Positions 1 to 64,000 of a DNA stretch of 64,000 nucleotides are shown here, piece after piece. Made by a program: the position numbers and the translations under genes. How positions within the stretch are numbered: position 1 is the first letter of the stretch; every line of letters starts with the position of its first letter. The notes below the pieces were generated by a model. That model worked only from the letters and a program-made list of their open reading frames with translations, was not told the origin of the DNA and did no database searches. The DNA is from Nocardioides mesophilus (lineage in GTDB: Bacteria > Actinomycetota > Actinomycetes > Propionibacteriales > Nocardioidaceae). The stretch spans positions 1,144,501 to 1,208,500 of the forward strand of contig NZ_CP060713.1 in assembly GCF_014395785.1 (NCBI RefSeq), read 5' to 3'.

Positions 1-1243
1 AGCAGTGCGGCGACCGAGGCGTCCTGCACCCGGGCGACGACGCGGTCCACCCAGCCGGCCCGGGCCCGCGCCTGGGTGGTGACGAAGCTGGCCACCTCGT
101 CGTACTCGCCGAGCTCGATCAGCCCGGCGATGGTGTGCATGCGGTTGCTGAACTCGTGCGCCTGCGAGCGCAGCGTGTCGGTGGTCCCCGCCAGACGTCG
201 AGCTGCCGGTTGAGGTCCACGAGCTCGGTGCGGTCGCGCACGGTGGTGACCCAGCCGATCCGGGTGCCCTGGTTGACCACGGGCATCTGGTTGAGCACCA
301 GCACCCGTCCCCCGGCGGCCACCGCGAGGTCGTCGGCGCCGGCCCGGCCGCCGAGCACCCCGGTGAGGCTGTCGGGCAGCGCCAGCTCCTGCACCGGGCG
401 GCCCACCACCTCCGTCGGCAGCCCGAGCAGCCGGACCGCCTCGTCGTTGACCAGCGTCACCCGGCCGGCGGTGTCGACGCCCACCACGCCCTCGCGCAGG
501 CCGTGCAGCATCGCCTCCCGGTGCTCGACGAGGCCGGCGATCTCCTCCGGCTCCAGGCCGAGTGTCTGCCGCTTGATCCGGCGCGAGAGCAGCAGGCTGC
601 CGCCGAGGCCGACCAGCGAGCCGACCAGCACGTAGATCACCAGCGTCGGCGCCGTCGCGCCCAGCCGCTCCCAGGTGGTCGGGTAGTCCCGGCCGACGAG
701 GACGTAGCCGACCACGTCGCCGATCCCCACCCCGTCGCCGCTGCGCACCGCCTGCACCGGTGCCCGCGCCTCCACCGCCCGGCCGCCGTCGCGGGTGACC
801 ACCCCGACCCAGGAGCGGCCCGCGCCGGGACGGGTCACGGAGCGCCCGATGTCCGCGGGGTCCGAGGAGTGCACGACGGTCCCCGCAGCATCGGTGACCA
901 GGACGTACGACGAGCCGGAGCTGGCGCGCGACCGCTCCGCCTCCCCGGCCACCCCGGCGTCGGTCCCCGAGGCCAGCCCGGTCTGCAGCACCCGGGTGCC
1001 GGCGACCGTCTCGGCGGTCGCCAGCACCCGCCGGCTCTCGGTGCGTCGGAACGCGACGTCGTTCTGCACCAGCGTCACCGGCGTGACGCCGAGGACGACC
1101 AGCAGCACGATCACCGCCTGCAGGCCGAGCAGCTGCCCGGCCAGGGAGACACGACGGATCCGGGGCCTGGCGGGCACCCGGGGCCGCGCGGGCTTCGGCA
1201 GCTTCACGGGGCGAGTCTCACCCATCGGGGCGGGCCGGCGCAC
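1..1243 (-). pseudogene. CitA/DcuS-type sensor histidine kinase, 3'-partial and frameshifted
   Basis: Membrane sensor kinase expected to detect an external carboxylate for the neighbouring tricarboxylate transporter. One frame gives a first membrane helix (about residues 33-60), an extracytoplasmic sensor region, a second helix (about 198-220) and a cytoplasmic PAS domain (about 240-345), ending in the linker LNRQLDVWRG. The reading frame then shifts by one base at the C run 186-189. From there to base 1 a second frame gives a dimerisation/phospho-acceptor box with QAHEFSNRMHTIAGLIELGE, the expected continuation. One extra G would restore a single protein. The ATPase domain and probable response regulator lie beyond base 1. 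The start is GTG 1243 or ATG 1225; neither has a clear ribosome site. Probable sequencing error rather than true loss. Confidence 0.82.
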
Positions 1244-1248
1244 GACGC

Positions 1249-1254
1249 TACGCT
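1249..1254 (+). promoter_or_regulatory. -10 box of a leaderless promoter (TACGCT)
   Basis: TACGCT ends 6 nt before the GTG start at 1261, the spacing seen before many starts in this window. It suggests a leaderless mRNA. No convincing -35 is visible. Confidence 0.45.
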
Positions 1255-1260
1255 GCCCGG

Positions 1261-2274
1261 GTGTCGAGACGCGCCCGAGAGATCGCCAGGTGCGCCGCGG
1301 TGGTCCTCGCCGTGCTCCCGGTCGCGCTCGCCGGCTGCTCGGCCACCTCTCCCGAGGCCTCGGCCACCGACCAGCTCCGGATCATGGTGCCGAACGCGGC
1401 CGGCGGCGGCTACGACACCACCGCCCGCACCGTGGCCGTGGTGCTCGAGCAGGAGGGCATCACCGAGCGCCCGGAGATCTTCAACCTCGAGGGCGGCAGC
1501 GGCGGCGTCGGTCTGGCCCGCACCGTCCACGAGCGCGGCAACCCCGACCTGCTGATGATGATGGGCCTGGGGGTGGTCGGAAGCGTGCACACCAACGACA
1601 TCGCCGCCGACCTGGACCAGGTCACGCCTGTCGCCCGCCTGCTCAGCGAGCCGGAGGTCGTGCTGGTCCGGACCACCTCGGAGCACCGGGGCCTGCGGTC
1701 GCTGGTGCGGGCCTGGCGCGAGGACCCCGGCAGCATCGTGGTGGGCGGCGGCTCGCTGGCCGGTGGCCCGGACCACCTCGCCACCCACCTGCTCGCCCAG
1801 GCGGTGAGGATCGACCCCCGCAAGGTGCGCTACCGGCAGTACGACGGCGGCGGGCCGCTCCTCGCCGCGCTCTTCACCGGCCGGGTGGACGTGGCTGTCT
1901 CCGGGGTGCTGGAGAACATCGAGCAGGTCCGCGCCGGCGCGGTCCGGGTGCTCGCGGTGACCGGCGAGCACCGGGTGCCCGGCGTCGAGGCCCCGACGCT
2001 GCAGGAGGCCGGGGTGCCGCTGGAGTTCGCCAACTGGCGCGGGTTCGTCGCGCCGCCGGGACTGACGCCGCGCGAGCGGGCCCGGCTGGTCTCGATCGTC
2101 ACCCGCATGCACGACTCGCCGTCGTGGCGCGAGGCCGAGCAGGCCAACGGCTGGACCGACGCCTTCCTGACCGGGCACGCCTTCGGCTCCTTCCTCGACG
2201 AGGAGAGCGCACGGGTGCGCGAGCTGCTCGCCCGGCTCGGGATGGAGCCGGGCGAGCAGCAGGTCACGCCTTGA
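1261..2274 (+). CDS. TctC-like tricarboxylate-binding lipoprotein (orphan paralogue)
   Basis: Extracytoplasmic solute-binding protein of the tripartite tricarboxylate transporter family, 337 aa, close to the usual length. The N-terminus has Arg residues, a hydrophobic stretch and the lipobox LAGC, so it should be a lipoprotein. The family pattern MVPNAAGGGYDTTAR is present near residue 45, with the Gly-rich ligand loop after it. It is transcribed divergently from the sensor kinase and converges on uspA with an 11-nt overlap. A second TctC lies at 4876-5895 in a full tctCBA operon. This copy may be an extra binding subunit or a periplasmic partner of the sensor kinase, a role known for some TctC/BugE-type proteins. 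The ligand is unknown. Confidence 0.88.
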   Translation: MSRRAREIARCAAVVLAVLPVALAGCSATSPEASATDQLRIMVPNAAGGGYDTTARTVAVVLEQEGITERPEIFNLEGGSGGVGLARTVHERGNPDLLMMMGLGVVGSVHTNDIAADLDQVTPVARLLSEPEVVLVRTTSEHRGLRSLVRAWREDPGSIVVGGGSLAGGPDHLATHLLAQAVRIDPRKVRYRQYDGGGPLLAALFTGRVDVAVSGVLENIEQVRAGAVRVLAVTGEHRVPGVEAPTLQEAGVPLEFANWRGFVAPPGLTPRERARLVSIVTRMHDSPSWREAEQANGWTDAFLTGHAFGSFLDEESARVRELLARLGMEPGEQQVTP

Positions 2275-2686
2275 CGGCGAGCACCGGGCAGCCGGCCTGC
2301 AGCAGCACCCGCTGGGCGGTGCTGCCGAGCAGCAGCTTGCCCACCGGCGAGCGGCGGCGCAGGCCGATCACCACCAGCGACGCGGCCAGCCGCTCCGCGG
2401 CGTCGAGGATCTCCTCCGCCGGGTCCTTGCGGCCGACGCTCTGCTCGACCTGGTGCGCCACGCCCGACTCCGCGAGCCGGCGGCGCAGGTCGTCGAGCTG
2501 CTCGGGCCCGGCGAGCCCCTGGTCGACGTACGCCTCGGCGCTGCTGGCGTTGACGACGTGCAGCGAGCTGCCGCGCCGTCCGGCCTCGTCGAGGGCCGCC
2601 CGGAGGGCAGCCTCGCCCTGCGGGGTGGGGGTGTAGCCGACCACGATCGTGGCCCGGTCCTGGGCTGGCACGGTCTCTCCTGACAT
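2264..2686 (-). CDS. Universal stress protein UspA family
   Basis: Single-domain cytoplasmic Usp of 140 aa. The N-terminal strand ATIVVGYTPTPQGEAAL and the C-terminal nucleotide-binding motif G-x2-R-x-SPVGKLLLGSTAQRVL (about residues 107-127) fit the ATP-binding subgroup. It is the last gene of the tctCBA operon, 64 nt after tctA, so it is probably co-transcribed. Usp proteins are often found beside TTT transporters in actinobacteria; what this one does there is not known. The 3' end overlaps the convergent tctC-like gene. Confidence 0.88.
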   Translation of the reverse strand: MSGETVPAQDRATIVVGYTPTPQGEAALRAALDEAGRRGSSLHVVNASSAEAYVDQGLAGPEQLDDLRRRLAESGVAHQVEQSVGRKDPAEEILDAAERLAASLVVIGLRRRSPVGKLLLGSTAQRVLLQAGCPVLAVKA

Positions 2687-2750
2687 GTGGGCTCGTGAAG
2701 GGCGATGGGTTCGTGCGGCACGCGGCTCCGGGGGGCAGGCCGGGTCGGGC

Positions 2751-4304
2751 TCAGTCCTCGTCGGCGAAGGCGAGCTTGCGGACGTCCTCGGGGTCCTTGC
2801 CGCGCAGCCGCGCCACCAGGGCCGGGGTGTAGGGCAGCAGCAGGGCCAGCAGCGCCAGCAGCAGGATCGCCAGCGACAGCGGCCGGGTGACGAAGACGCT
2901 GAGGTCGCCGTTGCCCACTGACAGCGCCCGGCGGAACTGGTTCTCCAGCTCCGGGCCGAGGATCGCGCCGAGGATGGTCGGAGCGATCGGGAAGTCGAGC
3001 TGGCGCATCAGGAAGCCGACCACGCCGATGGCGTAGGCGATGAGGATGTCGGTCACGGTGCCCGACACCGAGTAGATGCCGAGAGTGGCGAAGACCAGGA
3101 TGCCGGCGTAGAGCACCGGCCGTGGGATCTGCAGCACCTTCACCCAGACCCGGATCAGCGGCAGGTTCAGCGCGAGCAGCATCACGTTGCCGACGAACAG
3201 CGACGCGATCAGCGCCCACACCAGGTCCGGCGCGTCGTCGAAGAGCTGCGGACCCGGCTGCAGGTTGAAGATCTTGAACGCCGCCAGCATCACCGCGGCC
3301 GTCGCCGAGGTCGGCAGGCCGAGCGTCAGCAGCGGCACCAGCACGCCGGAGAACGACGCGTTGTTCGCGGCCTCCGGGCCGGCCACGCCCTCGATCGCAC
3401 CCTTGCCGAACTCGGCGCGACCGCGGGAGCGGTGCTTCTCGTAGGAGTAGGAGAGGAACGTCGGCAGCTCGGCGCCGCCGGAGGGCAGCACGCCGAACGG
3501 GAAGCCGAAGCCGGCGCCGCGCAGCCACGGGCCCCAGGAGCGGCGCCACTGCTCGCGGCTGAGCCACATGAAGCCGCCCTGCTGCGGGGGCTCCAGCGGG
3601 GTGACCTGGCCGGGCCGGGTCAGGCCGCGGGACAGCACGTAGAGGGTCTCCCCGATCGCGAACAGGCCGATGATCAGCAGCACCTCGTCGATGCCGTTGA
3701 ACAGCGTGGGGGTGCCGAAGGTGAAGCGCGGCTGGCCGGAGATCGCGTCGAGGCCGATGAAGCCCACGGTGATGCCGAGCAGCAGCGAGATCAGGCCGCG
3801 CACCAGCGAGCTGCCGACCAGCGCGGTGACCGTGACCAGCGCGAGCACCATCAGCGCGAAGTAGTCGGTGGCCCGGAACGAGACCGCCAGGTGGCCGATC
3901 GGCTTGGCCACCAGCGCGAGCAGCACCGTCGAGATCACCGCGGCCACGAACGAGCCGATCGCCGCGGTGGCCAGCGCGGCCCGGGCGTTCCCGCGTTTGG
4001 CCATCTCGTGGCCCTCGATGGCGGTGGCCACCGACGCGGACTCGCCGGGGGTGTTGAGCAGGATCGAGGTGGTCGAGCCGCCGTACATCGCGCCGTAGTA
4101 GATGCCCGCGAACATGATGAAGGCGGGGATCGGGCTCTCGAAGCCGTAGGTCACCGGGAGCAGCAGGGCGATGGTGACCGCCGGGCCGATGCCGGGGAGC
4201 ACGCCGACCAGGGTGCCGAGCGTGACCCCGATGATCGCGAACAGCAGGTTCTCCGGGCTCAGGACGGTGGCGAAGCCGCCCAGCAGGTCGCCGAAGGAGC
4301 TCAC
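2751..4304 (-). CDS. tctA: TctA, large membrane subunit of tripartite tricarboxylate transporter
   Basis: Large integral membrane subunit (517 aa, 10-12 predicted helices) that carries the translocation path of a binding-protein-dependent, ion-driven secondary transporter. Family signatures are visible: [21 protein letters not shown] near residue 30 and [21 protein letters not shown] near residue 70. The start is GTG 4304, which overlaps the TGA of tctB by 4 nt (GTGA), so translation is probably coupled. It works with TctB and the TctC at 4876. Citrate is the classic substrate of the family, but many members carry other di- or tricarboxylates. Confidence 0.95.
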
Positions 4305-4879
4305 AGCGGAAGCACCCCCTCAGGGAGGAAGACGCCGAGGGCGCGGGTGAAGACCAGGTAGACCAGCAGCGAGAGGCCGATGCCGATCACCACGTCGCGG
4401 GTCAGGTGCCGCGAGCCCATCGCCCGGGCGGCGCCGATGAAGAAGACGCTGGTGGCCAGCACGTAGCCGACGGTGCCCAGCACCAACGCGTAGACGACGA
4501 GCAGCGCCACCAGCGCGGCGGCGGCGGGCATGTGGCGGAACGGCTCCACCGGCCGCAGCCCCGAGCGCCGCGCGATCGCCAGGGCCTGCTGGAGCATGTA
4601 GACCGCGGACAGCGCGGTGAGCAGGGTCAGCACCACCAGCGGGAAGAACCGGGGGCCGGCGAGCGAGTAGCCGTCGGCGTCGATCGCGAAGACCTGCGTC
4701 AGCAGGACGACGCCGATCGAGAACAGCCCCGCCCCGGCGACCAGCGGGATGAAGGGCGACCCGGTCTCCGGGGTCGCTTCGGCTCCGGCCGCCTGGGTGG
4801 TGGCGCCGGCCGGCCGGCCCCCGGGAGTACCGGGGGCCGGCTGCTCGACGCCGGAGGCGTCGGGTCGTGCGTCGGTCAC
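4301..4879 (-). CDS. tctB: TctB, small membrane subunit of tripartite tricarboxylate transporter
   Basis: Small membrane subunit of the TTT transporter, about 192 aa, with four predicted helices. An N-terminal tail of roughly 45 residues, rich in Ala, Pro and Thr, precedes the first helix. I chose GTG 4879 because it overlaps the tctC stop (GTGA), as in the next junction. The longer open frame to 4972 would run back into tctC with an Arg-rich, non-coding-like extension. It forms the membrane complex with TctA. Confidence 0.88.
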
Positions 4880-5895
4880 AGCCCGAGGTCCTCGTAAAGG
4901 GCCCCGACCCGCTCGATCTCGTCGGCGAAGTACTGCTGGGCCTCGTCGCCGGTCTTGTAGAAGTCGCCCCACCCGTTGGCCTCGAGCTGCTCCTTCCAGG
5001 CGTCGGTGCCGTGCATCTCGTCGATGACCGCGGTCACGGAGTCGACCTGCTCGTCGGAGAGCCCGGGGGCCGCGACCAGCGCCCGCCAGTTGGCGAAGTC
5101 CACGTCGTAGCCGGCGTCGGCGAGCGTGGGCGCCTCCTCGCCGGCGACCTCGATCGGGTCGGCGGTGCTGACCGCGAGGAGCCGCATGTCGCCGGACTCG
5201 ATCTGACCCTCGAACTCGCTGACCCCCGAGACGCCGACGGCGATGTCACCGGAGAGCACGCCGGCGGTGGCCTCGCCGCCGCCGGAGTAGCCGACGTACT
5301 TCATCTCGCCCGGCTCCGCGCCGGCCTCCTTGAGCAGCTCGGCGACCACGAGCTGGTCGGAGCCGCCGGCGCTGCCGCCGCCGAAGGTCACCGAGGACGG
5401 GTCCTCCTGGTAGGCCTTCACGACGTCCTCGATCGAGGTGAACTCGGAGTCCGCCGGCACCACGAACGCCTCGGCCTCGCTGGTCAGCGTGGCGATCGGC
5501 GTGGTGTCCTCCAGCGAGACCGGGGAGTCGGCCTGCTCGAGCGCACCGATCATGACCAGGCCGGTCATCATCAGCGCGTGCGGGTCGCCCTCGCTCTTCT
5601 GGAGCTGGGAGAGCCCGGTGGCGCCGCCGCCGCCCTCGACGTTGAAGACCTCGACCGGCTCGGAGACCACGTCCTCGGACTCGATGACCTTCTGCATCGC
5701 CCGGGCGGTGGAGTCCCAGCCGCCGCCCGCGGCCGCGGGCACCATGAACTGGATGGTCTTGGACGGGTACTCCTCGGCGGAGGTGTCCTGGCTGCCGCCG
5801 GCCGACTGGCTGCAGGCGGCCAGGGCCAGGGTGGTGGTGAGGCCGGTCGCGGCGAGCGCGGTCCGGCGGACGACCGAGCGGCGGTTGGCGCGCAT
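4876..5895 (-). CDS. tctC: TctC, tricarboxylate-binding lipoprotein
   Basis: Solute-binding lipoprotein (339 aa) of the tctCBA operon. The signal peptide has a twin Arg-containing n-region, a hydrophobic core and the lipobox LAAC (Cys 28), followed by a Ser/Gly-rich tether. MVPAAAGGGWDSTAR near residue 50 is the family ligand-loop pattern. It delivers a carboxylate to TctAB. It is the first gene of the operon, and the divergent intergenic region 5896-6108 separates it from the IclR gene, so IclR control is plausible. It is a paralogue of the gene at 1261. Confidence 0.93.
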   Translation of the reverse strand: MRANRRSVVRRTALAATGLTTTLALAACSQSAGGSQDTSAEEYPSKTIQFMVPAAAGGGWDSTARAMQKVIESEDVVSEPVEVFNVEGGGGATGLSQLQKSEGDPHALMMTGLVMIGALEQADSPVSLEDTTPIATLTSEAEAFVVPADSEFTSIEDVVKAYQEDPSSVTFGGGSAGGSDQLVVAELLKEAGAEPGEMKYVGYSGGGEATAGVLSGDIAVGVSGVSEFEGQIESGDMRLLAVSTADPIEVAGEEAPTLADAGYDVDFANWRALVAAPGLSDEQVDSVTAVIDEMHGTDAWKEQLEANGWGDFYKTGDEAQQYFADEIERVGALYEDLGL

Positions 5896-6068
5896 CGGGT
5901 TCCTCCTTGTTTCTCAGGGGATCGAGTCGATGTGTTCGTCGTCACGGGAGGTGACCGCCGTCACGCTAGGCGGGCTCTCGCCGCAGCGAGCCGTTGCGGC
6001 CATCAGTCAGCTTGTGGTCTTTGTGGTCGCGGCTCAGCGCTGGCAAGCATCTACCGCCGACCCGTAGA

Positions 6069-6086
6069 GTGGTTCATCCGAACCAC
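6069..6086. promoter_or_regulatory. Inverted repeat, candidate IclR operator
   Basis: GTGGTTC-atcc-GAACCAC is a perfect 7-bp inverted repeat with a 4-nt spacer. It lies 22 nt upstream of the IclR-family start and in the shared region with the divergent tctCBA operon. An autoregulatory and tct operator is inferred from position only. Confidence 0.4.
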
Positions 6087-6108
6087 CTGACGGACCACCG
6101 GAGGACGC

Positions 6109-6888
6109 ATGCCCCCCTCGCTGCCGGCCACTCCCGAGCCCGGGGTGCGCAGCCTGCAGCGCGCGATCGACGTGCTCGCGCTGTTCGACGAGCGGCACCC
6201 GACCCGGACGGTCCGCGACGTCGTGGACGGCACCGGACTGCCGAAGACCACGGCCGTGCGGCTGCTCGCCACGCTGGAGGGCCGGGGCCTGGTCAGCCGG
6301 GTCGCCGAGACGACGTACTCCTGCGGACCGGCGCTGCTGCGCTGGGTCCGCCTCGCCGAGCAGATGTGGCAGGTCTCCCCCGCGGCTCGCGCGGAGATGC
6401 GCGGGCTGGTGGACCGGTGCGGCGAGACCGTCAACGTCTACGTCCGCCAGGGCCTGGACCGGGTCTGCGTCGCGCAGGAGGAGGGCACCGCCACGGTCCG
6501 CAGCGTGGTCCCGGTGGGGGTGCCGCTGCCGCTCGGCCGCGGCGCGACGGCCAAGGTGCTGCTCGCCGGCGCGCCGCCCGGCCTGCTCGACGAGCTCGCC
6601 GGCGGGGATCCCGGCCTCGACCCGGCGGCCCGCGCCGCGCTCGTGCGCGAGGTCGACGCGGTCCGGTCCGGCGGCTGGGCGGTCTCGCACGGCGAGCGGG
6701 AGCTCGGGGCGTCCGCGGTGGCCGCTCCCCTGGCGGGAGCCGACGGCCGGGTGCTGGCGGCGCTGTCGGTGAGCGGCCCCACCTCACGGTTCACCGACGA
6801 GCGGGTCCCCGGCTACGTCGAGGCGGTCCGCGCCGCGGCGCAGGCGATCAGCCGGGTCGGGCTCGGTCCGGTCGGGGCGTTCCTATGA
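6109..6888 (+). CDS. IclR-family transcriptional regulator
   Basis: Regulator of 259 aa with an N-terminal winged helix-turn-helix (about residues 12-70, including TGLPKTTAVRLLATLEGRGLV) and the IclR effector-binding domain (about 80-250). The start ATG follows GGAGGA by 3-9 nt. The gene overlaps the CoA-transferase by ATGA, so regulator, CoA-transferase, lyase and pdxY form one transcription unit. It is divergent from tctCBA. IclR proteins usually bind small carboxylates or aromatic acids. Control of both tctCBA and this catabolic unit in response to the imported acid is the natural inference. Confidence 0.92.
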   Translation: MPPSLPATPEPGVRSLQRAIDVLALFDERHPTRTVRDVVDGTGLPKTTAVRLLATLEGRGLVSRVAETTYSCGPALLRWVRLAEQMWQVSPAARAEMRGLVDRCGETVNVYVRQGLDRVCVAQEEGTATVRSVVPVGVPLPLGRGATAKVLLAGAPPGLLDELAGGDPGLDPAARAALVREVDAVRSGGWAVSHGERELGASAVAAPLAGADGRVLAALSVSGPTSRFTDERVPGYVEAVRAAAQAISRVGLGPVGAFL

Positions 6889-8078
6889 GCGGCCTGCTGG
6901 ACGGGGTCCGGGTGCTCGACCTCACCAACGTCCTGGCCGGCCCGGTCGCCGGCTACCAGCTCGCCCTGCTCGGCGCCGACGTGGTCAAGGTCGAGCTGCC
7001 CGGCACCGGCGACCTCGCCCGCCAGCTCGGCGCCGACCCCGGGCTGAGCTCACGCAACCTGGGCGCGTCATTCCTGGCCCAGAACGGCGGCAAGCGCTCG
7101 GTCACGGTGGACCTGAAGAGCGACGGCGGCCGCGAGGTCTTCCGCCGGCTGCTCGGCATCGCCGACGTGCTGCTGGAGAACTTCCGCCCCGGCGTGCTGG
7201 CCCGGCTCGGGTTCGCGGCCGAGCAGCTGCGCGCGGAGTTCCCGGGGCTCGTCTACTGCGCGGTCTCCGGGTTCGGCGCGACCGGACCGGACAGCGACCG
7301 GCCGGCCTACGACCAGGTGGTGCAGGGGATGGCCGGCGTCATGAGCGTCACCGGTACGGCGGCCGGCGGGCCGCTCCGTGTCGGCTACCCGGTCTGCGAC
7401 TCGATCGGCGGGCTGGCGGCGGCGTTCGCGGTGGCCGCCGCGCTGGTACGCCGGCAGCGGACCGGCGAGGGCGCCTACCTCGACGTCAGCATGCTCGACG
7501 CCGCGCTGACCACGATGGGCTGGGTGGTCTCGGACTACCTCGTCGCCGGCCGGGAGCCGGCCCCGATGGGCAACGAGAACCGCACCTCCGCGCCGTCGGG
7601 GACGTTCCGGACCGCGGACGGCGCGCTCAACATCGCGGCGAACCGCCAGCAGCAGTTCGAACGGCTCTGCGACGCCGTGGGCCGCCCCGAGCTGCTCGAC
7701 GACCCCCGGTTCGGCACCCGCGAGGACCGCAAGGCGCACCGGGCCGAGCTCACCGCGGCCCTCGAGGAGACGCTGCGCTGCCGTCCGGCCGCGCACTGGG
7801 ACGCGCTGCTGACCCGGGCCGGTGTGCCCGCCGGCCCGGTCGTCTCCGTCCCGGACGCGCTGGCCTCGGCCCAGGTCCGGCACCGCGGTCTGGTCAGCAC
7901 GGTGGCCTCCGCGGCCGGCGACCTGTCGCTGCTGGGGCTGCCGACCCGGGTGGACGGGCAGCCGGTGCCGCCGTCGTCGCCGCCACCGGTGCTCGGCGAG
8001 CACACCGACGAGGTGCTGGCCGAGCTCGGCTACGCCCCGTCGGAGATCGCCGCGCTGCACGAGGCGGGTGCGGTGTGA
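6885..8078 (+). CDS. Class III (CaiB/BaiF) acyl-CoA transferase
   Basis: 397-aa family III CoA-transferase that moves CoA between carboxylic acids. The N-terminus LDGVRVLDLTNVLAGPVAG and the motif RPAYDQVVQGMAG with the conserved catalytic Asp (about residue 143) are both present. Start ATG 6885 overlaps the IclR stop (ATGA), and the GTG start of the next gene overlaps its own stop. Coupling to a citryl-CoA-lyase-like protein and closeness to a tricarboxylate transporter suggest activation of an imported acid such as citrate or a methylated or short analogue. The CoA donor and acceptor cannot be read from sequence. Confidence 0.9.
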   Translation: MSGLLDGVRVLDLTNVLAGPVAGYQLALLGADVVKVELPGTGDLARQLGADPGLSSRNLGASFLAQNGGKRSVTVDLKSDGGREVFRRLLGIADVLLENFRPGVLARLGFAAEQLRAEFPGLVYCAVSGFGATGPDSDRPAYDQVVQGMAGVMSVTGTAAGGPLRVGYPVCDSIGGLAAAFAVAAALVRRQRTGEGAYLDVSMLDAALTTMGWVVSDYLVAGREPAPMGNENRTSAPSGTFRTADGALNIAANRQQQFERLCDAVGRPELLDDPRFGTREDRKAHRAELTAALEETLRCRPAAHWDALLTRAGVPAGPVVSVPDALASAQVRHRGLVSTVASAAGDLSLLGLPTRVDGQPVPPSSPPPVLGEHTDEVLAELGYAPSEIAALHEAGAV

Positions 8079-8926
8079 GCACGCCGCGGCACAGCGCCCA
8101 CGCGGCGACCTCCACCGAGGACACCACCCGGTGGTGGGCCACGGCCGTCTCGGACATCGAGCCGGGCGTGATCCGGCTGCGGGGCTACCCGGTCGAGCAG
8201 CTCATCGGCTCGGTGAGCCTGGTCGACACGATCTGGCTGATGCTGCGCGGCGACCTGCCCACGACCACCCAGCGCGAGCTGCTGGAGGCGGCGCTGGTGG
8301 CCGCGGTCGACCACGGCCCGCAGGCTCCCTCGATCGCCGCGGCGCGGATGGCCGCCACCTGCGGCGTCGGGCTCAACTCCGCGGTCGCGACCGGGGTGAA
8401 CCTGCTCGGCGACGTGCACGGCGGCGCCGGCCAGCAGTGCCTCGCGCTCCTGGACCGGCTCGCCGGCCACGACGCCGTACCGCTCGAGGAGACGGTCGCC
8501 GCGGAGCTCGCCGACCACCGGGCCCGAGGCGAGCACGTGCCCGGCTTCGGGCACCGCTTCCACCCGGTCGACCCCCGTCGCGACCCGCTGGTCGCGGCGG
8601 TGCGGGCGGCGGCCGACGCCGGCCACGTCACCGGGCGGCACCTGGCCGCGGCGCTGGAGCTGGAGCGGCAGCTGGCCGCGGGGCGCAACCGGCCGGTGCC
8701 GATGAACATCGACGGTGCCACCGCGATCGTCTACGGCGAGCTCGGCTTCGACCCCGAGCTGAGCCGGGGCCTGTTCTGCCTGTCCCGCTCGGTCGGCATC
8801 CTGGCGCACGCCTGGGAGGAGCGGTCCGGCGGCCGCCGGATCAAGGGCCCGCTGCCGCCGCCGCTGCTCCCCGACTACGACGGGCCGGAGGCGCGGGACC
8901 TGCCGTCGGGCAGGATGGCCCCGTGA
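8075..8926 (+). CDS. Citryl-CoA lyase / citrate synthase family protein, short form
   Basis: 283-aa member of the citrate synthase superfamily, well short of full citrate synthases (about 370-430 aa). It matches the short actinobacterial proteins usually called citryl-CoA lyase. Conserved pieces include GVGLNSAVATGVN, LGDVHGGAGQ (substrate His region) and PGFGHRFHPVDPR (second catalytic His/Arg region). The start GTG 8075 overlaps the CoA-transferase stop. Taken with the CoA-transferase, a two-step route of citrate (or an analogue) to its CoA ester, then to acetyl-CoA plus a 2-oxoacid, is inferred. It could instead run as a synthase. Confidence 0.82.
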   Translation: MSTPRHSAHAATSTEDTTRWWATAVSDIEPGVIRLRGYPVEQLIGSVSLVDTIWLMLRGDLPTTTQRELLEAALVAAVDHGPQAPSIAAARMAATCGVGLNSAVATGVNLLGDVHGGAGQQCLALLDRLAGHDAVPLEETVAAELADHRARGEHVPGFGHRFHPVDPRRDPLVAAVRAAADAGHVTGRHLAAALELERQLAAGRNRPVPMNIDGATAIVYGELGFDPELSRGLFCLSRSVGILAHAWEERSGGRRIKGPLPPPLLPDYDGPEARDLPSGRMAP

Positions 8927-9780
8927 GCATCCTCTCCATCCAGTCCCTGGTCGCCTACGGTCACGCCGGCAACAGCGCCGCGCTCTTCCCGCTGCAGCGG
9001 CTCGGCAAGGTGGTCTGGCCGGTGATGACCGTGCACTTCTCCAACCACACCGGCTACGGCGACTGGAAGGGCCCGCTGCTCGCGCCGGCCGACGTGGCCG
9101 CGGTGATCGAGGGCGTCGGCGACCGCGGCGCCTTCGCCCGCTGCGAGGCGGTGCTGTCGGGCTACCAGGGCGCCGAGGAGGTCGGCGCGGTTGTCCTCGA
9201 CGCGGTGGCCAAGGTGAAGGCCGAGTCGCCGTCGGCGATCTACTGCTGCGACCCGGTGATGGGCGACGTCGGCCGCGGCATGTTCGTGCGGCCCGGCATC
9301 CCGGAGTTCATGCGCGACCGCGTCGTGCCCGCGGCCGACGTGATCACCCCGAACCACTTCGAGCTCGACTTCCTCGCCGGCGTCACCACGACGACGTACG
9401 ACGAGCTCCTCGACGCGGTGGCTGCCGTGCGAGCCGGCGGTCCGGACACCGTGCTGGTCACCAGCGTGATCCTCGAGGACACCCCCGCCGACATGCTCGA
9501 CATGGTCGCGGTCTCCGGCGACGGCGCCTGGCGCACCCGGTTCCCGCGGCTCGAGGCGAGCCCGCCCGGCGCCGGCGACCTGACTGCGGCGGTGTTCCTC
9601 GCGAACCTCCTCGACGGGCAGGGGCGCGGGCTCGACGAGGCGCTGGCGCGCACCACCGCCTCGGTGTTCGCGGTGGTCGCGGCGACCGCCGAGGCCGGCG
9701 AGCGGGAGATGCGGATCATCCAGACCCAGGACGAGCTGGCCTCCCCCTCGCGGACCTTCGAGGCCGTCCGGCTGCGCTGA
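8923..9780 (+). CDS. pdxY: Pyridoxal kinase PdxY
   Basis: Cytosolic kinase of the ribokinase fold (285 aa) that phosphorylates pyridoxal in the B6 salvage path. The N-terminus ILSIQSLVAYGHAGNSAALFPLQRLG is the family signature for substrate binding. DPVMGDVGRGMFV and the catalytic-loop region SPPGAGDLTAAVFLANLL (Asp base) are present. GTG 8923 overlaps the preceding stop by GTGA. Its position at the end of the acid-catabolism unit may be only translational coupling; no direct metabolic link is evident. Confidence 0.92.
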   Translation: MSILSIQSLVAYGHAGNSAALFPLQRLGKVVWPVMTVHFSNHTGYGDWKGPLLAPADVAAVIEGVGDRGAFARCEAVLSGYQGAEEVGAVVLDAVAKVKAESPSAIYCCDPVMGDVGRGMFVRPGIPEFMRDRVVPAADVITPNHFELDFLAGVTTTTYDELLDAVAAVRAGGPDTVLVTSVILEDTPADMLDMVAVSGDGAWRTRFPRLEASPPGAGDLTAAVFLANLLDGQGRGLDEALARTTASVFAVVAATAEAGEREMRIIQTQDELASPSRTFEAVRLR

Positions 9781-9781
9781 G

Positions 9782-9840
9782 AGCGTTTGTCAGGTTCGAG
9801 CCGAGGACCTCTCGCGTGCGAGGCGAGTGCTCTGCCCGAG
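9782..9840 (-). pseudogene. 3' tRNA remnant (tRNA-like; possible old attachment site)
   Basis: About 56 nt align with the anticodon arm, variable loop, T arm and 3' acceptor of the tRNA-Thr at 11940-12012. Identical blocks include ttgtcaggttcga and aggcgagtgctct. The T-stem no longer pairs, and no 5' acceptor strand lies upstream. The anticodon position reads CGC. The last codons and stop of the transketolase C-terminal gene run through it. It is in the same orientation as the intact tRNA, which fits the far-end duplicate left by insertion into a tRNA 3' end. Confidence 0.65.
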
Positions 9841-10719
9841 GAACACCTCCAGGGACGCCCGGATCCCCGCCGCGTCCAGGCCGTGCGCCGCGACGTGCTG
9901 CCGCGGGGTGCCGTACCTGCGCAGCTCCTCCGCACCGACGCCGAGAGCCAGCAGCCGATGGGGTACGTCCACGAGTGCGTCCGACACCACCCGGCTCGAG
10001 GTCCCGGCCAGGTAGGGCTCGACGAGCACCACCTCGGGACCGGACAGCACCTCACGCAGGCCGCGGCCGTCGAAGGGCCGCACCGTGCTCGCGTAGAGCA
10101 CCGTGGCGTCGAGCCCCCCGGTCGCTGCGACCACCGCATCGAGGACTGGGCCGACCGCCACGACCGTCGGCCCGGCGCCCCGTCGCAGCACGTGGAAGCG
10201 ACCCGGTCGCACCGGGAACGCCTCGGTGTTCTGCTGGGACACGACCCGGACGTAGTCACGGCCGCTGCCGGCCACGGCGAGCCGCAGGGCGTCCTCGACC
10301 TCGGTGGCGTGACCGGGGACGTGGACGGTCCAGCCGGGCAGGGTGTCGATGAGGGCCACGTCGCCGGGCGCCTGGTGGGTCCGACCAGCGGAGGCGGCGT
10401 CGAACGAGCCCCCGGAGCCGACCAGGACGCCGCCGACGTCCTGGTGGCTGAAGCCCAGCTTGATCTGCTCGAAGGCGCGCTCCACCAGGAACGAGCCGAA
10501 CGTGTGCACGATCGGACGCATCCCGGTCAGGGCCAGTCCGGCACCGACGTTGACCAGCAGCTGTTCGCGGATGCCGACGTTGATCACCCGGTCGGGGTGG
10601 CTCCGCTCGGCGTCGGCGAAGAACTGTCCGCTGATCTCGGCGTAGACGAGTGCCACCGACGGGTCCTCGTCGAGCAGTGCGGTGGCGGCGCGCGCGAAGG
10701 TCTGACGGGGGTCGCTCAT
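9790..10719 (-). CDS. Transketolase, C-terminal (pyrimidine-binding plus C) subunit
   Basis: 309-aa second half of a split transketolase or transketolase-like TPP enzyme. It holds the Pyr domain (ISGQFFADAERSHPDRVINVGIREQLLVNVGAGLAL, with the conserved Glu that activates TPP in IREQ) and the C-terminal domain from about residue 190. It overlaps the N-terminal subunit gene by ATGA, so both are made from one mRNA, and both subunits are needed for activity. The last 17-19 codons lie in the tRNA remnant, so the C-terminus was probably reset by the insertion. The real sugar-phosphate substrate is not proven. Confidence 0.88.
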   Translation of the reverse strand: MSDPRQTFARAATALLDEDPSVALVYAEISGQFFADAERSHPDRVINVGIREQLLVNVGAGLALTGMRPIVHTFGSFLVERAFEQIKLGFSHQDVGGVLVGSGGSFDAASAGRTHQAPGDVALIDTLPGWTVHVPGHATEVEDALRLAVAGSGRDYVRVVSQQNTEAFPVRPGRFHVLRRGAGPTVVAVGPVLDAVVAATGGLDATVLYASTVRPFDGRGLREVLSGPEVVLVEPYLAGTSSRVVSDALVDVPHRLLALGVGAEELRRYGTPRQHVAAHGLDAAGIRASLEVFLGQSTRLARERSSART

Positions 10720-11417
10720 GACTTCTCCTCCACCTCGGCCACGACCGCGGTGGGCCGACCCGTCGACGAGTGCAGGGCACGTTCCAAGGCATCGTGGTCC
10801 CGGCCGTCGACGGTCACCACCTCCCAGCCCTCGTGGGAGAAGCGGCCCTCAATCAGCCCGGGCCGGTTCCAGGTGGACGATCTGTTGTCGATCACGACGA
10901 CGGTGAGCCGGTCCAGCGCGAGCGCTCCGGCGAGCTCGATCGCCTCGTGGTTGCTGCCTTCGTCGAGCTCGGCGTCCCCGACGAGGACGACGGTGCGGGC
11001 GTCGAGGCCCTGCGCCCGCAGGCCGAGCGCCGTGCCCACCGCGATCGGCAGGCCGTGCCCGAGGGACCCGCTGGAGATCTCCACGCCCGGCACGAGGTTG
11101 CGGTCGGGGTGGTAGCCCAGCGGCGAGTCGAAGCGCCCCCAGCCCGCCAGCCACTCCTCCGGCAGGAAGCCGTGGGCGGCGAGGACGGCGTAGTAGGCCA
11201 TCGGCCCGTGCCCCTTGGACAGCAGGAACCGGTCGCGGTCCGGCAGCCACCCAGGCTCGGGCGCCACCCGGAGCACCCGGTCGTAGAGCACCCAGATCAC
11301 GTCCAGCGTGGAGGTGGCGGCAGCGGTGTGCTTCTCGTCGCCGGTCATCAGCCACATCAGACGGGGGAGGTCGTCGTAGCCGGGTCGTGTGCGCCCGGCG
11401 GTTGTGGTGGTGGTCAT
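10716..11417 (-). CDS. Transketolase, N-terminal (TPP-binding) subunit
   Basis: About 233 aa covering the diphosphate-binding half of transketolase: LSKGHGPMAYYAVLAAHG, SSGSLGHGLPIAVGTALG and the TPP/Mg motif VLVGDAELDEGSNHEA, all at normal positions. I chose ATG 11417 over ATG 11426 because the latter overlaps the -10 box CACGAT (11425-11430). A transcript starting 7 nt downstream would begin at ATG 11417 (leaderless). The promoter spacer holds a SoxR box, so redox-controlled expression of this split transketolase is likely. Transketolase feeds the pentose phosphate pathway and so could support NADPH supply; that link is inference. Confidence 0.88.
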   Translation of the reverse strand: MTTTTTAGRTRPGYDDLPRLMWLMTGDEKHTAAATSTLDVIWVLYDRVLRVAPEPGWLPDRDRFLLSKGHGPMAYYAVLAAHGFLPEEWLAGWGRFDSPLGYHPDRNLVPGVEISSGSLGHGLPIAVGTALGLRAQGLDARTVVLVGDAELDEGSNHEAIELAGALALDRLTVVVIDNRSSTWNRPGLIEGRFSHEGWEVVTVDGRDHDALERALHSSTGRPTAVVAEVEEKS

Positions 11418-11424
11418 GGAGCCC

Positions 11425-11455
11425 ATCGTGCAAGCTCAAGTCCACTTGAGGTCAA
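11425..11455 (-). promoter_or_regulatory. MerR-type promoter of the split transketolase operon
   Basis: TTGACC (-35, 11455-11450) and CACGAT (-10, 11430-11425) are separated by 19 bp. That over-long spacer is typical of promoters activated by MerR-family proteins. The -10 ends 7 nt before ATG 11417. Confidence 0.65.
11434..11451. promoter_or_regulatory. SoxR box
   Basis: GCTCAAGTCCACTTGAGG matches the classic SoxR operator CCTCAAGTTAACTTGAGG at 15 of 18 positions. It has a perfect CTCAAGT/ACTTGAG dyad. It lies in the 19-bp spacer of the transketolase promoter and just upstream of soxR. Confidence 0.85.
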
Positions 11456-11459
11456 GGGC

Positions 11460-11465
11460 TACTCT
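11460..11465 (+). promoter_or_regulatory. -10 box of soxR (TACTCT)
   Basis: TACTCT ends 6 nt before GTG 11472, consistent with a leaderless soxR transcript starting just downstream of the SoxR box. Confidence 0.5.
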
Positions 11466-11471
11466 GACGAC

Positions 11472-11918
11472 GTGTCGCAGCCGCACCACCTCACCATCGG
11501 CCAGCTCGCCGAGCGCAGTGGCGTGGCTCCCTCCGCGCTGCGCTACTACGAGGACCTCGGGCTGATCACCTCCGTGCGCACGGCAGGCAACCAGCGCCGC
11601 TACCTCCGGCCCACGCTGCGCCGGGTGGCGTTCGTCCGGTCGGCACAGCGGGTCGGCCTCACCCTCGACGAGGTTGCCGAGGCGCTGGCGACGCTGCCGG
11701 AGGGGCGCACTCCTACCAAGGCGGACTGGTCGCGGTTGTCCCGGTCGTGGCGGCCGAGGCTCGACGAGCAGATCGAGCGGCTCGAGCGGCTGCGGGACAA
11801 GCTCGACTCCTGCATCGGCTGCGGCTGTCTGAGCCTGCGCACCTGCGCTCTGCGCAACGCCGGCGACGAGGCCGCCTCGCGCGGGCCGGGGGCGGTCTAC
11901 CTCCAGCCGGGCGCGTGA
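11472..11918 (+). CDS. soxR: Redox-sensitive activator SoxR
   Basis: MerR-family regulator (148 aa) with a [2Fe-2S] cluster that responds to redox-cycling compounds. The N-terminal winged helix (LTIGQLAERSGVAPSALRYY, residues 7-26) and the long dimer helix (about 95-113) precede the cluster motif CIGCGCLSLRTC. The ligands are Cys 114, 117, 119 and 125, in the exact C-x2-C-x-C-x5-C SoxR spacing. GTG 11472 follows a TACTCT box by 6 nt. It is divergent from the split transketolase, with a SoxR box between them. In actinobacteria SoxR usually answers to redox-active secondary metabolites; a transketolase target is not one I know of. Confidence 0.95.
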   Translation: MSQPHHLTIGQLAERSGVAPSALRYYEDLGLITSVRTAGNQRRYLRPTLRRVAFVRSAQRVGLTLDEVAEALATLPEGRTPTKADWSRLSRSWRPRLDEQIERLERLRDKLDSCIGCGCLSLRTCALRNAGDEAASRGPGAVYLQPGA

Positions 11919-11939
11919 GGCCAAGGCCCCGGGGGCTGG

Positions 11940-12012
11940 AGCCGCTTGTCAGGTTCGAACTGACGACCTTTCGCTTACAAGGCGAGTGCTCTACCAGCTG
12001 AGCTAAAGCGGC
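11940..12012 (-). tRNA. tRNA-Thr (anticodon TGT)
   Basis: Full cloverleaf. The 7-bp acceptor GCCGCTT/AAGCGGC (12012-12006 with 11947-11941) pairs fully. The D arm is GCTC...GAGC, the anticodon loop CTTGTAA has anticodon TGT, and the T arm GTCAG-TTCGAAC-CTGAC pairs. The discriminator base is T (11940), acceptable for Thr. The 27-43 pair of the anticodon stem is a mismatch (C-A). No CCA is encoded. Confidence 0.93.
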
Positions 12013-12101
12013 GACGTGACGGCTTCCATCGTAATGAGACAGGTGTGGTCCGGCCGCATGTGGGTACGACGGGACTGTTCCCGAGACGAAGGAGGCACCA
12101 C

Positions 12102-12272
12102 ATGGGCGCCGACGACAAGATGCAGAACAAGACCGAGGGCCTGGTCGGATCGGCCAAGGAGAAGCTTGGCTCTGCGACGGGCGACAAGTCGATGGAGAAC
12201 GAGGGCAAGGGCGAGCAGAGCAAGGCCGACCTGAAGCAGGCCGGCGAGAAGGTGAAGGACGCCTTCAAGTAG
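12102..12272 (+). CDS. CsbD-family stress protein
   Basis: 56-aa, Lys/Glu/Gly-rich, hydrophilic protein of the CsbD family. The N-terminal KMQNKTEGLVGSAKEKLGSATGD is the family pattern. Members are general-stress proteins of unknown biochemical role. ATG 12102 sits 6-8 nt after a strong AAGGAGG; the longer frame to 12045 would begin upstream of that site. It is a single gene, followed by a 13-bp hairpin at 12289-12333 that probably ends transcription. Confidence 0.9.
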   Translation: MGADDKMQNKTEGLVGSAKEKLGSATGDKSMENEGKGEQSKADLKQAGEKVKDAFK

Positions 12273-12288
12273 CCCCTCGCTCCTCCCG

Positions 12289-12333
12289 CTGTGCGGGTGC
12301 GGCCGCGTGCAGACGCCGGTCGCACCCGCACAG
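12289..12333. terminator. Hairpin between convergent genes
   Basis: CTGTGCGGGTGCG (12289-12301) pairs perfectly with CGCACCCGCACAG (12321-12333) across a 19-nt loop. It lies between the convergent csbD and secreted-protein genes. No T tract is seen, so termination may be factor-aided. Confidence 0.5.
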
Positions 12334-12357
12334 TCATGTCCGGGTCGATCCGTCCGG

Positions 12358-13005
12358 CTACTGGCAGTTCGCACCCACGCAGAACGAGCTCGAGCCCTCG
12401 CGCACCACGGCGAGCTGGCCGAAGTCGAGCGCGGCGGCACGCAGCCGCTGGGTGCCCAGCCATCCCTTGGCGGTGGCGGCACGGTTCTTGCCGTTGGAGT
12501 GGTAGGAGTAGCTGAACCCCTCTCCCTTCACGTGCTCGTTGGTCACCCCGCGGGTGATCGAGCCCTGCCCGGTCCAGGACGCCTTGAGGTCGAGGGTGCC
12601 GTCCTGGCACGGCTTCGGCTGGTCCCAGTTGGCGTCGTAGAAGCAGGTCCTGGCCGGCAGATCGGTGCCGGTCACCTTCGCGCTGGACAGCTTGGCGGCG
12701 TCGATGTCGAAGGTGAACCCGGTCGTCACGTCGATGATGGTCTCCTTGGCGCCGGCGAACTCACCGTTGCTGTCGAGCCGCGCGCGGAACCGCACCACGT
12801 AGAGGCTGGATCCCTTCTTGGCGTGCGTGGCGTTGACGTAGGTGTCCCGCACGCTGGTGTCGGTGGCGACGAACCAGTCGGCGTCGGCAACGGCCCCGTG
12901 GAACCGCTGATGGGTGATCTTTCCCGCCGCGGCGCCGGCCGGGCCGCCCCAGACCAGCACCATCGCCATCATCACCAGTACCACTGCCCTGAGTGCTCGT
13001 GACAT
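12358..13005 (-). CDS. Secreted protein of unknown function
   Basis: 215-aa exported protein. The N-terminus MSRALRAVVLVMMAMVLVWG with an Ala-rich AGAAA site reads as a Sec signal peptide. The mature part is about 190 aa, rich in beta-strand-type sequence, with four Cys that could form two disulfides (TCFYDANWDQPKPC and SFCVGANC). ATG 13005 was chosen because GGAGGGG lies 8-14 nt upstream and the signal peptide starts there. No family recognised. It is a single gene convergent with csbD. Confidence 0.8.
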   Translation of the reverse strand: MSRALRAVVLVMMAMVLVWGGPAGAAAGKITHQRFHGAVADADWFVATDTSVRDTYVNATHAKKGSSLYVVRFRARLDSNGEFAGAKETIIDVTTGFTFDIDAAKLSSAKVTGTDLPARTCFYDANWDQPKPCQDGTLDLKASWTGQGSITRGVTNEHVKGEGFSYSYHSNGKNRAATAKGWLGTQRLRAAALDFGQLAVVREGSSSFCVGANCQ

Positions 13006-13165
13006 CTGCTCGCCCCTCCGTCCTGGCCGCCTGGCCGCCCCTGAGGCCGTCCGGCCCTTCGTCCTCCGATCACAGCCCCGCAGCCCGGACAGCGACAGAG
13101 GCTCAGGTCCCGGGCCGGAGCGGCCCACCGGGCTGGACGGCCGAGAAGTCGCGCTCGCGGGCCAC

Positions 13166-13171
13166 TAGGCT
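13166..13171 (+). promoter_or_regulatory. -10 box (TAGGCT)
   Basis: TAGGCT ends 7 nt before ATG 13179; a leaderless start is likely. Confidence 0.5.
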
Positions 13172-13178
13172 GCCGGGC

Positions 13179-14450
13179 ATGGCGTTACGGATCGTTGCGA
13201 CGAGGCCGAACCCCGCTCTGGTGACGCTGCCGTGGGACACCCCGCTCGAGCAGTGGGGCGACGACGTCGTCATCCAGCTCCCCCGCGGCATCTCCCGGCA
13301 CGTGGTGCGCATCGTGCGCCTCGGCGTGGACGTCTACGCGGTCAAGGAGACCCGAGAACGCTACGCCTTCGGGGAGTACCGCCTGCTGCGCGACCTGCGC
13401 CGGCTGGGGCTGCCCGCCGTCGAGCCGGTCGGGGTGGTCGACGGCCGGATCGGCCGCGACGGCGACGAGATCGAGCCCTGCCTGGTCACCCGGCACCTGC
13501 ACTTCTCGCTCCCCTACCGGTCGCTGTTCTCGCACGGGCTGCCCTCGGAGAACCTGCCCCTGCTGGTCGACGCCCTGGTGGTGCTGCTGGTCCGGCTGCA
13601 CCTGGCCGGCTTCTACTGGGGCGACGTGTCGCTGTCGAACGTGCTGTTCCGCCGGAGCGCGGGCGAGTTCACGGCGTACCTCGTCGACGCCGAGACCGGC
13701 GAGCTGCACAACGTGCTGAGCCGCGGCCAGCGCGACTACGACATCGACGTGGCGGTCACCAACATCTTCGGCGAGCTGCTGGACCTCCAGGCCGGCAGCC
13801 TGCTCGACGCGTCGGTGGACGCGCACGCGATCGCCGAGCTGGTCCGCACCCGCTACGAGGCGCTGTGGGCGGAGCTGACCGAGACCGAGGAGTTCGGCAC
13901 CCAGGAGATCTGGCGGATCGAGCAGCGGATCGAGCGGCTCAACGACCTCGGCTTCGACATCGACGAGCTCGACATCGTCACCGACTGGGACGGCGCCACG
14001 GTGCGGGTCCAGCCCAAGGTGGTCGAGGCCGGCCACCACGCCCGCGAGCTGCAGGGCCTGACCGGGTTGCACGTGGAGGACAACCAGGCCCGCCGGCTGC
14101 TCAACGACCTGGCCACCTACACCGCCCACTTCGACCTCGGCGGCGAGGACCGGGCCGTCGTCGCGCACCGGTGGATGACCGAGATCTACGAGCCGATCAC
14201 GGCGATGATCCCCGCCGAGCTGCGCAGCCGCCTCGAGCCGGCCGAGATGTTCCACGAGGTGCTCGAGCACCGGTGGTACCTCTCCGAACGGGCCGGGAGG
14301 TCCGTGCCCCTGTTCCAGGCGGCGGCGTCCTACGTCCAGGACGTGCTCGCCCGGCGGCCCGACGAGGCACTGGCCACCGGCCCCGGACCCGACGACGAGG
14401 ACGCCGCAGGGGCCGACGGCGCGGTAGCGGACGACCCGGTCACCCGCTGA
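13179..14450 (+). CDS. DUF4032 protein with a kinase-like (lipopolysaccharide kinase-type) fold
   Basis: 423-aa actinobacterial protein. The N-terminal half resembles the Kdo/WaaP kinase fold: VYAVKETRERYAFGEYRLLRDL (Lys-Glu pair), then LAGFYWGDVSLSNVLF (catalytic-loop-like, Asp at GDVSLSN) and YLVDAETGEL (DxE metal-loop-like). The C-terminal DUF4032 part begins near residue 250. The substrate is not known. ATG 13179 follows the TAGGCT box by 7 nt. The last about 35 residues are Asp/Ala/Gly-rich and probably disordered. It converges with rlmB, with 13 nt between stops. Confidence 0.85.
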   Translation: MALRIVATRPNPALVTLPWDTPLEQWGDDVVIQLPRGISRHVVRIVRLGVDVYAVKETRERYAFGEYRLLRDLRRLGLPAVEPVGVVDGRIGRDGDEIEPCLVTRHLHFSLPYRSLFSHGLPSENLPLLVDALVVLLVRLHLAGFYWGDVSLSNVLFRRSAGEFTAYLVDAETGELHNVLSRGQRDYDIDVAVTNIFGELLDLQAGSLLDASVDAHAIAELVRTRYEALWAELTETEEFGTQEIWRIEQRIERLNDLGFDIDELDIVTDWDGATVRVQPKVVEAGHHARELQGLTGLHVEDNQARRLLNDLATYTAHFDLGGEDRAVVAHRWMTEIYEPITAMIPAELRSRLEPAEMFHEVLEHRWYLSERAGRSVPLFQAAASYVQDVLARRPDEALATGPGPDDEDAAGADGAVADDPVTR

Positions 14451-14463
14451 GCCGACCAGTCGG

Positions 14464-15414
14464 TCAGATCGCGCCGCGGCGGCGCGCGATGGCGTAGAGC
14501 GCCACCGAGGCGGCGACCCCGGCGTTGAGCGACTCGAGCTCGTTGACCATCGGGATCGAGACCAGCTGGTCGCAGGTCTCGGCCACCAGCCGGGACAGGC
14601 CGTCGCCCTCGGAGCCGACCACCACGACCAGCGGGCCCTCGGCCAGCTCGAGGTCGGGCAGCGAGACGTCGCCGTCCGCGGCCAGCCCGACCACCATGCA
14701 GCCGGCCTCCTGGTAGGCCTTGAGCTGACGGGTGAGGTTGGTCGCCTGGGCCACCGGGATCCGCGACGCGGCCCCGGCGGAGGTCTTCCACGCGGAGGCG
14801 GTCATCCCGGCCGCCCGGCGCTCGGGGATCAGCACCCCGTGCGCGCCGAACCCGGAGGCGGAGCGGACCACGGCGCCGAGGTTGCGGGGGTCGGTGACCG
14901 AGTCGAGCGCGACGATCAGCGCCGGCTCCTTGCGCTCCGCGGCGCGGTCCAGGAGGTCCTGGGGATGGGCGTACTCGTAGGCCGGCACCCGGGCGGCGAG
15001 CCCCTGGTGCACCGCGCCGCCGGTCAGCCGGTCGAGCTCGTTGCGGGGCGCCTCGAGCAGCGAGATCCCGCGCTCGGCCGCCACCCGGAACACCTCCCGG
15101 AGCCGTCCGTCGCGCTCGGCGCCCTCGGCGACGTACACCGTGGTCACCGGCATCTGGGCGCGGAGCGCCTCCACGACCGCGTTGCGGCCCGCGATCCACT
15201 CGGAGTCGCCGGTCTTCTTGCGCTGCGGGCGGGCCGAGGACTTCCGGTCGGTCCGCACCTGGTCCTTGTACGCCTTGTGGTTCGGGCGGTCCTTCGCCTT
15301 CGGCGTCGGACCCCTGCCTTCGAGGCCGCGCTTCACGCGGCCTCCGGAGCCTGCGGTGGGGTTGCCCTTGCCGGTCCGCTTGACCGCGCCGCGCCGCGCC
15401 GAGTTGCCTGCCAT
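14464..15414 (-). CDS. rlmB: 23S rRNA (guanosine-2251-2'-O)-methyltransferase RlmB
   Basis: SpoU/TrmH-family knotted methyltransferase, 316 aa. The first about 65 residues are Lys/Arg/Gly-rich and disordered, as in actinobacterial RlmB. A substrate-binding domain follows (WIAGRNAVVEAL). The SPOUT domain has motifs 1-3: ALDSVTDPRNLGAVVRSA, GSEGDGLSRL and SIPMVNELESLNAGVAASV. It uses SAM to 2'-O-methylate G2251 in the peptidyl-transferase P loop. It is 31 nt downstream of cysS in the same direction, the usual actinobacterial cysS-rlmB pair. Confidence 0.93.
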   Translation of the reverse strand: MAGNSARRGAVKRTGKGNPTAGSGGRVKRGLEGRGPTPKAKDRPNHKAYKDQVRTDRKSSARPQRKKTGDSEWIAGRNAVVEALRAQMPVTTVYVAEGAERDGRLREVFRVAAERGISLLEAPRNELDRLTGGAVHQGLAARVPAYEYAHPQDLLDRAAERKEPALIVALDSVTDPRNLGAVVRSASGFGAHGVLIPERRAAGMTASAWKTSAGAASRIPVAQATNLTRQLKAYQEAGCMVVGLAADGDVSLPDLELAEGPLVVVVGSEGDGLSRLVAETCDQLVSIPMVNELESLNAGVAASVALYAIARRRGAI

Positions 15415-15445
15415 CAGTTGTCCTTCGGTGATCGTGGTGCGTGGG

Positions 15446-16966
15446 TCAGAGGGACCATTGGGGCCCCTGCGGTGTGTCCTCGAGCTCGATCCCGGCCGCC
15501 TTCAGCTGCTCGCGGATCGCGTCCGCGGCGGCGAAGTCCTTCGCCGCGCGCGCCGTGGTGCGCTGCTCGAGCAGCGCCGCCACCAGGCTGTCGACGGCGG
15601 CGGTGAGCTTCTCCTCGCGGGCCGAGGAGCCGCCCGCCGACCAGTGCGGGTCGAACGGGTCGATCCCCAGCACCGCCAGCATCCCGCGGACGTGCACGGC
15701 GGCGAGCAGCAGGTCCTCCGAAGGCCCCGCGTCGAGCAGCTTGTTGCCCCGCTTGACGGTCTCGAAGATGACCGCGACCGCGGCCGGGGTGCCGAGGTCG
15801 TCGTCCATCGCCGCGACGAACGGTCCGGGCAGCGTCGCCGCGAGCCCGCCCGGGTCGACCGGCTCCGGCGACGTCGGCACCGCGGCGGGGTCGAGGTCCA
15901 GGACGTCCGCGGCCCGGGTGAGGAAGTGCTCGACGCGCGCGAAGCCGGCCGCGGCCTCCTCGAGCGCCTCGAAGCTGAACTCGACGTGGCTGCGGTAGTG
16001 CGCGGCCACGATGTAGAAGCGCAGGTCGATCGCGCGCACCCGCTCCAGCACCGAGGGCACCACCAGGGAGTTGCCCAGCGACTTGCTCATCTTCTCGCCG
16101 GCCGTGGTGATCCAGGCGTTGTGCATCCAGTACTGCGCGAAGTCGTAGCCGGCCGCCCGGGACTGGGCCTGCTCGTTCTCGTGGTGCGGGAACCGCAGGT
16201 CGACGCCGCCGCCGTGGATGTCGAAGCCGGTGCCGAGGTACTTCAGCGCCATCGCCGAGCACTCGATGTGCCAGCCGGGCCGGCCGGGGCCCCACGGCGA
16301 CGGCCAGGCCGCGGTCTCCGGCTCGGACTCCTTCTTCCAGCCCTTCCACAGCGCGAAGTCGCGCGGGTCGCGCTTCCTGGCGACCGACTGCGGGTCGGCG
16401 GCCACCTCTGCGGCCTCCATGTCGTCGATCCGCTGACCGGTGAGCTCGCCGTACGCCGGCCACGACCGCACGTCGAAGTAGACGTCGCCGGAGCCGTCCT
16501 CGGCGGCGTAGGCGTGGCCGCGGGTGATCAGCCGGCCGATCAGCTCGATCATCTCCGGGACGTGCCCGGTGGCGGCCGGCTCGTAGGTGGGCGGCGCGAC
16601 GTTGAGGGAGTCGTAGGCCTTGTCGAGCTCGCGGTGCATCGCGTAGGCGAGGTTGTACCAGGGCCGGCCCTGCTCGGCCGACTTCACCAGGATCTTGTCG
16701 TCGATGTCGGTGATGTTGCGGATGAAGCTGACGTCGTACCCGTTCGCGAGCAGCCAGCGGCGCAGCACGTCGAAGTTCACCGCGGACCGGACGTGGCCGA
16801 CGTGCGGCTCGGACTGCACCGTCAGCCCGCACAGGTAGATCCCGGCCCGACCCGGCTCGAGCGGCTCGAAGGCGCGGACCTGCCGGCTGGCGGTGTCGTA
16901 GAGCCGCAGCGTCCCCGCAGGGGCGGGGTGGTGCGGCCCGGCGGGCGGCTCGGAGGTCGGGGTCAC
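15446..16966 (-). CDS. cysS: Cysteinyl-tRNA synthetase
   Basis: Class I synthetase, 506 aa, charging tRNA-Cys. Catalytic parts are visible: [13 protein letters not shown] (Zn-ligand Cys plus HIGH-type motif), WHIECSAMA (Zn Cys), FPHHENE (Zn His and Glu) and EKMSKSLGN (KMSKS). The start is GTG 16966; the upstream in-frame Met gives an implausible extension, and the box TACCAT lies 6 nt before this GTG. In many actinobacteria the order is carD-ispD-ispF-cysS-rlmB. Here ispF lies 4.3 kb away on the other strand and carD 19 kb away. Confidence 0.95.
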
Positions 16967-16972
16967 CGGGTC

Positions 16973-16978
16973 ATGGTA
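16973..16978 (-). promoter_or_regulatory. -10 box of cysS (TACCAT)
   Basis: TACCAT on the minus strand ends 6 nt before GTG 16966. Leaderless cysS mRNA is likely. Confidence 0.45.
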
Positions 16979-17076
16979 TCGGCGTGCTGCCGGGGCCGAC
17001 GCCGCCACGGAGCCGGCCTCCCCTGTGCGCGTTGGGAAGATTGGGGAACAAAGGCACTCCTGGGACAGCGCTCCCG

Positions 17077-17082
17077 TAGTCT
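17077..17082 (+). promoter_or_regulatory. -10 box (TAGTCT)
   Basis: TAGTCT ends 6 nt before GTG 17089 of the first C39-like gene. Confidence 0.45.
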
Positions 17083-17088
17083 CGGCCG

Positions 17089-18405
17089 GTGCGCATCGCA
17101 GCCTTCGTGGCGACCTCCGCCCTGTCGCTGACCGTCCTGGCGACCGGCGCCACCGGCGCCGCGCCCCTCGTCGGCGGCTCGCCGACCGGGTCCGGCTCCG
17201 GCCGCGTGGAGCTGCGTCCGGCCGCCGCGACCACCCCGTCGCGGGCGGTGCGGTACACCGCCTGGGACTCGCGGGCGCAGTTCGACACCGGCAGCTACTC
17301 GCACGTGCGCACGGCCCGCGGGCGGCTCCGGCTGGACGCCCCGACCGGCACCCGCAGCTACGGCGGCCGGCAGTACGACCGGGGCCGCTGGGTCTCGGCC
17401 TGGACGGCCCCCGGCTTCGACCTCACCGAGGTGATCCCCTCCTGGGACGCGGTGACCCCGGAGGGGACCTTCGTCGAGGTGGAGCTGCGCGGCCGCACCG
17501 CGGACGGCCGGACCAGCAGCTGGGACCTGCTCGGCCGCTGGGCTTCCGGGGACGGCCAGCTCCGGCGTATCTCCGTCGGCGGCCAGGGCGACGACCTCGC
17601 CGACGTCGCCGTGGACACCTTCGAGGCGGACACCGCGTTCACCTCCTGGGCGTTGCGGGTCACCCTGAACCGGCGCTCCGGCACCTCGCTCACCCCGAAG
17701 GTCGACGCGGTGGGCGGGGTCGCCTCACGGCTGCCCTCCGTCACCGGGGTGAGCACCAGCGCCACCGGCGTCTCGGGCCAGGTCGTGCTGCCGGTCCCCC
17801 GGCTCTCCCAGATGACCCACCAGGGCGACTTCCCGCAGTACGGCGGCGGCGGCGAGTCCTGGTGCTCGCCGACCTCGCTGGCGATGGTGCTCGGCTACTA
17901 CGGCGCCCAGCCGACCGCGGCCGAGACCGCCTGGGCGGGCAGCTCGCACCCGGACCGGGTCGTGGACACCGTGGCGCGGTCGACCTACGACTACGCCTAC
18001 CAGGGCACCGGCAACTGGCCGTTCAACACCGCCTACGCCGCCACCCGGGTCCGGCAGGCCTTCGTCACCCGGTTCCCCTCGCTGGTCGGGGTGGAGCGGC
18101 TCGTCGCGGCCGGCATCCCGGTGATCACCTCGATCACCTTCGGCAGCGGCCAGCTCACCGGGGCGCCGATCAGCTCCACCCGCGGCCACCTGCTGGTCGT
18201 GGTCGGCTTCCGCGCCAACGGCGACGTGATCGTCAACGACCCCGCCGCGGCCACCAACGCGGGCGTGCGCCGGACCTACGACCGCGGCCAGTTCGAGGAC
18301 GCGTGGCTCAAGCGCGGTGCGGACGGCGGCTCCGGCGGGACGGCGTACGTCGTCCGCGACGCCGCGCACCCGCTGCCCTCGCGCCAGGGAGCGACGAGCT
18401 GGTGA
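17089..18405 (+). CDS. Secreted C39-like (papain-fold) peptidase domain protein 1
   Basis: 438 aa. The N-terminal 24 residues ([25 protein letters not shown]) are a signal peptide. Residues about 45-235 form a beta-rich region with repeated WVSAW/W-D-x-VTPEG patterns. The C-terminal peptidase C39-like domain (about 250-430) has the nucleophile region [14 protein letters not shown], the His in [11 protein letters not shown] and the VNDPAA (Asn/Asp) segment, so a Cys-His-Asn triad is plausible. GTG 17089 follows a -10 box by 6 nt. It is coupled by GTGA to the next gene, which has the same layout. The target is unknown; roles in cell-wall or peptide cleavage are guesses. Confidence 0.86.
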
Positions 18406-19619
18406 GCGGCCCGGCGACCTTCCGCGCCTGGCGGGTGGCCGACCTCGCCGGCGGCACCCATCTCGGGACGGCCGCGACCCCGGCCGGCCTGGTGCTCGCG
18501 GACCCGGTGGGCACCCGCCGGCACCCGACCAGCGCCGTCGGCCCCGGCGGGATCGAGCAGCCGGAGCGGCGCTACGCCTGGGCGGCCTGGGTGAGCCCGG
18601 AGGTCCGTCCCGGCCACCGGTTCACCTCGCTGGTGCCGTCGTGGAACGCCGCGACGCCCGGCGACAGCTGGCTCGAGGTGGAGGCGCGCACCTCGGTCGA
18701 CGGGACCACCTGGACGCGGTGGTACTCCCTGGGACGGTGGGCCGAGACCAACGCGGAGATCGCCCGCACCTCCACGACCGGGCAGGCCGACGCCGGCGCC
18801 GGGGTGCGCGTCGACGAGCTCATCGCCCCGGAGGCGGTGACCTGGTCGGCCTACCAGCTGCGGGTGCTGCTGCACCGGCGCCCGGACAGCGTCGCGGTCC
18901 CCACGGTCCGGCTCCTCGGCGCGGTGGTGGCCGACGAGCGTCCGGGTCCGCCGGCTGCGGCCGCCGCGCCCCGCGGCTCCTCCGGGCCGGCCCGGGGGCT
19001 CGAGCTCCCGGTGCCGCCGTACTCCCAGCAGCTGCACCGCGGCGAGTACCCCCAGTGGGACAGCGGCGGGGCGGCCTGGTGCTCGCCCACCTCCACGACC
19101 ATGCTCCTGGCCCGTTGGGGGCTCGGCCCGAAGCCGGAGGAGCTCACGTGGGTGGACCCCTCGTTCCCCGACCGGTTCGTCAACTTCGCCGCCTGGCACG
19201 TCTTCGACCGCGCGTACGGCGGCGCCGGGAACTGGTCGTTCAACGCCGCCTACGCCGCCCGCTACGGCGCCGAGGCGTTCGTGACCCGGCTGCGCTCGCT
19301 GGACGAGGCCGAGCTGTTCATTGCCGCCGGGATCCCGCTGGCGGTCTCGGTCACCTTCCAGCGCGACGAGCTCGACGGCGCCGGCTACGACACCACCGGG
19401 CACCTGCTGACCATCATCGGCTTCGACCCCGAGGGCCACGTGGTCTGCAACGACCCGGCCTCGCACGAGATCGCCAGCAACGACGAGGTGCGGGTGGTCT
19501 ACGACCGCGCCCAGTTCGAGCGGGCCTGGCAGGAGGGCTCCGGCGGGGTGGCCTACGTGGTCCATCCGCCCGAGGTGCCCCTGCCGGCGCACCCGGATCC
19601 GGCCAGCCCCCGCTGGTGA
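18402..19619 (+). CDS. C39-like peptidase domain protein 2, no visible signal peptide
   Basis: 405 aa, a tandem paralogue of the preceding gene: a beta-rich N-terminal part, a Pro/Ala/Gly linker near residue 190, then the C39-like domain with GAAWCSPTSTTMLL (nucleophile), TTGHLLTIIGFD (His) and VCNDPASH. GTG 18402 overlaps the stop of gene 1, so it is translationally coupled. Unlike gene 1 the N-terminus [18 protein letters not shown] has no signal peptide or membrane helix. It may stay in the cytoplasm, leave by another route, or act with protein 1. Confidence 0.84.
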   Translation: MSGPATFRAWRVADLAGGTHLGTAATPAGLVLADPVGTRRHPTSAVGPGGIEQPERRYAWAAWVSPEVRPGHRFTSLVPSWNAATPGDSWLEVEARTSVDGTTWTRWYSLGRWAETNAEIARTSTTGQADAGAGVRVDELIAPEAVTWSAYQLRVLLHRRPDSVAVPTVRLLGAVVADERPGPPAAAAAPRGSSGPARGLELPVPPYSQQLHRGEYPQWDSGGAAWCSPTSTTMLLARWGLGPKPEELTWVDPSFPDRFVNFAAWHVFDRAYGGAGNWSFNAAYAARYGAEAFVTRLRSLDEAELFIAAGIPLAVSVTFQRDELDGAGYDTTGHLLTIIGFDPEGHVVCNDPASHEIASNDEVRVVYDRAQFERAWQEGSGGVAYVVHPPEVPLPAHPDPASPRW

Positions 19620-19655
19620 CCGTCGCCCCGTGGCCTCCCGGACGGGAGCCGCTGG

Positions 19656-19688
19656 CGGTCACTGGCCGGTCACTGGGCGGTCACTGGG
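19656..19688. repeat. Three tandem 11-bp repeats
   Basis: CGGTCACTGGC is followed by two copies of CGGTCACTGGG. They lie at the 3' end of the sulfite-oxidase-like gene and include its stop codon. Probably a small tandem duplication with no evident role. Confidence 0.7.
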
Positions 19689-21273
19689 CGGTGACGTCGA
19701 TGCTGTCCCAGCCGGCGGCGCCGTCGGGGACCACGTCGGTGCGGGCCGAGGTCTGGGTGTAGCCGGACCGGTCGGTCGCCCGGACCGCCAGGGTGTGCTC
19801 GCCGGGCGCGAGCTCGACGGTGGCGGCCCACTGCACCCAGGTGTCCAGGCTCGGCACGCCGCCGAGCTCCGCGCGCTGCCAGGCGGCTCCGTCGAGGCGG
19901 TACTCCACCTTCTCGATGCCGGTGTGCTGGGCCCAGGCGTGACCGCCGATCCGGGTCGGGCCGGCCGCCACGGTGGCGCCGTTGGCGGGCACCTCGATCC
20001 GCGACTGCGTCTTGACCGGGCCGCGGGCCGACCAGCCCCGCTCGGTCCAGTAGGCGCTGAAGTTCTCGAACCTGGTCACCTCGAGGTCGACCAGCCACTT
20101 GGTCGCCGAGACGAAGCCGTAGAGACCAGGCACCACCATCCGGACCGGGAACCCGTGGTCGATCGGCAGCGGTTCGCCGTTCATCGCCAGCGCCAGCAGC
20201 GCGTCGCGGCCGTCGGTCAGCGCCTCGATCGGCGTGCCGCAGGTCCAGTCGTCCTGCGAGGTCTGCAGCACCGCGTCGGCGTCGGACGAGACCCCGGCCT
20301 CGGCGAGGAGGTCGGCCACCCGGACCCCGCTCCACCAGGCGTTGCCGATCAGGTCGCCACCGACCGGGTTGGAGACGCAGCACAGCGTCACCCACGCCTC
20401 GGTGAGGTTCCGGGCCAGCAGGTCGTCGTAGGTGAGCACCAGCTCCCGCTCGACCATCCCGTGGATCCGCAGCCGCCACTCGGCCGGGTCCACCGCCGGC
20501 AGCACCAGCGCCGTGTCGATCCGGTAGAAGTCCGCGTTGGGCACCCGCCACGGGGTCGCGCCCTTCAGCTCGAGGGTCGCCTCCGCGGGCACGGTGCCGT
20601 CGCTGACCGGCAGCCGGAGCAGCTGTCGGGCCGTCTCCACGGCGCGCCGACCCTGGCCGAACAGCCGGGCGCCGCCGGCCACGACGAGCGCGGCGACGGT
20701 GACCCCGCCGGCCTTGAGCAGGAAGCTGCGCCGCGACGGCTCTCCGGCCGCTGCCCCGCCCGCGCCGGCCACCGTCGCCCCGGCGGCCCCCGCAGGCCCA
20801 GGGGGCTCAGGGGGCTGCGTGGGTTCCGGGGGCACGGCGTCCACGAGGACCGCGAGCACGACGAACCAGGTGGCCACGCCCGCCGCGAGCGGGATCAGCC
20901 CCGCGGCGGTGAGGTCGGACCCGCTCATCAGGGCCAGCAACGCGAGGACCCCCATCGCGGCGAGCAGCAGCTGGGCGCCGGTCCGGGAGCGCCGGGTCAG
21001 CATTCCGGCGACCGCGCCGAGCCCGATCACCGCCAGGGTGACCCCGGCCACCAGGATCGGCTTGTCCTTGCGGCCCACCACCGAGATGAGCGCCTCGGCG
21101 ACCGGTCCGGGCGTCAGGGAGATCACCGACTCGGCGACCGCCTGGACCGGGGTGGCCCGCGCGTTGAGGGCGTTGGTCAGCAGGTGGCTGACCGCGATCC
21201 CGGACAGGCCGGCCACGGCGCCGGCGAGCGCGGAGTAGCGCAGGGACGGGCTCACACCCGTTTGTTCGGTCAC
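19681..21273 (-). CDS. Membrane-anchored molybdopterin oxidoreductase, sulfite-oxidase family
   Basis: 530 aa. Four hydrophobic helices (about residues 10-150) are followed by a Pro/Gly/Ala linker and an internal Tat-like motif SRRSFLLKAGG with another hydrophobic helix (about 182-205). Then comes the sulfite-oxidase Mo-cofactor domain (about 250-420) with the Mo-ligand Cys in WVTLCCVSNPVGGDLIGNAWW, and a C-terminal Mo-Co dimerisation (Ig-like) domain (about 435-525). It probably faces outside the membrane and passes electrons to the respiratory chain. Sulfite is the family model substrate, but many YedY-like members reduce other sulfur groups. Single gene. Confidence 0.88.
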   Translation of the reverse strand: MTEQTGVSPSLRYSALAGAVAGLSGIAVSHLLTNALNARATPVQAVAESVISLTPGPVAEALISVVGRKDKPILVAGVTLAVIGLGAVAGMLTRRSRTGAQLLLAAMGVLALLALMSGSDLTAAGLIPLAAGVATWFVVLAVLVDAVPPEPTQPPEPPGPAGAAGATVAGAGGAAAGEPSRRSFLLKAGGVTVAALVVAGGARLFGQGRRAVETARQLLRLPVSDGTVPAEATLELKGATPWRVPNADFYRIDTALVLPAVDPAEWRLRIHGMVERELVLTYDDLLARNLTEAWVTLCCVSNPVGGDLIGNAWWSGVRVADLLAEAGVSSDADAVLQTSQDDWTCGTPIEALTDGRDALLALAMNGEPLPIDHGFPVRMVVPGLYGFVSATKWLVDLEVTRFENFSAYWTERGWSARGPVKTQSRIEVPANGATVAAGPTRIGGHAWAQHTGIEKVEYRLDGAAWQRAELGGVPSLDTWVQWAATVELAPGEHTLAVRATDRSGYTQTSARTDVVPDGAAGWDSIDVTAQ

Positions 21274-21311
21274 CGACCCACCCTAGATGGGCCTGCGGCA
21301 TGATCTGAGGC

Positions 21312-21830
21312 GTGAGCGCTCACCTGCCCCGGACCGGCATCGGCACCGACGTGCACCGTCTGGCCGACGATCTCCCGATGCACCTGGCCGGGCTGTGGTT
21401 CCCCGACGAGCCGGTGGGGCTGGCGGGCCATTCCGACGGAGACGTGGTCGCCCACGCCTGCTGCGACGCGCTGTTCTCCGCCGCCGGCCTGGGTGACCTG
21501 GGCAGCAACTTCGGCACCGACGAGCCCGAGTGGGCCGGCGCGGCGGGGGTGCGGCTGCTGGCCGAGGCCGCCCACCGGGTCCGGGAGTCCGGCTTCGACG
21601 TGATCAACGTGGCCGTCCAGGTGATCGGCAACCGGCCACGGCTCGGCAGCCGCCGGGCCGAGGCCGAGGCGGCGCTGTCGGCGGCGGCCGGGGCCCCGGT
21701 GACGGTCTCGGCGACCACCACCGACGGGCTCGGGCTGACCGGCCGCGGGGAGGGGGTCGCCGCGATCGCGACCGCCCTGGTCATCGCGACGGCGTGGCCG
21801 CACTCCGGAGCGGGCTCCGACCTGCTCTAG
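21312..21830 (+). CDS. ispF: 2-C-methyl-D-erythritol 2,4-cyclodiphosphate synthase
   Basis: 172-aa IspF of the MEP isoprenoid pathway, converting CDP-methylerythritol 2-phosphate to the cyclic diphosphate with loss of CMP. The Zn/Mg ligands and family blocks are visible: [10 protein letters not shown] (Asp, His), [18 protein letters not shown] (second His), [14 protein letters not shown] and the C-terminal [19 protein letters not shown]. The GTG start follows a weak CATGAT box by 7 nt. It is on the opposite strand from cysS/rlmB and carD, so the usual ispD-ispF-cysS order is rearranged here. Confidence 0.94.
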
Positions 21831-21865
21831 CCCCTCCGTCGCGCACAGCCCCGATCAGGCCCCGG

Positions 21866-22543
21866 TCAGAAGGTCTCCAGCCCGGGGATCCGGAAGCCGG
21901 CCCACCGTGCGGCCTGCTCGTTGGTGAGGGTACGGGTGACCGCGTGGATCCGCTGCCAGCCGTCGGCGCTCCACCGGTAGGTCTTCACGGTGCCGGTCCA
22001 GCTGTCGAGCGAGGCGTCGAGGCTGGCGCGGCGCTGCCGGATCGTGCCCGGCGGGTCGGTGGCACGCTGCTGCCAGCCGGCGACGTACTGCGCCGCCCCG
22101 TCCACCAGCCACTGGATGCCGCGGCCCGGGGCCTGCCGGGTGCGCAGGTCCCCCTGCTTCCAGGTGAGGGCGTGGAAGAGCTCGGCGTGGGCGCCCTGCG
22201 TGTAGCCCACGAAGAGCTCCCGGCCCGGCCGGCCGTCGACGTCGGCGGCGCCCTGCCACAGCGACCCGCTCCAGTTCTCGGTGCGGCGGTGCGCCGTCGC
22301 CGTCGTCCCGGCGGCGGTGCTGACCCGCACGACGACCGCGCCGACCGGCGCGCCCTCCCCGCCCCGGCGGACGAGGCCGACGGCGTCCCGGCGCCCGTCG
22401 CCGTCGACGTCGACCCGGGCGACGACCGTGCAGTGCCGCACGCCGGCGCAGACCCCGGCGGGGGCAGCGGGCGCGGACGGCGCCACGGCGAGGAGAGCGA
22501 GCGGTGCGGCCGAGACGGCCAGCAGTGGTGTGAGACGACGCAT
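21866..22543 (-). CDS. Secreted protein with an FG-GAP/VCBS-like calcium loop
   Basis: 225-aa exported protein. MRRLTPLLAVSAAPLALLAVAPSAPAAP is a signal peptide with an AxA-type site. Early in the mature part, VARVDVDGDGRRDAVGLV is an EF-like DxDxDG loop typical of FG-GAP/VCBS repeats, and GAADVDGRPGRELFVGY reads as a degenerate second one. ATG 22543 was chosen at the signal peptide; the frame extends further upstream into the promoter region without coding features. Function unknown. It is convergent with ispF, 35 nt between stops. Confidence 0.8.
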   Translation of the reverse strand: MRRLTPLLAVSAAPLALLAVAPSAPAAPAGVCAGVRHCTVVARVDVDGDGRRDAVGLVRRGGEGAPVGAVVVRVSTAAGTTATAHRRTENWSGSLWQGAADVDGRPGRELFVGYTQGAHAELFHALTWKQGDLRTRQAPGRGIQWLVDGAAQYVAGWQQRATDPPGTIRQRRASLDASLDSWTGTVKTYRWSADGWQRIHAVTRTLTNEQAARWAGFRIPGLETF

Positions 22544-22772
22544 GGTGGGACCCCCGGACGGTGAGGAACGTGTCGGCGGGTGCCGACAGCTGATTGAGGC
22601 ACGACGGGCCCCCGCACGGGGAGGGCCGAATGTCTCCTGCTGTGCTCCCGGCCCGGGCAGGGGACAGAGCGGTCGCGGAGCATCGGGACGACCGGAACGG
22701 GACGGATTTCCGAGACGCTCTTGCCAACCCGTGATCCACGTCACTACGGTGTGGTCATTCGTGAAAACCGTA

Positions 22773-22786
22773 TGCACATATGTGCA
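22773..22786. promoter_or_regulatory. Perfect 14-bp palindrome, candidate SorC operator
   Basis: TGCACATATGTGCA is a perfect palindrome 18-31 nt before the first gene of the dehydrogenase/PTS operon. Its core ACATATGTG recurs with one change (ACAAATGTG, 28370-28378) before the sorC gene, so it may be the SorC site. A weak promoter TTGCCA (22721)-18 bp-TACGGT (22745) lies upstream. Confidence 0.5.
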
Positions 22787-22803
22787 GATAGGACCACCGC
22801 GAC

Positions 22804-23793
22804 ATGACCTCACGCCTCGGCGACGACGCCGCCACCGCGACCAGCACGTTGGAGACCATGTGGCTGATCCGCCGCTTCGAGGAGGCCGTGGACGACCTGT
22901 TCGCCCGCGGGCTGATGCACGGCACGATGCACCTCTCGATCGGCCAGGAGGCCTCCGCGACCGGCACCTGTTTCGCGCTGCGTGACGACGACGCGATCAC
23001 CTCCACCCACCGCGGCCACGGCCACTGCATCGCCAAGGGCGCCGATCTCGAGCGGATGATGGCCGAGCTTCTGGCCAAGGAGACCGGCTACTGCCGGGGC
23101 CGCGGCGGTTCGATGCACATCGCCGACGTGGCCACCGGGAACCTGGGCGCCAACGGGATCGTCGCGGGCGGGATCCCGATCGCCGCCGGGGCCGCGCTCG
23201 GCTACCGCATGCAGGGCCTGGACCGGGTGGTGGTCAGCTTCTTCGGCGACGGGGCGGCCAACGAGGGCGCCTTCCACGAGGCGGTGAACCTGGCTGCGAT
23301 CTGGAAGCTCCCGGTGGTCTTCCTCTGCGAGAACAACAAGTACGGCATGTCGTTCAGCACCGAGAAGTCGTTCGCCATCGAGAACATCTCCGAGCGTGCC
23401 CTCGGCTACGGCATCCCGGGCGTCACCGTGGACGGCAACGACGTGGAGGTCGTGCACGCCACGGTCAGCGAGGCCGTCGACCGGGCCCGCAGCGGAGGCG
23501 GGCCGACGTTGGTCGAGGCCGTCACCTACCGGTGGAAGGGCCACTCCAAGTCCGACAAGAACCTCTACCGGACCAAGGAGGAGATCGCGCAGTGGCGTGA
23601 GCGCGACCCGATCCTCCGCTTCGAGGCCGTGGTGCTCGAGCGCGGCGTGCTCGACCAGGCCGCCGTGGAGGAGATCCGCGCGCGCGCCACCGCCGACATC
23701 CGTACGGCGGTCCGTGCCGCCAACGCCGCCCCGACGCCAGCCCCGACGACCTTCTCGAAGCCGTCTTCGCGACCGCCTGAAAGGCAGCCATGA
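22804..23793 (+). CDS. TPP-dependent dehydrogenase E1 component, alpha subunit (AcoA/PdhA type)
   Basis: 329-aa E1alpha of a 2-oxoacid- or acetoin-dehydrogenase-type complex. The TPP/Mg motif [33 protein letters not shown] is complete, and the phosphorylation-loop-like [19 protein letters not shown] is present. Length and pattern fit AcoA (acetoin) and short PdhA proteins, which cannot be separated by eye. It is the first gene of a 13-gene co-directional block and overlaps E1beta by ATGA. Because a DRL-type oxidoreductase and polyol PTS follow, I suggest a methyl-ketose phosphate (deoxyxylulose 5-phosphate) as a possible substrate instead of pyruvate or acetoin; this is hypothesis. Confidence 0.9.
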
Positions 23794-24830
23794 CCACGAC
23801 CTACCCCTCCCCCGACCTGACCGGCACCGCCCCCACCGCGACGACCGACCGGGTGATCACCTACGCCGAGGCGGTCCGCGAGGCGCTCGCCGAGGCGATG
23901 GCCGCCGACGACCGGGTGTTCATGCTCGGTGAGGACATCGGCGTGTACGGCGGTGCGTTCGGCGTCACCGGCGACCTCTACCACCGCTTCGGGGCCGAGC
24001 GGGTCCGGGACACCCCGATCTCCGAGCTCGGCATCGTCGGCGCGGCCGTCGGCGCCGCGCTGGCCGGCATGCGGCCGGTGGTGGAGATCCAGTTCTCGGA
24101 CTTCACCTGCCAGGCCATGGACCAGATCGTCAACCAGGCCGCCAAGATCCACTTCATGCTCGGTGGCGCCGCCGAGGTGCCGATGGTGCTGCGCGCCCCG
24201 CTCGGCTCCGGCACCGGTGCCGCGGCCCAGCACTCGCAGAGCCTCGAGGCCTGGTTCGCGCACGTGCCCGGCCTCAAGGTGGTCATGCCCGCGACCGCCG
24301 AGGACGCCAAGGGGCTGCTGCTCTCCGCGATCGACGACCCGAACCCGGTGATCGTGCTGGAGCACAAGCTGCTCTACCGCACCTCGGGCCCGGTCCCCGA
24401 GGGCGCCGGCCGGATCCCGCTGGGGAAGACGGCCGTACGCCGCCGCGGCCGCGACGTGACCATCGTGGCCACCGGCGTGATGGTCTCGCGCAGCCTGGAG
24501 GCCGCCGAGCAGCTGGCCGCCGACGGGATCGACGTCTCGGTGATCGACCCGCGCACCCTGTCCCCGCTCGACGACGCCCCCATCCTCGAGGACATCTCCC
24601 GCACCGGACGGGCGCTGCTGGTGCAGGAGGCCCCCGGCCACGTCGGGTTCATGGCCGAGGTGGCCTCCCGGGTCGTGGAGTCCTCCGCGGTCTACCGGCT
24701 GCTCGCCCCGGTCCGGCGGCTCAGCGGGCTCGACATCCCGATCCCCTACGCCCCGCAGCTGGAGTCGGCCGCCGTCCCGCAGGTGGACGCGATCATCGAC
24801 GCCGCCCGCTCCCTGGTGAAGGACTCCTGA
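23790..24830 (+). CDS. TPP-dependent dehydrogenase E1 component, beta subunit (AcoB/PdhB type)
   Basis: 346-aa E1beta carrying the Pyr and C-terminal transketolase-like domains. [29 protein letters not shown], with the TPP-activating Glu in the following [22 protein letters not shown], is intact. [26 protein letters not shown] carries the conserved active-site His. The N-terminal about 20 residues are a Thr/Pro-rich extension. The start overlaps the E1alpha stop, and E2 starts 1 nt after this stop, so the three are made together. It forms an alpha2beta2 enzyme with the previous gene. Confidence 0.92.
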
Positions 24831-24831
24831 G

Positions 24832-26067
24832 ATGCCGCGCATCCCCATCCGCATGCCCAAGATGTCGATGACGATGACCGAGGGCGAGGTCGCCTCCTGG
24901 CTGGCCAAGGTCGGCGACGAGATCGCCGCCGGGGACGTCGTCTGCGAGGTGATGACCGACAAGGTCGACATGGAGGTCGAGAGCACCAGCGCCGGCACCC
25001 TGGTCGAGATCGTCGTCGAGCAGGGGATGGTCCCGGTCGGCGAGCCGATCGCGTGGCTCGAGGGCGACGTGGACCTGGGGCTCGGGGACCTGCTGGGCGA
25101 GGAGCCCGAGCCCGACGCCGTCGTGCCGGACGACGCGGTCGCCGCCCCGGTGCTCGACGTGCCGGCAACCGCCCCGGCCCCCGCGGCCCCGGCCCCGGCC
25201 GACGAGCGGCCGCCGGCGGCGATCCCCCGGGCCCGGGCCCTGGCGCGGCAGCACGGTCTGGACCTGGCGAGCATCTCCGGCTCCGGATCGGCCGGCCTGA
25301 TCACGATGGCCGACGTCGAGGCCCGCCTGGCGGCCCCGGCCGGATCCGCAGGCGCCGCGGCCACCCCGAACGGCGACCGCCCCGCTGCCGCCGCTGCCGT
25401 CGCCGCGCCGGCGGCGCCGGTGAAGGCCTCCGGCGCCAAGGCGGACCGCAGCGCGATGATCCGCGCCGCGGTCGCGCGCAAGATGACCGAGAGCGCCGTC
25501 GTACCGCAGTTCACGGTCTGGCGCGACGTCGTCCTCGACACCGCCGACCGGCAGCGTGACGGGGTCTCGTGGACCACGGTGCTGCTGCAGTCCTACGCCG
25601 CCGCGCTGCGACAGGTGCCCGAGCTGCTGTGCCGCTGGGACGCCGAGGGCGGCGCGGTCCCGAGCGGCCCGCCCGCCGTCGCGCTCGCGGTCGCCACCGC
25701 GGGCGGGCTGCTGGTGCCGGTCTTCACCGAGCCAGACACCCGGGACCCGCACGACCTGGACCGTGAGGTGAAGGCCGTGGTGAGCGCCGCGCACACCGGC
25801 CGGCTGGACCCGTCCTACCTCACGCTCGCCAACGGCTCGCTGTCCAACCTCGGCGGCATGGGTGTCGACCGGTTCCAGGCCCTGGTCACGCCGCCCCAGG
25901 CCAGCGTGCTGGCGCTCGGGTCCATCAAGCCGCGCCCGGTCGCCGTGCCGGGGGGCCTGGGGGTGGCGCTGAGCCTGACCGCCGGACTGACCGTCGACCA
26001 CCGGGTCGGCGACGGCGCGCATGGCGCACGGCTTCTGGAGGAGTTCGCCGCCAGACTGAGTGGCTGA
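24832..26067 (+). CDS. Dihydrolipoamide acyltransferase E2 component
   Basis: 411 aa with the normal E2 order. A lipoyl domain (residues 1-80) has the lipoylated Lys in MTDKVDMEVES. An Ala/Pro linker precedes the E1/E3-binding domain (about 120-165, IPRARALARQHGLDLASI...GLITMADVEA). A second Ala/Pro linker leads to a catalytic domain (about 205-410) ending with the catalytic VDHRVGDGAHGARLLEEF. It transfers the acyl group (acetyl if the complex is AcoABC/PDH-like) to CoA. No E3 gene lies in the block, so a shared dihydrolipoamide dehydrogenase from elsewhere is needed. It is followed 30 nt later by the PTS genes. Confidence 0.92.
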   Translation: MPRIPIRMPKMSMTMTEGEVASWLAKVGDEIAAGDVVCEVMTDKVDMEVESTSAGTLVEIVVEQGMVPVGEPIAWLEGDVDLGLGDLLGEEPEPDAVVPDDAVAAPVLDVPATAPAPAAPAPADERPPAAIPRARALARQHGLDLASISGSGSAGLITMADVEARLAAPAGSAGAAATPNGDRPAAAAAVAAPAAPVKASGAKADRSAMIRAAVARKMTESAVVPQFTVWRDVVLDTADRQRDGVSWTTVLLQSYAAALRQVPELLCRWDAEGGAVPSGPPAVALAVATAGGLLVPVFTEPDTRDPHDLDREVKAVVSAAHTGRLDPSYLTLANGSLSNLGGMGVDRFQALVTPPQASVLALGSIKPRPVAVPGGLGVALSLTAGLTVDHRVGDGAHGARLLEEFAARLSG

Positions 26068-26097
26068 CCCATCATCCGCACCCCCGAGAGGAACGAC

Positions 26098-26379
26098 ATG
26101 GCAAAGCAGGTACTGGTCATCTGCGGCACCGGCGTGGCGACATCGACCGTCGTCGCGACCAAGATCAAGGAGCACTGCGCCGCCCAGGGCGTCGACGTCG
26201 ACGTCCGCCAGGGGAAGGTCATGGACCTGCTCGGCGGCCATGCCTCCGCCGACCTGATCGTCGCGACCACCCAGGTGCCTGCCGACGTCACCATCCCGGT
26301 GATCGCGGGGCTGCCGTTCCTCACCGGCATGGGCCTGGACAGCACCCTGGACCAGATCGTCGCCGCGCTGCGCGACTGA
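26098..26379 (+). CDS. gatB: PTS galactitol-type IIB component (GatB)
   Basis: 93-aa cytosolic IIB protein of the galactitol/lactose-fold class. The P-loop-like phospho-Cys site is at the N-terminus (VLVICGTGVATSTVVATKIKEH, Cys 9). It takes phosphate from IIA and gives it to the sugar alcohol bound by IIC. It lies 30 nt after E2 with a GAGAGGAACG ribosome site and before gatC and gatA in the same direction. The exact polyol is not known; galactitol, tagatose and pentitol carriers belong to this class. Confidence 0.9.
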   Translation: MAKQVLVICGTGVATSTVVATKIKEHCAAQGVDVDVRQGKVMDLLGGHASADLIVATTQVPADVTIPVIAGLPFLTGMGLDSTLDQIVAALRD

Positions 26380-26433
26380 TCCGCGCACACCCGAGGTCCC
26401 ACCCTTCTCACCCACCCATCCGCAAGGAGCGTC

Positions 26434-27837
26434 ATGGAAACCGTTTCGGCGTATCTCAACGATCTCGGAGCGTCGGTCGCACTCCCGGTCCTGATCACCA
26501 TCTTCGCGATGGTGCTCGGTCAGAAGTTCGGCCGCGCACTGCGATCCGGTCTGCTCATCGGGGTCGGCTTCGTCGGCATCAACCTGGTCATCGGGCTGCT
26601 GTTCGGGTCGGTGAGCCCGGTGGCCGAGGCGCTCGCGGCTCGCTTCAACGTCGACCTCTCCATCGTCGACGTGGGGTGGCCCTCCAGTGCGGCCATCGCG
26701 TTCGGCTCCAGCATCGGGGCGATCATCATCCCGGTCTGCCTGGTGCTGAACGTGGTGCTGCTCCTGACCGGGCTGACCCGCACCTTCGACATCGACCTGT
26801 GGAACTACTGGCACTTCGCGCTGAGCGGGGCGCTGGTGGCCGCGATCACCGACAGCTTCTGGCTGGGCATCGTCGCGGCCGGCACGGCCATGGTGATCAC
26901 CCTGGCGCTGGCGGACTGGTCGGCGCCGCTGGTGCAGAAGTACTTCAACTTCCCCGACATCTCCTTCCCGCACGGGACCAGCGCGCCCTACGTGCTGTTC
27001 GCGCTGCCGCTGAACTGGCTCTTCGACCGGACCCCCGGCCTGCGCTCGCTCAAGGCCGACCCCGACTCGATCCAGCGTCGCTTCGGGATCTTCGGCGAGA
27101 CGCTCTTCCTGGGCTTCGGGATCGGCCTGCTGCTCGGCCTGTTCGGCTACGGCATCGACGACCCGCGTGCCGACTCGATCGCGATCCTCCAGCTCGCGGT
27201 CAGCATCGCCGCGATCATGGTGATCCTGCCCCGGATGGTCTCCATCCTCATGGAGGGCCTGATCCCGGTGTCCGAGGCGGCCCGTGAGTTCGTCCAGCGC
27301 CGGTTCCCCGGTCGCAAGTTCTACATCGGCCTGGACTCGGCGCTGGCCGTCGGGCAGCCCGCCGTCATCGCCACCTCGCTGCTGCTGGTGCCGCTGACCC
27401 TGGTCGCCGCGGTGGCGCTGGCACCGCTGGGCAACAAGGTGCTGCCGCTCGTCGACCTGGCCACCATCCCGTTCATCGTGGCGATCATGGTCCCGATCTT
27501 CGGCGGCAACATCATCCGTTCGGTCATCGGCGGCCTGATCGTCATCGGTGGCGGCCTGTTCATCGCGACCGGGGTCGCCGCGACGTTCACCAGCGTCGCG
27601 CTGGACTCCGGCTTCAAGGACACCCAGGGCGCCTCGCAGGTCTCCTCGCTGGTCGACGGCGCCAACCCGCTCACCGGGGCCCTCTTCGGGGCCGCGAAGC
27701 TCGGCTCCGTGGCGGTGGGCGTGGCTGCGGTGCTCTCCCTGGTCTTCGCCCTGGTCGTACGCCGGATCGTGATGGCGCGTGACCGGGCCGAGGCAGAGAC
27801 CGAGGCCGCCGGAGCGACGGCGGTGCAGACGGCGTGA
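26434..27837 (+). CDS. gatC: PTS galactitol-type IIC permease (GatC)
   Basis: 467-aa membrane permease of the PTS galactitol/ascorbate-related class with about 10-12 helices. ITIFAMVLGQKFGRALRSGLLIGVGFVGINLVIGLL at the N-terminus and FFNFPDISFPHGTSAPYVLFALPLNWLFDRTPG in the middle are GatC-like. ATG 26434 follows AAGGAGCG. It overlaps the following IIA gene (GTGA). It imports and, with IIB, phosphorylates a polyol. The presence of a second, glucitol-type PTS in the same block suggests two related substrates or one duplicated function. Confidence 0.92.
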   Translation: METVSAYLNDLGASVALPVLITIFAMVLGQKFGRALRSGLLIGVGFVGINLVIGLLFGSVSPVAEALAARFNVDLSIVDVGWPSSAAIAFGSSIGAIIIPVCLVLNVVLLLTGLTRTFDIDLWNYWHFALSGALVAAITDSFWLGIVAAGTAMVITLALADWSAPLVQKYFNFPDISFPHGTSAPYVLFALPLNWLFDRTPGLRSLKADPDSIQRRFGIFGETLFLGFGIGLLLGLFGYGIDDPRADSIAILQLAVSIAAIMVILPRMVSILMEGLIPVSEAAREFVQRRFPGRKFYIGLDSALAVGQPAVIATSLLLVPLTLVAAVALAPLGNKVLPLVDLATIPFIVAIMVPIFGGNIIRSVIGGLIVIGGGLFIATGVAATFTSVALDSGFKDTQGASQVSSLVDGANPLTGALFGAAKLGSVAVGVAAVLSLVFALVVRRIVMARDRAEAETEAAGATAVQTA

Positions 27838-28310
27838 GCGGTACCGACGCGACCACGCTCGTCTTCGCCGAGCAGCTCAGTCACGTCGGTCCGCCCGCCG
27901 GGTCCCGCGAGGAGCTGCTCCAGCTCCTCGCGGGGTCCGCCCTGGCGGCCGGCTACGTCCACGAGAGCTTCACCGAGGCGTTGCTGGAGCGGGAGCGGAG
28001 CTTCCCCACCGGGCTGCCGACACCGCTGCCGTCCGCGATACCGCACACCGACACCGTGCACGTGGTCCGGCCGGCCCTGGCCGCCGCGCTGCTCTCTGAC
28101 CCGGTCGGCTTCGCCGAGATGGGCGGCTCCGGCCGCGAGGTGGCGGCCGAGCTGGTGGTCCTGCTGCTCGTCGACGAGCCCGGTGCCCAGGTCGAGGTGC
28201 TCGGCCGGCTTTTGAAGGTGCTGCAGAAGGCGGACCTGCGCGCCCGGCTGGCCCACGTCACGACGCCGGCGGCGCTGGCCGAAACCCTGAACGCGGCGCT
28301 GGCGCAATGA
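27834..28310 (+). CDS. gatA: PTS IIA component, fructose/mannitol-galactitol type (GatA)
   Basis: 158-aa IIA domain protein of the PTS_IIA type 2 fold. The phospho-acceptor His is in TPLPSAIPHTDTVHVV (about residue 65), and EALLERERSFPTGLPT precedes it as in the family. It receives phosphate from HPr (not encoded here) and passes it to GatB. GTG 27834 overlaps the gatC stop. The gene order B-C-A differs from the E. coli gat order A-B-C. Confidence 0.9.
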   Translation: MSGTDATTLVFAEQLSHVGPPAGSREELLQLLAGSALAAGYVHESFTEALLERERSFPTGLPTPLPSAIPHTDTVHVVRPALAAALLSDPVGFAEMGGSGREVAAELVVLLLVDEPGAQVEVLGRLLKVLQKADLRARLAHVTTPAALAETLNAALAQ

Positions 28311-28369
28311 CCGCGATCCATGGCCCGGAGGTGCTTGACGTGACCTGGGTCACAGGGTTAGATGATCGA

Positions 28370-28378
28370 ACAAATGTG
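28370..28378. promoter_or_regulatory. Candidate SorC site upstream of sorC
   Basis: ACAAATGTG matches 8 of 9 bases of the core of the palindrome at 22773-22786. It lies just downstream of a weak promoter TTGACG (28335)-18 bp-TAGATG (28359), a position suited to repression. A second transcript from here through drl is likely. Confidence 0.35.
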
Positions 28379-28402
28379 ACTACTATACGCACAGAGGTGA
28401 AA

Positions 28403-29392
28403 ATGCCTGCTCCTCGAGATCCCAGCACCCTGCTGGCGGCAGCGCGCCTCTACTACCTGCAGAACCGGTCGCAGGCAGAGATCGCGCGGGAGCTCGGCAC
28501 CAGCCGCTCGAACGTCTCGCGGATGCTCACCGAGGCGCAGCGCCAGGGCATCGTGACGATCACCGTGCACGACCCGTCCGGGCGGGTGACCACGCTCGAG
28601 ACCGAGCTGCGGAACCGCTTCGGACTCACCGACGTCCGGGTCGCCCAGCGCGACGCGGCCGCCTCGGTCAAGGTCGAGGAGCAGGTCGGCGCCCAGGCGG
28701 CTGCGCTGCTCACCGAGCTGATCTCCGACTCGATGACCGTGGCGCTCTCCTGGGGCCACGCGCTGCAGGCGATGGTCTACGCGACCGAGGTCCAGCGCGA
28801 CTACAACATCCGGCTCACCCAGCTCGTCGGCGGGCTGTCCTCGATCAGCAACGAGATCAGCGGTGCCGAGCTGGTGCGCGAGCTCGCGACCCGGCTCGGC
28901 GCCGAGTACGTCTCCCTGCACGCGCCGGCCACCCTGGGCTCCGAGGTCGCCCGCGACGCCCTGCTCGCCGAGCCGTCGATCCTCGAGGCCCTCGACGTGG
29001 CGCGCTCCGCCGACCTCGCCTTCGTCGGCATCGGCACCCCGAGCCACGGCTCCTCCTCGGCGATCCTCAGCTCCATGCAGCTCTCGCCGCTCGAGGAGAA
29101 GGAGTTCTGGGCGACCGAGCCGGTGGGCGACCTCGCCGCCCGCTACTTCGACGTCCAGGGCCGCGAGGTGAAGGGCGCGGTCTCGGAGCGGATCCTCGCG
29201 ATCGATCTCGACGACCTCCGCAACATCCCCAACGTCGTCGGGGTCGCCTACGGGCGCGCCAAGACCCCCGGCGTGCTCGGCGCCCTGCGCGGCCGGCTCG
29301 TCGACTCCCTGGTGTGCGACGAGGCCCTCGCCCGGGCGCTGCTCAGCGAGTCGGCCACGAAGCCCGACCCCGACCGAAGGAGGACCTCATGA
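28403..29392 (+). CDS. SorC/DeoR-family sugar-phosphate-responsive regulator
   Basis: 329 aa. The N-terminal helix-turn-helix (YYLQNRSQAEIARELGTSRSNVSRML, about residues 15-42) is followed by a SorC C-terminal effector domain of the sugar-isomerase fold (about 60-320). GLSSISNEISGAELVRELA and the Gly-rich FVGIGTPSHGSSS loop fit phosphosugar binding. ATG 28403 is 6 nt after AGAGG. SorC proteins switch on or off polyol operons in response to the phosphorylated substrate; here that would be the PTS product. It sits mid-block, and it overlaps gutM by ATGA. Confidence 0.92.
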   Translation: MPAPRDPSTLLAAARLYYLQNRSQAEIARELGTSRSNVSRMLTEAQRQGIVTITVHDPSGRVTTLETELRNRFGLTDVRVAQRDAAASVKVEEQVGAQAAALLTELISDSMTVALSWGHALQAMVYATEVQRDYNIRLTQLVGGLSSISNEISGAELVRELATRLGAEYVSLHAPATLGSEVARDALLAEPSILEALDVARSADLAFVGIGTPSHGSSSAILSSMQLSPLEEKEFWATEPVGDLAARYFDVQGREVKGAVSERILAIDLDDLRNIPNVVGVAYGRAKTPGVLGALRGRLVDSLVCDEALARALLSESATKPDPDRRRTS

Positions 29393-29775
29393 CCGCCGCG
29401 ATCCTGCTCGCCGCCGTCGTCGCCGGCTGGCTGCTGCAGCTCTACCTCACCTACCAGCAGAGCATGGCGTTCAACCGCTCGGTCACGGCGCTGCGCAAGG
29501 ACGGCACGGTCAGCGTCGGGGTGGCCGGTCGCCGCTACCGGGGGGGCCGCGCCTTCGTCGCCATCGCCGTCGACGAGCGCGGCCTCGTGCGCAACGCGAT
29601 CACGCTGCGCGGATTCACCACCTTCGCGCGCAGCCGTCCGCTTCCCCAGCTGTTCGACCTCAAGGTGAGCCACGTCCTCGGCGACCGTCCGATCGACGCC
29701 CTCACCCACCAACAGAGGGAGGCCGCCCGACAGGCCGCCACCCTCCTCCGGAACCCCAGCGCCGCACCCGCCTGA
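29389..29775 (+). CDS. gutM: Glucitol operon activator GutM-like
   Basis: 128-aa protein with a single N-terminal membrane helix (AAILLAAVVAGWLLQLYLTYQQ) and a soluble GutM domain (MAFNRSVTALRKDGTVSVG ... GGRAFVAIAVDERGLVRNA). GutM accompanies glucitol-type PTS operons and is described as an activator in enteric bacteria. The membrane helix suggests it senses at the membrane or assists the permease. ATG 29389 follows AAGGAGG and overlaps the sorC stop. Confidence 0.87.
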   Translation: MTAAILLAAVVAGWLLQLYLTYQQSMAFNRSVTALRKDGTVSVGVAGRRYRGGRAFVAIAVDERGLVRNAITLRGFTTFARSRPLPQLFDLKVSHVLGDRPIDALTHQQREAARQAATLLRNPSAAPA

Positions 29776-29908
29776 GGAGCACAGAACGGCGCCGGCCGCG
29801 GGAGGCACCCCACAGCCGACGCCACCACCGAGGGAGACCTCGACCCGCCCACTGATGCGCCCTGCATCACCACGGCCAGCCATCTGGCCCGCTCGATGAG
29901 GAGTAATC

Positions 29909-30535
29909 ATGCCACTGCTCGAAATGGCAGCGAACCTGGTGTTCGCCGCCGAAGCCCCCACCCTGGAGGACCCGAGCGGGTTCTTCGGCGTCCTGGCCAA
30001 CGCCGCCGAGTGGTTCATCGGCCTGTTCCAGGCCGGAGGCGAGGTGTTCCTGGGACTGGTCACCGGGATCATCCCGCTGCTGGTCGTCCTGCTCACCGCG
30101 GTCAACGCGCTGATCCGGCTGATCGGCCCCGAGAAGATCGACAAGCTCGGCGAGTACGCCGCCCGCCCCGGTCTGGTCTGGTACCCGGTCCGCTACCTGG
30201 TCCTTCCCGTGCTGTCGGTCTTCTTCCTGACCAACCCGATGGCCTACACCATGGGCCGGTTCCTGCCCGAGCGCTACAAGCCGGCCTTCTACGACTCCGC
30301 GGTGAGCTTCGTGCACCCGATCACCGGCCTGTTCCCGCACGCCAACCCCGGTGAGCTGTTCGTCTACCTCGGCATCGCCGCCGGCATCACCACCCTCGGG
30401 GGCAACCTCGGCGACCTCGCGATCCGCTACCTGCTGGTCGGCATGGTCGTCATCCTCATCCGCGGCATCGTCACCGAGTTCATCACCGCCCGGATGATGG
30501 CCCGCCGCACCGTCACCGAAGGAGCCTCGGCATGA
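29909..30535 (+). CDS. srlA: PTS glucitol-type IIC component (SrlA)
   Basis: 208-aa membrane subunit. The glucitol IIC pattern is clear: AEWFIGLFQAGGEVFLGLVTGIIPLLVVLLTAVNALIRLIG at the N-terminus, then VRYLVLPVLSVFFLTNPMAYTMGRFLPERYKPAFYDS. About five helices. ATG 29909 follows GAGGAGT by 5 nt. A 133-nt gap with no gene separates it from gutM. It forms the translocation channel together with the SrlE C-terminal-type gene that follows and overlaps it (ATGA). Confidence 0.93.
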   Translation: MPLLEMAANLVFAAEAPTLEDPSGFFGVLANAAEWFIGLFQAGGEVFLGLVTGIIPLLVVLLTAVNALIRLIGPEKIDKLGEYAARPGLVWYPVRYLVLPVLSVFFLTNPMAYTMGRFLPERYKPAFYDSAVSFVHPITGLFPHANPGELFVYLGIAAGITTLGGNLGDLAIRYLLVGMVVILIRGIVTEFITARMMARRTVTEGASA

Positions 30536-31116
30536 GCACCGCCACCACCACCCGGAAGCCCTCCGGATTCGACAGCTTCAACAACCTGCTGGTCAAGATC
30601 GGCCGCACCGTCGGCGGCGTCGTCGGCACGCTCTACCAGTCCGGCCGCGACGCGATCGACACGATCATCCGCAACATCCTCCCATTCATGGCCTTCATCG
30701 CGGTGCTCATCGGCATCATCAACGAGACCGGCATCGGCAACTGGCTCGCCAACCTGGTGGCCCCGCTGGCCTCCAGCCTGATCGGGCTGCTCGCGATCAG
30801 CGTCTTCTGCGCGATCCCGATCCTCTCGCCGGTGCTCGGCCCCGGCGCGGTCATCGCCCAGGTGGTCGGCGTGCTGCTCGGCACCCGGATCGGCGCCGGC
30901 GACATCCCCCCGCAGTACGCCCTGCCCGCCCTGTTCGCGATCAACCCCCAGGTCGGCTGCGACTTCATCCCGGTCGGCCTGGCCCTCGGCGAGGCGGAGC
31001 CGGAGACCGTCGAGGTCGGCGTACCGGCGGTGCTGATCTCGCGGTTGATCACCGGTCCGCTCTCGGTGGTCATCGCGTACTTCGCGAGCTTCGGGCTCTA
31101 CAGCTCCAACAGCTGA
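30532..31116 (+). CDS. PTS glucitol-type IIC' component (C-terminal half of SrlE as a separate gene)
   Basis: 194 aa, corresponding to the membrane C-terminal domain that in E. coli follows the IIB domain inside SrlE. NILPFMAFIAVLIGIINETGIGNWLANLVAPLASSLIGL and the conserved PILSPVLGPGAVIAQVVGVLLG and INPQVGCDFIPVGLALGEAEPETVEVG are the diagnostic blocks. Here the IIB domain is a separate gene placed after it, so SrlE is split and its parts are in reversed order. The start ATG overlaps the srlA stop. It is followed by 88 nt of non-coding sequence. Confidence 0.9.
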   Translation: MSTATTTRKPSGFDSFNNLLVKIGRTVGGVVGTLYQSGRDAIDTIIRNILPFMAFIAVLIGIINETGIGNWLANLVAPLASSLIGLLAISVFCAIPILSPVLGPGAVIAQVVGVLLGTRIGAGDIPPQYALPALFAINPQVGCDFIPVGLALGEAEPETVEVGVPAVLISRLITGPLSVVIAYFASFGLYSSNS

Positions 31117-31204
31117 TCCGTCCTCCGGCGGCAGCGACACCGAGGCGCTGCACGGCGTCCCGCAGACCAACTGACAGACCAACCTGACAGATCAGGAGAA
31201 GACC

Positions 31205-31576
31205 ATGAGCGACTACAAGTCGGTCCGGGTGACCCGCGGCCGTGGAGGCTGGGGCGGTCCGCTGACGATCACCCCCACCCCCGACAAGCCGTTGATCTAC
31301 TCGGTCACCGGTGGCGGCATCCACCCGGTGGCGGCACGGATCGCCGAGCTCACCGGAGGCGAGGCCTTCGACGGCTTCAAGAGCTCGGCGCCCTTCGACA
31401 AGATCGCCGTGGCGGTCATCGACTGCGGCGGCACCGCCCGCGTCGGGGTCTACCCGATGAAGAAGGTGCTCACCGTCGACATCCACGCCACCTCGCCCGC
31501 CGGGCCGTTGGCCAACTTCATCACCGAGGAGCTCTTCGTCTCCGGAGTGAAGCCCGACGACGTGGAGGAGGTGTGA
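31205..31576 (+). CDS. PTS glucitol-type IIB component (N-terminal domain of SrlE as a separate gene)
   Basis: 123 aa matching the SrlE N-terminal domain: VTRGRGGWGGPLTITPTPDK at the start, the phospho-Cys in AVAVIDCGGTARVGVYP (Cys 78), and a C-terminus ITEELFVSGVKPDDVEEV. It passes phosphate from SrlB to the polyol. In enteric bacteria this domain is fused N-terminal to the permease half; here it is a stand-alone gene downstream of that half. It overlaps the IIA gene by GTGA. The ribosome site AGGAGAAG precedes ATG 31205. Confidence 0.92.
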   Translation: MSDYKSVRVTRGRGGWGGPLTITPTPDKPLIYSVTGGGIHPVAARIAELTGGEAFDGFKSSAPFDKIAVAVIDCGGTARVGVYPMKKVLTVDIHATSPAGPLANFITEELFVSGVKPDDVEEV

Positions 31577-32004
31577 GCGGCATCGCGGCGGCGACGCGGG
31601 TGGTCTACGAGTCCACGGTCACCGCGGTGGGCGGCCAGGTCGAGGCCTTCCTCGACCACGGCCTGCTCATCTTCTTCGGGGAGGAGTCGCCGGCCGAGCT
31701 GCACGACATGTCGGTGCGGCACCGGCCCACCGTCCGCGAGGAGGGACCGCGTCCGGGCGACGTGATCGTACTCGGCACCCAGGAGCTCGAGGTCCTCGCC
31801 GTCGGAGAGGTGGTGGCCGACAACCTGCTCAACCTCGGCCACCTCGACCTCAAGGCCGACGGCGGCACCGAGGCGCGGCTGCCCGGTGACGTGTGCGTCG
31901 CGGTGCAGCCGCTGCCGCTGCTGCACGCCGGGGACGTCTTCCGGATCGTCCGCGGCGGTGTCGCGGCCGGTCCGGCGGCCGGTACGGCGGGGGTGGCCTC
32001 ATGA
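31573..32004 (+). CDS. srlB: PTS glucitol-type IIA component (SrlB)
   Basis: 143-aa IIA-Gut protein. Family features are FLDHGLLIFFGEESPAELHDMSVRHRP (His-containing acceptor region), GDVIVLGTQELEVLAVGEVVADNLLNLGHLDLKADG and the terminal VAVQPLPLLHAGDVF. It accepts phosphate from HPr and hands it to the IIB at 31205. GTG 31573 overlaps the IIB stop, and its own stop overlaps the next ATG, so IIB-IIA-drl are translationally coupled. Confidence 0.92.
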   Translation: MSGIAAATRVVYESTVTAVGGQVEAFLDHGLLIFFGEESPAELHDMSVRHRPTVREEGPRPGDVIVLGTQELEVLAVGEVVADNLLNLGHLDLKADGGTEARLPGDVCVAVQPLPLLHAGDVFRIVRGGVAAGPAAGTAGVAS

Positions 32005-33323
32005 GCTACCGCAAGCGGCTCGAGGCCCGTGAGGCCGAGATCGGGCGACCGCTGCGGGTCGGGCTGGTCGGCGCCGGGCAGATGGGTCGCGGCTTCGCGG
32101 CCCAGCTGCTCCGGATGCCGGGCATCTCGCTGTCGGCGGTGCTCGACGTCCAGCGCGAGCGGGCCGAGGAGGCGCTGACCCAGGCCGGCATCACCCCCTC
32201 GGACGCCCGCACCACCGACGCCGCGGTCCGCGCGATCGAGAACGGCGGGTCGGTCGCGCTCGGCGGCATCGACGAGCTCGGGGCCCTCCCCCTCGACGTC
32301 ATCGTGGAGGCGACCGGCGTACCCGACGTCGGCGCCCGGGTGGCGCTGGAGTCACTGCTGTCCGGCAAGGGCATCGCGACGCTCAACGTCGAGTCGGACG
32401 TGACCATCGGCGCGCTGATGGCGAGCGTGGCGGACAAGGCCGGCGCGGTCTACTCGGTGTGCCGGGGCGACGAGCCGGTGGAGACGAAGATCCTCGTCGA
32501 CTACGCCCGCGACCTCTCCTTCGACGTCGTCTGCGCCGGCAAGGGCAAGAACAACCCGCTCGACGTCTACGCGACTCCCGAGTCGCTCGCCGAGCGCGCC
32601 CGCACCAAGCAGATGAACCCGAAGATGCTGTGCAGCTTCGTCGACGGCTCCAAGGCGATGATCGAGATGGCCGCGCTGGCCAACACGACCGGTCTCGGCG
32701 TCAGCACGCGGGGCATGCACGGGCCGCCGTCCTCGGTCCCCGAGCTGCACAGGACGTTCGCCCTCAAGGCGGACGGCGGGGTGCTGGAGAAGGCCGGCGT
32801 GGTCGACTACTGCACCGGTCCGGTCGCCCCGGGGGTCTTCGTGGTGGTCCGCACCGAGGACCCCTACGTCAACCACGAGATGACCTACCTGCAGATGGGG
32901 GACGGGCCGTACTTCTCGCTCTACCGTCCCTACCACCTGGCCAGCATCGAGGCTCCGCTGACGGTCTGCGAGATGGTGCTCGACAACCGGCCCTCGCTGG
33001 TCGCCGAGCACTGGACCGCCGAGGTGGGCGCGGTCGCCAAGCGCCAGCTGCGGGCCGGCGAGAAGATCGACGGGGTCGGTGGCTCGATGGTGCGCGGCCT
33101 CATCGACGACTCCGCCGACTTCGCCCGCGACGGCGCGGTGCCGTTGGGCGTGCTCGCCGGGGCGACCCTGCGGCACGACATCGCGGTGGACCACCTGCTC
33201 ACCTACGACGACGTGGAGCTCGACGAGAGCTCGATGATCGTCCGGCTCCGACGGCTGCAGGACGCCATGGTCGAGTCGGGGATGCCCTCCCTGGACGACC
33301 TGGCGGAGCTCGTCCGCGGCTGA
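32001..33323 (+). CDS. NAD(P)-dependent SAF-domain oxidoreductase of the DRL (DXR-II) family
   Basis: 440 aa. An N-terminal homoserine-dehydrogenase-like Rossmann domain (VGLVGAGQMGRGFAAQLL) is followed by DVIVEATGVPDVGARVALE, LNVESDVTIGALM, CAGKGKNNPLDVYATPESL, CSFVDGSKAMIEMAALANTTGL, STRGMHGPPS and GDGPYFSLYRPYHLASIEAPLTV. A C-terminal SAF domain follows. These blocks match the family containing Brucella DRL, shown to convert 1-deoxy-D-xylulose 5-phosphate to methylerythritol phosphate. ATG 32001 overlaps srlB (ATGA), so its substrate is probably the PTS product. Running backwards it would turn MEP into DXP. It may instead oxidise another branched or deoxy polyol phosphate. Confidence 0.85.
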   Translation: MSYRKRLEAREAEIGRPLRVGLVGAGQMGRGFAAQLLRMPGISLSAVLDVQRERAEEALTQAGITPSDARTTDAAVRAIENGGSVALGGIDELGALPLDVIVEATGVPDVGARVALESLLSGKGIATLNVESDVTIGALMASVADKAGAVYSVCRGDEPVETKILVDYARDLSFDVVCAGKGKNNPLDVYATPESLAERARTKQMNPKMLCSFVDGSKAMIEMAALANTTGLGVSTRGMHGPPSSVPELHRTFALKADGGVLEKAGVVDYCTGPVAPGVFVVVRTEDPYVNHEMTYLQMGDGPYFSLYRPYHLASIEAPLTVCEMVLDNRPSLVAEHWTAEVGAVAKRQLRAGEKIDGVGGSMVRGLIDDSADFARDGAVPLGVLAGATLRHDIAVDHLLTYDDVELDESSMIVRLRRLQDAMVESGMPSLDDLAELVRG

Positions 33324-33380
33324 TGCTCCTGCCGAACGCTCCGGCCCCGGGTGGACCCCTGCGTCCCCGGGGCCGGACGC

Positions 33381-33386
33381 TAGGCT
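33381..33386 (+). promoter_or_regulatory. -10 box of ispD (TAGGCT)
   Basis: TAGGCT ends 6 nt before GTG 33393, so ispD probably has its own leaderless promoter and does not depend on the polyol operon, which ends 69 nt upstream. Confidence 0.5.
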
Positions 33387-33392
33387 CGACCG

Positions 33393-34241
33393 GTGCCCGG
33401 CTCCCCCTCCCCGCGACCCCAGCGGTCACCGAGCGGGCAGCACGCGGCGGAGCTGGCTGCCGGCCGAGCGAGGGCGCCGCGCGCGGCGCTGGTGCTGCTC
33501 GCCGCCGGCGAGGGCCGGCGGGTGGGGCACGACACCAACAAGGTGCTGCTGCCGCTCTCGGGTCGCCGGGTGTTCACCTGGGCGGTCCGGTGGGCGACCT
33601 CGCTGCCGCAGATCGACCACGTGGTCCTGGTGATCCGCGAGGGCGACCAGCGGACGGTTCAGGCGACGCTGGCCCGCGAGCTGCCCGGCCAGGCCGTCAC
33701 CGTGGTGACCGGCGGCTCCTCGCGCCACGAGTCGGAGTGGAAGGCGCTGTGCTCACTGCGCCCGCTGATCGAGGCCGGACAGACCGACGTGGTGGTGATC
33801 CACGACGCCGCCCGGCCGCTCGCCTCGGCGGCGCTCTTCCACGACGTGATCGAGGCCGCGGACCGGTTCGGAGGTGCGCTGCCGGTGACTGACCAGCCCG
33901 CCCTGACCCGCATCCAGGCCGGCTCCCCGCCGGTGCAGGAGCGGACCGTCGCGGTGCAGACCCCTCAGGCCTTCCGGGCCGAGCCGCTGCTGGCGGCGTA
34001 CACCTCCGCGGAGGCCGAGGGCTTCGTCGGCACCGACACGGCCAGCTGCGTGGAGCGCTACACCGACCTGCCCGTGCGCTGCGTCGGCGGGGACGCGCGC
34101 AACGTGAAGATCACCTTCCCCGAGGACCTGTTCCTCGCCGAGCGGCTGCTCGCCAAGGCACACTGGGACCTCTCGGCGGACGCGACCCTCGGCCTTCTCG
34201 ACGTACGACGTCGCCGCCCGCCGGCCGGGGAGGGCCGATGA
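33393..34241 (+). CDS. ispD: 2-C-methyl-D-erythritol 4-phosphate cytidylyltransferase (intact IspD)
   Basis: 282 aa with an extra about 30-residue Pro/Arg/Ala-rich N-terminus. All IspD blocks are present: VLLAAGEGRRVGHDTNKVLLPL (CTP loop with Lys), VVTGGSSRHESEWKAL, VVVIHDAARPL, TVAVQTPQAFR, GFVGTDTASCVE and ARNVKITFPEDLFLAE. It joins CTP and MEP to CDP-methylerythritol. A related cytidylyltransferase (TarI-like) is possible but the residues favour IspD. It lies directly after the DRL gene, so the two could act on the same metabolite, but it has its own -10 box. It is the only one of three IspD-like genes here that keeps its catalytic motifs. Confidence 0.85.
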   Translation: MPGSPSPRPQRSPSGQHAAELAAGRARAPRAALVLLAAGEGRRVGHDTNKVLLPLSGRRVFTWAVRWATSLPQIDHVVLVIREGDQRTVQATLARELPGQAVTVVTGGSSRHESEWKALCSLRPLIEAGQTDVVVIHDAARPLASAALFHDVIEAADRFGGALPVTDQPALTRIQAGSPPVQERTVAVQTPQAFRAEPLLAAYTSAEAEGFVGTDTASCVERYTDLPVRCVGGDARNVKITFPEDLFLAERLLAKAHWDLSADATLGLLDVRRRRPPAGEGR

Positions 34242-34546
34242 GCATCGAGCGTGCCGACCTGCAGTGCGACCGCTGCGACCTGGTCACCGAGCACGAGCTG
34301 CACTACGCCGGCCGGTTGCTGGAGTCGGTGCGCTGCACCCGCTGCGGTCACCACATCGGGCTGACCCAGCGGGCCCTGGTGCCGGCGTACCTCCACGACC
34401 TCGAGCACCGGGTGGCCAGCAAGCCGCAGCGGCTCTACCAGCGCGCCGCTCGCGACCCGCGCGGGTTCCTCACCGCGCTGCCCGGGGCGATCCTGCGCCA
34501 GCCGGGGAAGTTCGCCCGCGAGTTCTGGTCGCTGCTGCGCCGCTGA
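34238..34546 (+). CDS. Small protein with a four-Cys zinc ribbon
   Basis: 102 aa. CDRC (residues 10-13) and CTRCGHH (33-36) form a likely Zn ribbon, and the rest is Arg/Leu-rich and helical. ATG 34238 overlaps the ispD stop, so it is co-translated. Family not recognised and no function can be assigned. It is convergent with the next IspD-like gene, with 8 nt between stops. Confidence 0.75.
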   Translation: MSIERADLQCDRCDLVTEHELHYAGRLLESVRCTRCGHHIGLTQRALVPAYLHDLEHRVASKPQRLYQRAARDPRGFLTALPGAILRQPGKFAREFWSLLRR

Positions 34547-34554
34547 GGGCGCGG

Positions 34555-35226
34555 TCAGGCCTCGTGGACGCTGCGCCCGAGCTCGTCGAGGCACTCCAGC
34601 ACCCGCAGCGCCGACTCGTCCCCCACCCGGCGGGCCATCGACGGCGCCCGAACCAGGTGCAGCTCGGTCCGCTCCCGCAGCCAGTCCGCCAGCAGCGCGA
34701 AGTCGTGCACCGGCGGGGCCCCCCGGCCGGCCAGCCGGCCGGGCACCACGACCGGCGAGGCGACGACCGCCAGCCGGTCCCGGTCCAGGGTGCCGACGAT
34801 CTGGTCGTCGACCACGGTCTTCACCGTGTCGGTGACGGGCCGGTAGCCGGCCACCGCGGTGTCCGTCGTGACCTCCGAGAGCACCCGCGCGACGAACGCG
34901 CACGGCACCAGCGGGCACAGCGGGTCGACCAGCGCGACCCGCGGCGGCACGCTCGGGCTCCGGTCCCACGCCTGCCACCACCCCGCGGCCTCCAGCACCT
35001 CGACCGGCAGCTGTGCCGCGGCCAGCTCCTGCTCGGCCTCGGCGACGGTGTCCGGGTCCGCGGTGACGACGACGTCGCGCACCGACGGGGTGGCCAGCAA
35101 CGTGCGGACCGCATGCAGGAACAGCGGCTCGCCGTGCAGGGCGACGAACGGGAGGGCGCCGCGGCCTTCGAGCGGGACCACGCCGACGCAGGAGAGAGAG
35201 GCGCCGTGGAGCTCCGGGTCGCTCAC
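34555..35226 (-). CDS. Degenerate IspD-like nucleotidyltransferase-fold protein 1
   Basis: 223 aa from GTG 35226, chosen for the GAGGAG 10 nt upstream; ATG 35274 is the alternative. Parts of IspD are still readable: VVPLEGRGALPFVALHGEPLFLHAVRTLL and AVAGYRPVTDTVKTVVDDQIVGTLDRDRL. The nucleotide loop has lost its Lys and Gly pattern, HDAARP has become VDPLCP, and QTPQ has become ASPVVV. Catalysis as IspD is therefore unlikely. It sits in the usual place of ispD after carD and may have a regulatory or structural role. Confidence 0.75.
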   Translation of the reverse strand: MSDPELHGASLSCVGVVPLEGRGALPFVALHGEPLFLHAVRTLLATPSVRDVVVTADPDTVAEAEQELAAAQLPVEVLEAAGWWQAWDRSPSVPPRVALVDPLCPLVPCAFVARVLSEVTTDTAVAGYRPVTDTVKTVVDDQIVGTLDRDRLAVVASPVVVPGRLAGRGAPPVHDFALLADWLRERTELHLVRAPSMARRVGDESALRVLECLDELGRSVHEA

Positions 35227-35368
35227 CTGGCGCTGGCTCCTCGCGGGTCGGGGTCTCCCCGGAGAGGGCGGCATCCGGGCTTCCCGACCACCCTAGCATC
35301 GGGCCCGGCGCGTCTCGTCGTCCCCGTTGCCGGTGCCTTTGCGCAGGTCAGAGGGGGTGTCGTCGGTC

Positions 35369-35851
35369 TCAGGCGGTCGGGTCGAGCAGCTCCTGGAGGG
35401 CGAGTACGTCGTCGGGGCCGGCCAGCCGGCGGGCCTCCTCGGGTGCGGCGACCAGCTCCGTCGGGAACCGCTCGCGCAGCGTGGCCACCCAGGTCGGCAG
35501 GTCGGCGAGGTCGGGCCAGCCCTCGAGCGAGGCCAGGACGCCGGGCGGCACCGCGACCGGCGAGGCGACCTCGTCACCGCGCATCCCGACCACCACCGCG
35601 TGCGAGGCCAGGCAGCGCTCGAGCACCCGGCCGATGAACTCCGTCGGGGTGCCGGGGCACAGCGGGTCGTGCACCACCAGCGGCAGGTCGCGGGCGACGA
35701 CGTCCTCCCAGGCCGCGTTGAAGTCGAGCAGCTCGATGTCGGCGTGGCCGACCGCCCACGCGGCCACCGCCACCAACGACTCACCGTGCAGCAACGCGAA
35801 CGGCATCGAGCCACGTCCGTCGGTGGGGACCACTCCGAGCGCCTCACTCAT
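35369..35851 (-). CDS. Degenerate IspD-like protein 2
   Basis: 160 aa, shorter than IspD (about 230). ALGVVPTDGRGSMPFALLHGESL resembles the IspD N-terminus without the CTP-binding residues, and LVVHDPLCPGTPTEFIGRVLERCL resembles the HDAARP region. The Thr-Asp-Thr-Ile-Lys and QTPQ motifs are absent. It shares GRGxxPFxxLHGE and DPLCP with the neighbour at 34555, so the two are paralogues of one another. It follows carD but is separated from it by a strong terminator. Function unknown. Confidence 0.72.
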   Translation of the reverse strand: MSEALGVVPTDGRGSMPFALLHGESLVAVAAWAVGHADIELLDFNAAWEDVVARDLPLVVHDPLCPGTPTEFIGRVLERCLASHAVVVGMRGDEVASPVAVPPGVLASLEGWPDLADLPTWVATLRERFPTELVAAPEEARRLAGPDDVLALQELLDPTA

Positions 35852-35865
35852 GAGCGCACCCTGCC

Positions 35866-35905
35866 ACAGAAAACGAGAAGCCCCCAGGCACCCGGGCCTG
35901 GGGGC
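35866..35905 (-). terminator. Rho-independent terminator of carD
   Basis: A perfect 10-bp stem GCCCCCAGGC/GCCTGGGGGC (35880-35905) with a 6-nt loop is followed on the minus strand by TTCTCGTTTTCT. It starts 30 nt past the carD stop. Confidence 0.85.
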
Positions 35906-35934
35906 AGCTCATCGCACGTGACGGCTGGTGCCGC

Positions 35935-36420
35935 TCAGGAGGCGAGGACCTCGTCGAGGAGGGCCTCGGCCTTGTCCTCGTTCGTGTGCTCGGCGAGCGC
36001 GAGCTCGGAGACGAGGATCTGCCGCGCCTTGGCCAGCATCCGCTTCTCGCCGGCCGAGAGACCGCGGTCGCGCTCACGGCGCCACAGGTCGCGCACGACC
36101 TCGGCGACCTTCATGACGTCACCGGAGTGGAGCTTCTCCAGGTTGGCCTTGTACCGACGCGACCAGTTGGTCGGCTCCTCGGTGTGTGCGGCCCGCAGGA
36201 CGTCGAAGACCTTGTCCAGGCCCTCCTTGTCGACCACGTCGCGAACCCCGACGAGGTCGAGGTTGCAAGCCGGGATCCGGACCACCAGATCCTGCTGGGC
36301 GACGATGCGTAGTACGAGGTACAGCCTGTCCTCGCCCTTGATCTGCCGGGTCTCGATATCCTCGATGACCGCTGCGCCGTGATTTGGGTAAACAACCGTT
36401 TCGCCGACGGTAAATGTCAT
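35935..36420 (-). CDS. carD: RNA polymerase-binding transcription factor CarD
   Basis: 161-aa global regulator that binds the RNA polymerase beta subunit and stabilises open promoter complexes at rRNA and many other promoters. The N-terminal RNAP-interaction (Tudor-like) domain starts [23 protein letters not shown]; the basic C-terminal helical domain includes [14 protein letters not shown] and [23 protein letters not shown], with the DNA-contacting Trp in DLWRR. ATG 36420 follows AAGGGG. A TATCCT -10 lies upstream on the minus strand. In many actinobacteria carD leads the carD-ispD-ispF cluster; here a terminator isolates it. Confidence 0.96.
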
Positions 36421-36715
36421 GTGCCAAGTACCCCTTCCTAGGTGACTAGGATAACACGTCCCCAGGAGTGCCCCCGAGACGTTTGTGCAGGTCAGGACGG
36501 CAATCGGGGCTTGACAGACCCAGCATCCATGTGCAGCGCAGGGCCCGGATCCGTGGCCCGGCGGGGCCGTTCACCAGCCTGTGCGTCTGCTGTGCGACGT
36601 CGTGCGCGAGGGGTCGCCGGCAGCTCTCGGTGGCGCCCCGGGTCCGCCGAAACCGCAGGTGACCGGGGCTGTGTCGGGCGCACCGGAGCCCGTCGGCTCG
36701 TCGATACTTCCCCCC
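36421..36715. other. Intergenic region, divergent promoters
   Basis: 295 bases between carD and the UbiA-type gene. It holds the carD promoter and leader (near 36430-36460). The rest shows no conserved coding pattern, repeat or RNA that I can recognise; the open frames that cross it are chance frames. Confidence 0.5.
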
Positions 36716-37432
36716 ATGAGGTTTCGCAGGCAGCACGGGGTGCCGCTCTCCCTGGCGCTGGCCGCGCATCCCCTCCAGGCGCTGCTGACGACGCTCGGGC
36801 TGACCGTCGCCGCGGCGCTCAGCGGCCGCGCCCCGAGGGAGTGGGCGCTGGTGGCCGCCACCGTGCTCGCCGGGCAGGTCACGGTCGGCTGGGTCAACGA
36901 CGTCGCCGACCGGCACCGCGACCGTCAGGTCGGACGGCAGGACCGCCCGGTGGCGATGGAGTGGGTCGACCCGGGCACGGTGACGTTCGCGACGGCCTGC
37001 GTGGTGCTCCTGCTCGTTCCGCTCTCGGTCGCCAACGGCACCGCGGCCGGCGTCGCCTACCTGCTGTCGGTGGCCGCGGCCTGGTCCTCGAACCTCTGGT
37101 TCCACCGGACCCGGCTCTCCTGGCTGCCCTGGGCGGTCAGCTTCGGGCTGCTGCCGGCCTTCCTGTCCTACGGCGGCTGGGGCGGCGGCCTGCACGGCGC
37201 ACCACCCACCGTTGCGATGACGGTGCTCGCCGCGCTGCTCGGCGTCGGCGTGCACGTCCTGACCACGCTGCCGGACCTCGTGGAGGACCGGGCGACCGGG
37301 CTGAGGCACCTGCCGCTGCGGGTCGCGCTGCGCATCGGCGCCCCCCGGCTGCTGGCGATCGCGACGGCGTACACGCTCCTCGTCGGCGGCTGCCTGGTCG
37401 CCGTCGCCCTGAACGTCGGGCTGCGCCAGTGA
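36716..37432 (+). CDS. UbiA-family prenyltransferase
   Basis: 238-aa integral membrane protein with about seven helices. The two Asp-rich Mg/diphosphate motifs of the family are present as VNDVADRHRDRQVGRQDRP (first) and LPDLVEDRATGLRHLP (second). It would transfer an isoprenoid chain to an aromatic or polyol acceptor; the closest SCO-type homologues are uncharacterised. ATG 36716 was chosen at the first membrane region; the frame upstream is not protein-like. Single gene, with a lipoprotein gene downstream. Confidence 0.84.
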   Translation: MRFRRQHGVPLSLALAAHPLQALLTTLGLTVAAALSGRAPREWALVAATVLAGQVTVGWVNDVADRHRDRQVGRQDRPVAMEWVDPGTVTFATACVVLLLVPLSVANGTAAGVAYLLSVAAAWSSNLWFHRTRLSWLPWAVSFGLLPAFLSYGGWGGGLHGAPPTVAMTVLAALLGVGVHVLTTLPDLVEDRATGLRHLPLRVALRIGAPRLLAIATAYTLLVGGCLVAVALNVGLRQ

Positions 37433-37506
37433 ACCGATATGCTCTGCGCGACCGTCGTCTTTGTGCCCTCCGTCCGGTCGGCGGGCACAGCGAGAGGAAC
37501 CGATCC

Positions 37507-37992
37507 GTGAACGTTCGACGCAGCATCGCCGTCGCCGCAGCCCTTCTCGCGGTTCCCGCGCTGTCCTCGTGCGGCTTCGACGTGCAGACCAACCAGGCCT
37601 ACAACCCGACGGTCGGCGTCTACTCCAAGGCGAGCGCCGTCGAGGTGCTGAACGCGCTGGTCGTCGTCGACTCCAACAGCGCCGGCAAGGGCACGGTGAT
37701 CGCGACCCTGGTCAACAGCGACCTCGCGCAGGCCGACAAGCTCACCGGCGTCAGCGGCTCCGGCGAGTCCGGACCGGCAACGTTCACGATCCAGGGCGGC
37801 AGCGTCGAGATCCCCGCGGGCGGCCTGGTCGACCTCTCGGAGACCGGCGCGGTGAGCGTCGACGGCGGCAAGGACCTCATGCCCGGCCTGCTGATCCCGG
37901 TCACCTTCACCTTCGAGCGCGCCGCCCAGGTGACGTTGAAGGTCCCCGTGGTCACGAACGAGGGCCCCTACGCCGAGGTGCCGGTCCCGTAA
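37507..37992 (+). CDS. Lipoprotein of unknown function
   Basis: 161 aa. The signal peptide MNVRRSIAVAAALLAVPALSSC ends in the lipobox LSSC (Cys 22). The mature domain is a predicted beta-sandwich with the start GFDVQTNQAYNPTVGVYSKASAVEVLNALVVVDS, seen in many actinobacterial small exported proteins of unknown role and resembling copper-chaperone-like (PCuAC-type) folds only in outline. GTG 37507 follows GAGAGGAACC. It lies just before gpmA but that gene has its own -10 box. Confidence 0.75.
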   Translation: MNVRRSIAVAAALLAVPALSSCGFDVQTNQAYNPTVGVYSKASAVEVLNALVVVDSNSAGKGTVIATLVNSDLAQADKLTGVSGSGESGPATFTIQGGSVEIPAGGLVDLSETGAVSVDGGKDLMPGLLIPVTFTFERAAQVTLKVPVVTNEGPYAEVPVP

Positions 37993-37997
37993 CTGGC

Positions 37998-38003
37998 TAG
38001 GCT
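37998..38003 (+). promoter_or_regulatory. -10 box of gpmA (TAGGCT)
   Basis: TAGGCT ends 6 nt before ATG 38010; leaderless gpmA mRNA is likely. Confidence 0.5.
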
Positions 38004-38009
38004 GCCGCC

Positions 38010-38762
38010 ATGACTGCCGAGCACACGCTGATCCTGCTCCGTCACGGCGAGAGCGACTGGAACGCCAAGAACCTCTTCACCGGCTGGGTCGACGTCCCGC
38101 TGACCGAGAAGGGTCGCGTCGAGGCAGCCCGCGGGGGCACGCTGATGCGCGAGGCCGGCCTGCTGCCCGACGTCCTGCACACCTCGGTGCTGCGCCGGGC
38201 GATCACCACCGCCCAGCTCGCCCTCGACGAGTGCGAGCGGCACTGGATCCCGGTGAAGCGCTCGTGGCGGCTCAACGAGCGTCACTACGGCGCACTGCAG
38301 GGCAAGAACAAGAAGGAGACCCTGGAGCAGTACGGCGAGGAGCAGTTCATGCTCTGGCGCCGCTCCTACGACACCCCGCCGCCGCCGCTCGACGACGCCG
38401 ACGAGTACAGCCAGGTCGCGGACCCCCGCTACGCCGACCTCCCCGACGAGCTCAAGCCGCGCACCGAGTGCCTCGCCGACGTGGTCGACCGGATGCTCCC
38501 CTACTGGTACGACGCGATCGTGCCCGACCTGCGCAGCGGCCGCACCGTCTGCGTCGCCGCGCACGGCAACTCGCTGCGCGCGCTGGTCAAGCACCTCGAC
38601 GACATGTCCGAGGAGGCGGTCGTGGGGCTCAACATCCCCACCGGCATCCCGCTGGTCTACCGGCTCGACGAGAACATGCGGCCCACCCAGCGCGGCGGGC
38701 AGTACCTCGACCCCGACGCCGCCGCGGACGCCATCGCCGCCGTCGCCAACCAGGGCCGCTGA
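38010..38762 (+). CDS. gpmA: 2,3-bisphosphoglycerate-dependent phosphoglycerate mutase
   Basis: 250-aa glycolytic enzyme interconverting 3- and 2-phosphoglycerate. The phospho-His motif [10 protein letters not shown] (His 11), the [12 protein letters not shown] block and the second catalytic His in [15 protein letters not shown] are all intact, and length is normal for dPGM. It is leaderless with a TAGGCT box. In mycobacteria gpm1 lies next to senX3-regX3 and mshA; here 5 kb of other genes separate them, a loosened form of the same neighbourhood. Confidence 0.96.
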
Positions 38763-38771
38763 GCTCCCGCC

Positions 38772-39722
38772 CTACTGGATCTCGAGCGTGGCACGCCGCC
38801 GCCCCTCGATCTCGAACAGCCGGAGAGCCACCAGGCCGAGGCCGCCGTAAAGCACGCCCAGGCCGATCTCCTGCTGCACCAGCCCGGAGACCGAGGCGAG
38901 CGAGCCGCCGGCGGCCAGCGAGCGGGCCGCCTCGATCGCGTGCGTGAGCGGCAGCCACGAGCCGACCGCCGCCATCCAGCCGGGCAACGAGTCCAGGGCG
39001 ACGTTCACGCCGCAGAAGATCAGCAGCACCCCGAACAGCACGTTGGACAGCACGGCGGTCTCCCGCACCCGCAGGCCCAGCGCGGCGTTGGCCAGCCCGA
39101 GGCCGGTGCACGACATCGCGGCGACGCCGACCACCAGCGCGAGCGGGAGCCAGGCCGACGCCGGGATCGACACGCCCAGCAGCAGCGAGCCGACCACCAG
39201 GCTGAACATCGAGACGACGAAGCCGTTCACGACCACCGGCAGCGAGCGGCCGAGGAACAGCGGCACCCGGCGGGCCGGGGTGGAGAGCACGATGCCGAGC
39301 GTCTGGGTCCACCGCTCCCCGGCGACCGTGTTGGCCATCGCGAACAGGCACGGGATCGCGGAGTACTGCACCGCGTTGCCGATCACGAAGAACGCGTCGG
39401 ACTCGATGCCGGCCGAGCGGCCGATGTAGGCGAACAGCAGGATCTGGAAGATCGGCGCCATCAGCAGCGACGGGACGTAGATCCACGGGCTCAGCCAGTT
39501 GAACAGCGCCCGGAAGCTGATCAGGCCGCCGACCAGGAAGATCCGCGCCGAGGTGACGACGTCGCTGCTGAATCCGGCGGGAGCGCCACCACCGCGCGGG
39601 CGGCCGCGGCCGCTGTAGAGGGCGGTCCGACCCGGGGCGACGGGTTCTCCACCGGCGGCAGGCGAGCCCTCGGCGACCCCGTCGTCGACGCCCTCGCGCA
39701 GGTCCCCTCCGCGCCGCGTCAT
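38772..39722 (-). CDS. ABC-2 type exporter permease 2
   Basis: 316 aa. About 55 disordered N-terminal residues (Gly/Pro/Arg-rich) precede an ABC-2 permease domain with six helices, including the conserved extracytoplasmic loop region QYSAIPCLFAMANTVAGERWTQTLGIVLSTPARR. ATG 39722 overlaps the stop of permease 1 (ATGA). It is the third gene of an ATPase-permease-permease operon. The substrate is unknown; drug or lipid export is typical of the family. Confidence 0.87.
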   Translation of the reverse strand: MTRRGGDLREGVDDGVAEGSPAAGGEPVAPGRTALYSGRGRPRGGGAPAGFSSDVVTSARIFLVGGLISFRALFNWLSPWIYVPSLLMAPIFQILLFAYIGRSAGIESDAFFVIGNAVQYSAIPCLFAMANTVAGERWTQTLGIVLSTPARRVPLFLGRSLPVVVNGFVVSMFSLVVGSLLLGVSIPASAWLPLALVVGVAAMSCTGLGLANAALGLRVRETAVLSNVLFGVLLIFCGVNVALDSLPGWMAAVGSWLPLTHAIEAARSLAAGGSLASVSGLVQQEIGLGVLYGGLGLVALRLFEIEGRRRATLEIQ

Positions 39723-40485
39723 GTCAGCGCCAGGGTGGCGTGGCGGCGCGCGGAGCGCAGCACCGTCTCGGACAGGAGCGCGCCGACGCCGCCGTACACG
39801 ACGCCGAGCGCCAGGCAGACCAGGATGTCGCGCCACGGCGACCCGCCGGACGCGGAGTCGCGGATCGCCTGCATGCCCCAGGTCGGCGGCAGCGCGTAGG
39901 AGATCCAGGTCGCCCAGGTCGGGAACAGCGTCAGCGGGACCAAGAAGCCGCAGAGCAGCCAGCCGGGGTACTCCAGCAGGTTGCCCAGGGCCCACGCGGT
40001 CCGGTAGCGCACCACCGACACCGAGAGCAGGAACCCGATGAGCGCGATCGACAGGATCGAGACCACGATCGAGAGCGCGAACAGCACCGGGTGGGCGATC
40101 GGGATGGTGATGTCGAACAACAGCCAGCCCCACAGCAGCGTGGAGCAGAGGGAGTACAGCCCCAGGCTCGCCATCGCGGTGGTGATCGGCACCAGGATCA
40201 GCGCGAACCGGGTCGGCGAGGCGACCAGCAGCTCCAGCGTGCCGAGCCAGCGCTCCCGCTGCAGCACGCCGCTCGCGGTCGTCGCGATCACCGACCAGAT
40301 GCCCATCACCGCCGCCCCGAGGCCGGCGTAGACCATCACCTCGGGGTCGTCGGCCTGCCGGTAGACGAGGAACGCGGTGGTGGCGAAGAACAGCGGCCAG
40401 ATCACCTGGAAGACCCCCTCGAACACCGAGACGGCCAGCATCTTCAGGTGCAGCCACCAGGCGATCACCAGCATCCGCAGGATCC

Positions 40486-40489
<4 letters not shown>
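39719..40489 (-). CDS. ABC-2 type exporter permease 1
   Basis: 256-aa membrane protein with six predicted helices (ABC-2 fold). The family segment VIATTASGVLQRERWLGTLELLVASPTR parallels the one in permease 2, and the two should form a heterodimer. ATG 40489 overlaps the ATPase stop by ATGA; the longer frame upstream runs back into the ATPase gene and is not real. Substrate unknown. Confidence 0.88.
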
Positions 40490-41454
<965 letters not shown>

Positions 41455-41461
41455 GGCAGCG

Positions 41462-41467
41462 AACCTA
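41462..41467 (-). promoter_or_regulatory. -10 box of the ABC operon (TAGGTT)
   Basis: TAGGTT on the minus strand ends 7 nt before ATG 41454. Confidence 0.45.
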
Positions 41468-41537
41468 GGCCAGCCCACCCCCGCAAAGCGACGCATTTAC
41501 CCCCGGCCCCGGTCCCGGACGCCCGGTCGGGGGCCGC

Positions 41538-42392
41538 TCAGGGCACCAGCCGGGAGCCGAGGAACGCGTCGATCCGGGACCGGTCGCCGGAGCAGCTGAC
41601 CTCGGCGACGGGGGCCCGCTTCCACAGCACCCGGTAGAGGTTCTCCGCCGGCGCGCTGAGGGTGTCGGCCTGCGGGTGCCGGCGGCCGACCACCATCGGC
41701 GGCCCCTCGACCAGCACCGCCGGTCCGGCCTGGTCACGGCTGCCGGGCTGGGACGGCATCGGGGCCCCGGCCGTGTCCGAGGGCACGGCGTGGGTGGTGC
41801 GCGGGGTCAGCGTCCACGCCCGGCCGGTGTCGGTGGTGACCAGCGACAGCGGCGCGGTGAGCGCGGTGGGGTGCCCCCGCCGGTGCATCCGATGCAGGAA
41901 GACGGTGAGCACCTCGTCGACGCCGTCCTCGGCGAGCAGCGGCGAGACCGGGGTGACCACGCCGGTGGCGGCGTCGAGGTCCATCACGTGCACGGTGGTC
42001 TCGTGCAGCTGCCGGCGCTGCCAGAACGAGGTGAGGCCGTCGTCCCCGAAGGCGAAGTTCCAGCACGGTCGCTGCGGATCGGCGGCCCGGAGCACCTGGT
42101 AGAGGTCCTCGGCCTTGCCGGCGTACCAGTCGCTGACCGCGCGGCTGCGGCGCACCCGCGGCTCGTCGTTCTGCCCCGGCGCGGACCGGCCGGTCTCGAC
42201 GACGGTGGCAGCCCAGGCGTGCACGTTGCCCAGGTGCACCGCCAGGTCGTACGTCGTCCAGCCGGGACAGCCGGCCACCGGGGCGTGCAGGTCGGCCACG
42301 GCGATCCCGGCGGTGAACCGCTCGGCGACGTCGACGAAGCGCTCGACGAGGTCGAGGCCGCCCCGGAGGCCCGGGATGCCGTGCGAGGTCAC
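41538..42392 (-). CDS. Maleylpyruvate isomerase-type, mycothiol-dependent enzyme (DinB fold)
   Basis: 284 aa. The N-terminal DinB/MDMPI helical bundle has the metal-binding pattern VAGCPGWTTYDLAVHLGNVHAWAATVV and QRRQLHETTVHVMDLDAA (His ligands). A C-terminal MDMPI-C/SCP2-like domain follows. Such proteins use mycothiol in place of glutathione for isomerisation or conjugation of electrophiles; the true substrate is unknown. mshA, for mycothiol synthesis, is 6 kb away. The GTG start is 15 nt downstream of the phoU stop in the same direction. Confidence 0.86.
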   Translation of the reverse strand: MTSHGIPGLRGGLDLVERFVDVAERFTAGIAVADLHAPVAGCPGWTTYDLAVHLGNVHAWAATVVETGRSAPGQNDEPRVRRSRAVSDWYAGKAEDLYQVLRAADPQRPCWNFAFGDDGLTSFWQRRQLHETTVHVMDLDAATGVVTPVSPLLAEDGVDEVLTVFLHRMHRRGHPTALTAPLSLVTTDTGRAWTLTPRTTHAVPSDTAGAPMPSQPGSRDQAGPAVLVEGPPMVVGRRHPQADTLSAPAENLYRVLWKRAPVAEVSCSGDRSRIDAFLGSRLVP

Positions 42393-42407
42393 CGGGTCAT
42401 CTTGGCA

Positions 42408-43064
42408 CTAGGGAGCCTCGGAGGTGGCGATCTCTCCCGTCACGAGGTAGACGACCCGGCGGGCCAGCGAGACCGCGTGGTCGGCGATCCGCTCGTAGTA
42501 GCGGCCGAGCAGCGCCATGTCGACGGCCGGCTCCACGCCGTGGGCCCAGGAGTCGTCGAGCATCACGCGGAAGGAGGAGCGGCGCAGCGCGTCCATCTCC
42601 TCGTCGGACTCCTCGAGCGCCCGCGCCGCCTCGACGTCGCGGTTGGCGATGATCTCCGCGGCGCGGCCCACCATCGACTCGGCGACCTCGGCCATCCGCT
42701 CGATGGTCGGGACCAGCTCGTCGGGGATCGCGACCACCGGGACGCGGAGCCGGGCGACCTTGGCGACGTGCACCGACAGGTCCCCCATCCGCTCGAGGTC
42801 GGCGACCATCCGCAGCGCCGCGATCAGCATCCGCAGGTCGCTGGCCACCGGCTGCTGCAGGGCGAGCAGCTCGAAGGCGCGCTCCTCGATCCGCTCGCGG
42901 TCGGAGTCGATCCTGGAGTCCTCGGAGATGACCTGCTCGGCGATCTCGACGTCCGCGGTCAGCAACGACAGGGTCGCCTTGCGCAGGGCGACCTTGACGT
43001 CGCGGGTCATGGTCACGAGCTCGTCGACGATCGTGTCGAGCTGGTCGAAGTAGGCGTCACGCAT
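42408..43064 (-). CDS. phoU: Phosphate signalling regulator PhoU
   Basis: 218-aa, all-helical PhoU with two three-helix bundles. The metal-binding ExxxD-type motifs fall in LERMGDLSVHVAKVARL and YERIADHAVSLARRVVYL. PhoU links the Pst phosphate transporter to the sensor kinase and holds the kinase off in high phosphate. It is divergent from senX3-regX3, its expected partners. ATG 43064 has TACTGT 7 nt upstream. No pst genes are in the window. Confidence 0.95.
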   Translation of the reverse strand: MRDAYFDQLDTIVDELVTMTRDVKVALRKATLSLLTADVEIAEQVISEDSRIDSDRERIEERAFELLALQQPVASDLRMLIAALRMVADLERMGDLSVHVAKVARLRVPVVAIPDELVPTIERMAEVAESMVGRAAEIIANRDVEAARALEESDEEMDALRRSSFRVMLDDSWAHGVEPAVDMALLGRYYERIADHAVSLARRVVYLVTGEIATSEAP

Positions 43065-43071
43065 GTGATGA

Positions 43072-43077
43072 ACAGTA
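43072..43077 (-). promoter_or_regulatory. -10 box of phoU (TACTGT)
   Basis: TACTGT on the minus strand ends 7 nt before ATG 43064. The direct-repeat-like gaacag/gaacagta elements at 43072-43077 and 43132-43140 could be RegX3 half-sites, but this is uncertain. Confidence 0.4.
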
Positions 43078-43196
43078 GGCAGCCGCTCCGACCACGAGGT
43101 GACGAGGGGGCGACCAGGGATGAACGAGAAGTGAACAGTAGGGGAAAGCGCAGGTCAGAGGGCGTCCACGAGACGGCTGGCGGCTGAGCGGATGCG

Positions 43197-43202
43197 TACG
43201 AT
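43197..43202 (+). promoter_or_regulatory. -10 box of senX3 (TACGAT)
   Basis: TACGAT ends 6 nt before GTG 43209; leaderless senX3-regX3 mRNA is likely. Confidence 0.5.
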
Positions 43203-43208
43203 CGATCC

Positions 43209-44429
43209 GTGGACACATGGACGCAGGCCCTGCTCTTCGCGCTGCTCGGCGCGGTGCTGGGCGCCGGCGTCGTGCTCGCCTGGCGGGTCTCGGAGCACCA
43301 GATGCGCGGCCCGGCGGCCGCCCCGGAGCCCTCGGTGCCGGAGGGGATCGCCACCGTGCTGAGCGTGCTGCGCTCCAGCGCGGTCGTCGTCGACGCGGAC
43401 GACCGCGTGCTCAAGGCGTCGGCGCCGGCGTACTCCCTGGGTCTGGTCCGCGGCACCGGGCTGGGCTCCACCGAGCTCGCCGACCTGGTCCGCCAGGTAC
43501 GCCGCGACGGGCAGATCCGGGAGACCGAGCTGACGCTGCCCCGCGGCCGCTCCGGCCCGCCGCTGCACGTGACCGCCCGGATCGCGCCGCTGAGCAGCCG
43601 GCTGGTCCTCGCGCTGGTGGAGGACCGCACCCACGAGCGCCGGGTCGAGGCGATCCGCCGCGACTTCGTCGCCAACGTCTCCCACGAGCTGAAGACCCCG
43701 GTGGGCGCGCTCAACCTGCTCGCCGAGGCGGTGCAGGACGCCGCCGAGGACCCGGAGGCGGTGCTCCGCTTCGCCGGCCGCATGCAGACCGAGAGCGCGC
43801 GGCTGACCCGGTTGGTGCAGCAGATCATCGAGCTGTCCCGGCTCCAGGGCGACGACGCGCTCGGCACCCCGGAGACCTTCGACGTCGACCAGGTCGTGGC
43901 CCGCGCGATCGACCAGAGCTCCATCGACGCCCAGGCCAAGCAGATCGAGGTCGTGCACAACGGTGAGCGGGGGCTGAAGCTGCTCGGCAACCCCGACGAG
44001 GTGGCACTGGCGCTCGGCAACCTGGTCAGCAACGCGGTCGCCTACTCCAACGACAAGAGCCGGGTCGTCGTCGGCGCCAAGTCCGTCGAGGACCGCGTCG
44101 AGCTCAGCGTGACCGACCAGGGCATCGGCATCCCGCCGACCGAGATCGACCGGATCTTCGAGCGGTTCTACCGGGTGGACCCGGCCCGGCACCGCTCCAC
44201 CGGCGGCACCGGCCTCGGGCTCTCGATCGTCAAGCACGTGGCCGCCTCGCACGGCGGCGAGGTCGGTGTCTGGTCCGTCGAGGGCCAGGGGTCCACCTTC
44301 ACGCTGTCGCTGCCGCAGGGCACCACCAGCACCTCCGGCAGCGCGCCCCCCGCCACGGCCGGCGCCCCGACCAGCAGCACGACCCGCGCAGACCGCGCCC
44401 CGACATCGATCCAGGAGGCACGCCCGTGA
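43209..44429 (+). CDS. senX3: Sensor histidine kinase SenX3 (PhoR-like)
   Basis: 406-aa membrane kinase of the phosphate-starvation system. One N-terminal helix (residues 5-27) and a cytoplasmic PAS-like region (about 50-145) lead to the phospho-His box DFVANVSHELKTPVGALNLL, the N box NLVSNAVAYSND, the G1 region TDQGIGIP and the G2 box TGGTGLGLSIVKHVAASHGG. The last about 30 residues are Thr/Ala/Pro-rich. GTG 43209 has a -10 box 6 nt upstream. It overlaps regX3 by GTGA and is divergent from phoU. Confidence 0.95.
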   Translation: MDTWTQALLFALLGAVLGAGVVLAWRVSEHQMRGPAAAPEPSVPEGIATVLSVLRSSAVVVDADDRVLKASAPAYSLGLVRGTGLGSTELADLVRQVRRDGQIRETELTLPRGRSGPPLHVTARIAPLSSRLVLALVEDRTHERRVEAIRRDFVANVSHELKTPVGALNLLAEAVQDAAEDPEAVLRFAGRMQTESARLTRLVQQIIELSRLQGDDALGTPETFDVDQVVARAIDQSSIDAQAKQIEVVHNGERGLKLLGNPDEVALALGNLVSNAVAYSNDKSRVVVGAKSVEDRVELSVTDQGIGIPPTEIDRIFERFYRVDPARHRSTGGTGLGLSIVKHVAASHGGEVGVWSVEGQGSTFTLSLPQGTTSTSGSAPPATAGAPTSSTTRADRAPTSIQEARP

Positions 44430-45103
44430 CTCGAGTGCTCGTCGTGGAGGACGAGGAGTCCTACAGCGACGCCCTGTCCTACATGTTGCGCAAGGAGGGC
44501 TTCGAGGTCTCGCTGGCCAGCACCGGACCGGACGCCATCACCGAGTTCGAGCAGTCCGGCGCGGACATCGTGCTGCTCGACCTGATGCTGCCCGGGATGC
44601 CCGGCACCGAGGTGTGCCGCCGGATCCGGCAGACCTCGAACGTGCCGGTGATCATGGTCAGCGCCAAGGACTCCGAGGTGGACAAGGTGGTCGGCCTCGA
44701 GCTCGGGGCCGACGACTACGTCACCAAGCCCTACGCCCCCCGCGAGCTCGTGGCCCGGATCCGCGCCGTGCTGCGACGCGGTCAGGACGTCGACCTCACG
44801 CCCGCCACCTTGGAGGTGGGGCCGGTCCGGATGGACGTCGAGCGGCACCAAGTCACGGTCAAGGGCGAGGACACCAAGCTGCCGCTCAAGGAGTTCGAGC
44901 TGCTCGAGATGTTCCTGCGCAACCCCGGCCGGGTGCTGACCCGCGGCCAGCTGATCGACCGGGTGTGGGGCTCGGACTACGTCGGGGACACCAAGACGCT
45001 GGACGTGCACGTGAAGCGGCTGCGCGCCAAGATCGAGCAGGACCCCGGCAGCCCGACGATGCTGGTGACGGTGCGCGGGCTGGGCTACAAGCTCGACGCC
45101 TGA
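44426..45103 (+). CDS. regX3: Response regulator RegX3 (PhoB-like)
   Basis: 225-aa OmpR/PhoB-class regulator. The receiver domain has the acidic triad VVEDEESYSD and phospho-Asp in DIVLLDLMLPG, Thr/Ser in MVSAKDSEVD, and Lys in VTKPYAPRELVARI. The C-terminal winged helix (about 130-225) includes LPLKEFELLEMFLRNPGRVLTRGQLIDRVWG. It is phosphorylated by SenX3 and activates phosphate-scavenging genes. GTG 44426 overlaps the senX3 stop. Confidence 0.96.
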   Translation: MTRVLVVEDEESYSDALSYMLRKEGFEVSLASTGPDAITEFEQSGADIVLLDLMLPGMPGTEVCRRIRQTSNVPVIMVSAKDSEVDKVVGLELGADDYVTKPYAPRELVARIRAVLRRGQDVDLTPATLEVGPVRMDVERHQVTVKGEDTKLPLKEFELLEMFLRNPGRVLTRGQLIDRVWGSDYVGDTKTLDVHVKRLRAKIEQDPGSPTMLVTVRGLGYKLDA

Positions 45104-45155
45104 GCCGGCGAACGCCAGGTCCGATAACCGCGCGCGACCTGTCGGTGCCGACCGG

Positions 45156-45161
45156 TAGCGT
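45156..45161 (+). promoter_or_regulatory. -10 box (TAGCGT)
   Basis: TAGCGT ends 6 nt before GTG 45168 of the EamA-type gene. Confidence 0.45.
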
Positions 45162-45167
45162 CAGCAC

Positions 45168-46157
45168 GTGACGCGCTCCACCACTGCCCCGCAGACCCCT
45201 GGCACCGTCGACGCCCCGGTCCGTCCCCTGCTGCCGCTGCTCGCGGTGGCCACCACCCTGGTCTTCTGGGCCTCGGCCTTCGTCGCGATCCGGCACCTCG
45301 GCGGTCACATCGGTCCCGGGGCGCTCTCGCTGGGCCGGCTGGCGGTCGGCTCGCTCTGCCTGGGCGCGGTGCTGCTGAGCCGCGGCTGGACCCGTCCCCG
45401 CCGCGGCGACTGGCTGCCGCTCGCGCTGATCGGGGTGCTCTGGTTCGGCCTCTACAACGTCGCGCTCAACGAGGGCGAGCGGCGCGTCGACGCCGGCACC
45501 GCCGCGATGCTCATCCAGGTCGCGCCGGTGCTGATCGCGGTGCTCGCCGTGCTGTTCCTGCGCGAGCGCTCCTCGGTGTTCCTCTGGATCGGGCTGGTGG
45601 TTGCGTTCGCCGGGGTCGCGGTGATCAGCCTCTCGACCAGCCCCGGCGGCGACCGGGACGTCCTCGGCGTGGTGCTGTGCCTGGTGTCGGCGGCGGCGTA
45701 CTCCATCTCGGTGATCCTGCAGAAGCCGCTGCTCGCCCACATGTCCGCGCTGCAGGTCACCTGGATCGCGTGCACGGTCGGGGTCGTGGTCTGCCTGCCG
45801 TTCGCCGGCGAGCTGTGGCAGGACGCCTCGAGCGCCTCGGCGGCCGACCTCGGCTGGATCGTCTACCTCGGGGCCTTCCCGACCGCGATCGCCTTCACGA
45901 CCTACGCCTACGCGTTGACGCACATGGACGCCAGCAGCCTCGGGGTCACCACCTACCTCGTGCCGCCGATCACGGTGCTGATGGCCTGGGTGCTGCTCTC
46001 CGAGGTGCCCCCGGTCCTGACCTACGCCGGCGGCGCGCTCTGCCTGGTCGGTGTGGCCCTGGCCCGGCACCGGCCCCGTCGCGCGGCGACGCCCACCCAG
46101 TCAGCCGAGCCGGCCGCGCCGTCCGCGACTGCCGGTCGCCGGAAAGCCACCGGCTGA
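45168..46157 (+). CDS. EamA/DMT-family transporter
   Basis: 329-aa membrane protein with ten helices in two EamA repeats. LVFWASAFVAIRHLGGHIGPGALSLGRLAVGSL starts the first repeat and GVVLCLVSAAAYSISVILQKPLLAHM the second. Related proteins export amino acids or other small metabolites. It has its own -10 box and no obvious partner. Substrate unknown. The C-terminal tail is Arg/Ala-rich and cytoplasmic. Confidence 0.88.
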   Translation: MTRSTTAPQTPGTVDAPVRPLLPLLAVATTLVFWASAFVAIRHLGGHIGPGALSLGRLAVGSLCLGAVLLSRGWTRPRRGDWLPLALIGVLWFGLYNVALNEGERRVDAGTAAMLIQVAPVLIAVLAVLFLRERSSVFLWIGLVVAFAGVAVISLSTSPGGDRDVLGVVLCLVSAAAYSISVILQKPLLAHMSALQVTWIACTVGVVVCLPFAGELWQDASSASAADLGWIVYLGAFPTAIAFTTYAYALTHMDASSLGVTTYLVPPITVLMAWVLLSEVPPVLTYAGGALCLVGVALARHRPRRAATPTQSAEPAAPSATAGRRKATG

Positions 46158-46231
46158 CCCGGCGGAGGGGGTTTGCCCGGGCCCGGCCGGGGCACTCGGG
46201 GAAGGTCCCGACCGCAGCCCAGGAGGGCACC

Positions 46232-46819
46232 ATGACCCATCTCGTCCCGTTTCTCCGTACGGCGTCGCAGGCGCCCGCCCTGGTCCGCTGGACCGAGCGG
46301 CTGGAGACCAGCGACGCGCTCGACGCCCCGGTGCGGGCGCTGCAGCCGCTGGCCGACGCCCTGCTCGCCGACCCGACCCGGGCCGACGCGCTGCGCGGCA
46401 TGTGGGTCGGCCACGCGATCCACCCGGTGCTCACCGACGTACCCATCGGCACCTGGACCTCCGCGACCGTGCTGGACCTCGTCGGCGGCGAGTCCGCCCG
46501 CGGCGCCGCCTGCCGGCTGATCGGGGTCGGGATCCTCGCCGCGCTGCCCACCGCGCTGACCGGGGTCGCGGAGTGGGGGGAGACCGGCGTCCGCGAGAAG
46601 CGGGTCGGCGTCGTCCACGCGGTCGGCAACAGCATGGCGCTCGGCCTCTACTCCGCCTCCTGGCTGGCCCGGCGGCGCGGCAACCACCGGCGCGGCAAGC
46701 GGCTGGCGCTCGCCGGCGCGGTCGTCCTGAGCGGCGGCGCCTACCTCGGCGGCCACCTCACCGAGGTCCGCAAGGTCTCCAGCTACCACCCCGCCTACGA
46801 CCACACCCCGGTGGCGTGA
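46232..46819 (+). CDS. DUF2231 membrane protein
   Basis: 195 aa. The N-terminal about 65 residues are soluble. Then four helices carry the DUF2231 pattern GHAIHPVLTDVPIGTWTSATVLDLVGG (conserved HPxLxxxP) and a late His segment YLGGHLTEVRKVSSYH. Members are redox- or heme-associated membrane proteins of unknown role. ATG 46232 follows AGGAGGG by 5 nt. Its stop overlaps the next ATG by one base (TGATG), so it is coupled to the epimerase gene. Confidence 0.84.
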   Translation: MTHLVPFLRTASQAPALVRWTERLETSDALDAPVRALQPLADALLADPTRADALRGMWVGHAIHPVLTDVPIGTWTSATVLDLVGGESARGAACRLIGVGILAALPTALTGVAEWGETGVREKRVGVVHAVGNSMALGLYSASWLARRRGNHRRGKRLALAGAVVLSGGAYLGGHLTEVRKVSSYHPAYDHTPVA

Positions 46820-47886
46820 TGCGCATCGTCGTCACCGGCGCCAGCGGCAACGTCGGCTCCGCGGTCCTGCGGCGCCTGGTCGCCACCAGGAACCACGAGA
46901 TCACCGGGGTCGCCCGGCGGCTCCCCGAGGGCGGTGAGCCCTTCGACCAGGTCGACTGGGTCTCGGTCGACCTGACCCGCCCGGCCGCCGCCGAGCAGCT
47001 GCGTGCGGCGTTCCGCGGGGCCGACGCGGTGGTGCACCTCGCCTGGGGCTTCCAGCCCTCCCACGACCTCGACTACCTCGCCGAGCTCGGCGTCGGCGGC
47101 ACCCGCCGGGTCGTCGAGGCGGTCGCCGCCGAGCACGTCCCGCACCTGCTGCACATGTCCTCGGTGGGCGCCTACTCCCCCAAGGCCGACGACGAGCCGG
47201 TCGACGAGAGCTGGCCGACCGAGGGGGTCCCGAGCTCGCCCTACAGCCGGCACAAGGCCACCGCCGAGCGCCTCCTCGACGACTTCGAGCGCTCCAGCCC
47301 GGCCACCGTGGTGACCCGGATGCGCCCGGGCATCGTCGGGCAGGGCTCCGCGGGCAGCGCGCTGCTGCGGTACGGCGTCCCGGCGATCGTCCCGGCCCGG
47401 GCCATCGGGCTGCTGCCGGTGCTCCCGCTCGACCGCGGCCTGCGGGTGCCGATGGTGCACGCCGACGACGTCGCGCAGTTCGTGGACCTCGCGCTCGACG
47501 CCCGCGCCCACGGGGCGTTCAACCTCGCCGCCGAGCCGGACGTGACCGCGGCCGACATCGCCGCGGTGCTCGGCGCCCGGCTGGTGCACGTGCCGGCCGC
47601 GGCCCTGCGGGTGCTCGTCGCCGCCACCTGGCACGCCCGCGTCCAGCAGGTCGACCCGGGCTGGCTCGACCTCGGCTTCGCCGTACCGCTGCTGAACACG
47701 ACCCGCGCCCGGTCCGAGCTCGGCTGGAAGCCGGAGACCGACGCGCTGTCGGTGCTCGACGAGACGGTGACCGGGATGCGTACGGCTGCGGCGGACAGCA
47801 CGCCGGTGCTGCGGCCGCGCACGGTGGCCGGTCAGCTGGTCCGGATGGTGCGGAGCGGGCCGGTCAGCGAGCGGTCACGCCCCTGA
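46819..47886 (+). CDS. NAD-dependent epimerase/dehydratase family protein (extended SDR)
   Basis: 355 aa. Rossmann motif IVVTGASGNVGSAVLRRL (GxxGxxG) at residues 3-20; catalytic Ser/Tyr/Lys in MSSVGAYSPKAD and SSPYSRHKATAE (YxxxK). The C-terminal part binds substrate. The family covers nucleotide-sugar epimerases and reductases, and the substrate cannot be read here. It is coupled to the DUF2231 gene and convergent with the ybjN-type gene, overlapping its 3' end by 12 nt. Confidence 0.87.
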   Translation: MRIVVTGASGNVGSAVLRRLVATRNHEITGVARRLPEGGEPFDQVDWVSVDLTRPAAAEQLRAAFRGADAVVHLAWGFQPSHDLDYLAELGVGGTRRVVEAVAAEHVPHLLHMSSVGAYSPKADDEPVDESWPTEGVPSSPYSRHKATAERLLDDFERSSPATVVTRMRPGIVGQGSAGSALLRYGVPAIVPARAIGLLPVLPLDRGLRVPMVHADDVAQFVDLALDARAHGAFNLAAEPDVTAADIAAVLGARLVHVPAAALRVLVAATWHARVQQVDPGWLDLGFAVPLLNTTRARSELGWKPETDALSVLDETVTGMRTAAADSTPVLRPRTVAGQLVRMVRSGPVSERSRP

Positions 47887-48495
47887 CGGGTCCTGCTCGA
47901 GCAACCCGCGGAAGGCCTCGAGGTTCTTCGTCGGCTCGCCGCGGGAGAGCCGCCACTCCCACTCCTTGCGGATCGAGCTGGCGAAGCCGAGCTCGAGGAT
48001 GGTGTTGAAGGACTCGTCGGCGTAGGTCAGCACGGCGCCGAGCAGCCGGTCCAGCTCCTCGGGGCTGACCGCGCTGAGCGGCAGCCGGCCGTCGAGGTAG
48101 ATGTCGCCGAGGTGGTCCACGGCGAAGGCCACGCCGTACAGCTTCAGGTTGCGCTCGAGGAGCCAGCGGTAGACCCGCTCGTGGTTCTCGTCGGGGTGCC
48201 GCGCCACGAAGGCGTGCACGCCCAGGGCGTGCCGGCCGACGTCGAGGCGCACCGGGGTCTGGAGCTTCTTCTCCCCCGGCAGCACCACCGTGAAGACGGC
48301 GCCCTGCGAGGCGGGCAGCTCGCTCCACTCGAGGTCGCCGGCAGCCAGGTAGTCCCGGATCACCGTGGCCGGATCACCGCTCTGCCGGTCTGCCGCAGGT
48401 GCCTCCCGGGCCTCCCGGGCGTCGCGGGCCTCCCCCTGGAGCCAGGGCTCCGTGGACGTGTCCGGGGAGGCGGCCGGGTCAGGCGTCCCGGTCAT
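47875..48495 (-). CDS. YbjN-domain protein
   Basis: 206 aa. A Glu/Ala/Asp-rich N-terminus of about 45 residues precedes a YbjN domain (about 45-195): [80 protein letters not shown]. These are type III secretion chaperone-like folds of unknown role. It directly follows mshA with an ATGA overlap, the same order as mshA-Rv0487 in mycobacteria, so a link to mycothiol or cell-envelope redox is possible. The ATG is 48495. Confidence 0.88.
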
Positions 48496-49760
48496 GCACC
48501 CACCTCGGCGAGGTCGCGGCGCATCAGCCGGTGCGCCTGCCGGTAGACCTCGATGGTCGCCTCCGCGGTCCGGTCCCAGGCGAAGCCGCTCGCCTGCACC
48601 AGCGCGGCGCGGGCCATCCGTTCGCGCAGCTGCGGCTGGTCGACGATCCGGCGGATCGCCCGGGCGTAGTCGTCGGGGTCGTGGCCCTCCACGAGGAGCC
48701 CGGAGACGCCGTCGCGGACCACCGTGGGCAGACCACCGACCGCCGCGGCCACCACCGGGGTGCCGGCGGCCTGCGCCTCGACGGCGACCAGGCCGAAGGA
48801 CTCGTTGTGCGAGGGCACGCAGACCAGGGTCGCCGCGGCGTACCAGTCGGCCAGCTCGGACTGCGCGACCGGCGGCACGAAGCGCACCACGTCGTCGATC
48901 CCGAGCGTGGAGGCCAGCTGGGCCAGCGACTCCGGGTGCTCCAGCCCGCTGCCGGAGGGGCCGCCGACCACCGGCACGACCAGCCGGTGACGCAGCGCGG
49001 GGTCCTGCTCGAGCAGCCGGGCCACGGCCCGCAGCAGCACGTCGGGAGCCTTCAGCGGCTGGATCCGGCCGGCGAACATCAGCACGGTCGCCTCCGCGGG
49101 CAGCCCGAGCCGGGCGCGGGCGGTCGCCGAGGGCCGGAATACCGAGAGGTCGACACCGGGGTGCACGACCTCGACGCGGCCCGGGTCGGCGTCGTAGAGG
49201 TTGACCAGCTGCTTGGCCTCGATGTCGGTGTTGGCGATCAGCATGTCGGCGGCGCCGACCACCTGCTCCTCGCCGATGACGCGGCCCTCGGGCTCCGGGG
49301 TGTCCCCCTCGGCCAGCGATTCGTTCTTCACCTTGGCCATGGTGTGCATCGAGTGCACCAGCGGCACGCTCCACCGGTCCCGGGCCAGCGCCCCGACCTG
49401 CCCGGACAGCCAGTAGTGGGAGTGGATCACGTCGTACCAGCCCTGCTCGTGGCGGGCCTCGGCGCGGAGCACCTCGCGGGCGAACGCGCACATCTGGCCG
49501 GGCAGCTCGCCCTTGGAGAGACCCTCGAACGGGCCCGCGTGCACGTGGTGCACGGTGACGCCGGGGAAGGCCTCGACGGTCGGCGGCAGCGCCGAGGAGG
49601 TCGCACGGGTGTAGATCTCCACGGCCAGGTTCCGCTCGGCGAGCCGCTTGGACAGCTCGACGACGTACACGTTCATGCCACCTGCGTCACCGGTCCCCGG
49701 CTGGTCCAGCGGGGACGTGTGCAGGCTGATCATCGCGATCCGGCCTCTGGGCGAAGTCAC
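48492..49760 (-). CDS. mshA: D-inositol-3-phosphate glycosyltransferase MshA
   Basis: About 422-aa GT-B retaining glycosyltransferase that makes the first mycothiol intermediate from UDP-GlcNAc and inositol 3-phosphate. The N-terminus [35 protein letters not shown] is the MshA signature. [32 protein letters not shown] and the donor-site E-x7-E in [18 protein letters not shown] follow. I prefer GTG 49760, 10 nt after GGAGG, over ATG 49769, which is too close to it. It overlaps ybjN (ATGA). Its presence supports an actinobacterial origin. Confidence 0.95.
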
Positions 49761-49836
49761 TCGGGGCATACCTCCGGCTTGGTCAACCACGATGGAGTGT
49801 CCCCTATTTCGTCGAGGGTCAATCGGGACGGCTGCC

Positions 49837-49842
49837 TATGCT
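49837..49842 (+). promoter_or_regulatory. -10 box (TATGCT)
   Basis: TATGCT ends 6 nt before ATG 49849 of the DUF72 gene. Confidence 0.5.
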
Positions 49843-49848
49843 CGGGGC

Positions 49849-50666
49849 ATGAGCCGGATCCGGGTCGGCATCTCCGGCTGGACGTACGCCGGCTGGCGGG
49901 GGACTTCTACCCCGCCGGCCTGGTGCAGCGCGCCGAGTTGGCCTACGCCGCCGAGCGGATGACCAGCATCGAGATCAACGGCTCGTTCTACTCCCTGCAG
50001 CGGCCCTCCTCCTACGCCTCGTGGCGCGACCAGACGCCGGCGGACTTCGTGTTCGCGGTGAAGGGCGGCCGGTTCATCACGCACATGAAGCGGCTGCGCG
50101 ACGTCGAGGGGCCGCTGGCGAACTTCTTCGCCTCCGGCGTTCTCGCCCTGGGACCCAAGACCGGCCCGTTCCTGTGGCAGCTGCCGCCGACGCTGGGCTT
50201 CGACGAGGAGCTGCTGGCCGGGTTCCTCGCGCAGCTGCCGCGGACCTCCACCGAGGCGGCCGCCCTCGCCGCGCGGCACGACGACCGGCTCTCCGGCGAC
50301 CGGCTGCTCGTGCAGGCGGACGCGGACCGGCCGTTGCGGCACGCCCTGGAGGTCCGCCACGAGAGCTTCGCCGACCCGGCCGCGACGAAGGTGCTCGAGG
50401 AGCATGACGTCGCGCTGGTCGTCGCGGACACCGCCGGCAGGTGGCCGCAGCTGGACCGGCCGACGAGCGACTTCGTCTACGTGCGCCTGCACGGGGACAA
50501 GGAGCTCTACGCCAGCGGCTACTCCCCCGCCGCGCTGGACCGGTGGGCCGGCTGCTGCGCCGACTGGGCGGCCGGCGGCCGCGACGTGTACGTCTACTTC
50601 GACAACGACATCAAGGGCTACGCGCCGCATGACGCGATGGCGCTGATCGACCGGGTCGGTCGCTGA
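49849..50666 (+). pseudogene. DUF72 (YecE-like) TIM-barrel protein, frameshifted
   Basis: Starts ATG 49849 with MSRIRVGISGWTYAGWRG, the DUF72 N-terminus, then shifts frame in the G run 49898-49902. The second frame continues DFYPAGLVQRAELAYAAERMTSIEINGSFY as expected and runs to 50666 (FVYVRLHGDKELYASGYSP, VYVYFDNDIKGYAPHDA). Adding one G gives a normal protein of about 272 aa. DUF72 proteins are widespread with no firm biochemical role. The break is probably a sequencing error in a G run, because all downstream sequence is well conserved. Confidence 0.85.
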
Positions 50667-50687
50667 CCCGGTCGGGTCCGGCTCGTC

Positions 50688-50847
50688 GGCGGCTGCGCTG
50701 CCGGGTCGGCTGCCGCCCCGGACGGCCCAGACCCCCGCTCGGACATGCACTTGCCGACCGCCCTCGCCCCGGCCACGCCTGCCGCTACCCAGAGCAGCGG
50801 CCGAGTGCATGTCCGAGCGCATGCCCCCCGGCGCGGGTCTGCCCGAC
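50688..50847. repeat. Hairpin repeat, copy 1
   Basis: Unit of about 150 bp. Its core is a 16-bp inverted repeat, CGCTCGGACATGCACT (50736-50751) and AGTGCATGTCCGAGCG (50804-50819), with a 52-nt loop. Flanks such as gccgccccggacggcccagacccc are also shared with the other copies. Confidence 0.9.
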
Positions 50848-50854
50848 AAGGCTC

Positions 50855-51014
50855 GGCGGCCGCGCTGCCGAGTCGGTCGCCGCCCCGGACGGCCCAGACC
50901 CCCGCTCGGACATGCACTTGCCGACCGCCGTCGACCCGGCCACGCCTGCCGCTACCCAGAGCAGCGGCCGAGTGCATGTCCGAGCGCATGCCCCCCGGCG
51001 CAGGTCAGCCCGAC
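50855..51014. repeat. Hairpin repeat, copy 2
   Basis: Same arms at 50903-50918 and 50971-50986 with a 52-nt loop. It is almost identical to copy 1 and lies 167 bp after it. Confidence 0.9.
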
Positions 51015-51050
51015 CGGGTCCGCGGCCGCAGCGGCTCAGCGGCTCGGCTA

Positions 51051-51216
51051 GGTCGGCGGCTGCGCTGCCGGGTCGGTCGCCGCCCCGGACGGCCCAGACC
51101 CCCGCTCGGACATGCACTTGCCGACCGCCGTCGACCCGGCCACGCCTGCCGCTGCCCAGACCGGCGGCCGAGTGCATGTCCGAGCGCCTGTCCCCAGCGC
51201 GGGTCAGCCCGACCGG
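51051..51216. repeat. Hairpin repeat, copy 3
   Basis: Same arms at 51103-51118 and 51171-51186, again with a 52-nt loop, 200 bp after copy 2. It is slightly diverged inside the loop and after the right arm. Confidence 0.9.
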
Positions 51217-51310
51217 CTGCTCCCACGCGCTCCCCGGCGCGGTGGCCGCTCTGGGTCGGTGGCTGCGCTGACGGGCCGGGCCGGGCCGGGTCGGGTCTGC
51301 GCGGCCAGGC

Positions 51311-53898
51311 TCAGCGGCGGGCGAGCCGGCGCTCGACGTACGGCGTCAGCCGGGACGCCAGCGCCCAGACCGCCACTCCGACGACCAGCGAGAGCACGGT
51401 GGCCGCGAACGGATGGTCGTCCTCGAGATGCGGGTAGACCTGCCAGTGGGTGAGGTAGATGTAGAGCGACGCGGACGCGAGCACCCCGGCCAGCCGGGCG
51501 ATCGGGGCCGGCACCCGGACGGCGCGCACCCAGACCAGCAGCAGCATGCCGACGACCACCACGAGCTCGCGGGCCGGGTCGTCGAAGAACCCGGGCACCG
51601 TCGCCACCACGAGCGCCGATACCAGCGCCCGGTGCCGCCAGCCGGTGGCCCGCACCGTGGCCCAGCCCAGGGCGAAGACCCAGAACACCACGCTGGCGCG
51701 GTGGATCTCGTCGCCGGGCAGCAGCTCCACGACGTCGTAGCGGGTGAGCAGCCCGACCACCGCGAGACCGAGCGGCAGCCGGAACGGGTGCCGCCGCTCG
51801 AGACGGTCCACCCAGGGCAGCGCCATCAGGGCGGTCAGCACGAGCAGCGTGGCGACCAGCACCTCGATGAACCAGTACCACCACTCCGGCTCGGTCCAGC
51901 TGCGCGGGCCCAGCAGCCCGTTGAGCAGCAGCACGTTGCGCCAGCCGATGTCGCGGGTGAGCAGCGCGACCAGACCGAGCCAGATGGTCGAGGGCACCGC
52001 GATCCGCGCGACGCTGGTGAGCAGGTGCCGGGTCCGGTCGCGCCGCGGGGCGCCGGTGAGGTGGAACCGGCCGAAGTTGAAGCCGGCCACGCCGAGCAGC
52101 ACGTGCGCGCCGCCGACCAGCACGAACAGGTTCGCGTGGGTGCCGACGATCGCGACGATGGCGGCCGCGCGGAGCAGCACGTTCAGCTCGAGGGTGCGGC
52201 CGCGGCGGGTGGTCGGCGGGGTGGCCGCCAGCTCCCGGACCGGCATCGTGTGCCAGCCGGCGGGCAGCGTCCCGAGCACGCCTTCGAGCCGGACCGACAT
52301 CTCGACGTAGGAGAGCGAGTCGCCGTCGAGCGAGACGAACGAGTCGTCCCCGGTGGTCTCCGGCCGGCCGAGAACGTCGGCGTACACCGCGCGCAGGTCC
52401 TCGACCCTCGGCGCCCCGGGTGACGCCGCCGGTGCCGCACCGCCCGCGGGAGCAGCCGCCGGTCTCCGTGCGCCGCGGGCGACCAGGGACCGGTAGTCGG
52501 GCTTGCCGGTGGGCAGCCGCGGCACCCCGTCGACGGGGAGCACCGCGACGGCGCGCGGCGGCAGGCCCAGCTCCCGCTTCGCCAGCCGGGTCAGCGCCGA
52601 GGCACCGTCCGCGGGCAGCGGCTTCGCCGACACGTCGACGGCCAGCAGCAGCCGGTCGCCGCCGTCGGCGCACAGCACCACGTGGCCGGCGCGGGCGAAG
52701 ACGCGCTCCACCTGGTCGAGGTCGATGCGCAGCCCGTAGACCTTGGCGAACCGGTTGCGCCGGCCGATCACCTCGTAGAGCCCGTCGGGGCGGCGGCGGG
52801 CGACGTCACCGGTCCGCAGCGCGTCGACCTCCCGGCCGCGGGCCAGGTCCTCGGGGGTGGTCGCGTAGCCGAGCATCACGTTCGGCCCCTCGTAGACGAG
52901 CTCGCCCACCTCGAGCTCCCCGGGCGCGGCCAGCGGCGTCTCCGGCAGCGGCGCCAACGAGAACGAGCCGCCCGGGACGGGGACCCCGATCGCACCGGGG
53001 GCGCTGTCGGCCAGGTCCGGAGGCAGGTAGCCCATCCGGGCGGTCGCCTCGGTCTGCCCGTACATCACGAAGAGGTCCCAGCCGCGCTCACGTCCGAGGG
53101 CGGCGTACTCGCGGACCCGCTCAGGCGCCAGCCGGCCGCCGGCCTGGGTCAGGTAGCGCAGCGACGGCAGGTCCATGCCGGCGAAGCCGACCCGGTCCAG
53201 CAGGTCGAAGGTGTAGGGCACCCCGGCCAGGGTGGTCACCCCGTGCCGGCGGACGTCGTCCCAGAAGCAGGTGTCCACGACGGACCGCTCGGTGAGCAGC
53301 AGCGCGGCCCCGGCGGCCAGGTGGCTGTTCACGACCGAGAGGCCGTAGCAGTAGTGCAACGGCAGCGTGGTCGCCGCCAGGTCGTCCGGGCGGATCCCGA
53401 GGTAGTCCGCGATCGAGTCGGCGTTGGCGGCGAGGTTCTCCGTCGAGAGCCGCACCAGCTTGGGCGATCCGGTGGAGCCGGAGGTCGTCAGCAGCAGCGC
53501 CAGGTCCGGGTGCAGGTCGTGGCGGCTGCCGGGGCGCCGCTCCTCGAAGCCGCCGGTGGCGTGCCGCCCGAGGACCACGTCCGGGTCGTAGCCGTCGACG
53601 GTCTCCGCGAGGTGACCGGCGTGGTCGCCGGGGACCAGGATCAGCGGGTGCCCCCGGCCAGGCAGGCGAGGTAGCCGACGACCGCGTCGACGTCGTTGGC
53701 GCCGGAGAGCAGCACCAGCCGTCGGGTGGGACCGAGCCGGTCCACGACCGCCTCGACCCGGGCGGCCAGGTCGGCGTAGCTGATCGTGCCCTCCCCGGTC
53801 ACCAGCGCCGGCCGTTCGCCGCGGGCCGCCAGGTCGTCCCAGAAGCCGCGGGCGCGCTGCGGCGCACGCGTCGGCGTCGGGGTCTGCAGCAGGCTCAC
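51311..53898 (-). pseudogene. Adenylation-carrier-acyltransferase protein (NRPS-like), frameshifted
   Basis: Three-part enzyme of about 862 aa once one G is restored at the C run 53651-53655 (minus-strand G run). N-terminal AMP-binding domain: LLLTTSGSTGSPKLVRLSTENL, YGQTEATARMGY, and catalytic Lys in RLPTGKPDYRSL. Carrier domain: FVSLDGDSLSYVEMSVRL with the phosphopantetheine Ser. C-terminal acyltransferase-3 membrane domain (about ten helices) begins LNVLLRAAAIVAIVGTHANLFV (Arg/His). It would activate an acid, hold it as a thioester and acylate an acceptor at the membrane. The upstream iron box suggests a siderophore-related job. GTG 53898 is 12 nt from the box. Confidence 0.82.
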
Positions 53899-53907
53899 CG
53901 GAGCAGG

Positions 53908-53935
53908 TTATTAGGTAAGCCTTACCTTCTCCAAC
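53908..53935 (-). promoter_or_regulatory. Promoter of the adenylation/acyltransferase gene
   Basis: On the minus strand TTGGAG (-35, 53935-53930) and TAATAA (-10, 53913-53908) are 16 bp apart, with the iron box between and over the -10. The -10 ends 9 nt before GTG 53898. Confidence 0.6.
53911..53929. promoter_or_regulatory. IdeR/DtxR-type iron box
   Basis: TTAGGTAAGCCTTACCTTC closely follows the consensus TTAGGTTAGSCTAACCTAA, with a perfect AGGTAAG-C-CTTACCT dyad. Its place over the promoter predicts repression by Fe(II)-IdeR/DmdR. The divergent SDR gene starts 86 nt away and could also be affected. Confidence 0.85.
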
Positions 53936-54014
53936 TCGGCGGTCCCGGGCCGGCAGCGGTCCCGGTGCCGGACGGCGGCGCGGCAGCTCCTGGCGGCCAG
54001 GGGAGAATGTGCCC

Positions 54015-54758
54015 ATGACGACGAGGACTGCAGTGGTGACCGGGGCGAGCAGCGGGATCGGGGCGGCGACTGCCCGCCGACTGGCGGCCGAGGGCTTCCA
54101 CGTCTTCTGCGCCGCCCGCCGCGCGGAGCGGGTGGCGGCGCTGGCCGAGGAGATCGGGGGTACGGCGGTGCGCTGCGACGTGACCTCCGCCGAGGAGGTG
54201 GCGGCGCTTGCCGACGCGGTCGGGCCGACCCTCGACGTGCTGGTCAACAACGCCGGCGGCGCCTTCGGGGCGGACCCGGTGGCCACCGCCAGCCTCGACG
54301 ACTGGCGCAAGATGTTCGAGGTGAACGTGCTCGGCCTCGTCCAGGTCACCCAGGCCCTGCTGCCGGCCCTGGTGGCCAGCGGCGCCGGCGTGATCGTCAA
54401 CGTCGGCTCGACGGCCGGCCGGATCGCCTACGAGGGCGGGGGCGGCTACACCGCTGCCAAGCACGGCACCCAGGTGGTCAGCGAGACGCTGCGGCTGGAG
54501 CTGTTCGACCAGCCGGTCCGGATCTGCGAGATCGCCCCCGGCATGGTCCGGACCGACGAGTTCTCCACCATCCGGTTCGGCGGCGACCAGGAGAAGGCGG
54601 AGGCGGTGTACGCCGGCGTGGCCGAGCCGCTCGTCGCCGAGGACATCGCGGACGCGATCACCTGGGTCGCCACCCGGCCCGCCCACGTGAACATCGACGA
54701 GCTGGTGATCCGGCCGCGGGCGCAGGCCGCCCAGCACAAGGTGCACCGGGTCTTGTAG
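54015..54758 (+). CDS. Short-chain dehydrogenase/reductase
   Basis: 247-aa classical SDR. NAD(P)-binding TGASSGIGAATARRLA, the structural NNAG in VLVNNAGGAFG, the catalytic Ser in VNVGSTAGRIAY and YxxxK in GYTAAKHGT are all present. The Arg in CAARRAERV after the second strand favours NADP(H). ATG 54015 follows GGGGAGA; GTG 54009 is the other choice. It is divergent from the iron-regulated gene. Substrate unknown; the closest well-known relatives are YdfG-type hydroxy-acid dehydrogenases. Confidence 0.88.
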   Translation: MTTRTAVVTGASSGIGAATARRLAAEGFHVFCAARRAERVAALAEEIGGTAVRCDVTSAEEVAALADAVGPTLDVLVNNAGGAFGADPVATASLDDWRKMFEVNVLGLVQVTQALLPALVASGAGVIVNVGSTAGRIAYEGGGGYTAAKHGTQVVSETLRLELFDQPVRICEIAPGMVRTDEFSTIRFGGDQEKAEAVYAGVAEPLVAEDIADAITWVATRPAHVNIDELVIRPRAQAAQHKVHRVL

Positions 54759-54828
54759 CAACCGACACCGCGGCCTCGACCAGGGGCGGCCCGTCGGACA
54801 CCCCTGCGGTCGCCACCCGACCGGTCCC

Positions 54829-56241
54829 CTAGGCACCGGCCTGGTCGTCGAGGAGCAGCCGGGCCAGCCGCTCCAGGTCGGGGGTGAGGTCCTGCTCGCC
54901 GAGCTGCACCTCGGCGCCGTCGACCCCGAACCCGTAGACGAAGCGGTCCGGCTGCGGCACAGACGTGCTCACGCCGCGCAGGTCGATCCGCTCCAGCAGC
55001 CGCTCCACCTCCGGGGTGCGCGGGTCGTCGCCGAGCCGGATCTCGGCCTCCTGCCGGATGCCGGCGAAGCCGCCGCTGCGCGTGACCACCACCCGCTGCA
55101 CCCCCGCACCCGGGACGCGACCTGCACCGCCGCCCTCCCCCGGCCCGGCAGGCCCGGCAGGCCCGGCAGGCCCGGCAGGCCCAGTGGGTCCCCCGGGCGC
55201 ACCGGCTCCGCGCGGGCCCACCGGCACCGGCCCGGCCACCGGCACCCCCACCGCCTGCCAGGCCTGGACGACCGCGTCGCGGGCCGACGGCGGGCCGATC
55301 CCGGCCGCGGCGGCCACCGTCGCCTCGGCGAAGCCGGCGAAGTCGGTCCGGGGGCCGACCCCCGAGGTGAGCGCGGCGTACCAGATCCGGCCCGGGAGCT
55401 CCCACGCCGCGCCGCCGATCGCGGTCGCGGCGAGGTGGAAGGCCCGGTTGGGGATGCCGGAGTTCAGGTGCACGCCGCCGTTGTCCTCCTCGGTCTGCAC
55501 GTAGTCGGCCATCGACCCCACCTGCGGGTCCCGGCCGAGCACCGGGTCGTCGTAGGCGGTGCCGGGCTCCGCCATCGACCGCAGCGCCCGCCCCCGGACC
55601 GCCGGCAGGAAGATGCCCGCACCGATCAGCCAGTCCGCCTCGGCGGCGCTCTGCCCGAGCAGCCGCTGCTTGAGGCAGGCGGCGAACACGTCGGAGATCG
55701 ACTCGTTGAGCGCGCCGGACTGGCCGGCGTACTCGAAGCCGGAGGTGTGCTGGGTCACCGCGTGGGTGAACTCGTGGCCGAGCACGTCCACCGGCTTGGT
55801 GAACCGGTCGAAGACGCGGCCGTCGCCGTCGCCGAGCACCAGCTGGGTGCCGTCCCAGAAGGCGTTGTCGTAGTCGCGCCCGTAGTGCACGCTCGCCAGC
55901 ACCGGCGCTCCGCGGCCGTCGTACGACGAGCGCCCGAACGCCTCGGCGAACAGCGCCAGGGAGCCCTCCACCCCGACGAACGCCTCGTCGACCGCCGGGT
56001 CCCCCACCGGCGCCGACCCGGCCGCGCGCGCCAGCGGACCGGGCAGCGTGGTGCCGCCACCGGCGTCGTGCACCGCGAAGGCGCCGTCGGGCGGCAGGGC
56101 GGCCGGCCGCGCCGCGCGCCGGTCCCGCAGCTCCCGGTCCACCGCCAGCGTGGTTCGGCAGCACCCGGACACCGCCGCGTCAGGGTGCGCGGCGGCGACC
56201 CGCTCGAGCAGGTAGGGCGGCACGAAGGTGCAAGTGGTCAT
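54829..56241 (-). CDS. M4 (protealysin-like) metalloprotease with collagen-like linker and C-terminal emfourin-like domain
   Basis: 470 aa. A short N-terminal protealysin-type propeptide (FVPPYLLERVAAAHP) is followed by the M4 catalytic domain: Zn site GHEFTHAVTQ (His 156, His 160), third ligand in GALNESISDVFA (Glu 180) and the catalytic His in NGGVHLNSGIPNRAF (His 258). No signal peptide is seen, as in protealysins. A Gly-Pro-Ala repeat linker (about 349-368, DNA 9-mer repeat 55142-55177) leads to an about 85-aa C-terminal domain starting VVVTRSGGFAGIRQEAEI. That domain resembles emfourin-type inhibitors of protealysin, normally a separate gene. Single gene. Confidence 0.88.
   Translation of the reverse strand: MTTCTFVPPYLLERVAAAHPDAAVSGCCRTTLAVDRELRDRRAARPAALPPDGAFAVHDAGGGTTLPGPLARAAGSAPVGDPAVDEAFVGVEGSLALFAEAFGRSSYDGRGAPVLASVHYGRDYDNAFWDGTQLVLGDGDGRVFDRFTKPVDVLGHEFTHAVTQHTSGFEYAGQSGALNESISDVFAACLKQRLLGQSAAEADWLIGAGIFLPAVRGRALRSMAEPGTAYDDPVLGRDPQVGSMADYVQTEEDNGGVHLNSGIPNRAFHLAATAIGGAAWELPGRIWYAALTSGVGPRTDFAGFAEATVAAAAGIGPPSARDAVVQAWQAVGVPVAGPVPVGPRGAGAPGGPTGPAGPAGPAGPAGPGEGGGAGRVPGAGVQRVVVTRSGGFAGIRQEAEIRLGDDPRTPEVERLLERIDLRGVSTSVPQPDRFVYGFGVDGAEVQLGEQDLTPDLERLARLLLDDQAGA
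55142..55177. repeat. Four tandem 9-bp repeats coding the Gly-Pro-Ala linker
   Basis: GGCCCGGCA is repeated four times within the protease gene. It encodes consecutive Gly-Pro-Ala triplets. Slippage here could vary the linker length in steps of three residues. Confidence 0.9.
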
Positions 56242-56313
56242 GAACCAGGACTATCTCCCGGCACCGACAGAAGTAAAGGACCTCGGCCCGGCGGCTGTGC
56301 CAGACTCGGCCGG

Positions 56314-57003
56314 GTGTTGACGATCGGACTGGTCGGCGGGATGAGCTGGGAGAGCAGCCAGGAGTACTACCGGCTGCTCAACACCGGCGTCGAGGAGCGG
56401 CTCGGCGGCCTGCACTCGGCGCGGACCACGATGACCTCGGTGGAGTTCGGCGAGCTCACCGAGCTGCAGCGGGCGGACCGCTGGGACGATGTCGCGACGA
56501 TGCTCGTCGGGGCCGCCCGCGGCGTCGAGGCCGCCGGCGCCGACCTGCTGCTGCTGTGCAGCACCGCGTTCCACAAGGTCGCCGACGACGTCGCCGCCGC
56601 GGTCGACATCCCGTTCCTGCACCTGGCCGACGTGGTGGCGCGGGCCGCGGTCGAGCGCGGCATGACCCGGGTCGGCCTGGTGGGTACGTCGTTCACGGTG
56701 AGCCGTGACTTCTTCACCGGCCGGATGGCCTCCCACGGGCTGGAGGTGCTCGTCCCGGACCCTTCGCACCACGCGACGCTGGACCGGATCGTCTACGACG
56801 AGGTCGTGCACGGCCGGATGCTCGACCCCAGCCGGCGGGCCGTGGTCGAGGTGATCGAGGAGCTGTGGGACGCCGGCGCCCAGGGCGTCGTCCTCGGCTG
56901 CACGGAGCTGGAGATGCTGGTCAAGCAGGCCGACTGCGAGCTGCCGGTGTTCCCGTGCACCACCCTGCACGTCGCCGCCGCGCTGGACCGCGCGCTGGCC
57001 TGA
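56314..57003 (+). CDS. Aspartate/glutamate racemase family protein
   Basis: 229 aa, PLP-independent racemase fold. GLVGGMSWESSQEYYRLLN is the YgeA/RacX-type N-terminus. The two catalytic Cys lie in LLLCSTAFHKVADDV and VVLGCTELEMLVK. It interconverts L- and D-amino acids, probably Asp/Glu or a broad range. GTG 56314 is the most likely start, giving the family-typical beginning, though the ribosome site is weak and a CAGACT box 7 nt upstream suggests a leaderless start. It is divergent from the M4 protease. Confidence 0.88.
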   Translation: MLTIGLVGGMSWESSQEYYRLLNTGVEERLGGLHSARTTMTSVEFGELTELQRADRWDDVATMLVGAARGVEAAGADLLLLCSTAFHKVADDVAAAVDIPFLHLADVVARAAVERGMTRVGLVGTSFTVSRDFFTGRMASHGLEVLVPDPSHHATLDRIVYDEVVHGRMLDPSRRAVVEVIEELWDAGAQGVVLGCTELEMLVKQADCELPVFPCTTLHVAAALDRALA

Positions 57004-57019
57004 GCCGCGCGCCCCGCGC

Positions 57020-57784
57020 TCACACCAGCGCGTCAACCGCGGGCCCCAGCACCTCGCCGGCCCGGCCCCGGACCACGAGGGCGGCGCGCCGGTCCAGCGG
57101 GGTCGGCTCGTCGTTGACGATCACCAGCCGCGCCCCGCTGCCCAGCGCCACCTCCGGGAGCACGGCCGCGGGGTAGACCTGCAGCGACGACCCGACCGTC
57201 AGCAGCAGGTCGCTGCGGGAGACCAGGTCGTAGGCCGCCTCGACGACCCCGGGGAACAGCACCTGCTCGAAGGAGACCGTCGCGGACTTCACCAGCCCGC
57301 CGCACCGCGGGCAGGACGGGTCCGGGTCGCCGGCGTCGAGCGCCTCGAAGGCCCAGGTGTACGGCGCCCGCCAGCCGCAGCCGTCCGGCACGCCGGAGGT
57401 CGGGGCGTGACCGAGGCACATCACCTCGCGGGCCGTCCCGTGCAGCTCCACGACGGTGCGCGAGCCGGCCTGCTGGTGCAGCCCGTCGATGTTCTGGGTG
57501 ACCACGCCCAGGCACCGGCCGGCCTGCTCGAGCCGGGCCAGGGCCCGGTGCGCGGCGTTGGGCTGCACCGGCTTCGCGAAGAACTCCCGCCGCATCTGCC
57601 AGGACCGGGCCCGGACGGCCGCGTCGACGACGTACCGCCCGAAGGTCAGCTCGGAGGGGTCGAACCGGCTCCACAGTCCGCCGGGCGAGCGGAAGTCCGG
57701 GATCCCGGACTCCGTCGAGACCCCGGCGCCGGTGAACGCCACCACCCGCTCGGCACCGCGCAGCAGCTCGCGGAGGTCCTCCAT
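57020..57784 (-). CDS. cobB: Sir2-family NAD-dependent protein deacylase
   Basis: 254-aa sirtuin. NAD-binding VAFTGAGVSTESGIPDFRSPGGLW, the catalytic His in VTQNIDGLHQQAGSRTVVELHGT, and four Zn Cys (MCLGH with CGW region, and DPSCPRCGGLVKSATVSF) are visible. The GSSLQVYPAA NAD-ribose motif is intact. It removes acyl groups from Lys, for example on acetyl-CoA synthetase. ATG 57784 has TAGCCT 7 nt upstream. Its 3' end faces the racemase gene, 16 nt apart. Confidence 0.93.
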   Translation of the reverse strand: MEDLRELLRGAERVVAFTGAGVSTESGIPDFRSPGGLWSRFDPSELTFGRYVVDAAVRARSWQMRREFFAKPVQPNAAHRALARLEQAGRCLGVVTQNIDGLHQQAGSRTVVELHGTAREVMCLGHAPTSGVPDGCGWRAPYTWAFEALDAGDPDPSCPRCGGLVKSATVSFEQVLFPGVVEAAYDLVSRSDLLLTVGSSLQVYPAAVLPEVALGSGARLVIVNDEPTPLDRRAALVVRGRAGEVLGPAVDALV

Positions 57785-57791
57785 GGTGCCG

Positions 57792-57797
57792 AGGCTA
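57792..57797 (-). promoter_or_regulatory. -10 box of the sirtuin gene (TAGCCT)
   Basis: TAGCCT on the minus strand ends 7 nt before ATG 57784. Confidence 0.45.
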
Positions 57798-57823
57798 GAC
57801 CGGAGCGGGGACCGCCGGCGCGC

Positions 57824-58423
57824 TCACGCCGGCAGGTCGAAGCCGGAGGCGAGGTTCAGGATGGTCGCGAACGTCAGGTACATCAGCCACAGGCCGGTCA
57901 CCACGTGGGCCAGGCCGAGCACCCTCTCGAACGCGCCCATCCCCAGCCCGACGAAGAAGTCCGCGACGTAGACCCAGGTCAGGCCGAGGAACAGCAGCCC
58001 GACCGGCCAGGCGCCGGCGTCGAAGAAGACGAACACGCCCGCCACCGAGAGCACGGTGAACGCCACCGACATGCCGGCGTTGGTGCGGGGGTCGTGGCCG
58101 GAGAACCGGTTCCAGCCGAGCGCGAACCAGTGGATGCCGTAGGCGGTGAAGGCGACGGCCGCCATGTACAGCGGCGGGTCGTCCTGGAAGACCTGGAACC
58201 AGGTGATCCCGATGAACAGGATGAGCCCGGTGACCACCTGGCACAGCCCCGGCAGGAAGATCCCCCAGACACCCGTCGCACGGTCGAGCCTGCGGGCACC
58301 GGCCTCGTCGGCCGGGCGGGACGGGAACCCGAACAGCTCCTGCGGTCCCCAGATGAGGTAGCCGGTCCCGAGCCCGAAGAAGCCGAGCGCGACCGGGACG
58401 TAGTCCGACGCCTGGAACGACAT
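57824..58423 (-). CDS. Six-helix membrane protein of unknown function
   Basis: 199 aa with six hydrophobic helices and short loops. DYVPVALGFFGLGTGYLIWGPQELFGFP begins the protein, and FTAYGIHWFALGWNRFSG lies mid-way. It looks somewhat like GPR1/FUN34/YaaH or AmiS-type transporters in size and helix count, but I cannot see their signature motifs. ATG 58423 was chosen; the longer frame upstream is Arg-rich. The 211-base region to typA holds both promoters. Confidence 0.72.
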   Translation of the reverse strand: MSFQASDYVPVALGFFGLGTGYLIWGPQELFGFPSRPADEAGARRLDRATGVWGIFLPGLCQVVTGLILFIGITWFQVFQDDPPLYMAAVAFTAYGIHWFALGWNRFSGHDPRTNAGMSVAFTVLSVAGVFVFFDAGAWPVGLLFLGLTWVYVADFFVGLGMGAFERVLGLAHVVTGLWLMYLTFATILNLASGFDLPA

Positions 58424-58634
58424 GCGCACACCCTTCGTGGAAGCCAGTGCGCTTCGGATACCCCTACGTGCGCATACGCAACCATCGGTGCGCAAACGGC
58501 GACGATTCGGAGCCCTGCGCCCGCGCCGATAGACTCGGTGGGTCGTCCACGGCCAGAGCCCTTGCTCTCGGGTGCGACGACGTCCTGCGACGCCGACCAG
58601 GTCGGAGCGCGCCATCCCGTCGAGAAAGTCCCGC

Positions 58635-60536
58635 ATGTCCGAGAACACCCTGTCCCGCACCAAGCGCACGGACCTCCGCAACGTCGCCATCGTGGCTCAC
58701 GTCGACCATGGCAAGACCACGCTGGTGGACGCGATGCTCTGGCAGGGCGGCGCGTTCGGCGAGCACCAGCACGTCGACGAGCGCGCCATGGACACCGGTG
58801 ACCTCGAGCGCGAGAAGGGCATCACGATCCTCGCGAAGAACACCGCGATCCGCTACACCGGCGAGGCCGCCGAGGGCGAGCCGATGACGATCAACATCAT
58901 CGACACCCCCGGCCACGCGGACTTCGGCGGCGAGGTGGAGCGCGGCCTGTCGATGGTCGACGGCATCGTGCTGCTCGTGGACGCCTCGGAGGGCCCGCTG
59001 CCGCAGACCCGGTTCGTGCTGCGCAAGGCGCTCAACGCCGACATGCCGGTCGTGCTCGTGGTCAACAAGGTCGACCGTCCCGATGCCCGCATCAGCGAGG
59101 TCGTCGACGAGACCTACGAGCTGTTCATGGACCTGCTCGACGACAGCCACAACCCCGACGCGCTCGACTTCCCGGTCGTCTACGCCAGCGCCAAGGCCGG
59201 CCGCGCCAGCCTGGAGATGCCGGAGAACGGAGGCCTCCCGAAGGAGGAGAACCTCGAGCCGCTGTTCAAGACCATCCTGGCCACGATCCCGGCGCCGCAG
59301 TACACCGAGGGCGCGCCGCTGCAGGCCCACGTGACCAACCTGGACTCCTCCCCCTTCCTCGGCCGGCTGGCGCTGGTCCGCGTGGAGGAGGGCACCTTGA
59401 AGAAGGGCCAGCAGGTCGCGTGGATGAAGCGCGACGGCACGACCCAGAACGTCAAGGTCACCGAGCTCCTGATCACCCAGGGCCTGGAGCGCAAGCCCGG
59501 CGAGTCCGCCGGCCCGGGCGACATCGTCGCCATCGCCGGCATGCCCGACATCATGATCGGCGAGACGCTGGCCGACCCGGTGAACCCGGTCGCGCTGCCG
59601 CTGATCACCGTCGACGAGCCGGCCATCTCGATGACGATCGGCATCAACACCTCGCCGCTCGCCGGCCGCGGCCCGACCAAGAACACCAAGGTCACCGCCC
59701 GCCTGGTCAAGGACCGTCTGGACGCCGAGCTCGTCGGCAACGTGTCGATCAAGGTGCTCCCGACCGAGCGTCCGGACGCCTGGGAGGTCCAGGGCCGGGG
59801 CGAGCTCGCGCTGGCCATCCTGGTCGAGCAGATGCGCCGCGAGGGCTACGAGCTGACCGTCGGCAAGCCGCAGGTGGTCACCCGCGAGATCAACGGCAAG
59901 GTCCACGAGCCGGTGGAGCGGCTCACCATCGACGCGCCGGAGGAGTACCTCGGCACGATCACCCAGCTGCTCGCGGTGCGCCGCGGCCGCATGGAGCAGA
60001 TGACCAACCACGGCACCGGCTGGGTGCGCATGGAGTTCCTCGTACCGGCCCGCGGGCTGATCGGCTTCCGCACCGAGTTCCTCACCGACACCCGTGGCAC
60101 CGGCATCGCGCACCACGTGTTCGAGGGCTACGAGCCGTGGGCCGGCGAGATCCGCTCGCGCGCCTCCGGCTCGCTGGTGGCCGACCGCGCCGGCGCGGCG
60201 ACGTCGTACGCCATGACCAACCTGCAGGAGCGCGGCACCATGTTCGTGGAGCCGACCACCGAGGTCTACGAGGGCATGATCGTCGGCGAGAACTCCCGCG
60301 AGGACGACATGGACGTCAACATCACCAAGGAGAAGAAGCAGACGAACGTCCGGGCCTCCAGCTCGGACAACTTCGAGAAGCTGGTGCCGCCGAAGAAGCT
60401 CTCCCTCGAGCAGTGCCTGGAGTTCTGCCGCGAGGACGAGTGCGTCGAGGTCACCCCGGACGCGGCGCGGATCCGCAAGGTCGTCCTCGACCAGAACCTC
60501 CGCGGCCGGATGGCCTCCAAGGCCCGCAGGAACTGA
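58635..60536 (+). CDS. typA: Ribosome-associated GTPase TypA/BipA
   Basis: 633-aa translational GTPase. G1 AIVAHVDHGKTTLVDAML, G2 region with DTGDLEREKGITILAKN, G3 IIDTPGHADFGGEVERGL, G4 VVNKVDRPDARI and G5 YASAKAG are intact. Domain II, the EF-G-like domains III and V, and the C-terminal BipA domain (QERGTMFVEPTTEVYEGMIVGEN...DMDVNITKEKKQTNVRASS) follow. It helps 50S assembly and stress or cold adaptation. ATG 58635 was chosen at the conserved N-terminus. A LuxR-type gene follows 4 nt downstream. Confidence 0.97.
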   Translation: MSENTLSRTKRTDLRNVAIVAHVDHGKTTLVDAMLWQGGAFGEHQHVDERAMDTGDLEREKGITILAKNTAIRYTGEAAEGEPMTINIIDTPGHADFGGEVERGLSMVDGIVLLVDASEGPLPQTRFVLRKALNADMPVVLVVNKVDRPDARISEVVDETYELFMDLLDDSHNPDALDFPVVYASAKAGRASLEMPENGGLPKEENLEPLFKTILATIPAPQYTEGAPLQAHVTNLDSSPFLGRLALVRVEEGTLKKGQQVAWMKRDGTTQNVKVTELLITQGLERKPGESAGPGDIVAIAGMPDIMIGETLADPVNPVALPLITVDEPAISMTIGINTSPLAGRGPTKNTKVTARLVKDRLDAELVGNVSIKVLPTERPDAWEVQGRGELALAILVEQMRREGYELTVGKPQVVTREINGKVHEPVERLTIDAPEEYLGTITQLLAVRRGRMEQMTNHGTGWVRMEFLVPARGLIGFRTEFLTDTRGTGIAHHVFEGYEPWAGEIRSRASGSLVADRAGAATSYAMTNLQERGTMFVEPTTEVYEGMIVGENSREDDMDVNITKEKKQTNVRASSSDNFEKLVPPKKLSLEQCLEFCREDECVEVTPDAARIRKVVLDQNLRGRMASKARRN

Positions 60537-60540
60537 CCTC

Positions 60541-61271
60541 GTGCGGTCGGCGGACCCGTCACGCGAGAGCCCGGAGGTGGCCCACCTCCGGGCGCTGCAC
60601 CGCGAGCTGCAGGACCTGGTCGACGGCTCGGTGCTCGCCGACGGTTCGCCGGTGCAGCTGCGCCTGCTGGGGGCGGCCCCGAGGCGATCAACGCCGGGCT
60701 GATCCGGCTGGAGCCGCTCGCCAGGGTCTCGGTGCGCAACATGCAGCCGCAGTTCGCCTTCGACCCGTCGGACCCCTCCTTCGAGCTCGACGAGCGCAGC
60801 CGGGCGCGCGGCCTGCAGATGTCGATGATCACCACCCCGGAGACCGTCCGCCGGCACCCGCTGCTCTCCTCCGCCGAGCCCGGCGTCCTGGTCGGCCCGC
60901 TGTTCACGCAGGCGATGCTCATCGACGACCTGCTGGCGGTGGTCGGCGGTCCCCGCGACGTCGACGGGGCGATCACCGCCTGGACCAGCACCGACCCGGC
61001 GGTCGTCGGTCTGGTCCGCCGGATCTGGGACCACGCCGAGTCGCTGGCCACCCCGATCAACCCCGACGGCGTCCCTCCGCTCAACCGGCGCCAGGTCCTG
61101 GTCGCCCGCCGGATCACCCTCGGTGACACCGACCGGGCCATCGCCCGCGCGTTGGGGGTCTCGCTGCGGACCGTCGAGCGTGACGCCAGCGCGCTGCTCG
61201 CGCTGCTGGGGGCCCGCAACCGTGCGGAGGCGGTGCTGCTGATGCAGGGCCGCGGGTCGCCGCGCGGTTGA
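60541..61271 (+). pseudogene. LuxR-type helix-turn-helix regulator, frameshifted
   Basis: From GTG 60541 the first frame reads VRSADPSRESPEVAHLRALHRELQ and on to LRLLG. One G is missing in the run 60669-60673. The second frame continues PEAINAGLIRLEPLARVSVRNMQPQF through to the LuxR/GerE-type DNA-binding domain (PLNRRQVLVARRITLGDTDRAIARALGVSLRTVERDASALLALLGARNRAEAVLL). Restored, it is about 243 aa with an N-terminal sensor-like region of unknown ligand. It starts 4 nt after typA and is probably co-transcribed. The break is likely a sequencing error. Confidence 0.8.
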
Positions 61272-61289
61272 TGGCGGGTTCCCGCCATC
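61270..61289. terminator. Short hairpin after the LuxR-type gene
   Basis: GATGGCGGG-tt-CCCGCCATC, a perfect 9-bp stem with a 2-nt loop, overlaps the stop codon. There is no T tract. It could be a weak terminator for typA-luxR. Confidence 0.4.
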
Positions 61290-61417
61290 GGGCCCTGCTG
61301 GTTCGATCCGGGCCCCGGTGATGCCGATACTTGACGTGCGGGTCGCCGGGCGGCGCACGGGGGAAGTCGCCCCGCGGCCCGCACCCTGCTCGCCGCCCGC
61401 CCGTCGGGTGCTCGCTG

Positions 61418-62842
61418 CTACGGCGCCGGGGTCCCCGGGTCCTCGGCGGCCGGGTCCGGGCGGGCGCCACGCGGCGCCAGCCGCAGCAGCAGGAAGCCGA
61501 GGACCCCGGCGATCGCGCTGCCCAGGAAGATGCCCAGCTTGGCGGCCTCGTCGAGGGCCGGGGAGTCGAAGGACAGGTCGGAGACGAACAGGGCGACCGT
61601 GAAGCCCACCCCGGCGCAGGCGGCGACGCCCAGCACCTGCGGCCAGGTCGTGCCGCGCGGCAGGGTCGCGATGCCCAGCCGGGTCGCCACCCAGGTCGCG
61701 CCGAACACGCCGACCGTCTTGCCGACCACGAGACCGAGCACGACGCCGAGGGCCACCGGGCTGTCCACCCAGGCGGTCAGCGCGTGGTCGGGCAGCACCA
61801 GCCCGGCGTTCGCGAGCGCGAAGACGGGCACCACCAGGAACGTCACCCAGGCGGAGATGCCTTGCTCCAGGCGGTCCAGCGGCGCCTCGGCGTCCACGGT
61901 GAGCCGGCGCATGTCCCGTACGGCGCCGCGGGTGACGTCGTACTCCCGGTGCGAGAGCACCTCGTCGCGGTAGACCTCGTCGACCTCGCGGACCAGGCCG
62001 CCGGCGTAGGTGCGGAAGGCCGACGGGCCGAGGAACGACCACGCCGGGGTGAGCAGTCCGAACGCGACGCCGGCCAGCGTCGGGTGCACGCCGGACGCGT
62101 GCAGGGCGTACCAGCACAGCGCCGCCAGCGCGAAGTAGGGCGGCAGCGCACGCACGTGGATGCGCTGCAGGGCATAGCCGAACCCGATCGTGGCCAGCGC
62201 CAGCAGCAGCCAGGTCAGGGAGAGGCCGGCGGTGTAGAAGACCGCGATCACGATGATCGCGCCGAGGTCGTCGACGACGGCCAGGCTGAGCAGGAAGACC
62301 CGCAGGCCGGCCGGGACCCGGTCGCCCGCGGCGGTGACCACGGCCACCGCGAACGCGATGTCGGTGGCCATCGGGATCCCCCACCCGCTGCCGCCGGGCC
62401 CGCCGGCGTTGAAGCCGAGGTAGATCAGCGCGGGCACCACCATGCCGCAGACCGCGGCGATCACCGGCAGCGCGGCGGCCTTCGGGTCGCGCAGCTCACC
62501 GGAGACCATCTCCCGCTTGATCTCCATCGCGACCAGGAAGAAGAAGAACGCCATCGCGCCGTCGTTGACCCACTCGCGCAGGTTCAGGTGCAGCGGCTCG
62601 AACGAGCCCACCGCGAGCCGCACCTCGCTGCCCCAGAACGACTCGTAGGCCTGCGCCGACCCGAGGTTCACCCACAGCAGCGCGGCCAGCGCGGCGGCGA
62701 GCATGACCAGCGCACCGGAGGCGCTGGTGTCCATGAAGCGCTGCACCGGCTGGACGACCACCCGGGGGACGAACCGGGCCGACTCGCTCCACCGGTGCCG
62801 GACGGGAGTGTCCTGCGCGTGATCCTCGTCCACCGAGCTCAT
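61418..62842 (-). CDS. nhaA: Na+/H+ antiporter NhaA
   Basis: 474-aa antiporter with about 12 helices. The family patterns NDGAMAFFFFLVAMEIKREMVSGEL, GWGIPMATDIAFAVAVV (Asp in TDIAF) and LSLAVVDDLGAIIVIAVFYT (the paired Asp-Asp of the ion site) are all present. A loop of about 60 residues (VREVDEVYRDEV...) lies before helix IX. It exchanges Na+ or Li+ for protons to control pH and salt. ATG 62842 overlaps the stop of the CitE-like gene (ATGA), so it is translationally coupled to carboxylate-CoA genes. Confidence 0.95.
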   Translation of the reverse strand: MSSVDEDHAQDTPVRHRWSESARFVPRVVVQPVQRFMDTSASGALVMLAAALAALLWVNLGSAQAYESFWGSEVRLAVGSFEPLHLNLREWVNDGAMAFFFFLVAMEIKREMVSGELRDPKAAALPVIAAVCGMVVPALIYLGFNAGGPGGSGWGIPMATDIAFAVAVVTAAGDRVPAGLRVFLLSLAVVDDLGAIIVIAVFYTAGLSLTWLLLALATIGFGYALQRIHVRALPPYFALAALCWYALHASGVHPTLAGVAFGLLTPAWSFLGPSAFRTYAGGLVREVDEVYRDEVLSHREYDVTRGAVRDMRRLTVDAEAPLDRLEQGISAWVTFLVVPVFALANAGLVLPDHALTAWVDSPVALGVVLGLVVGKTVGVFGATWVATRLGIATLPRGTTWPQVLGVAACAGVGFTVALFVSDLSFDSPALDEAAKLGIFLGSAIAGVLGFLLLRLAPRGARPDPAAEDPGTPAP

Positions 62843-63657
62843 GCACCCCATCCTGCCCGGAGCATCCGGCGGGCACGCTCCACGACCGGTTTGTCCACCA
62901 TCTGGCCGTCGAGGAGGACCACCCCACCGCCGGCGGAGGCGGCCACGACCTTGCCGGCCCAGACCAGCTCGTCCTCCGAGGGCCGCAGCTCCTCGTGGAC
63001 GACCGGCACCTGGCGCGGGTGCACGCACAGCTTGCCGGTCAGGCCCAGCCGGGTGCCGTGGTGTACGTCGTCGCGCAGCCGGTCCGCGTCGCCGACGTCC
63101 CCGGTGACACCGTCGAACGGCCCGGGCAGCCGGGCCGCCGCGGAGGCGAGGACCAGCGCGCCCCGGGAGTACGCCATCGCGTCCCGGTCCTCCGGGGAGA
63201 CCCCGAGCTGGGCGGCGAGGTCGTAGCTGCCGAAGGCCAGCCGGGTCACCGCCGGCACCCGGGCGATCGCGGGCGCCGCCACGATCCCGGCCGCGGTCTC
63301 CACCAGCGCGAGCAGGCAGGAGCCGGGCGCCAGCTGCTTGGCGATCCGGCCCAGCACGGTGGCCGACTCGGCCTTGGGCACCATCACCACGCAGGGGTAG
63401 GCGGAGACCGCCCGCAGGTCCTCGTCGAACCAGTCGGTCCCCGGCGGGTTGATCCGGACCCCCCACGGACGGGTGGCGAGCCAGTCCGCCGCCTGCTTGC
63501 GGGCCTCGTCCTTCGCGGCCGGCGCCACGGCGTCCTCCAGGTCGATCACGACCAGGTCGGCGCCGGACTCCCCCGCCCGGGCGAACCGGTCCGGGCGGGT
63601 GCCGGGCACGAACAGCAGCGTGCGGGCGGTGCCGAGCACCTCGCGCGGCTCGATCAC
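62839..63657 (-). CDS. CitE-like (HpcH/HpaI family) CoA-ester lyase
   Basis: 272-aa TIM-barrel lyase of the CitE-like/CLYBL group. ARTLLFVPGTRPDRFARAGESGADLVVIDLEDAVAP starts the barrel; VMVPKAESATVL and LLALVETAAGIVAA carry metal-ligand Glu; GSYDLAAQLGVSP holds the metal Asp, and GKLCVHPRQVPVVHE closes it. Members split (S)-citramalyl-CoA, malyl-CoA or similar. GTG 63657 overlaps the stop of the hydratase gene. Citramalyl-CoA lyase paired with a MaoC-type hydratase is the pattern of itaconate/mesaconate breakdown; the exact substrate is not proven. Confidence 0.88.
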   Translation of the reverse strand: MIEPREVLGTARTLLFVPGTRPDRFARAGESGADLVVIDLEDAVAPAAKDEARKQAADWLATRPWGVRINPPGTDWFDEDLRAVSAYPCVVMVPKAESATVLGRIAKQLAPGSCLLALVETAAGIVAAPAIARVPAVTRLAFGSYDLAAQLGVSPEDRDAMAYSRGALVLASAAARLPGPFDGVTGDVGDADRLRDDVHHGTRLGLTGKLCVHPRQVPVVHEELRPSEDELVWAGKVVAASAGGGVVLLDGQMVDKPVVERARRMLRAGWGA

Positions 63658-64000
63658 GACGCCGGTTCCAACCGGCTCCGCGCGGTCACTGCGCCGGCCG
63701 CGGAGAACGCCTCGGCCTCCGGCGACGCGGTGTCCAGCCCCGCCTCGGCCGCCGCGACGGTCAGCGGCTGCGGGCCGATCATCGGCGCGACCAGCCGGTA
63801 GGCGTAGCGGCGGCCGACCAGGTCGACGCCGTTGCGTCGGAACAGCTCGCCCATCATCAGCGCCTGCAGCGGTCCGTGCACCACGAGGTCGGCGTACCCC
63901 TCGTGCGCCACGAACCCCCGGTCGTAGTGGATCCGGTGGGCGTTGTAGGTGAGCGCCGAGAACCGGAACAGCAGCGCCTCGTCCACCTCGAGCACCAGAC
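63654..64000 (-). CDS. MaoC/HTD2-like acyl-CoA hydratase, 5'-partial
   Basis: C-terminal about 115 residues of a hot-dog-fold hydratase; the frame is open to the window end, so the start lies outside. LFRFSALTYNAHRIHYDRGFVAHEGYADLVVHGPLQALMM matches mesaconyl-C4-CoA hydratase or itaconyl-CoA hydratase-type proteins, with the catalytic Asp/His-type residues in NAHRIHYD and the following VHGP. It is coupled (GTGA) to the CitE-like gene. It would add water to an unsaturated C5 dicarboxyl-CoA before cleavage. Confidence 0.82.
   Translation of the reverse strand, partial: LVLEVDEALLFRFSALTYNAHRIHYDRGFVAHEGYADLVVHGPLQALMMGELFRRNGVDLVGRRYAYRLVAPMIGPQPLTVAAAEAGLDTASPEAEAFSAAGAVTARSRLEPAS

Follow-up and report, generated by a model that had tools for sequence, protein, structure and literature searches.

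A protealysin-like M4 protease carrying an emfourin-family domain on the same chain in Nocardioides mesophilus and its relatives, with predicted self-inhibition

The fused gene and the two halves of its product

The analysed stretch, called the window below, comprises 64,000 nucleotides of Nocardioides mesophilus DNA (contig NZ_CP060713.1), and a single open reading frame on its minus strand encodes a thermolysin-type protease, a linker and an emfourin-family domain. The following features were located.

54829..56241, minus strand: fused M4 protease-emfourin gene, 470 aa; the ATG ends at 56241, the stop codon occupies 54829-54831
56092..56241, minus strand: propeptide region (approximately residues 1-50) containing the motif FVPPYLLER; approximate boundary, from alignment to the protealysin precursor 2vqx
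55243..56091, minus strand: M4 (thermolysin-type) catalytic domain, about residues 51-333; PF01447 and PF02868, pLDDT and the 2vqx match
55762..55776, minus strand: HEFTH zinc-binding motif, residues 156-160; conserved among the fused proteins
55099..55242, minus strand: Gly/Pro/Ala-rich linker, residues 334-381, disordered by its low pLDDT; length and sequence vary among relatives
55142..55182, minus strand: perfect 9-bp tandem repeat, 4.6 copies, encoding Gly-Pro-Ala; unique among the fused proteins
54844..55098, minus strand: emfourin-family domain, residues 382-466; PF20242 above the cut-off, profile match to 6zyg
55069..55074, minus strand: Gly390-Gly391 (RSGGFAG loop); both glycines conserved in all 200 distinct domains
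54946..54948, minus strand: Asp432 (PDRF loop), proposed to bind zinc; conserved in all 200 distinct domains

On the 470-aa product Pfam placed Peptidase_M4 (PF01447) at residues 84-164, Peptidase_M4_C (PF02868) at 167-333 and Emfourin (PF20242) at 386-462, all above the cut-off. The initial annotation had described a complete M4 protease joined on one chain to an emfourin-like domain, and both statements were borne out: the two protease matches are accompanied by HEFTH at 156-160, Glu180 and His258, and both parts lie in one reading frame with Pfam and profile matches. The AlphaFold2 model of the full-length protein, built on an alignment of 50 fused proteins, reached a pLDDT of 88 with two confident domains; its pTM of 0.78 slightly exceeds the approximately 0.75 expected with the emfourin domain unplaced, a weak indication resting on our own rough estimate.

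The closest solved structure to the window protein by sequence is that of the protealysin precursor (2vqx; residues 2-333, E 4.7e-96), and since the alignment extends over these residues, the propeptide region is present. The predicted structure of the M4 domain agreed with 2vqx (TMt 0.94), with pLDDT above 90 in most blocks. The Pfam FTP propeptide had no match in the window protein and was present in the three other M4 enzymes of the genome. PLN_propep matched 8 of 50 fused proteins at E 0.01, the window protein not being among them, in rows that began at the start of the M4 match. No signal peptide could be seen in the window protein by inspection. Judged from sequence and model, the enzyme is classed as a protealysin-like M4 protease in which a short protealysin-type propeptide replaces the FTP/PepSY prosequence. 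The residues H156, E157, H160, E180 and H258 were identical in all 50 fused proteins of the alignment A2, and HExxH was kept in all 93 distinct fused proteins found. Since the catalytic residues are intact, an active enzyme would be there to control.

The Emfourin match of residues 386-462 scored 33.7 bits against a cut-off of 27 (E 5e-8), and at E 0.01 this family was matched in 48 of 50 fused proteins, the window's included. When a profile of 38 family members was compared with the PDB, one chain was found, 6zyg, the emfourin of Serratia proteamaculans (E 6.8e-11), and the Asp432 column of the window domain aligned with an Asp of this protein. Modelled alone, the domain reached a pLDDT of 91.2. 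Foldseek placed 6zyg first with a probability of 1.00, but with weak numbers (E 9.3e-3, TM 0.53, rmsd 7.5 Å), and in a second structure comparison 6zyg (which we take to be an NMR model) had a Z of 4.8 and ranked eleventh, behind Mago proteins (Z up to 6.9). Thus the previously noted likeness to emfourin is supported by the sequence profiles and modestly by the predicted structure; the assignment is carried by sequence, the structure being consistent with it. The domain had been placed at residues 381-466; its emfourin-like character stands, while the boundaries were corrected to about 382-466. The predicted domain was also approximately as similar to SSI-type inhibitors, including sermetstatin (Z 4.4-5.0), as to 6zyg, which may perhaps reflect a mere common arrangement.

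The Gly-Gly pair and the Asp were present in every emfourin domain, 93 fused and 107 others, all of them gathered with a family profile, which favours typical members. The only invariant domain positions in the 50 fused proteins of A2 were G390, G391, G394, D432 and Y436; among the non-fused domains Gly394 and Tyr436 were each found in 89 of 103. An Asp of emfourin presumably binds the zinc, hence the role proposed for Asp432. A 2023 NMR paper in J Biol Chem reportedly described two binding loops of emfourin, one with an Asp on the zinc and the other with hydrophobic residues, and the conserved positions fit such a two-loop arrangement. Together with the Serratia emfourin data given below, the conserved residues suggest that the fused domain would inhibit its own protease, most likely within the chain. 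The presence of a few emfourin-family domains with no M4 found within 1.5 kb (L034, L038, L039) would agree with a domain that no longer inhibits its protease and serves instead as a binding or folding module or blocks the proteases of other cells; the full conservation of the presumed inhibitory residues in all 93 fused domains speaks against such a change of function, which we regard as highly improbable.

Fused and separate forms among relatives

The window's genome yielded a single emfourin, both by Pfam (16 of 16 candidates scored) and by the more sensitive family alignment, in which 150 of 263 candidates were scored with E up to 1, and no emfourin was found with the three other M4 enzymes, which are of the FTP-propeptide type. 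Within the genus, an emfourin domain was detected in 7 of 7 genomes by family alignment and in 6 of 7 by Pfam; the fused domains of G004 and G005 were recovered by the former search and overlooked by the latter. Five genomes (G000, G001, G002, G004 and G005) carry the fused form. For G003, the protease (L133) and the emfourin domain (L008) sit at the ends of contigs and appear to be parts of a single interrupted gene. A separate pair belonging to a different M4 branch is all that G006 has; G005 carries such a pair besides the fused form.

For the window's family, 197 genomes were sampled, and 104 of them gave at least 108 close M4 matches (E ≤ 1e-60), a lower bound since at most eight candidates per genome were scored in this sample. 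The 108 places divide into 78 fused genes, 26 with a separate neighbouring emfourin and four with M4 alone. These four consist of the contig break L133 and three second copies (L223-L225) in genomes that also have the fused one; no emfourin was present in the stretch fetched around the second copies. Since neither L223-L225 nor the three FTP-propeptide enzymes are accompanied by emfourin, the M4 enzymes here do not all need one. In one genus of the family (g2) the pair was separate in 19 of 19 matches. The fusion had been called an unusual design, which cannot be upheld: among the close M4 matches of the family it is the commonest form (78/108).

The best 80 of 391 relatives, taken as named loci, comprised 23 fused, 54 separate and three without emfourin in the stretch; two of them coincide with loci of the family set (L042 = L140, L043 = L142, both Nocardioidaceae). 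Among these 80 no fused form occurred in the Streptomyces, Micrococcaceae, Microbacteriaceae, Pseudomonas and Sphingomonas rows. The fused form was found in Nocardioidaceae, Propionibacteriaceae, Intrasporangiaceae (Terrabacter, Knoellia, Humibacillus, Nostocoides, Janibacter and Intrasporangium) and one Antribacter. Pfam searches under-count the domain: the phylum search, with up to 12 candidates scored per genome, missed that of the window itself. In all, 93 distinct single-chain M4-emfourin proteins were found, hence an artefact or chance fusion could be rejected. The M4-emfourin fusion extends to dozens of related species rather than being confined to this genome.

Some loci departed from these arrangements. 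In L195 (G578), from the mostly fused genus g243, the protease and emfourin are in different frames within about 10 nt, possibly a split or a sequencing error. L034 encodes at 1318-1743(+) a protein of approximately 140 aa with a lipoprotein-like start, by inspection, and an emfourin domain above the cut-off, with no M4 in the 3.2 kb locus. In the genus g5, L038 (1066-1776, minus) and L039 (1069-1779, minus) encode proteins of about 237 aa with an N-terminal emfourin just above the cut-off and a C-terminal half to which no domain could be assigned; no M4 was found in the 3.3 kb loci.

Gene order, internal starts and the origin of the fusion

Elsewhere than in the window's family, protease and inhibitor are usually encoded by neighbouring genes. 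Of 102 loci with separate reading frames, a few duplicates included (e.g. L028/L087), 100 have the protease gene ahead of the emfourin gene on a common strand. The two exceptions are L068 and L115, where emfourin either precedes the M4 gene or is encoded on the other strand. The distance from the protease stop to the first codon of the emfourin domain has a median of 32.5 nt and does not exceed 60 nt in 84 of 100 pairs. Since the order of the separate genes is that of the fusion, loss of a stop codon or a frameshift suffices to join them. The fusion would have arisen from neighbouring genes, protease first and inhibitor second, with the inhibitor left without an ATG start of its own.

In the interval from codon -30 to codon -4 ahead of the Gly-Gly loop, none of the 93 fused genes had an ATG, against 85 of 107 others; these others include L008, which is half of a truncated fused gene, and L034, with no M4 nearby. 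Met is entirely absent from the linkers of the fused proteins, hence part of this signal may come from linker composition. Start codons of the GTG or TTG type with a Shine-Dalgarno-like match of at least four bases preceded the domain in 13 of 50 fused genes; the corresponding figure for the others, ATG included, was 42 of 103. In the window gene no start codon with such a match was present before the emfourin domain. The missing ATG argues against internal translation as a source of free emfourin, although GTG/TTG starts leave some room, and since GTG codons are common before the domain, some free inhibitor could be made from fused genes.

In quick trees the fused state was strongly clustered and needed three label changes. 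An AU test did not reject an origin in one group, the constrained tree being 12.4 log units better (p 0.69), and a single origin of the fusion is therefore possible on these alignments. The separate pair L169 stood beside the fused L061 in the AU-test tree, which could represent a split or a second fusion. The first tree left out L003-L005 (other M4), L035 (a fragment), six duplicates and five loci without an M4 match. The rows of the AU-test tree were 50 fused proteins, 37 of the 80 adjacent ones and L080, picked by hand, and 20 further rows; L080, in which no emfourin was found, was counted as two-gene, and 13 named rows were excluded, namely L133 and those with long or distant branches.

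The linker, predicted self-inhibition and its meaning

The window linker had a pLDDT below 50 at residues 347-360 and 362-378. From Val333 to the Gly-Gly loop the linkers of the 93 fused proteins span 11-89 residues (median 26; window 56). They share no common sequence, and their 2044 residues are composed of about 21% Gly, 20% Ala, 19% Pro, 9% Thr and 9% Ser. The Gly-Pro-Ala repeat was present in one of the 93 proteins, the window's own, which points to a repeat that expanded locally within a flexible linker of otherwise ordinary kind. A functional collagen-like stalk was ruled out by this restriction and by the fact that the collagen-like part has six Gly-X-Y triplets only. An 89-residue tether rich in VPGG, an elastin-like repeat different from that of the window, was observed in the fused protein L176 (G559); repeat expansion has thus occurred elsewhere too, with no common motif. 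Of the flexible, repeat-variable tether described earlier, flexibility and variation in length (11-89, between species) were confirmed, while the Gly-Pro-Ala repeat is incidental. Flexibility appears to be maintained while sequence and length drift.

It is probable that the window protein is a self-inhibited protease locked at both ends, by its propeptide and by emfourin, the inhibition being predicted. The N-terminal propeptide would keep the enzyme off until maturation, and the tethered emfourin would then bind the active-site cleft through the Gly-Gly loop and Asp432. A specific inhibitor of protealysin-type M4 enzymes would have become the C-terminal domain of the protease. With the inhibitor on the same chain, the ratio would always be 1:1 and the local inhibitor concentration very high, hence activity would be expected only when the linker is cleaved or the emfourin domain is displaced or degraded.

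The shortest linkers, of 11-12 residues from Val333 to the Gly-Gly loop, stand against this, since such tethers may be too short for the domain to reach its own chain's active site. They occur in 3 of 93 fused proteins, and in the window model about eight residues before the loop form the first strand of the domain. Both points would suit inhibition of the neighbouring chain, between two copies of the protein; most linkers are longer, though, and nothing points to dimers, and we consider this arrangement unlikely.

The composition of the linkers bears on a further reading, in which the linker is cut after synthesis into a separate protease and free emfourin and the fusion ensures only that equal amounts are made. 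M4 enzymes prefer large hydrophobic residues, and L, I, M, F, Y and W together make up about 2% of the linker residues against 19-20% in both domains, a single comparison in which the domains serve as the reference; disordered linkers are generally poor in such residues. The near absence of favoured residues speaks against cutting by an M4 enzyme, while another protease could cut the linker, which in the window protein is predicted to be disordered, and free emfourin works in Serratia according to PMC9505478. Processing of this kind seems distinctly unlikely to us, and inhibition within the chain is retained as the preferred reading.

Thermolysin-family proteases and the protealysin precursor carry an inhibitory propeptide on the same chain as the enzyme; the window protein differs in adding, beyond the propeptide, a folded inhibitor of a separate family at the C-terminus. 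The protealysin-emfourin (M4in) system of S. proteamaculans has the same protease subgroup (2vqx is the best match) and the same inhibitor family (6zyg). In Serratia the two are encoded by two genes in one operon, as stated in PMC9505478, whereas the window locus has one reading frame with no separate inhibitor gene, the inhibitor being without an ATG start. The two-gene pairs of Streptomyces, Arthrobacter, Pseudomonas, Sphingomonas and the genus g2 likewise have both parts, in separate reading frames. According to the same paper (PMC9505478), the Serratia emfourin attaches to the active-site region of protealysin in a 1:1 ratio, and when it is deleted, extracts cleave more actin and viable counts fall; the paper proposes emfourin as an immunity protein for protealysin acting as an antibacterial effector.

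The fusion is real, conserved and well assigned, yet it is clade-wide and built of known parts. No published account of it was found by a search that did not extend to the 2021 and 2023 emfourin papers, and the fusion may already be in print. Emfourin has been discussed as a lead for inhibitors of M4 enzymes.

The fused form bears on a question in the literature, whether emfourin is an immunity protein, as proposed in PMC9505478, or a brake on the cell's own enzyme. We suggest tentatively, with slightly less than even confidence, that throughout a clade of Actinomycetota protealysin and emfourin now form an obligate zymogen with a double lock, each chain inhibiting itself, which would contradict an immunity role unless the linker is cleaved. 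If this is true, a carried inhibitor could not spare the producer and yet expose the target, and so could not serve as an immunity protein; either the toxin-immunity role of emfourin would be wrong in this clade, or linker cleavage on delivery would be needed. Since a permanently attached inhibitor is ill-suited to immunity unless the linker is cut on delivery, the arrangement would suit self-control of the enzyme. The fusion is a natural experiment on a protease and a protein inhibitor joined for good, and a test case for off/on control in which linker lengths from 11 to 89 among relatives would permit a direct test of reach and effective concentration.
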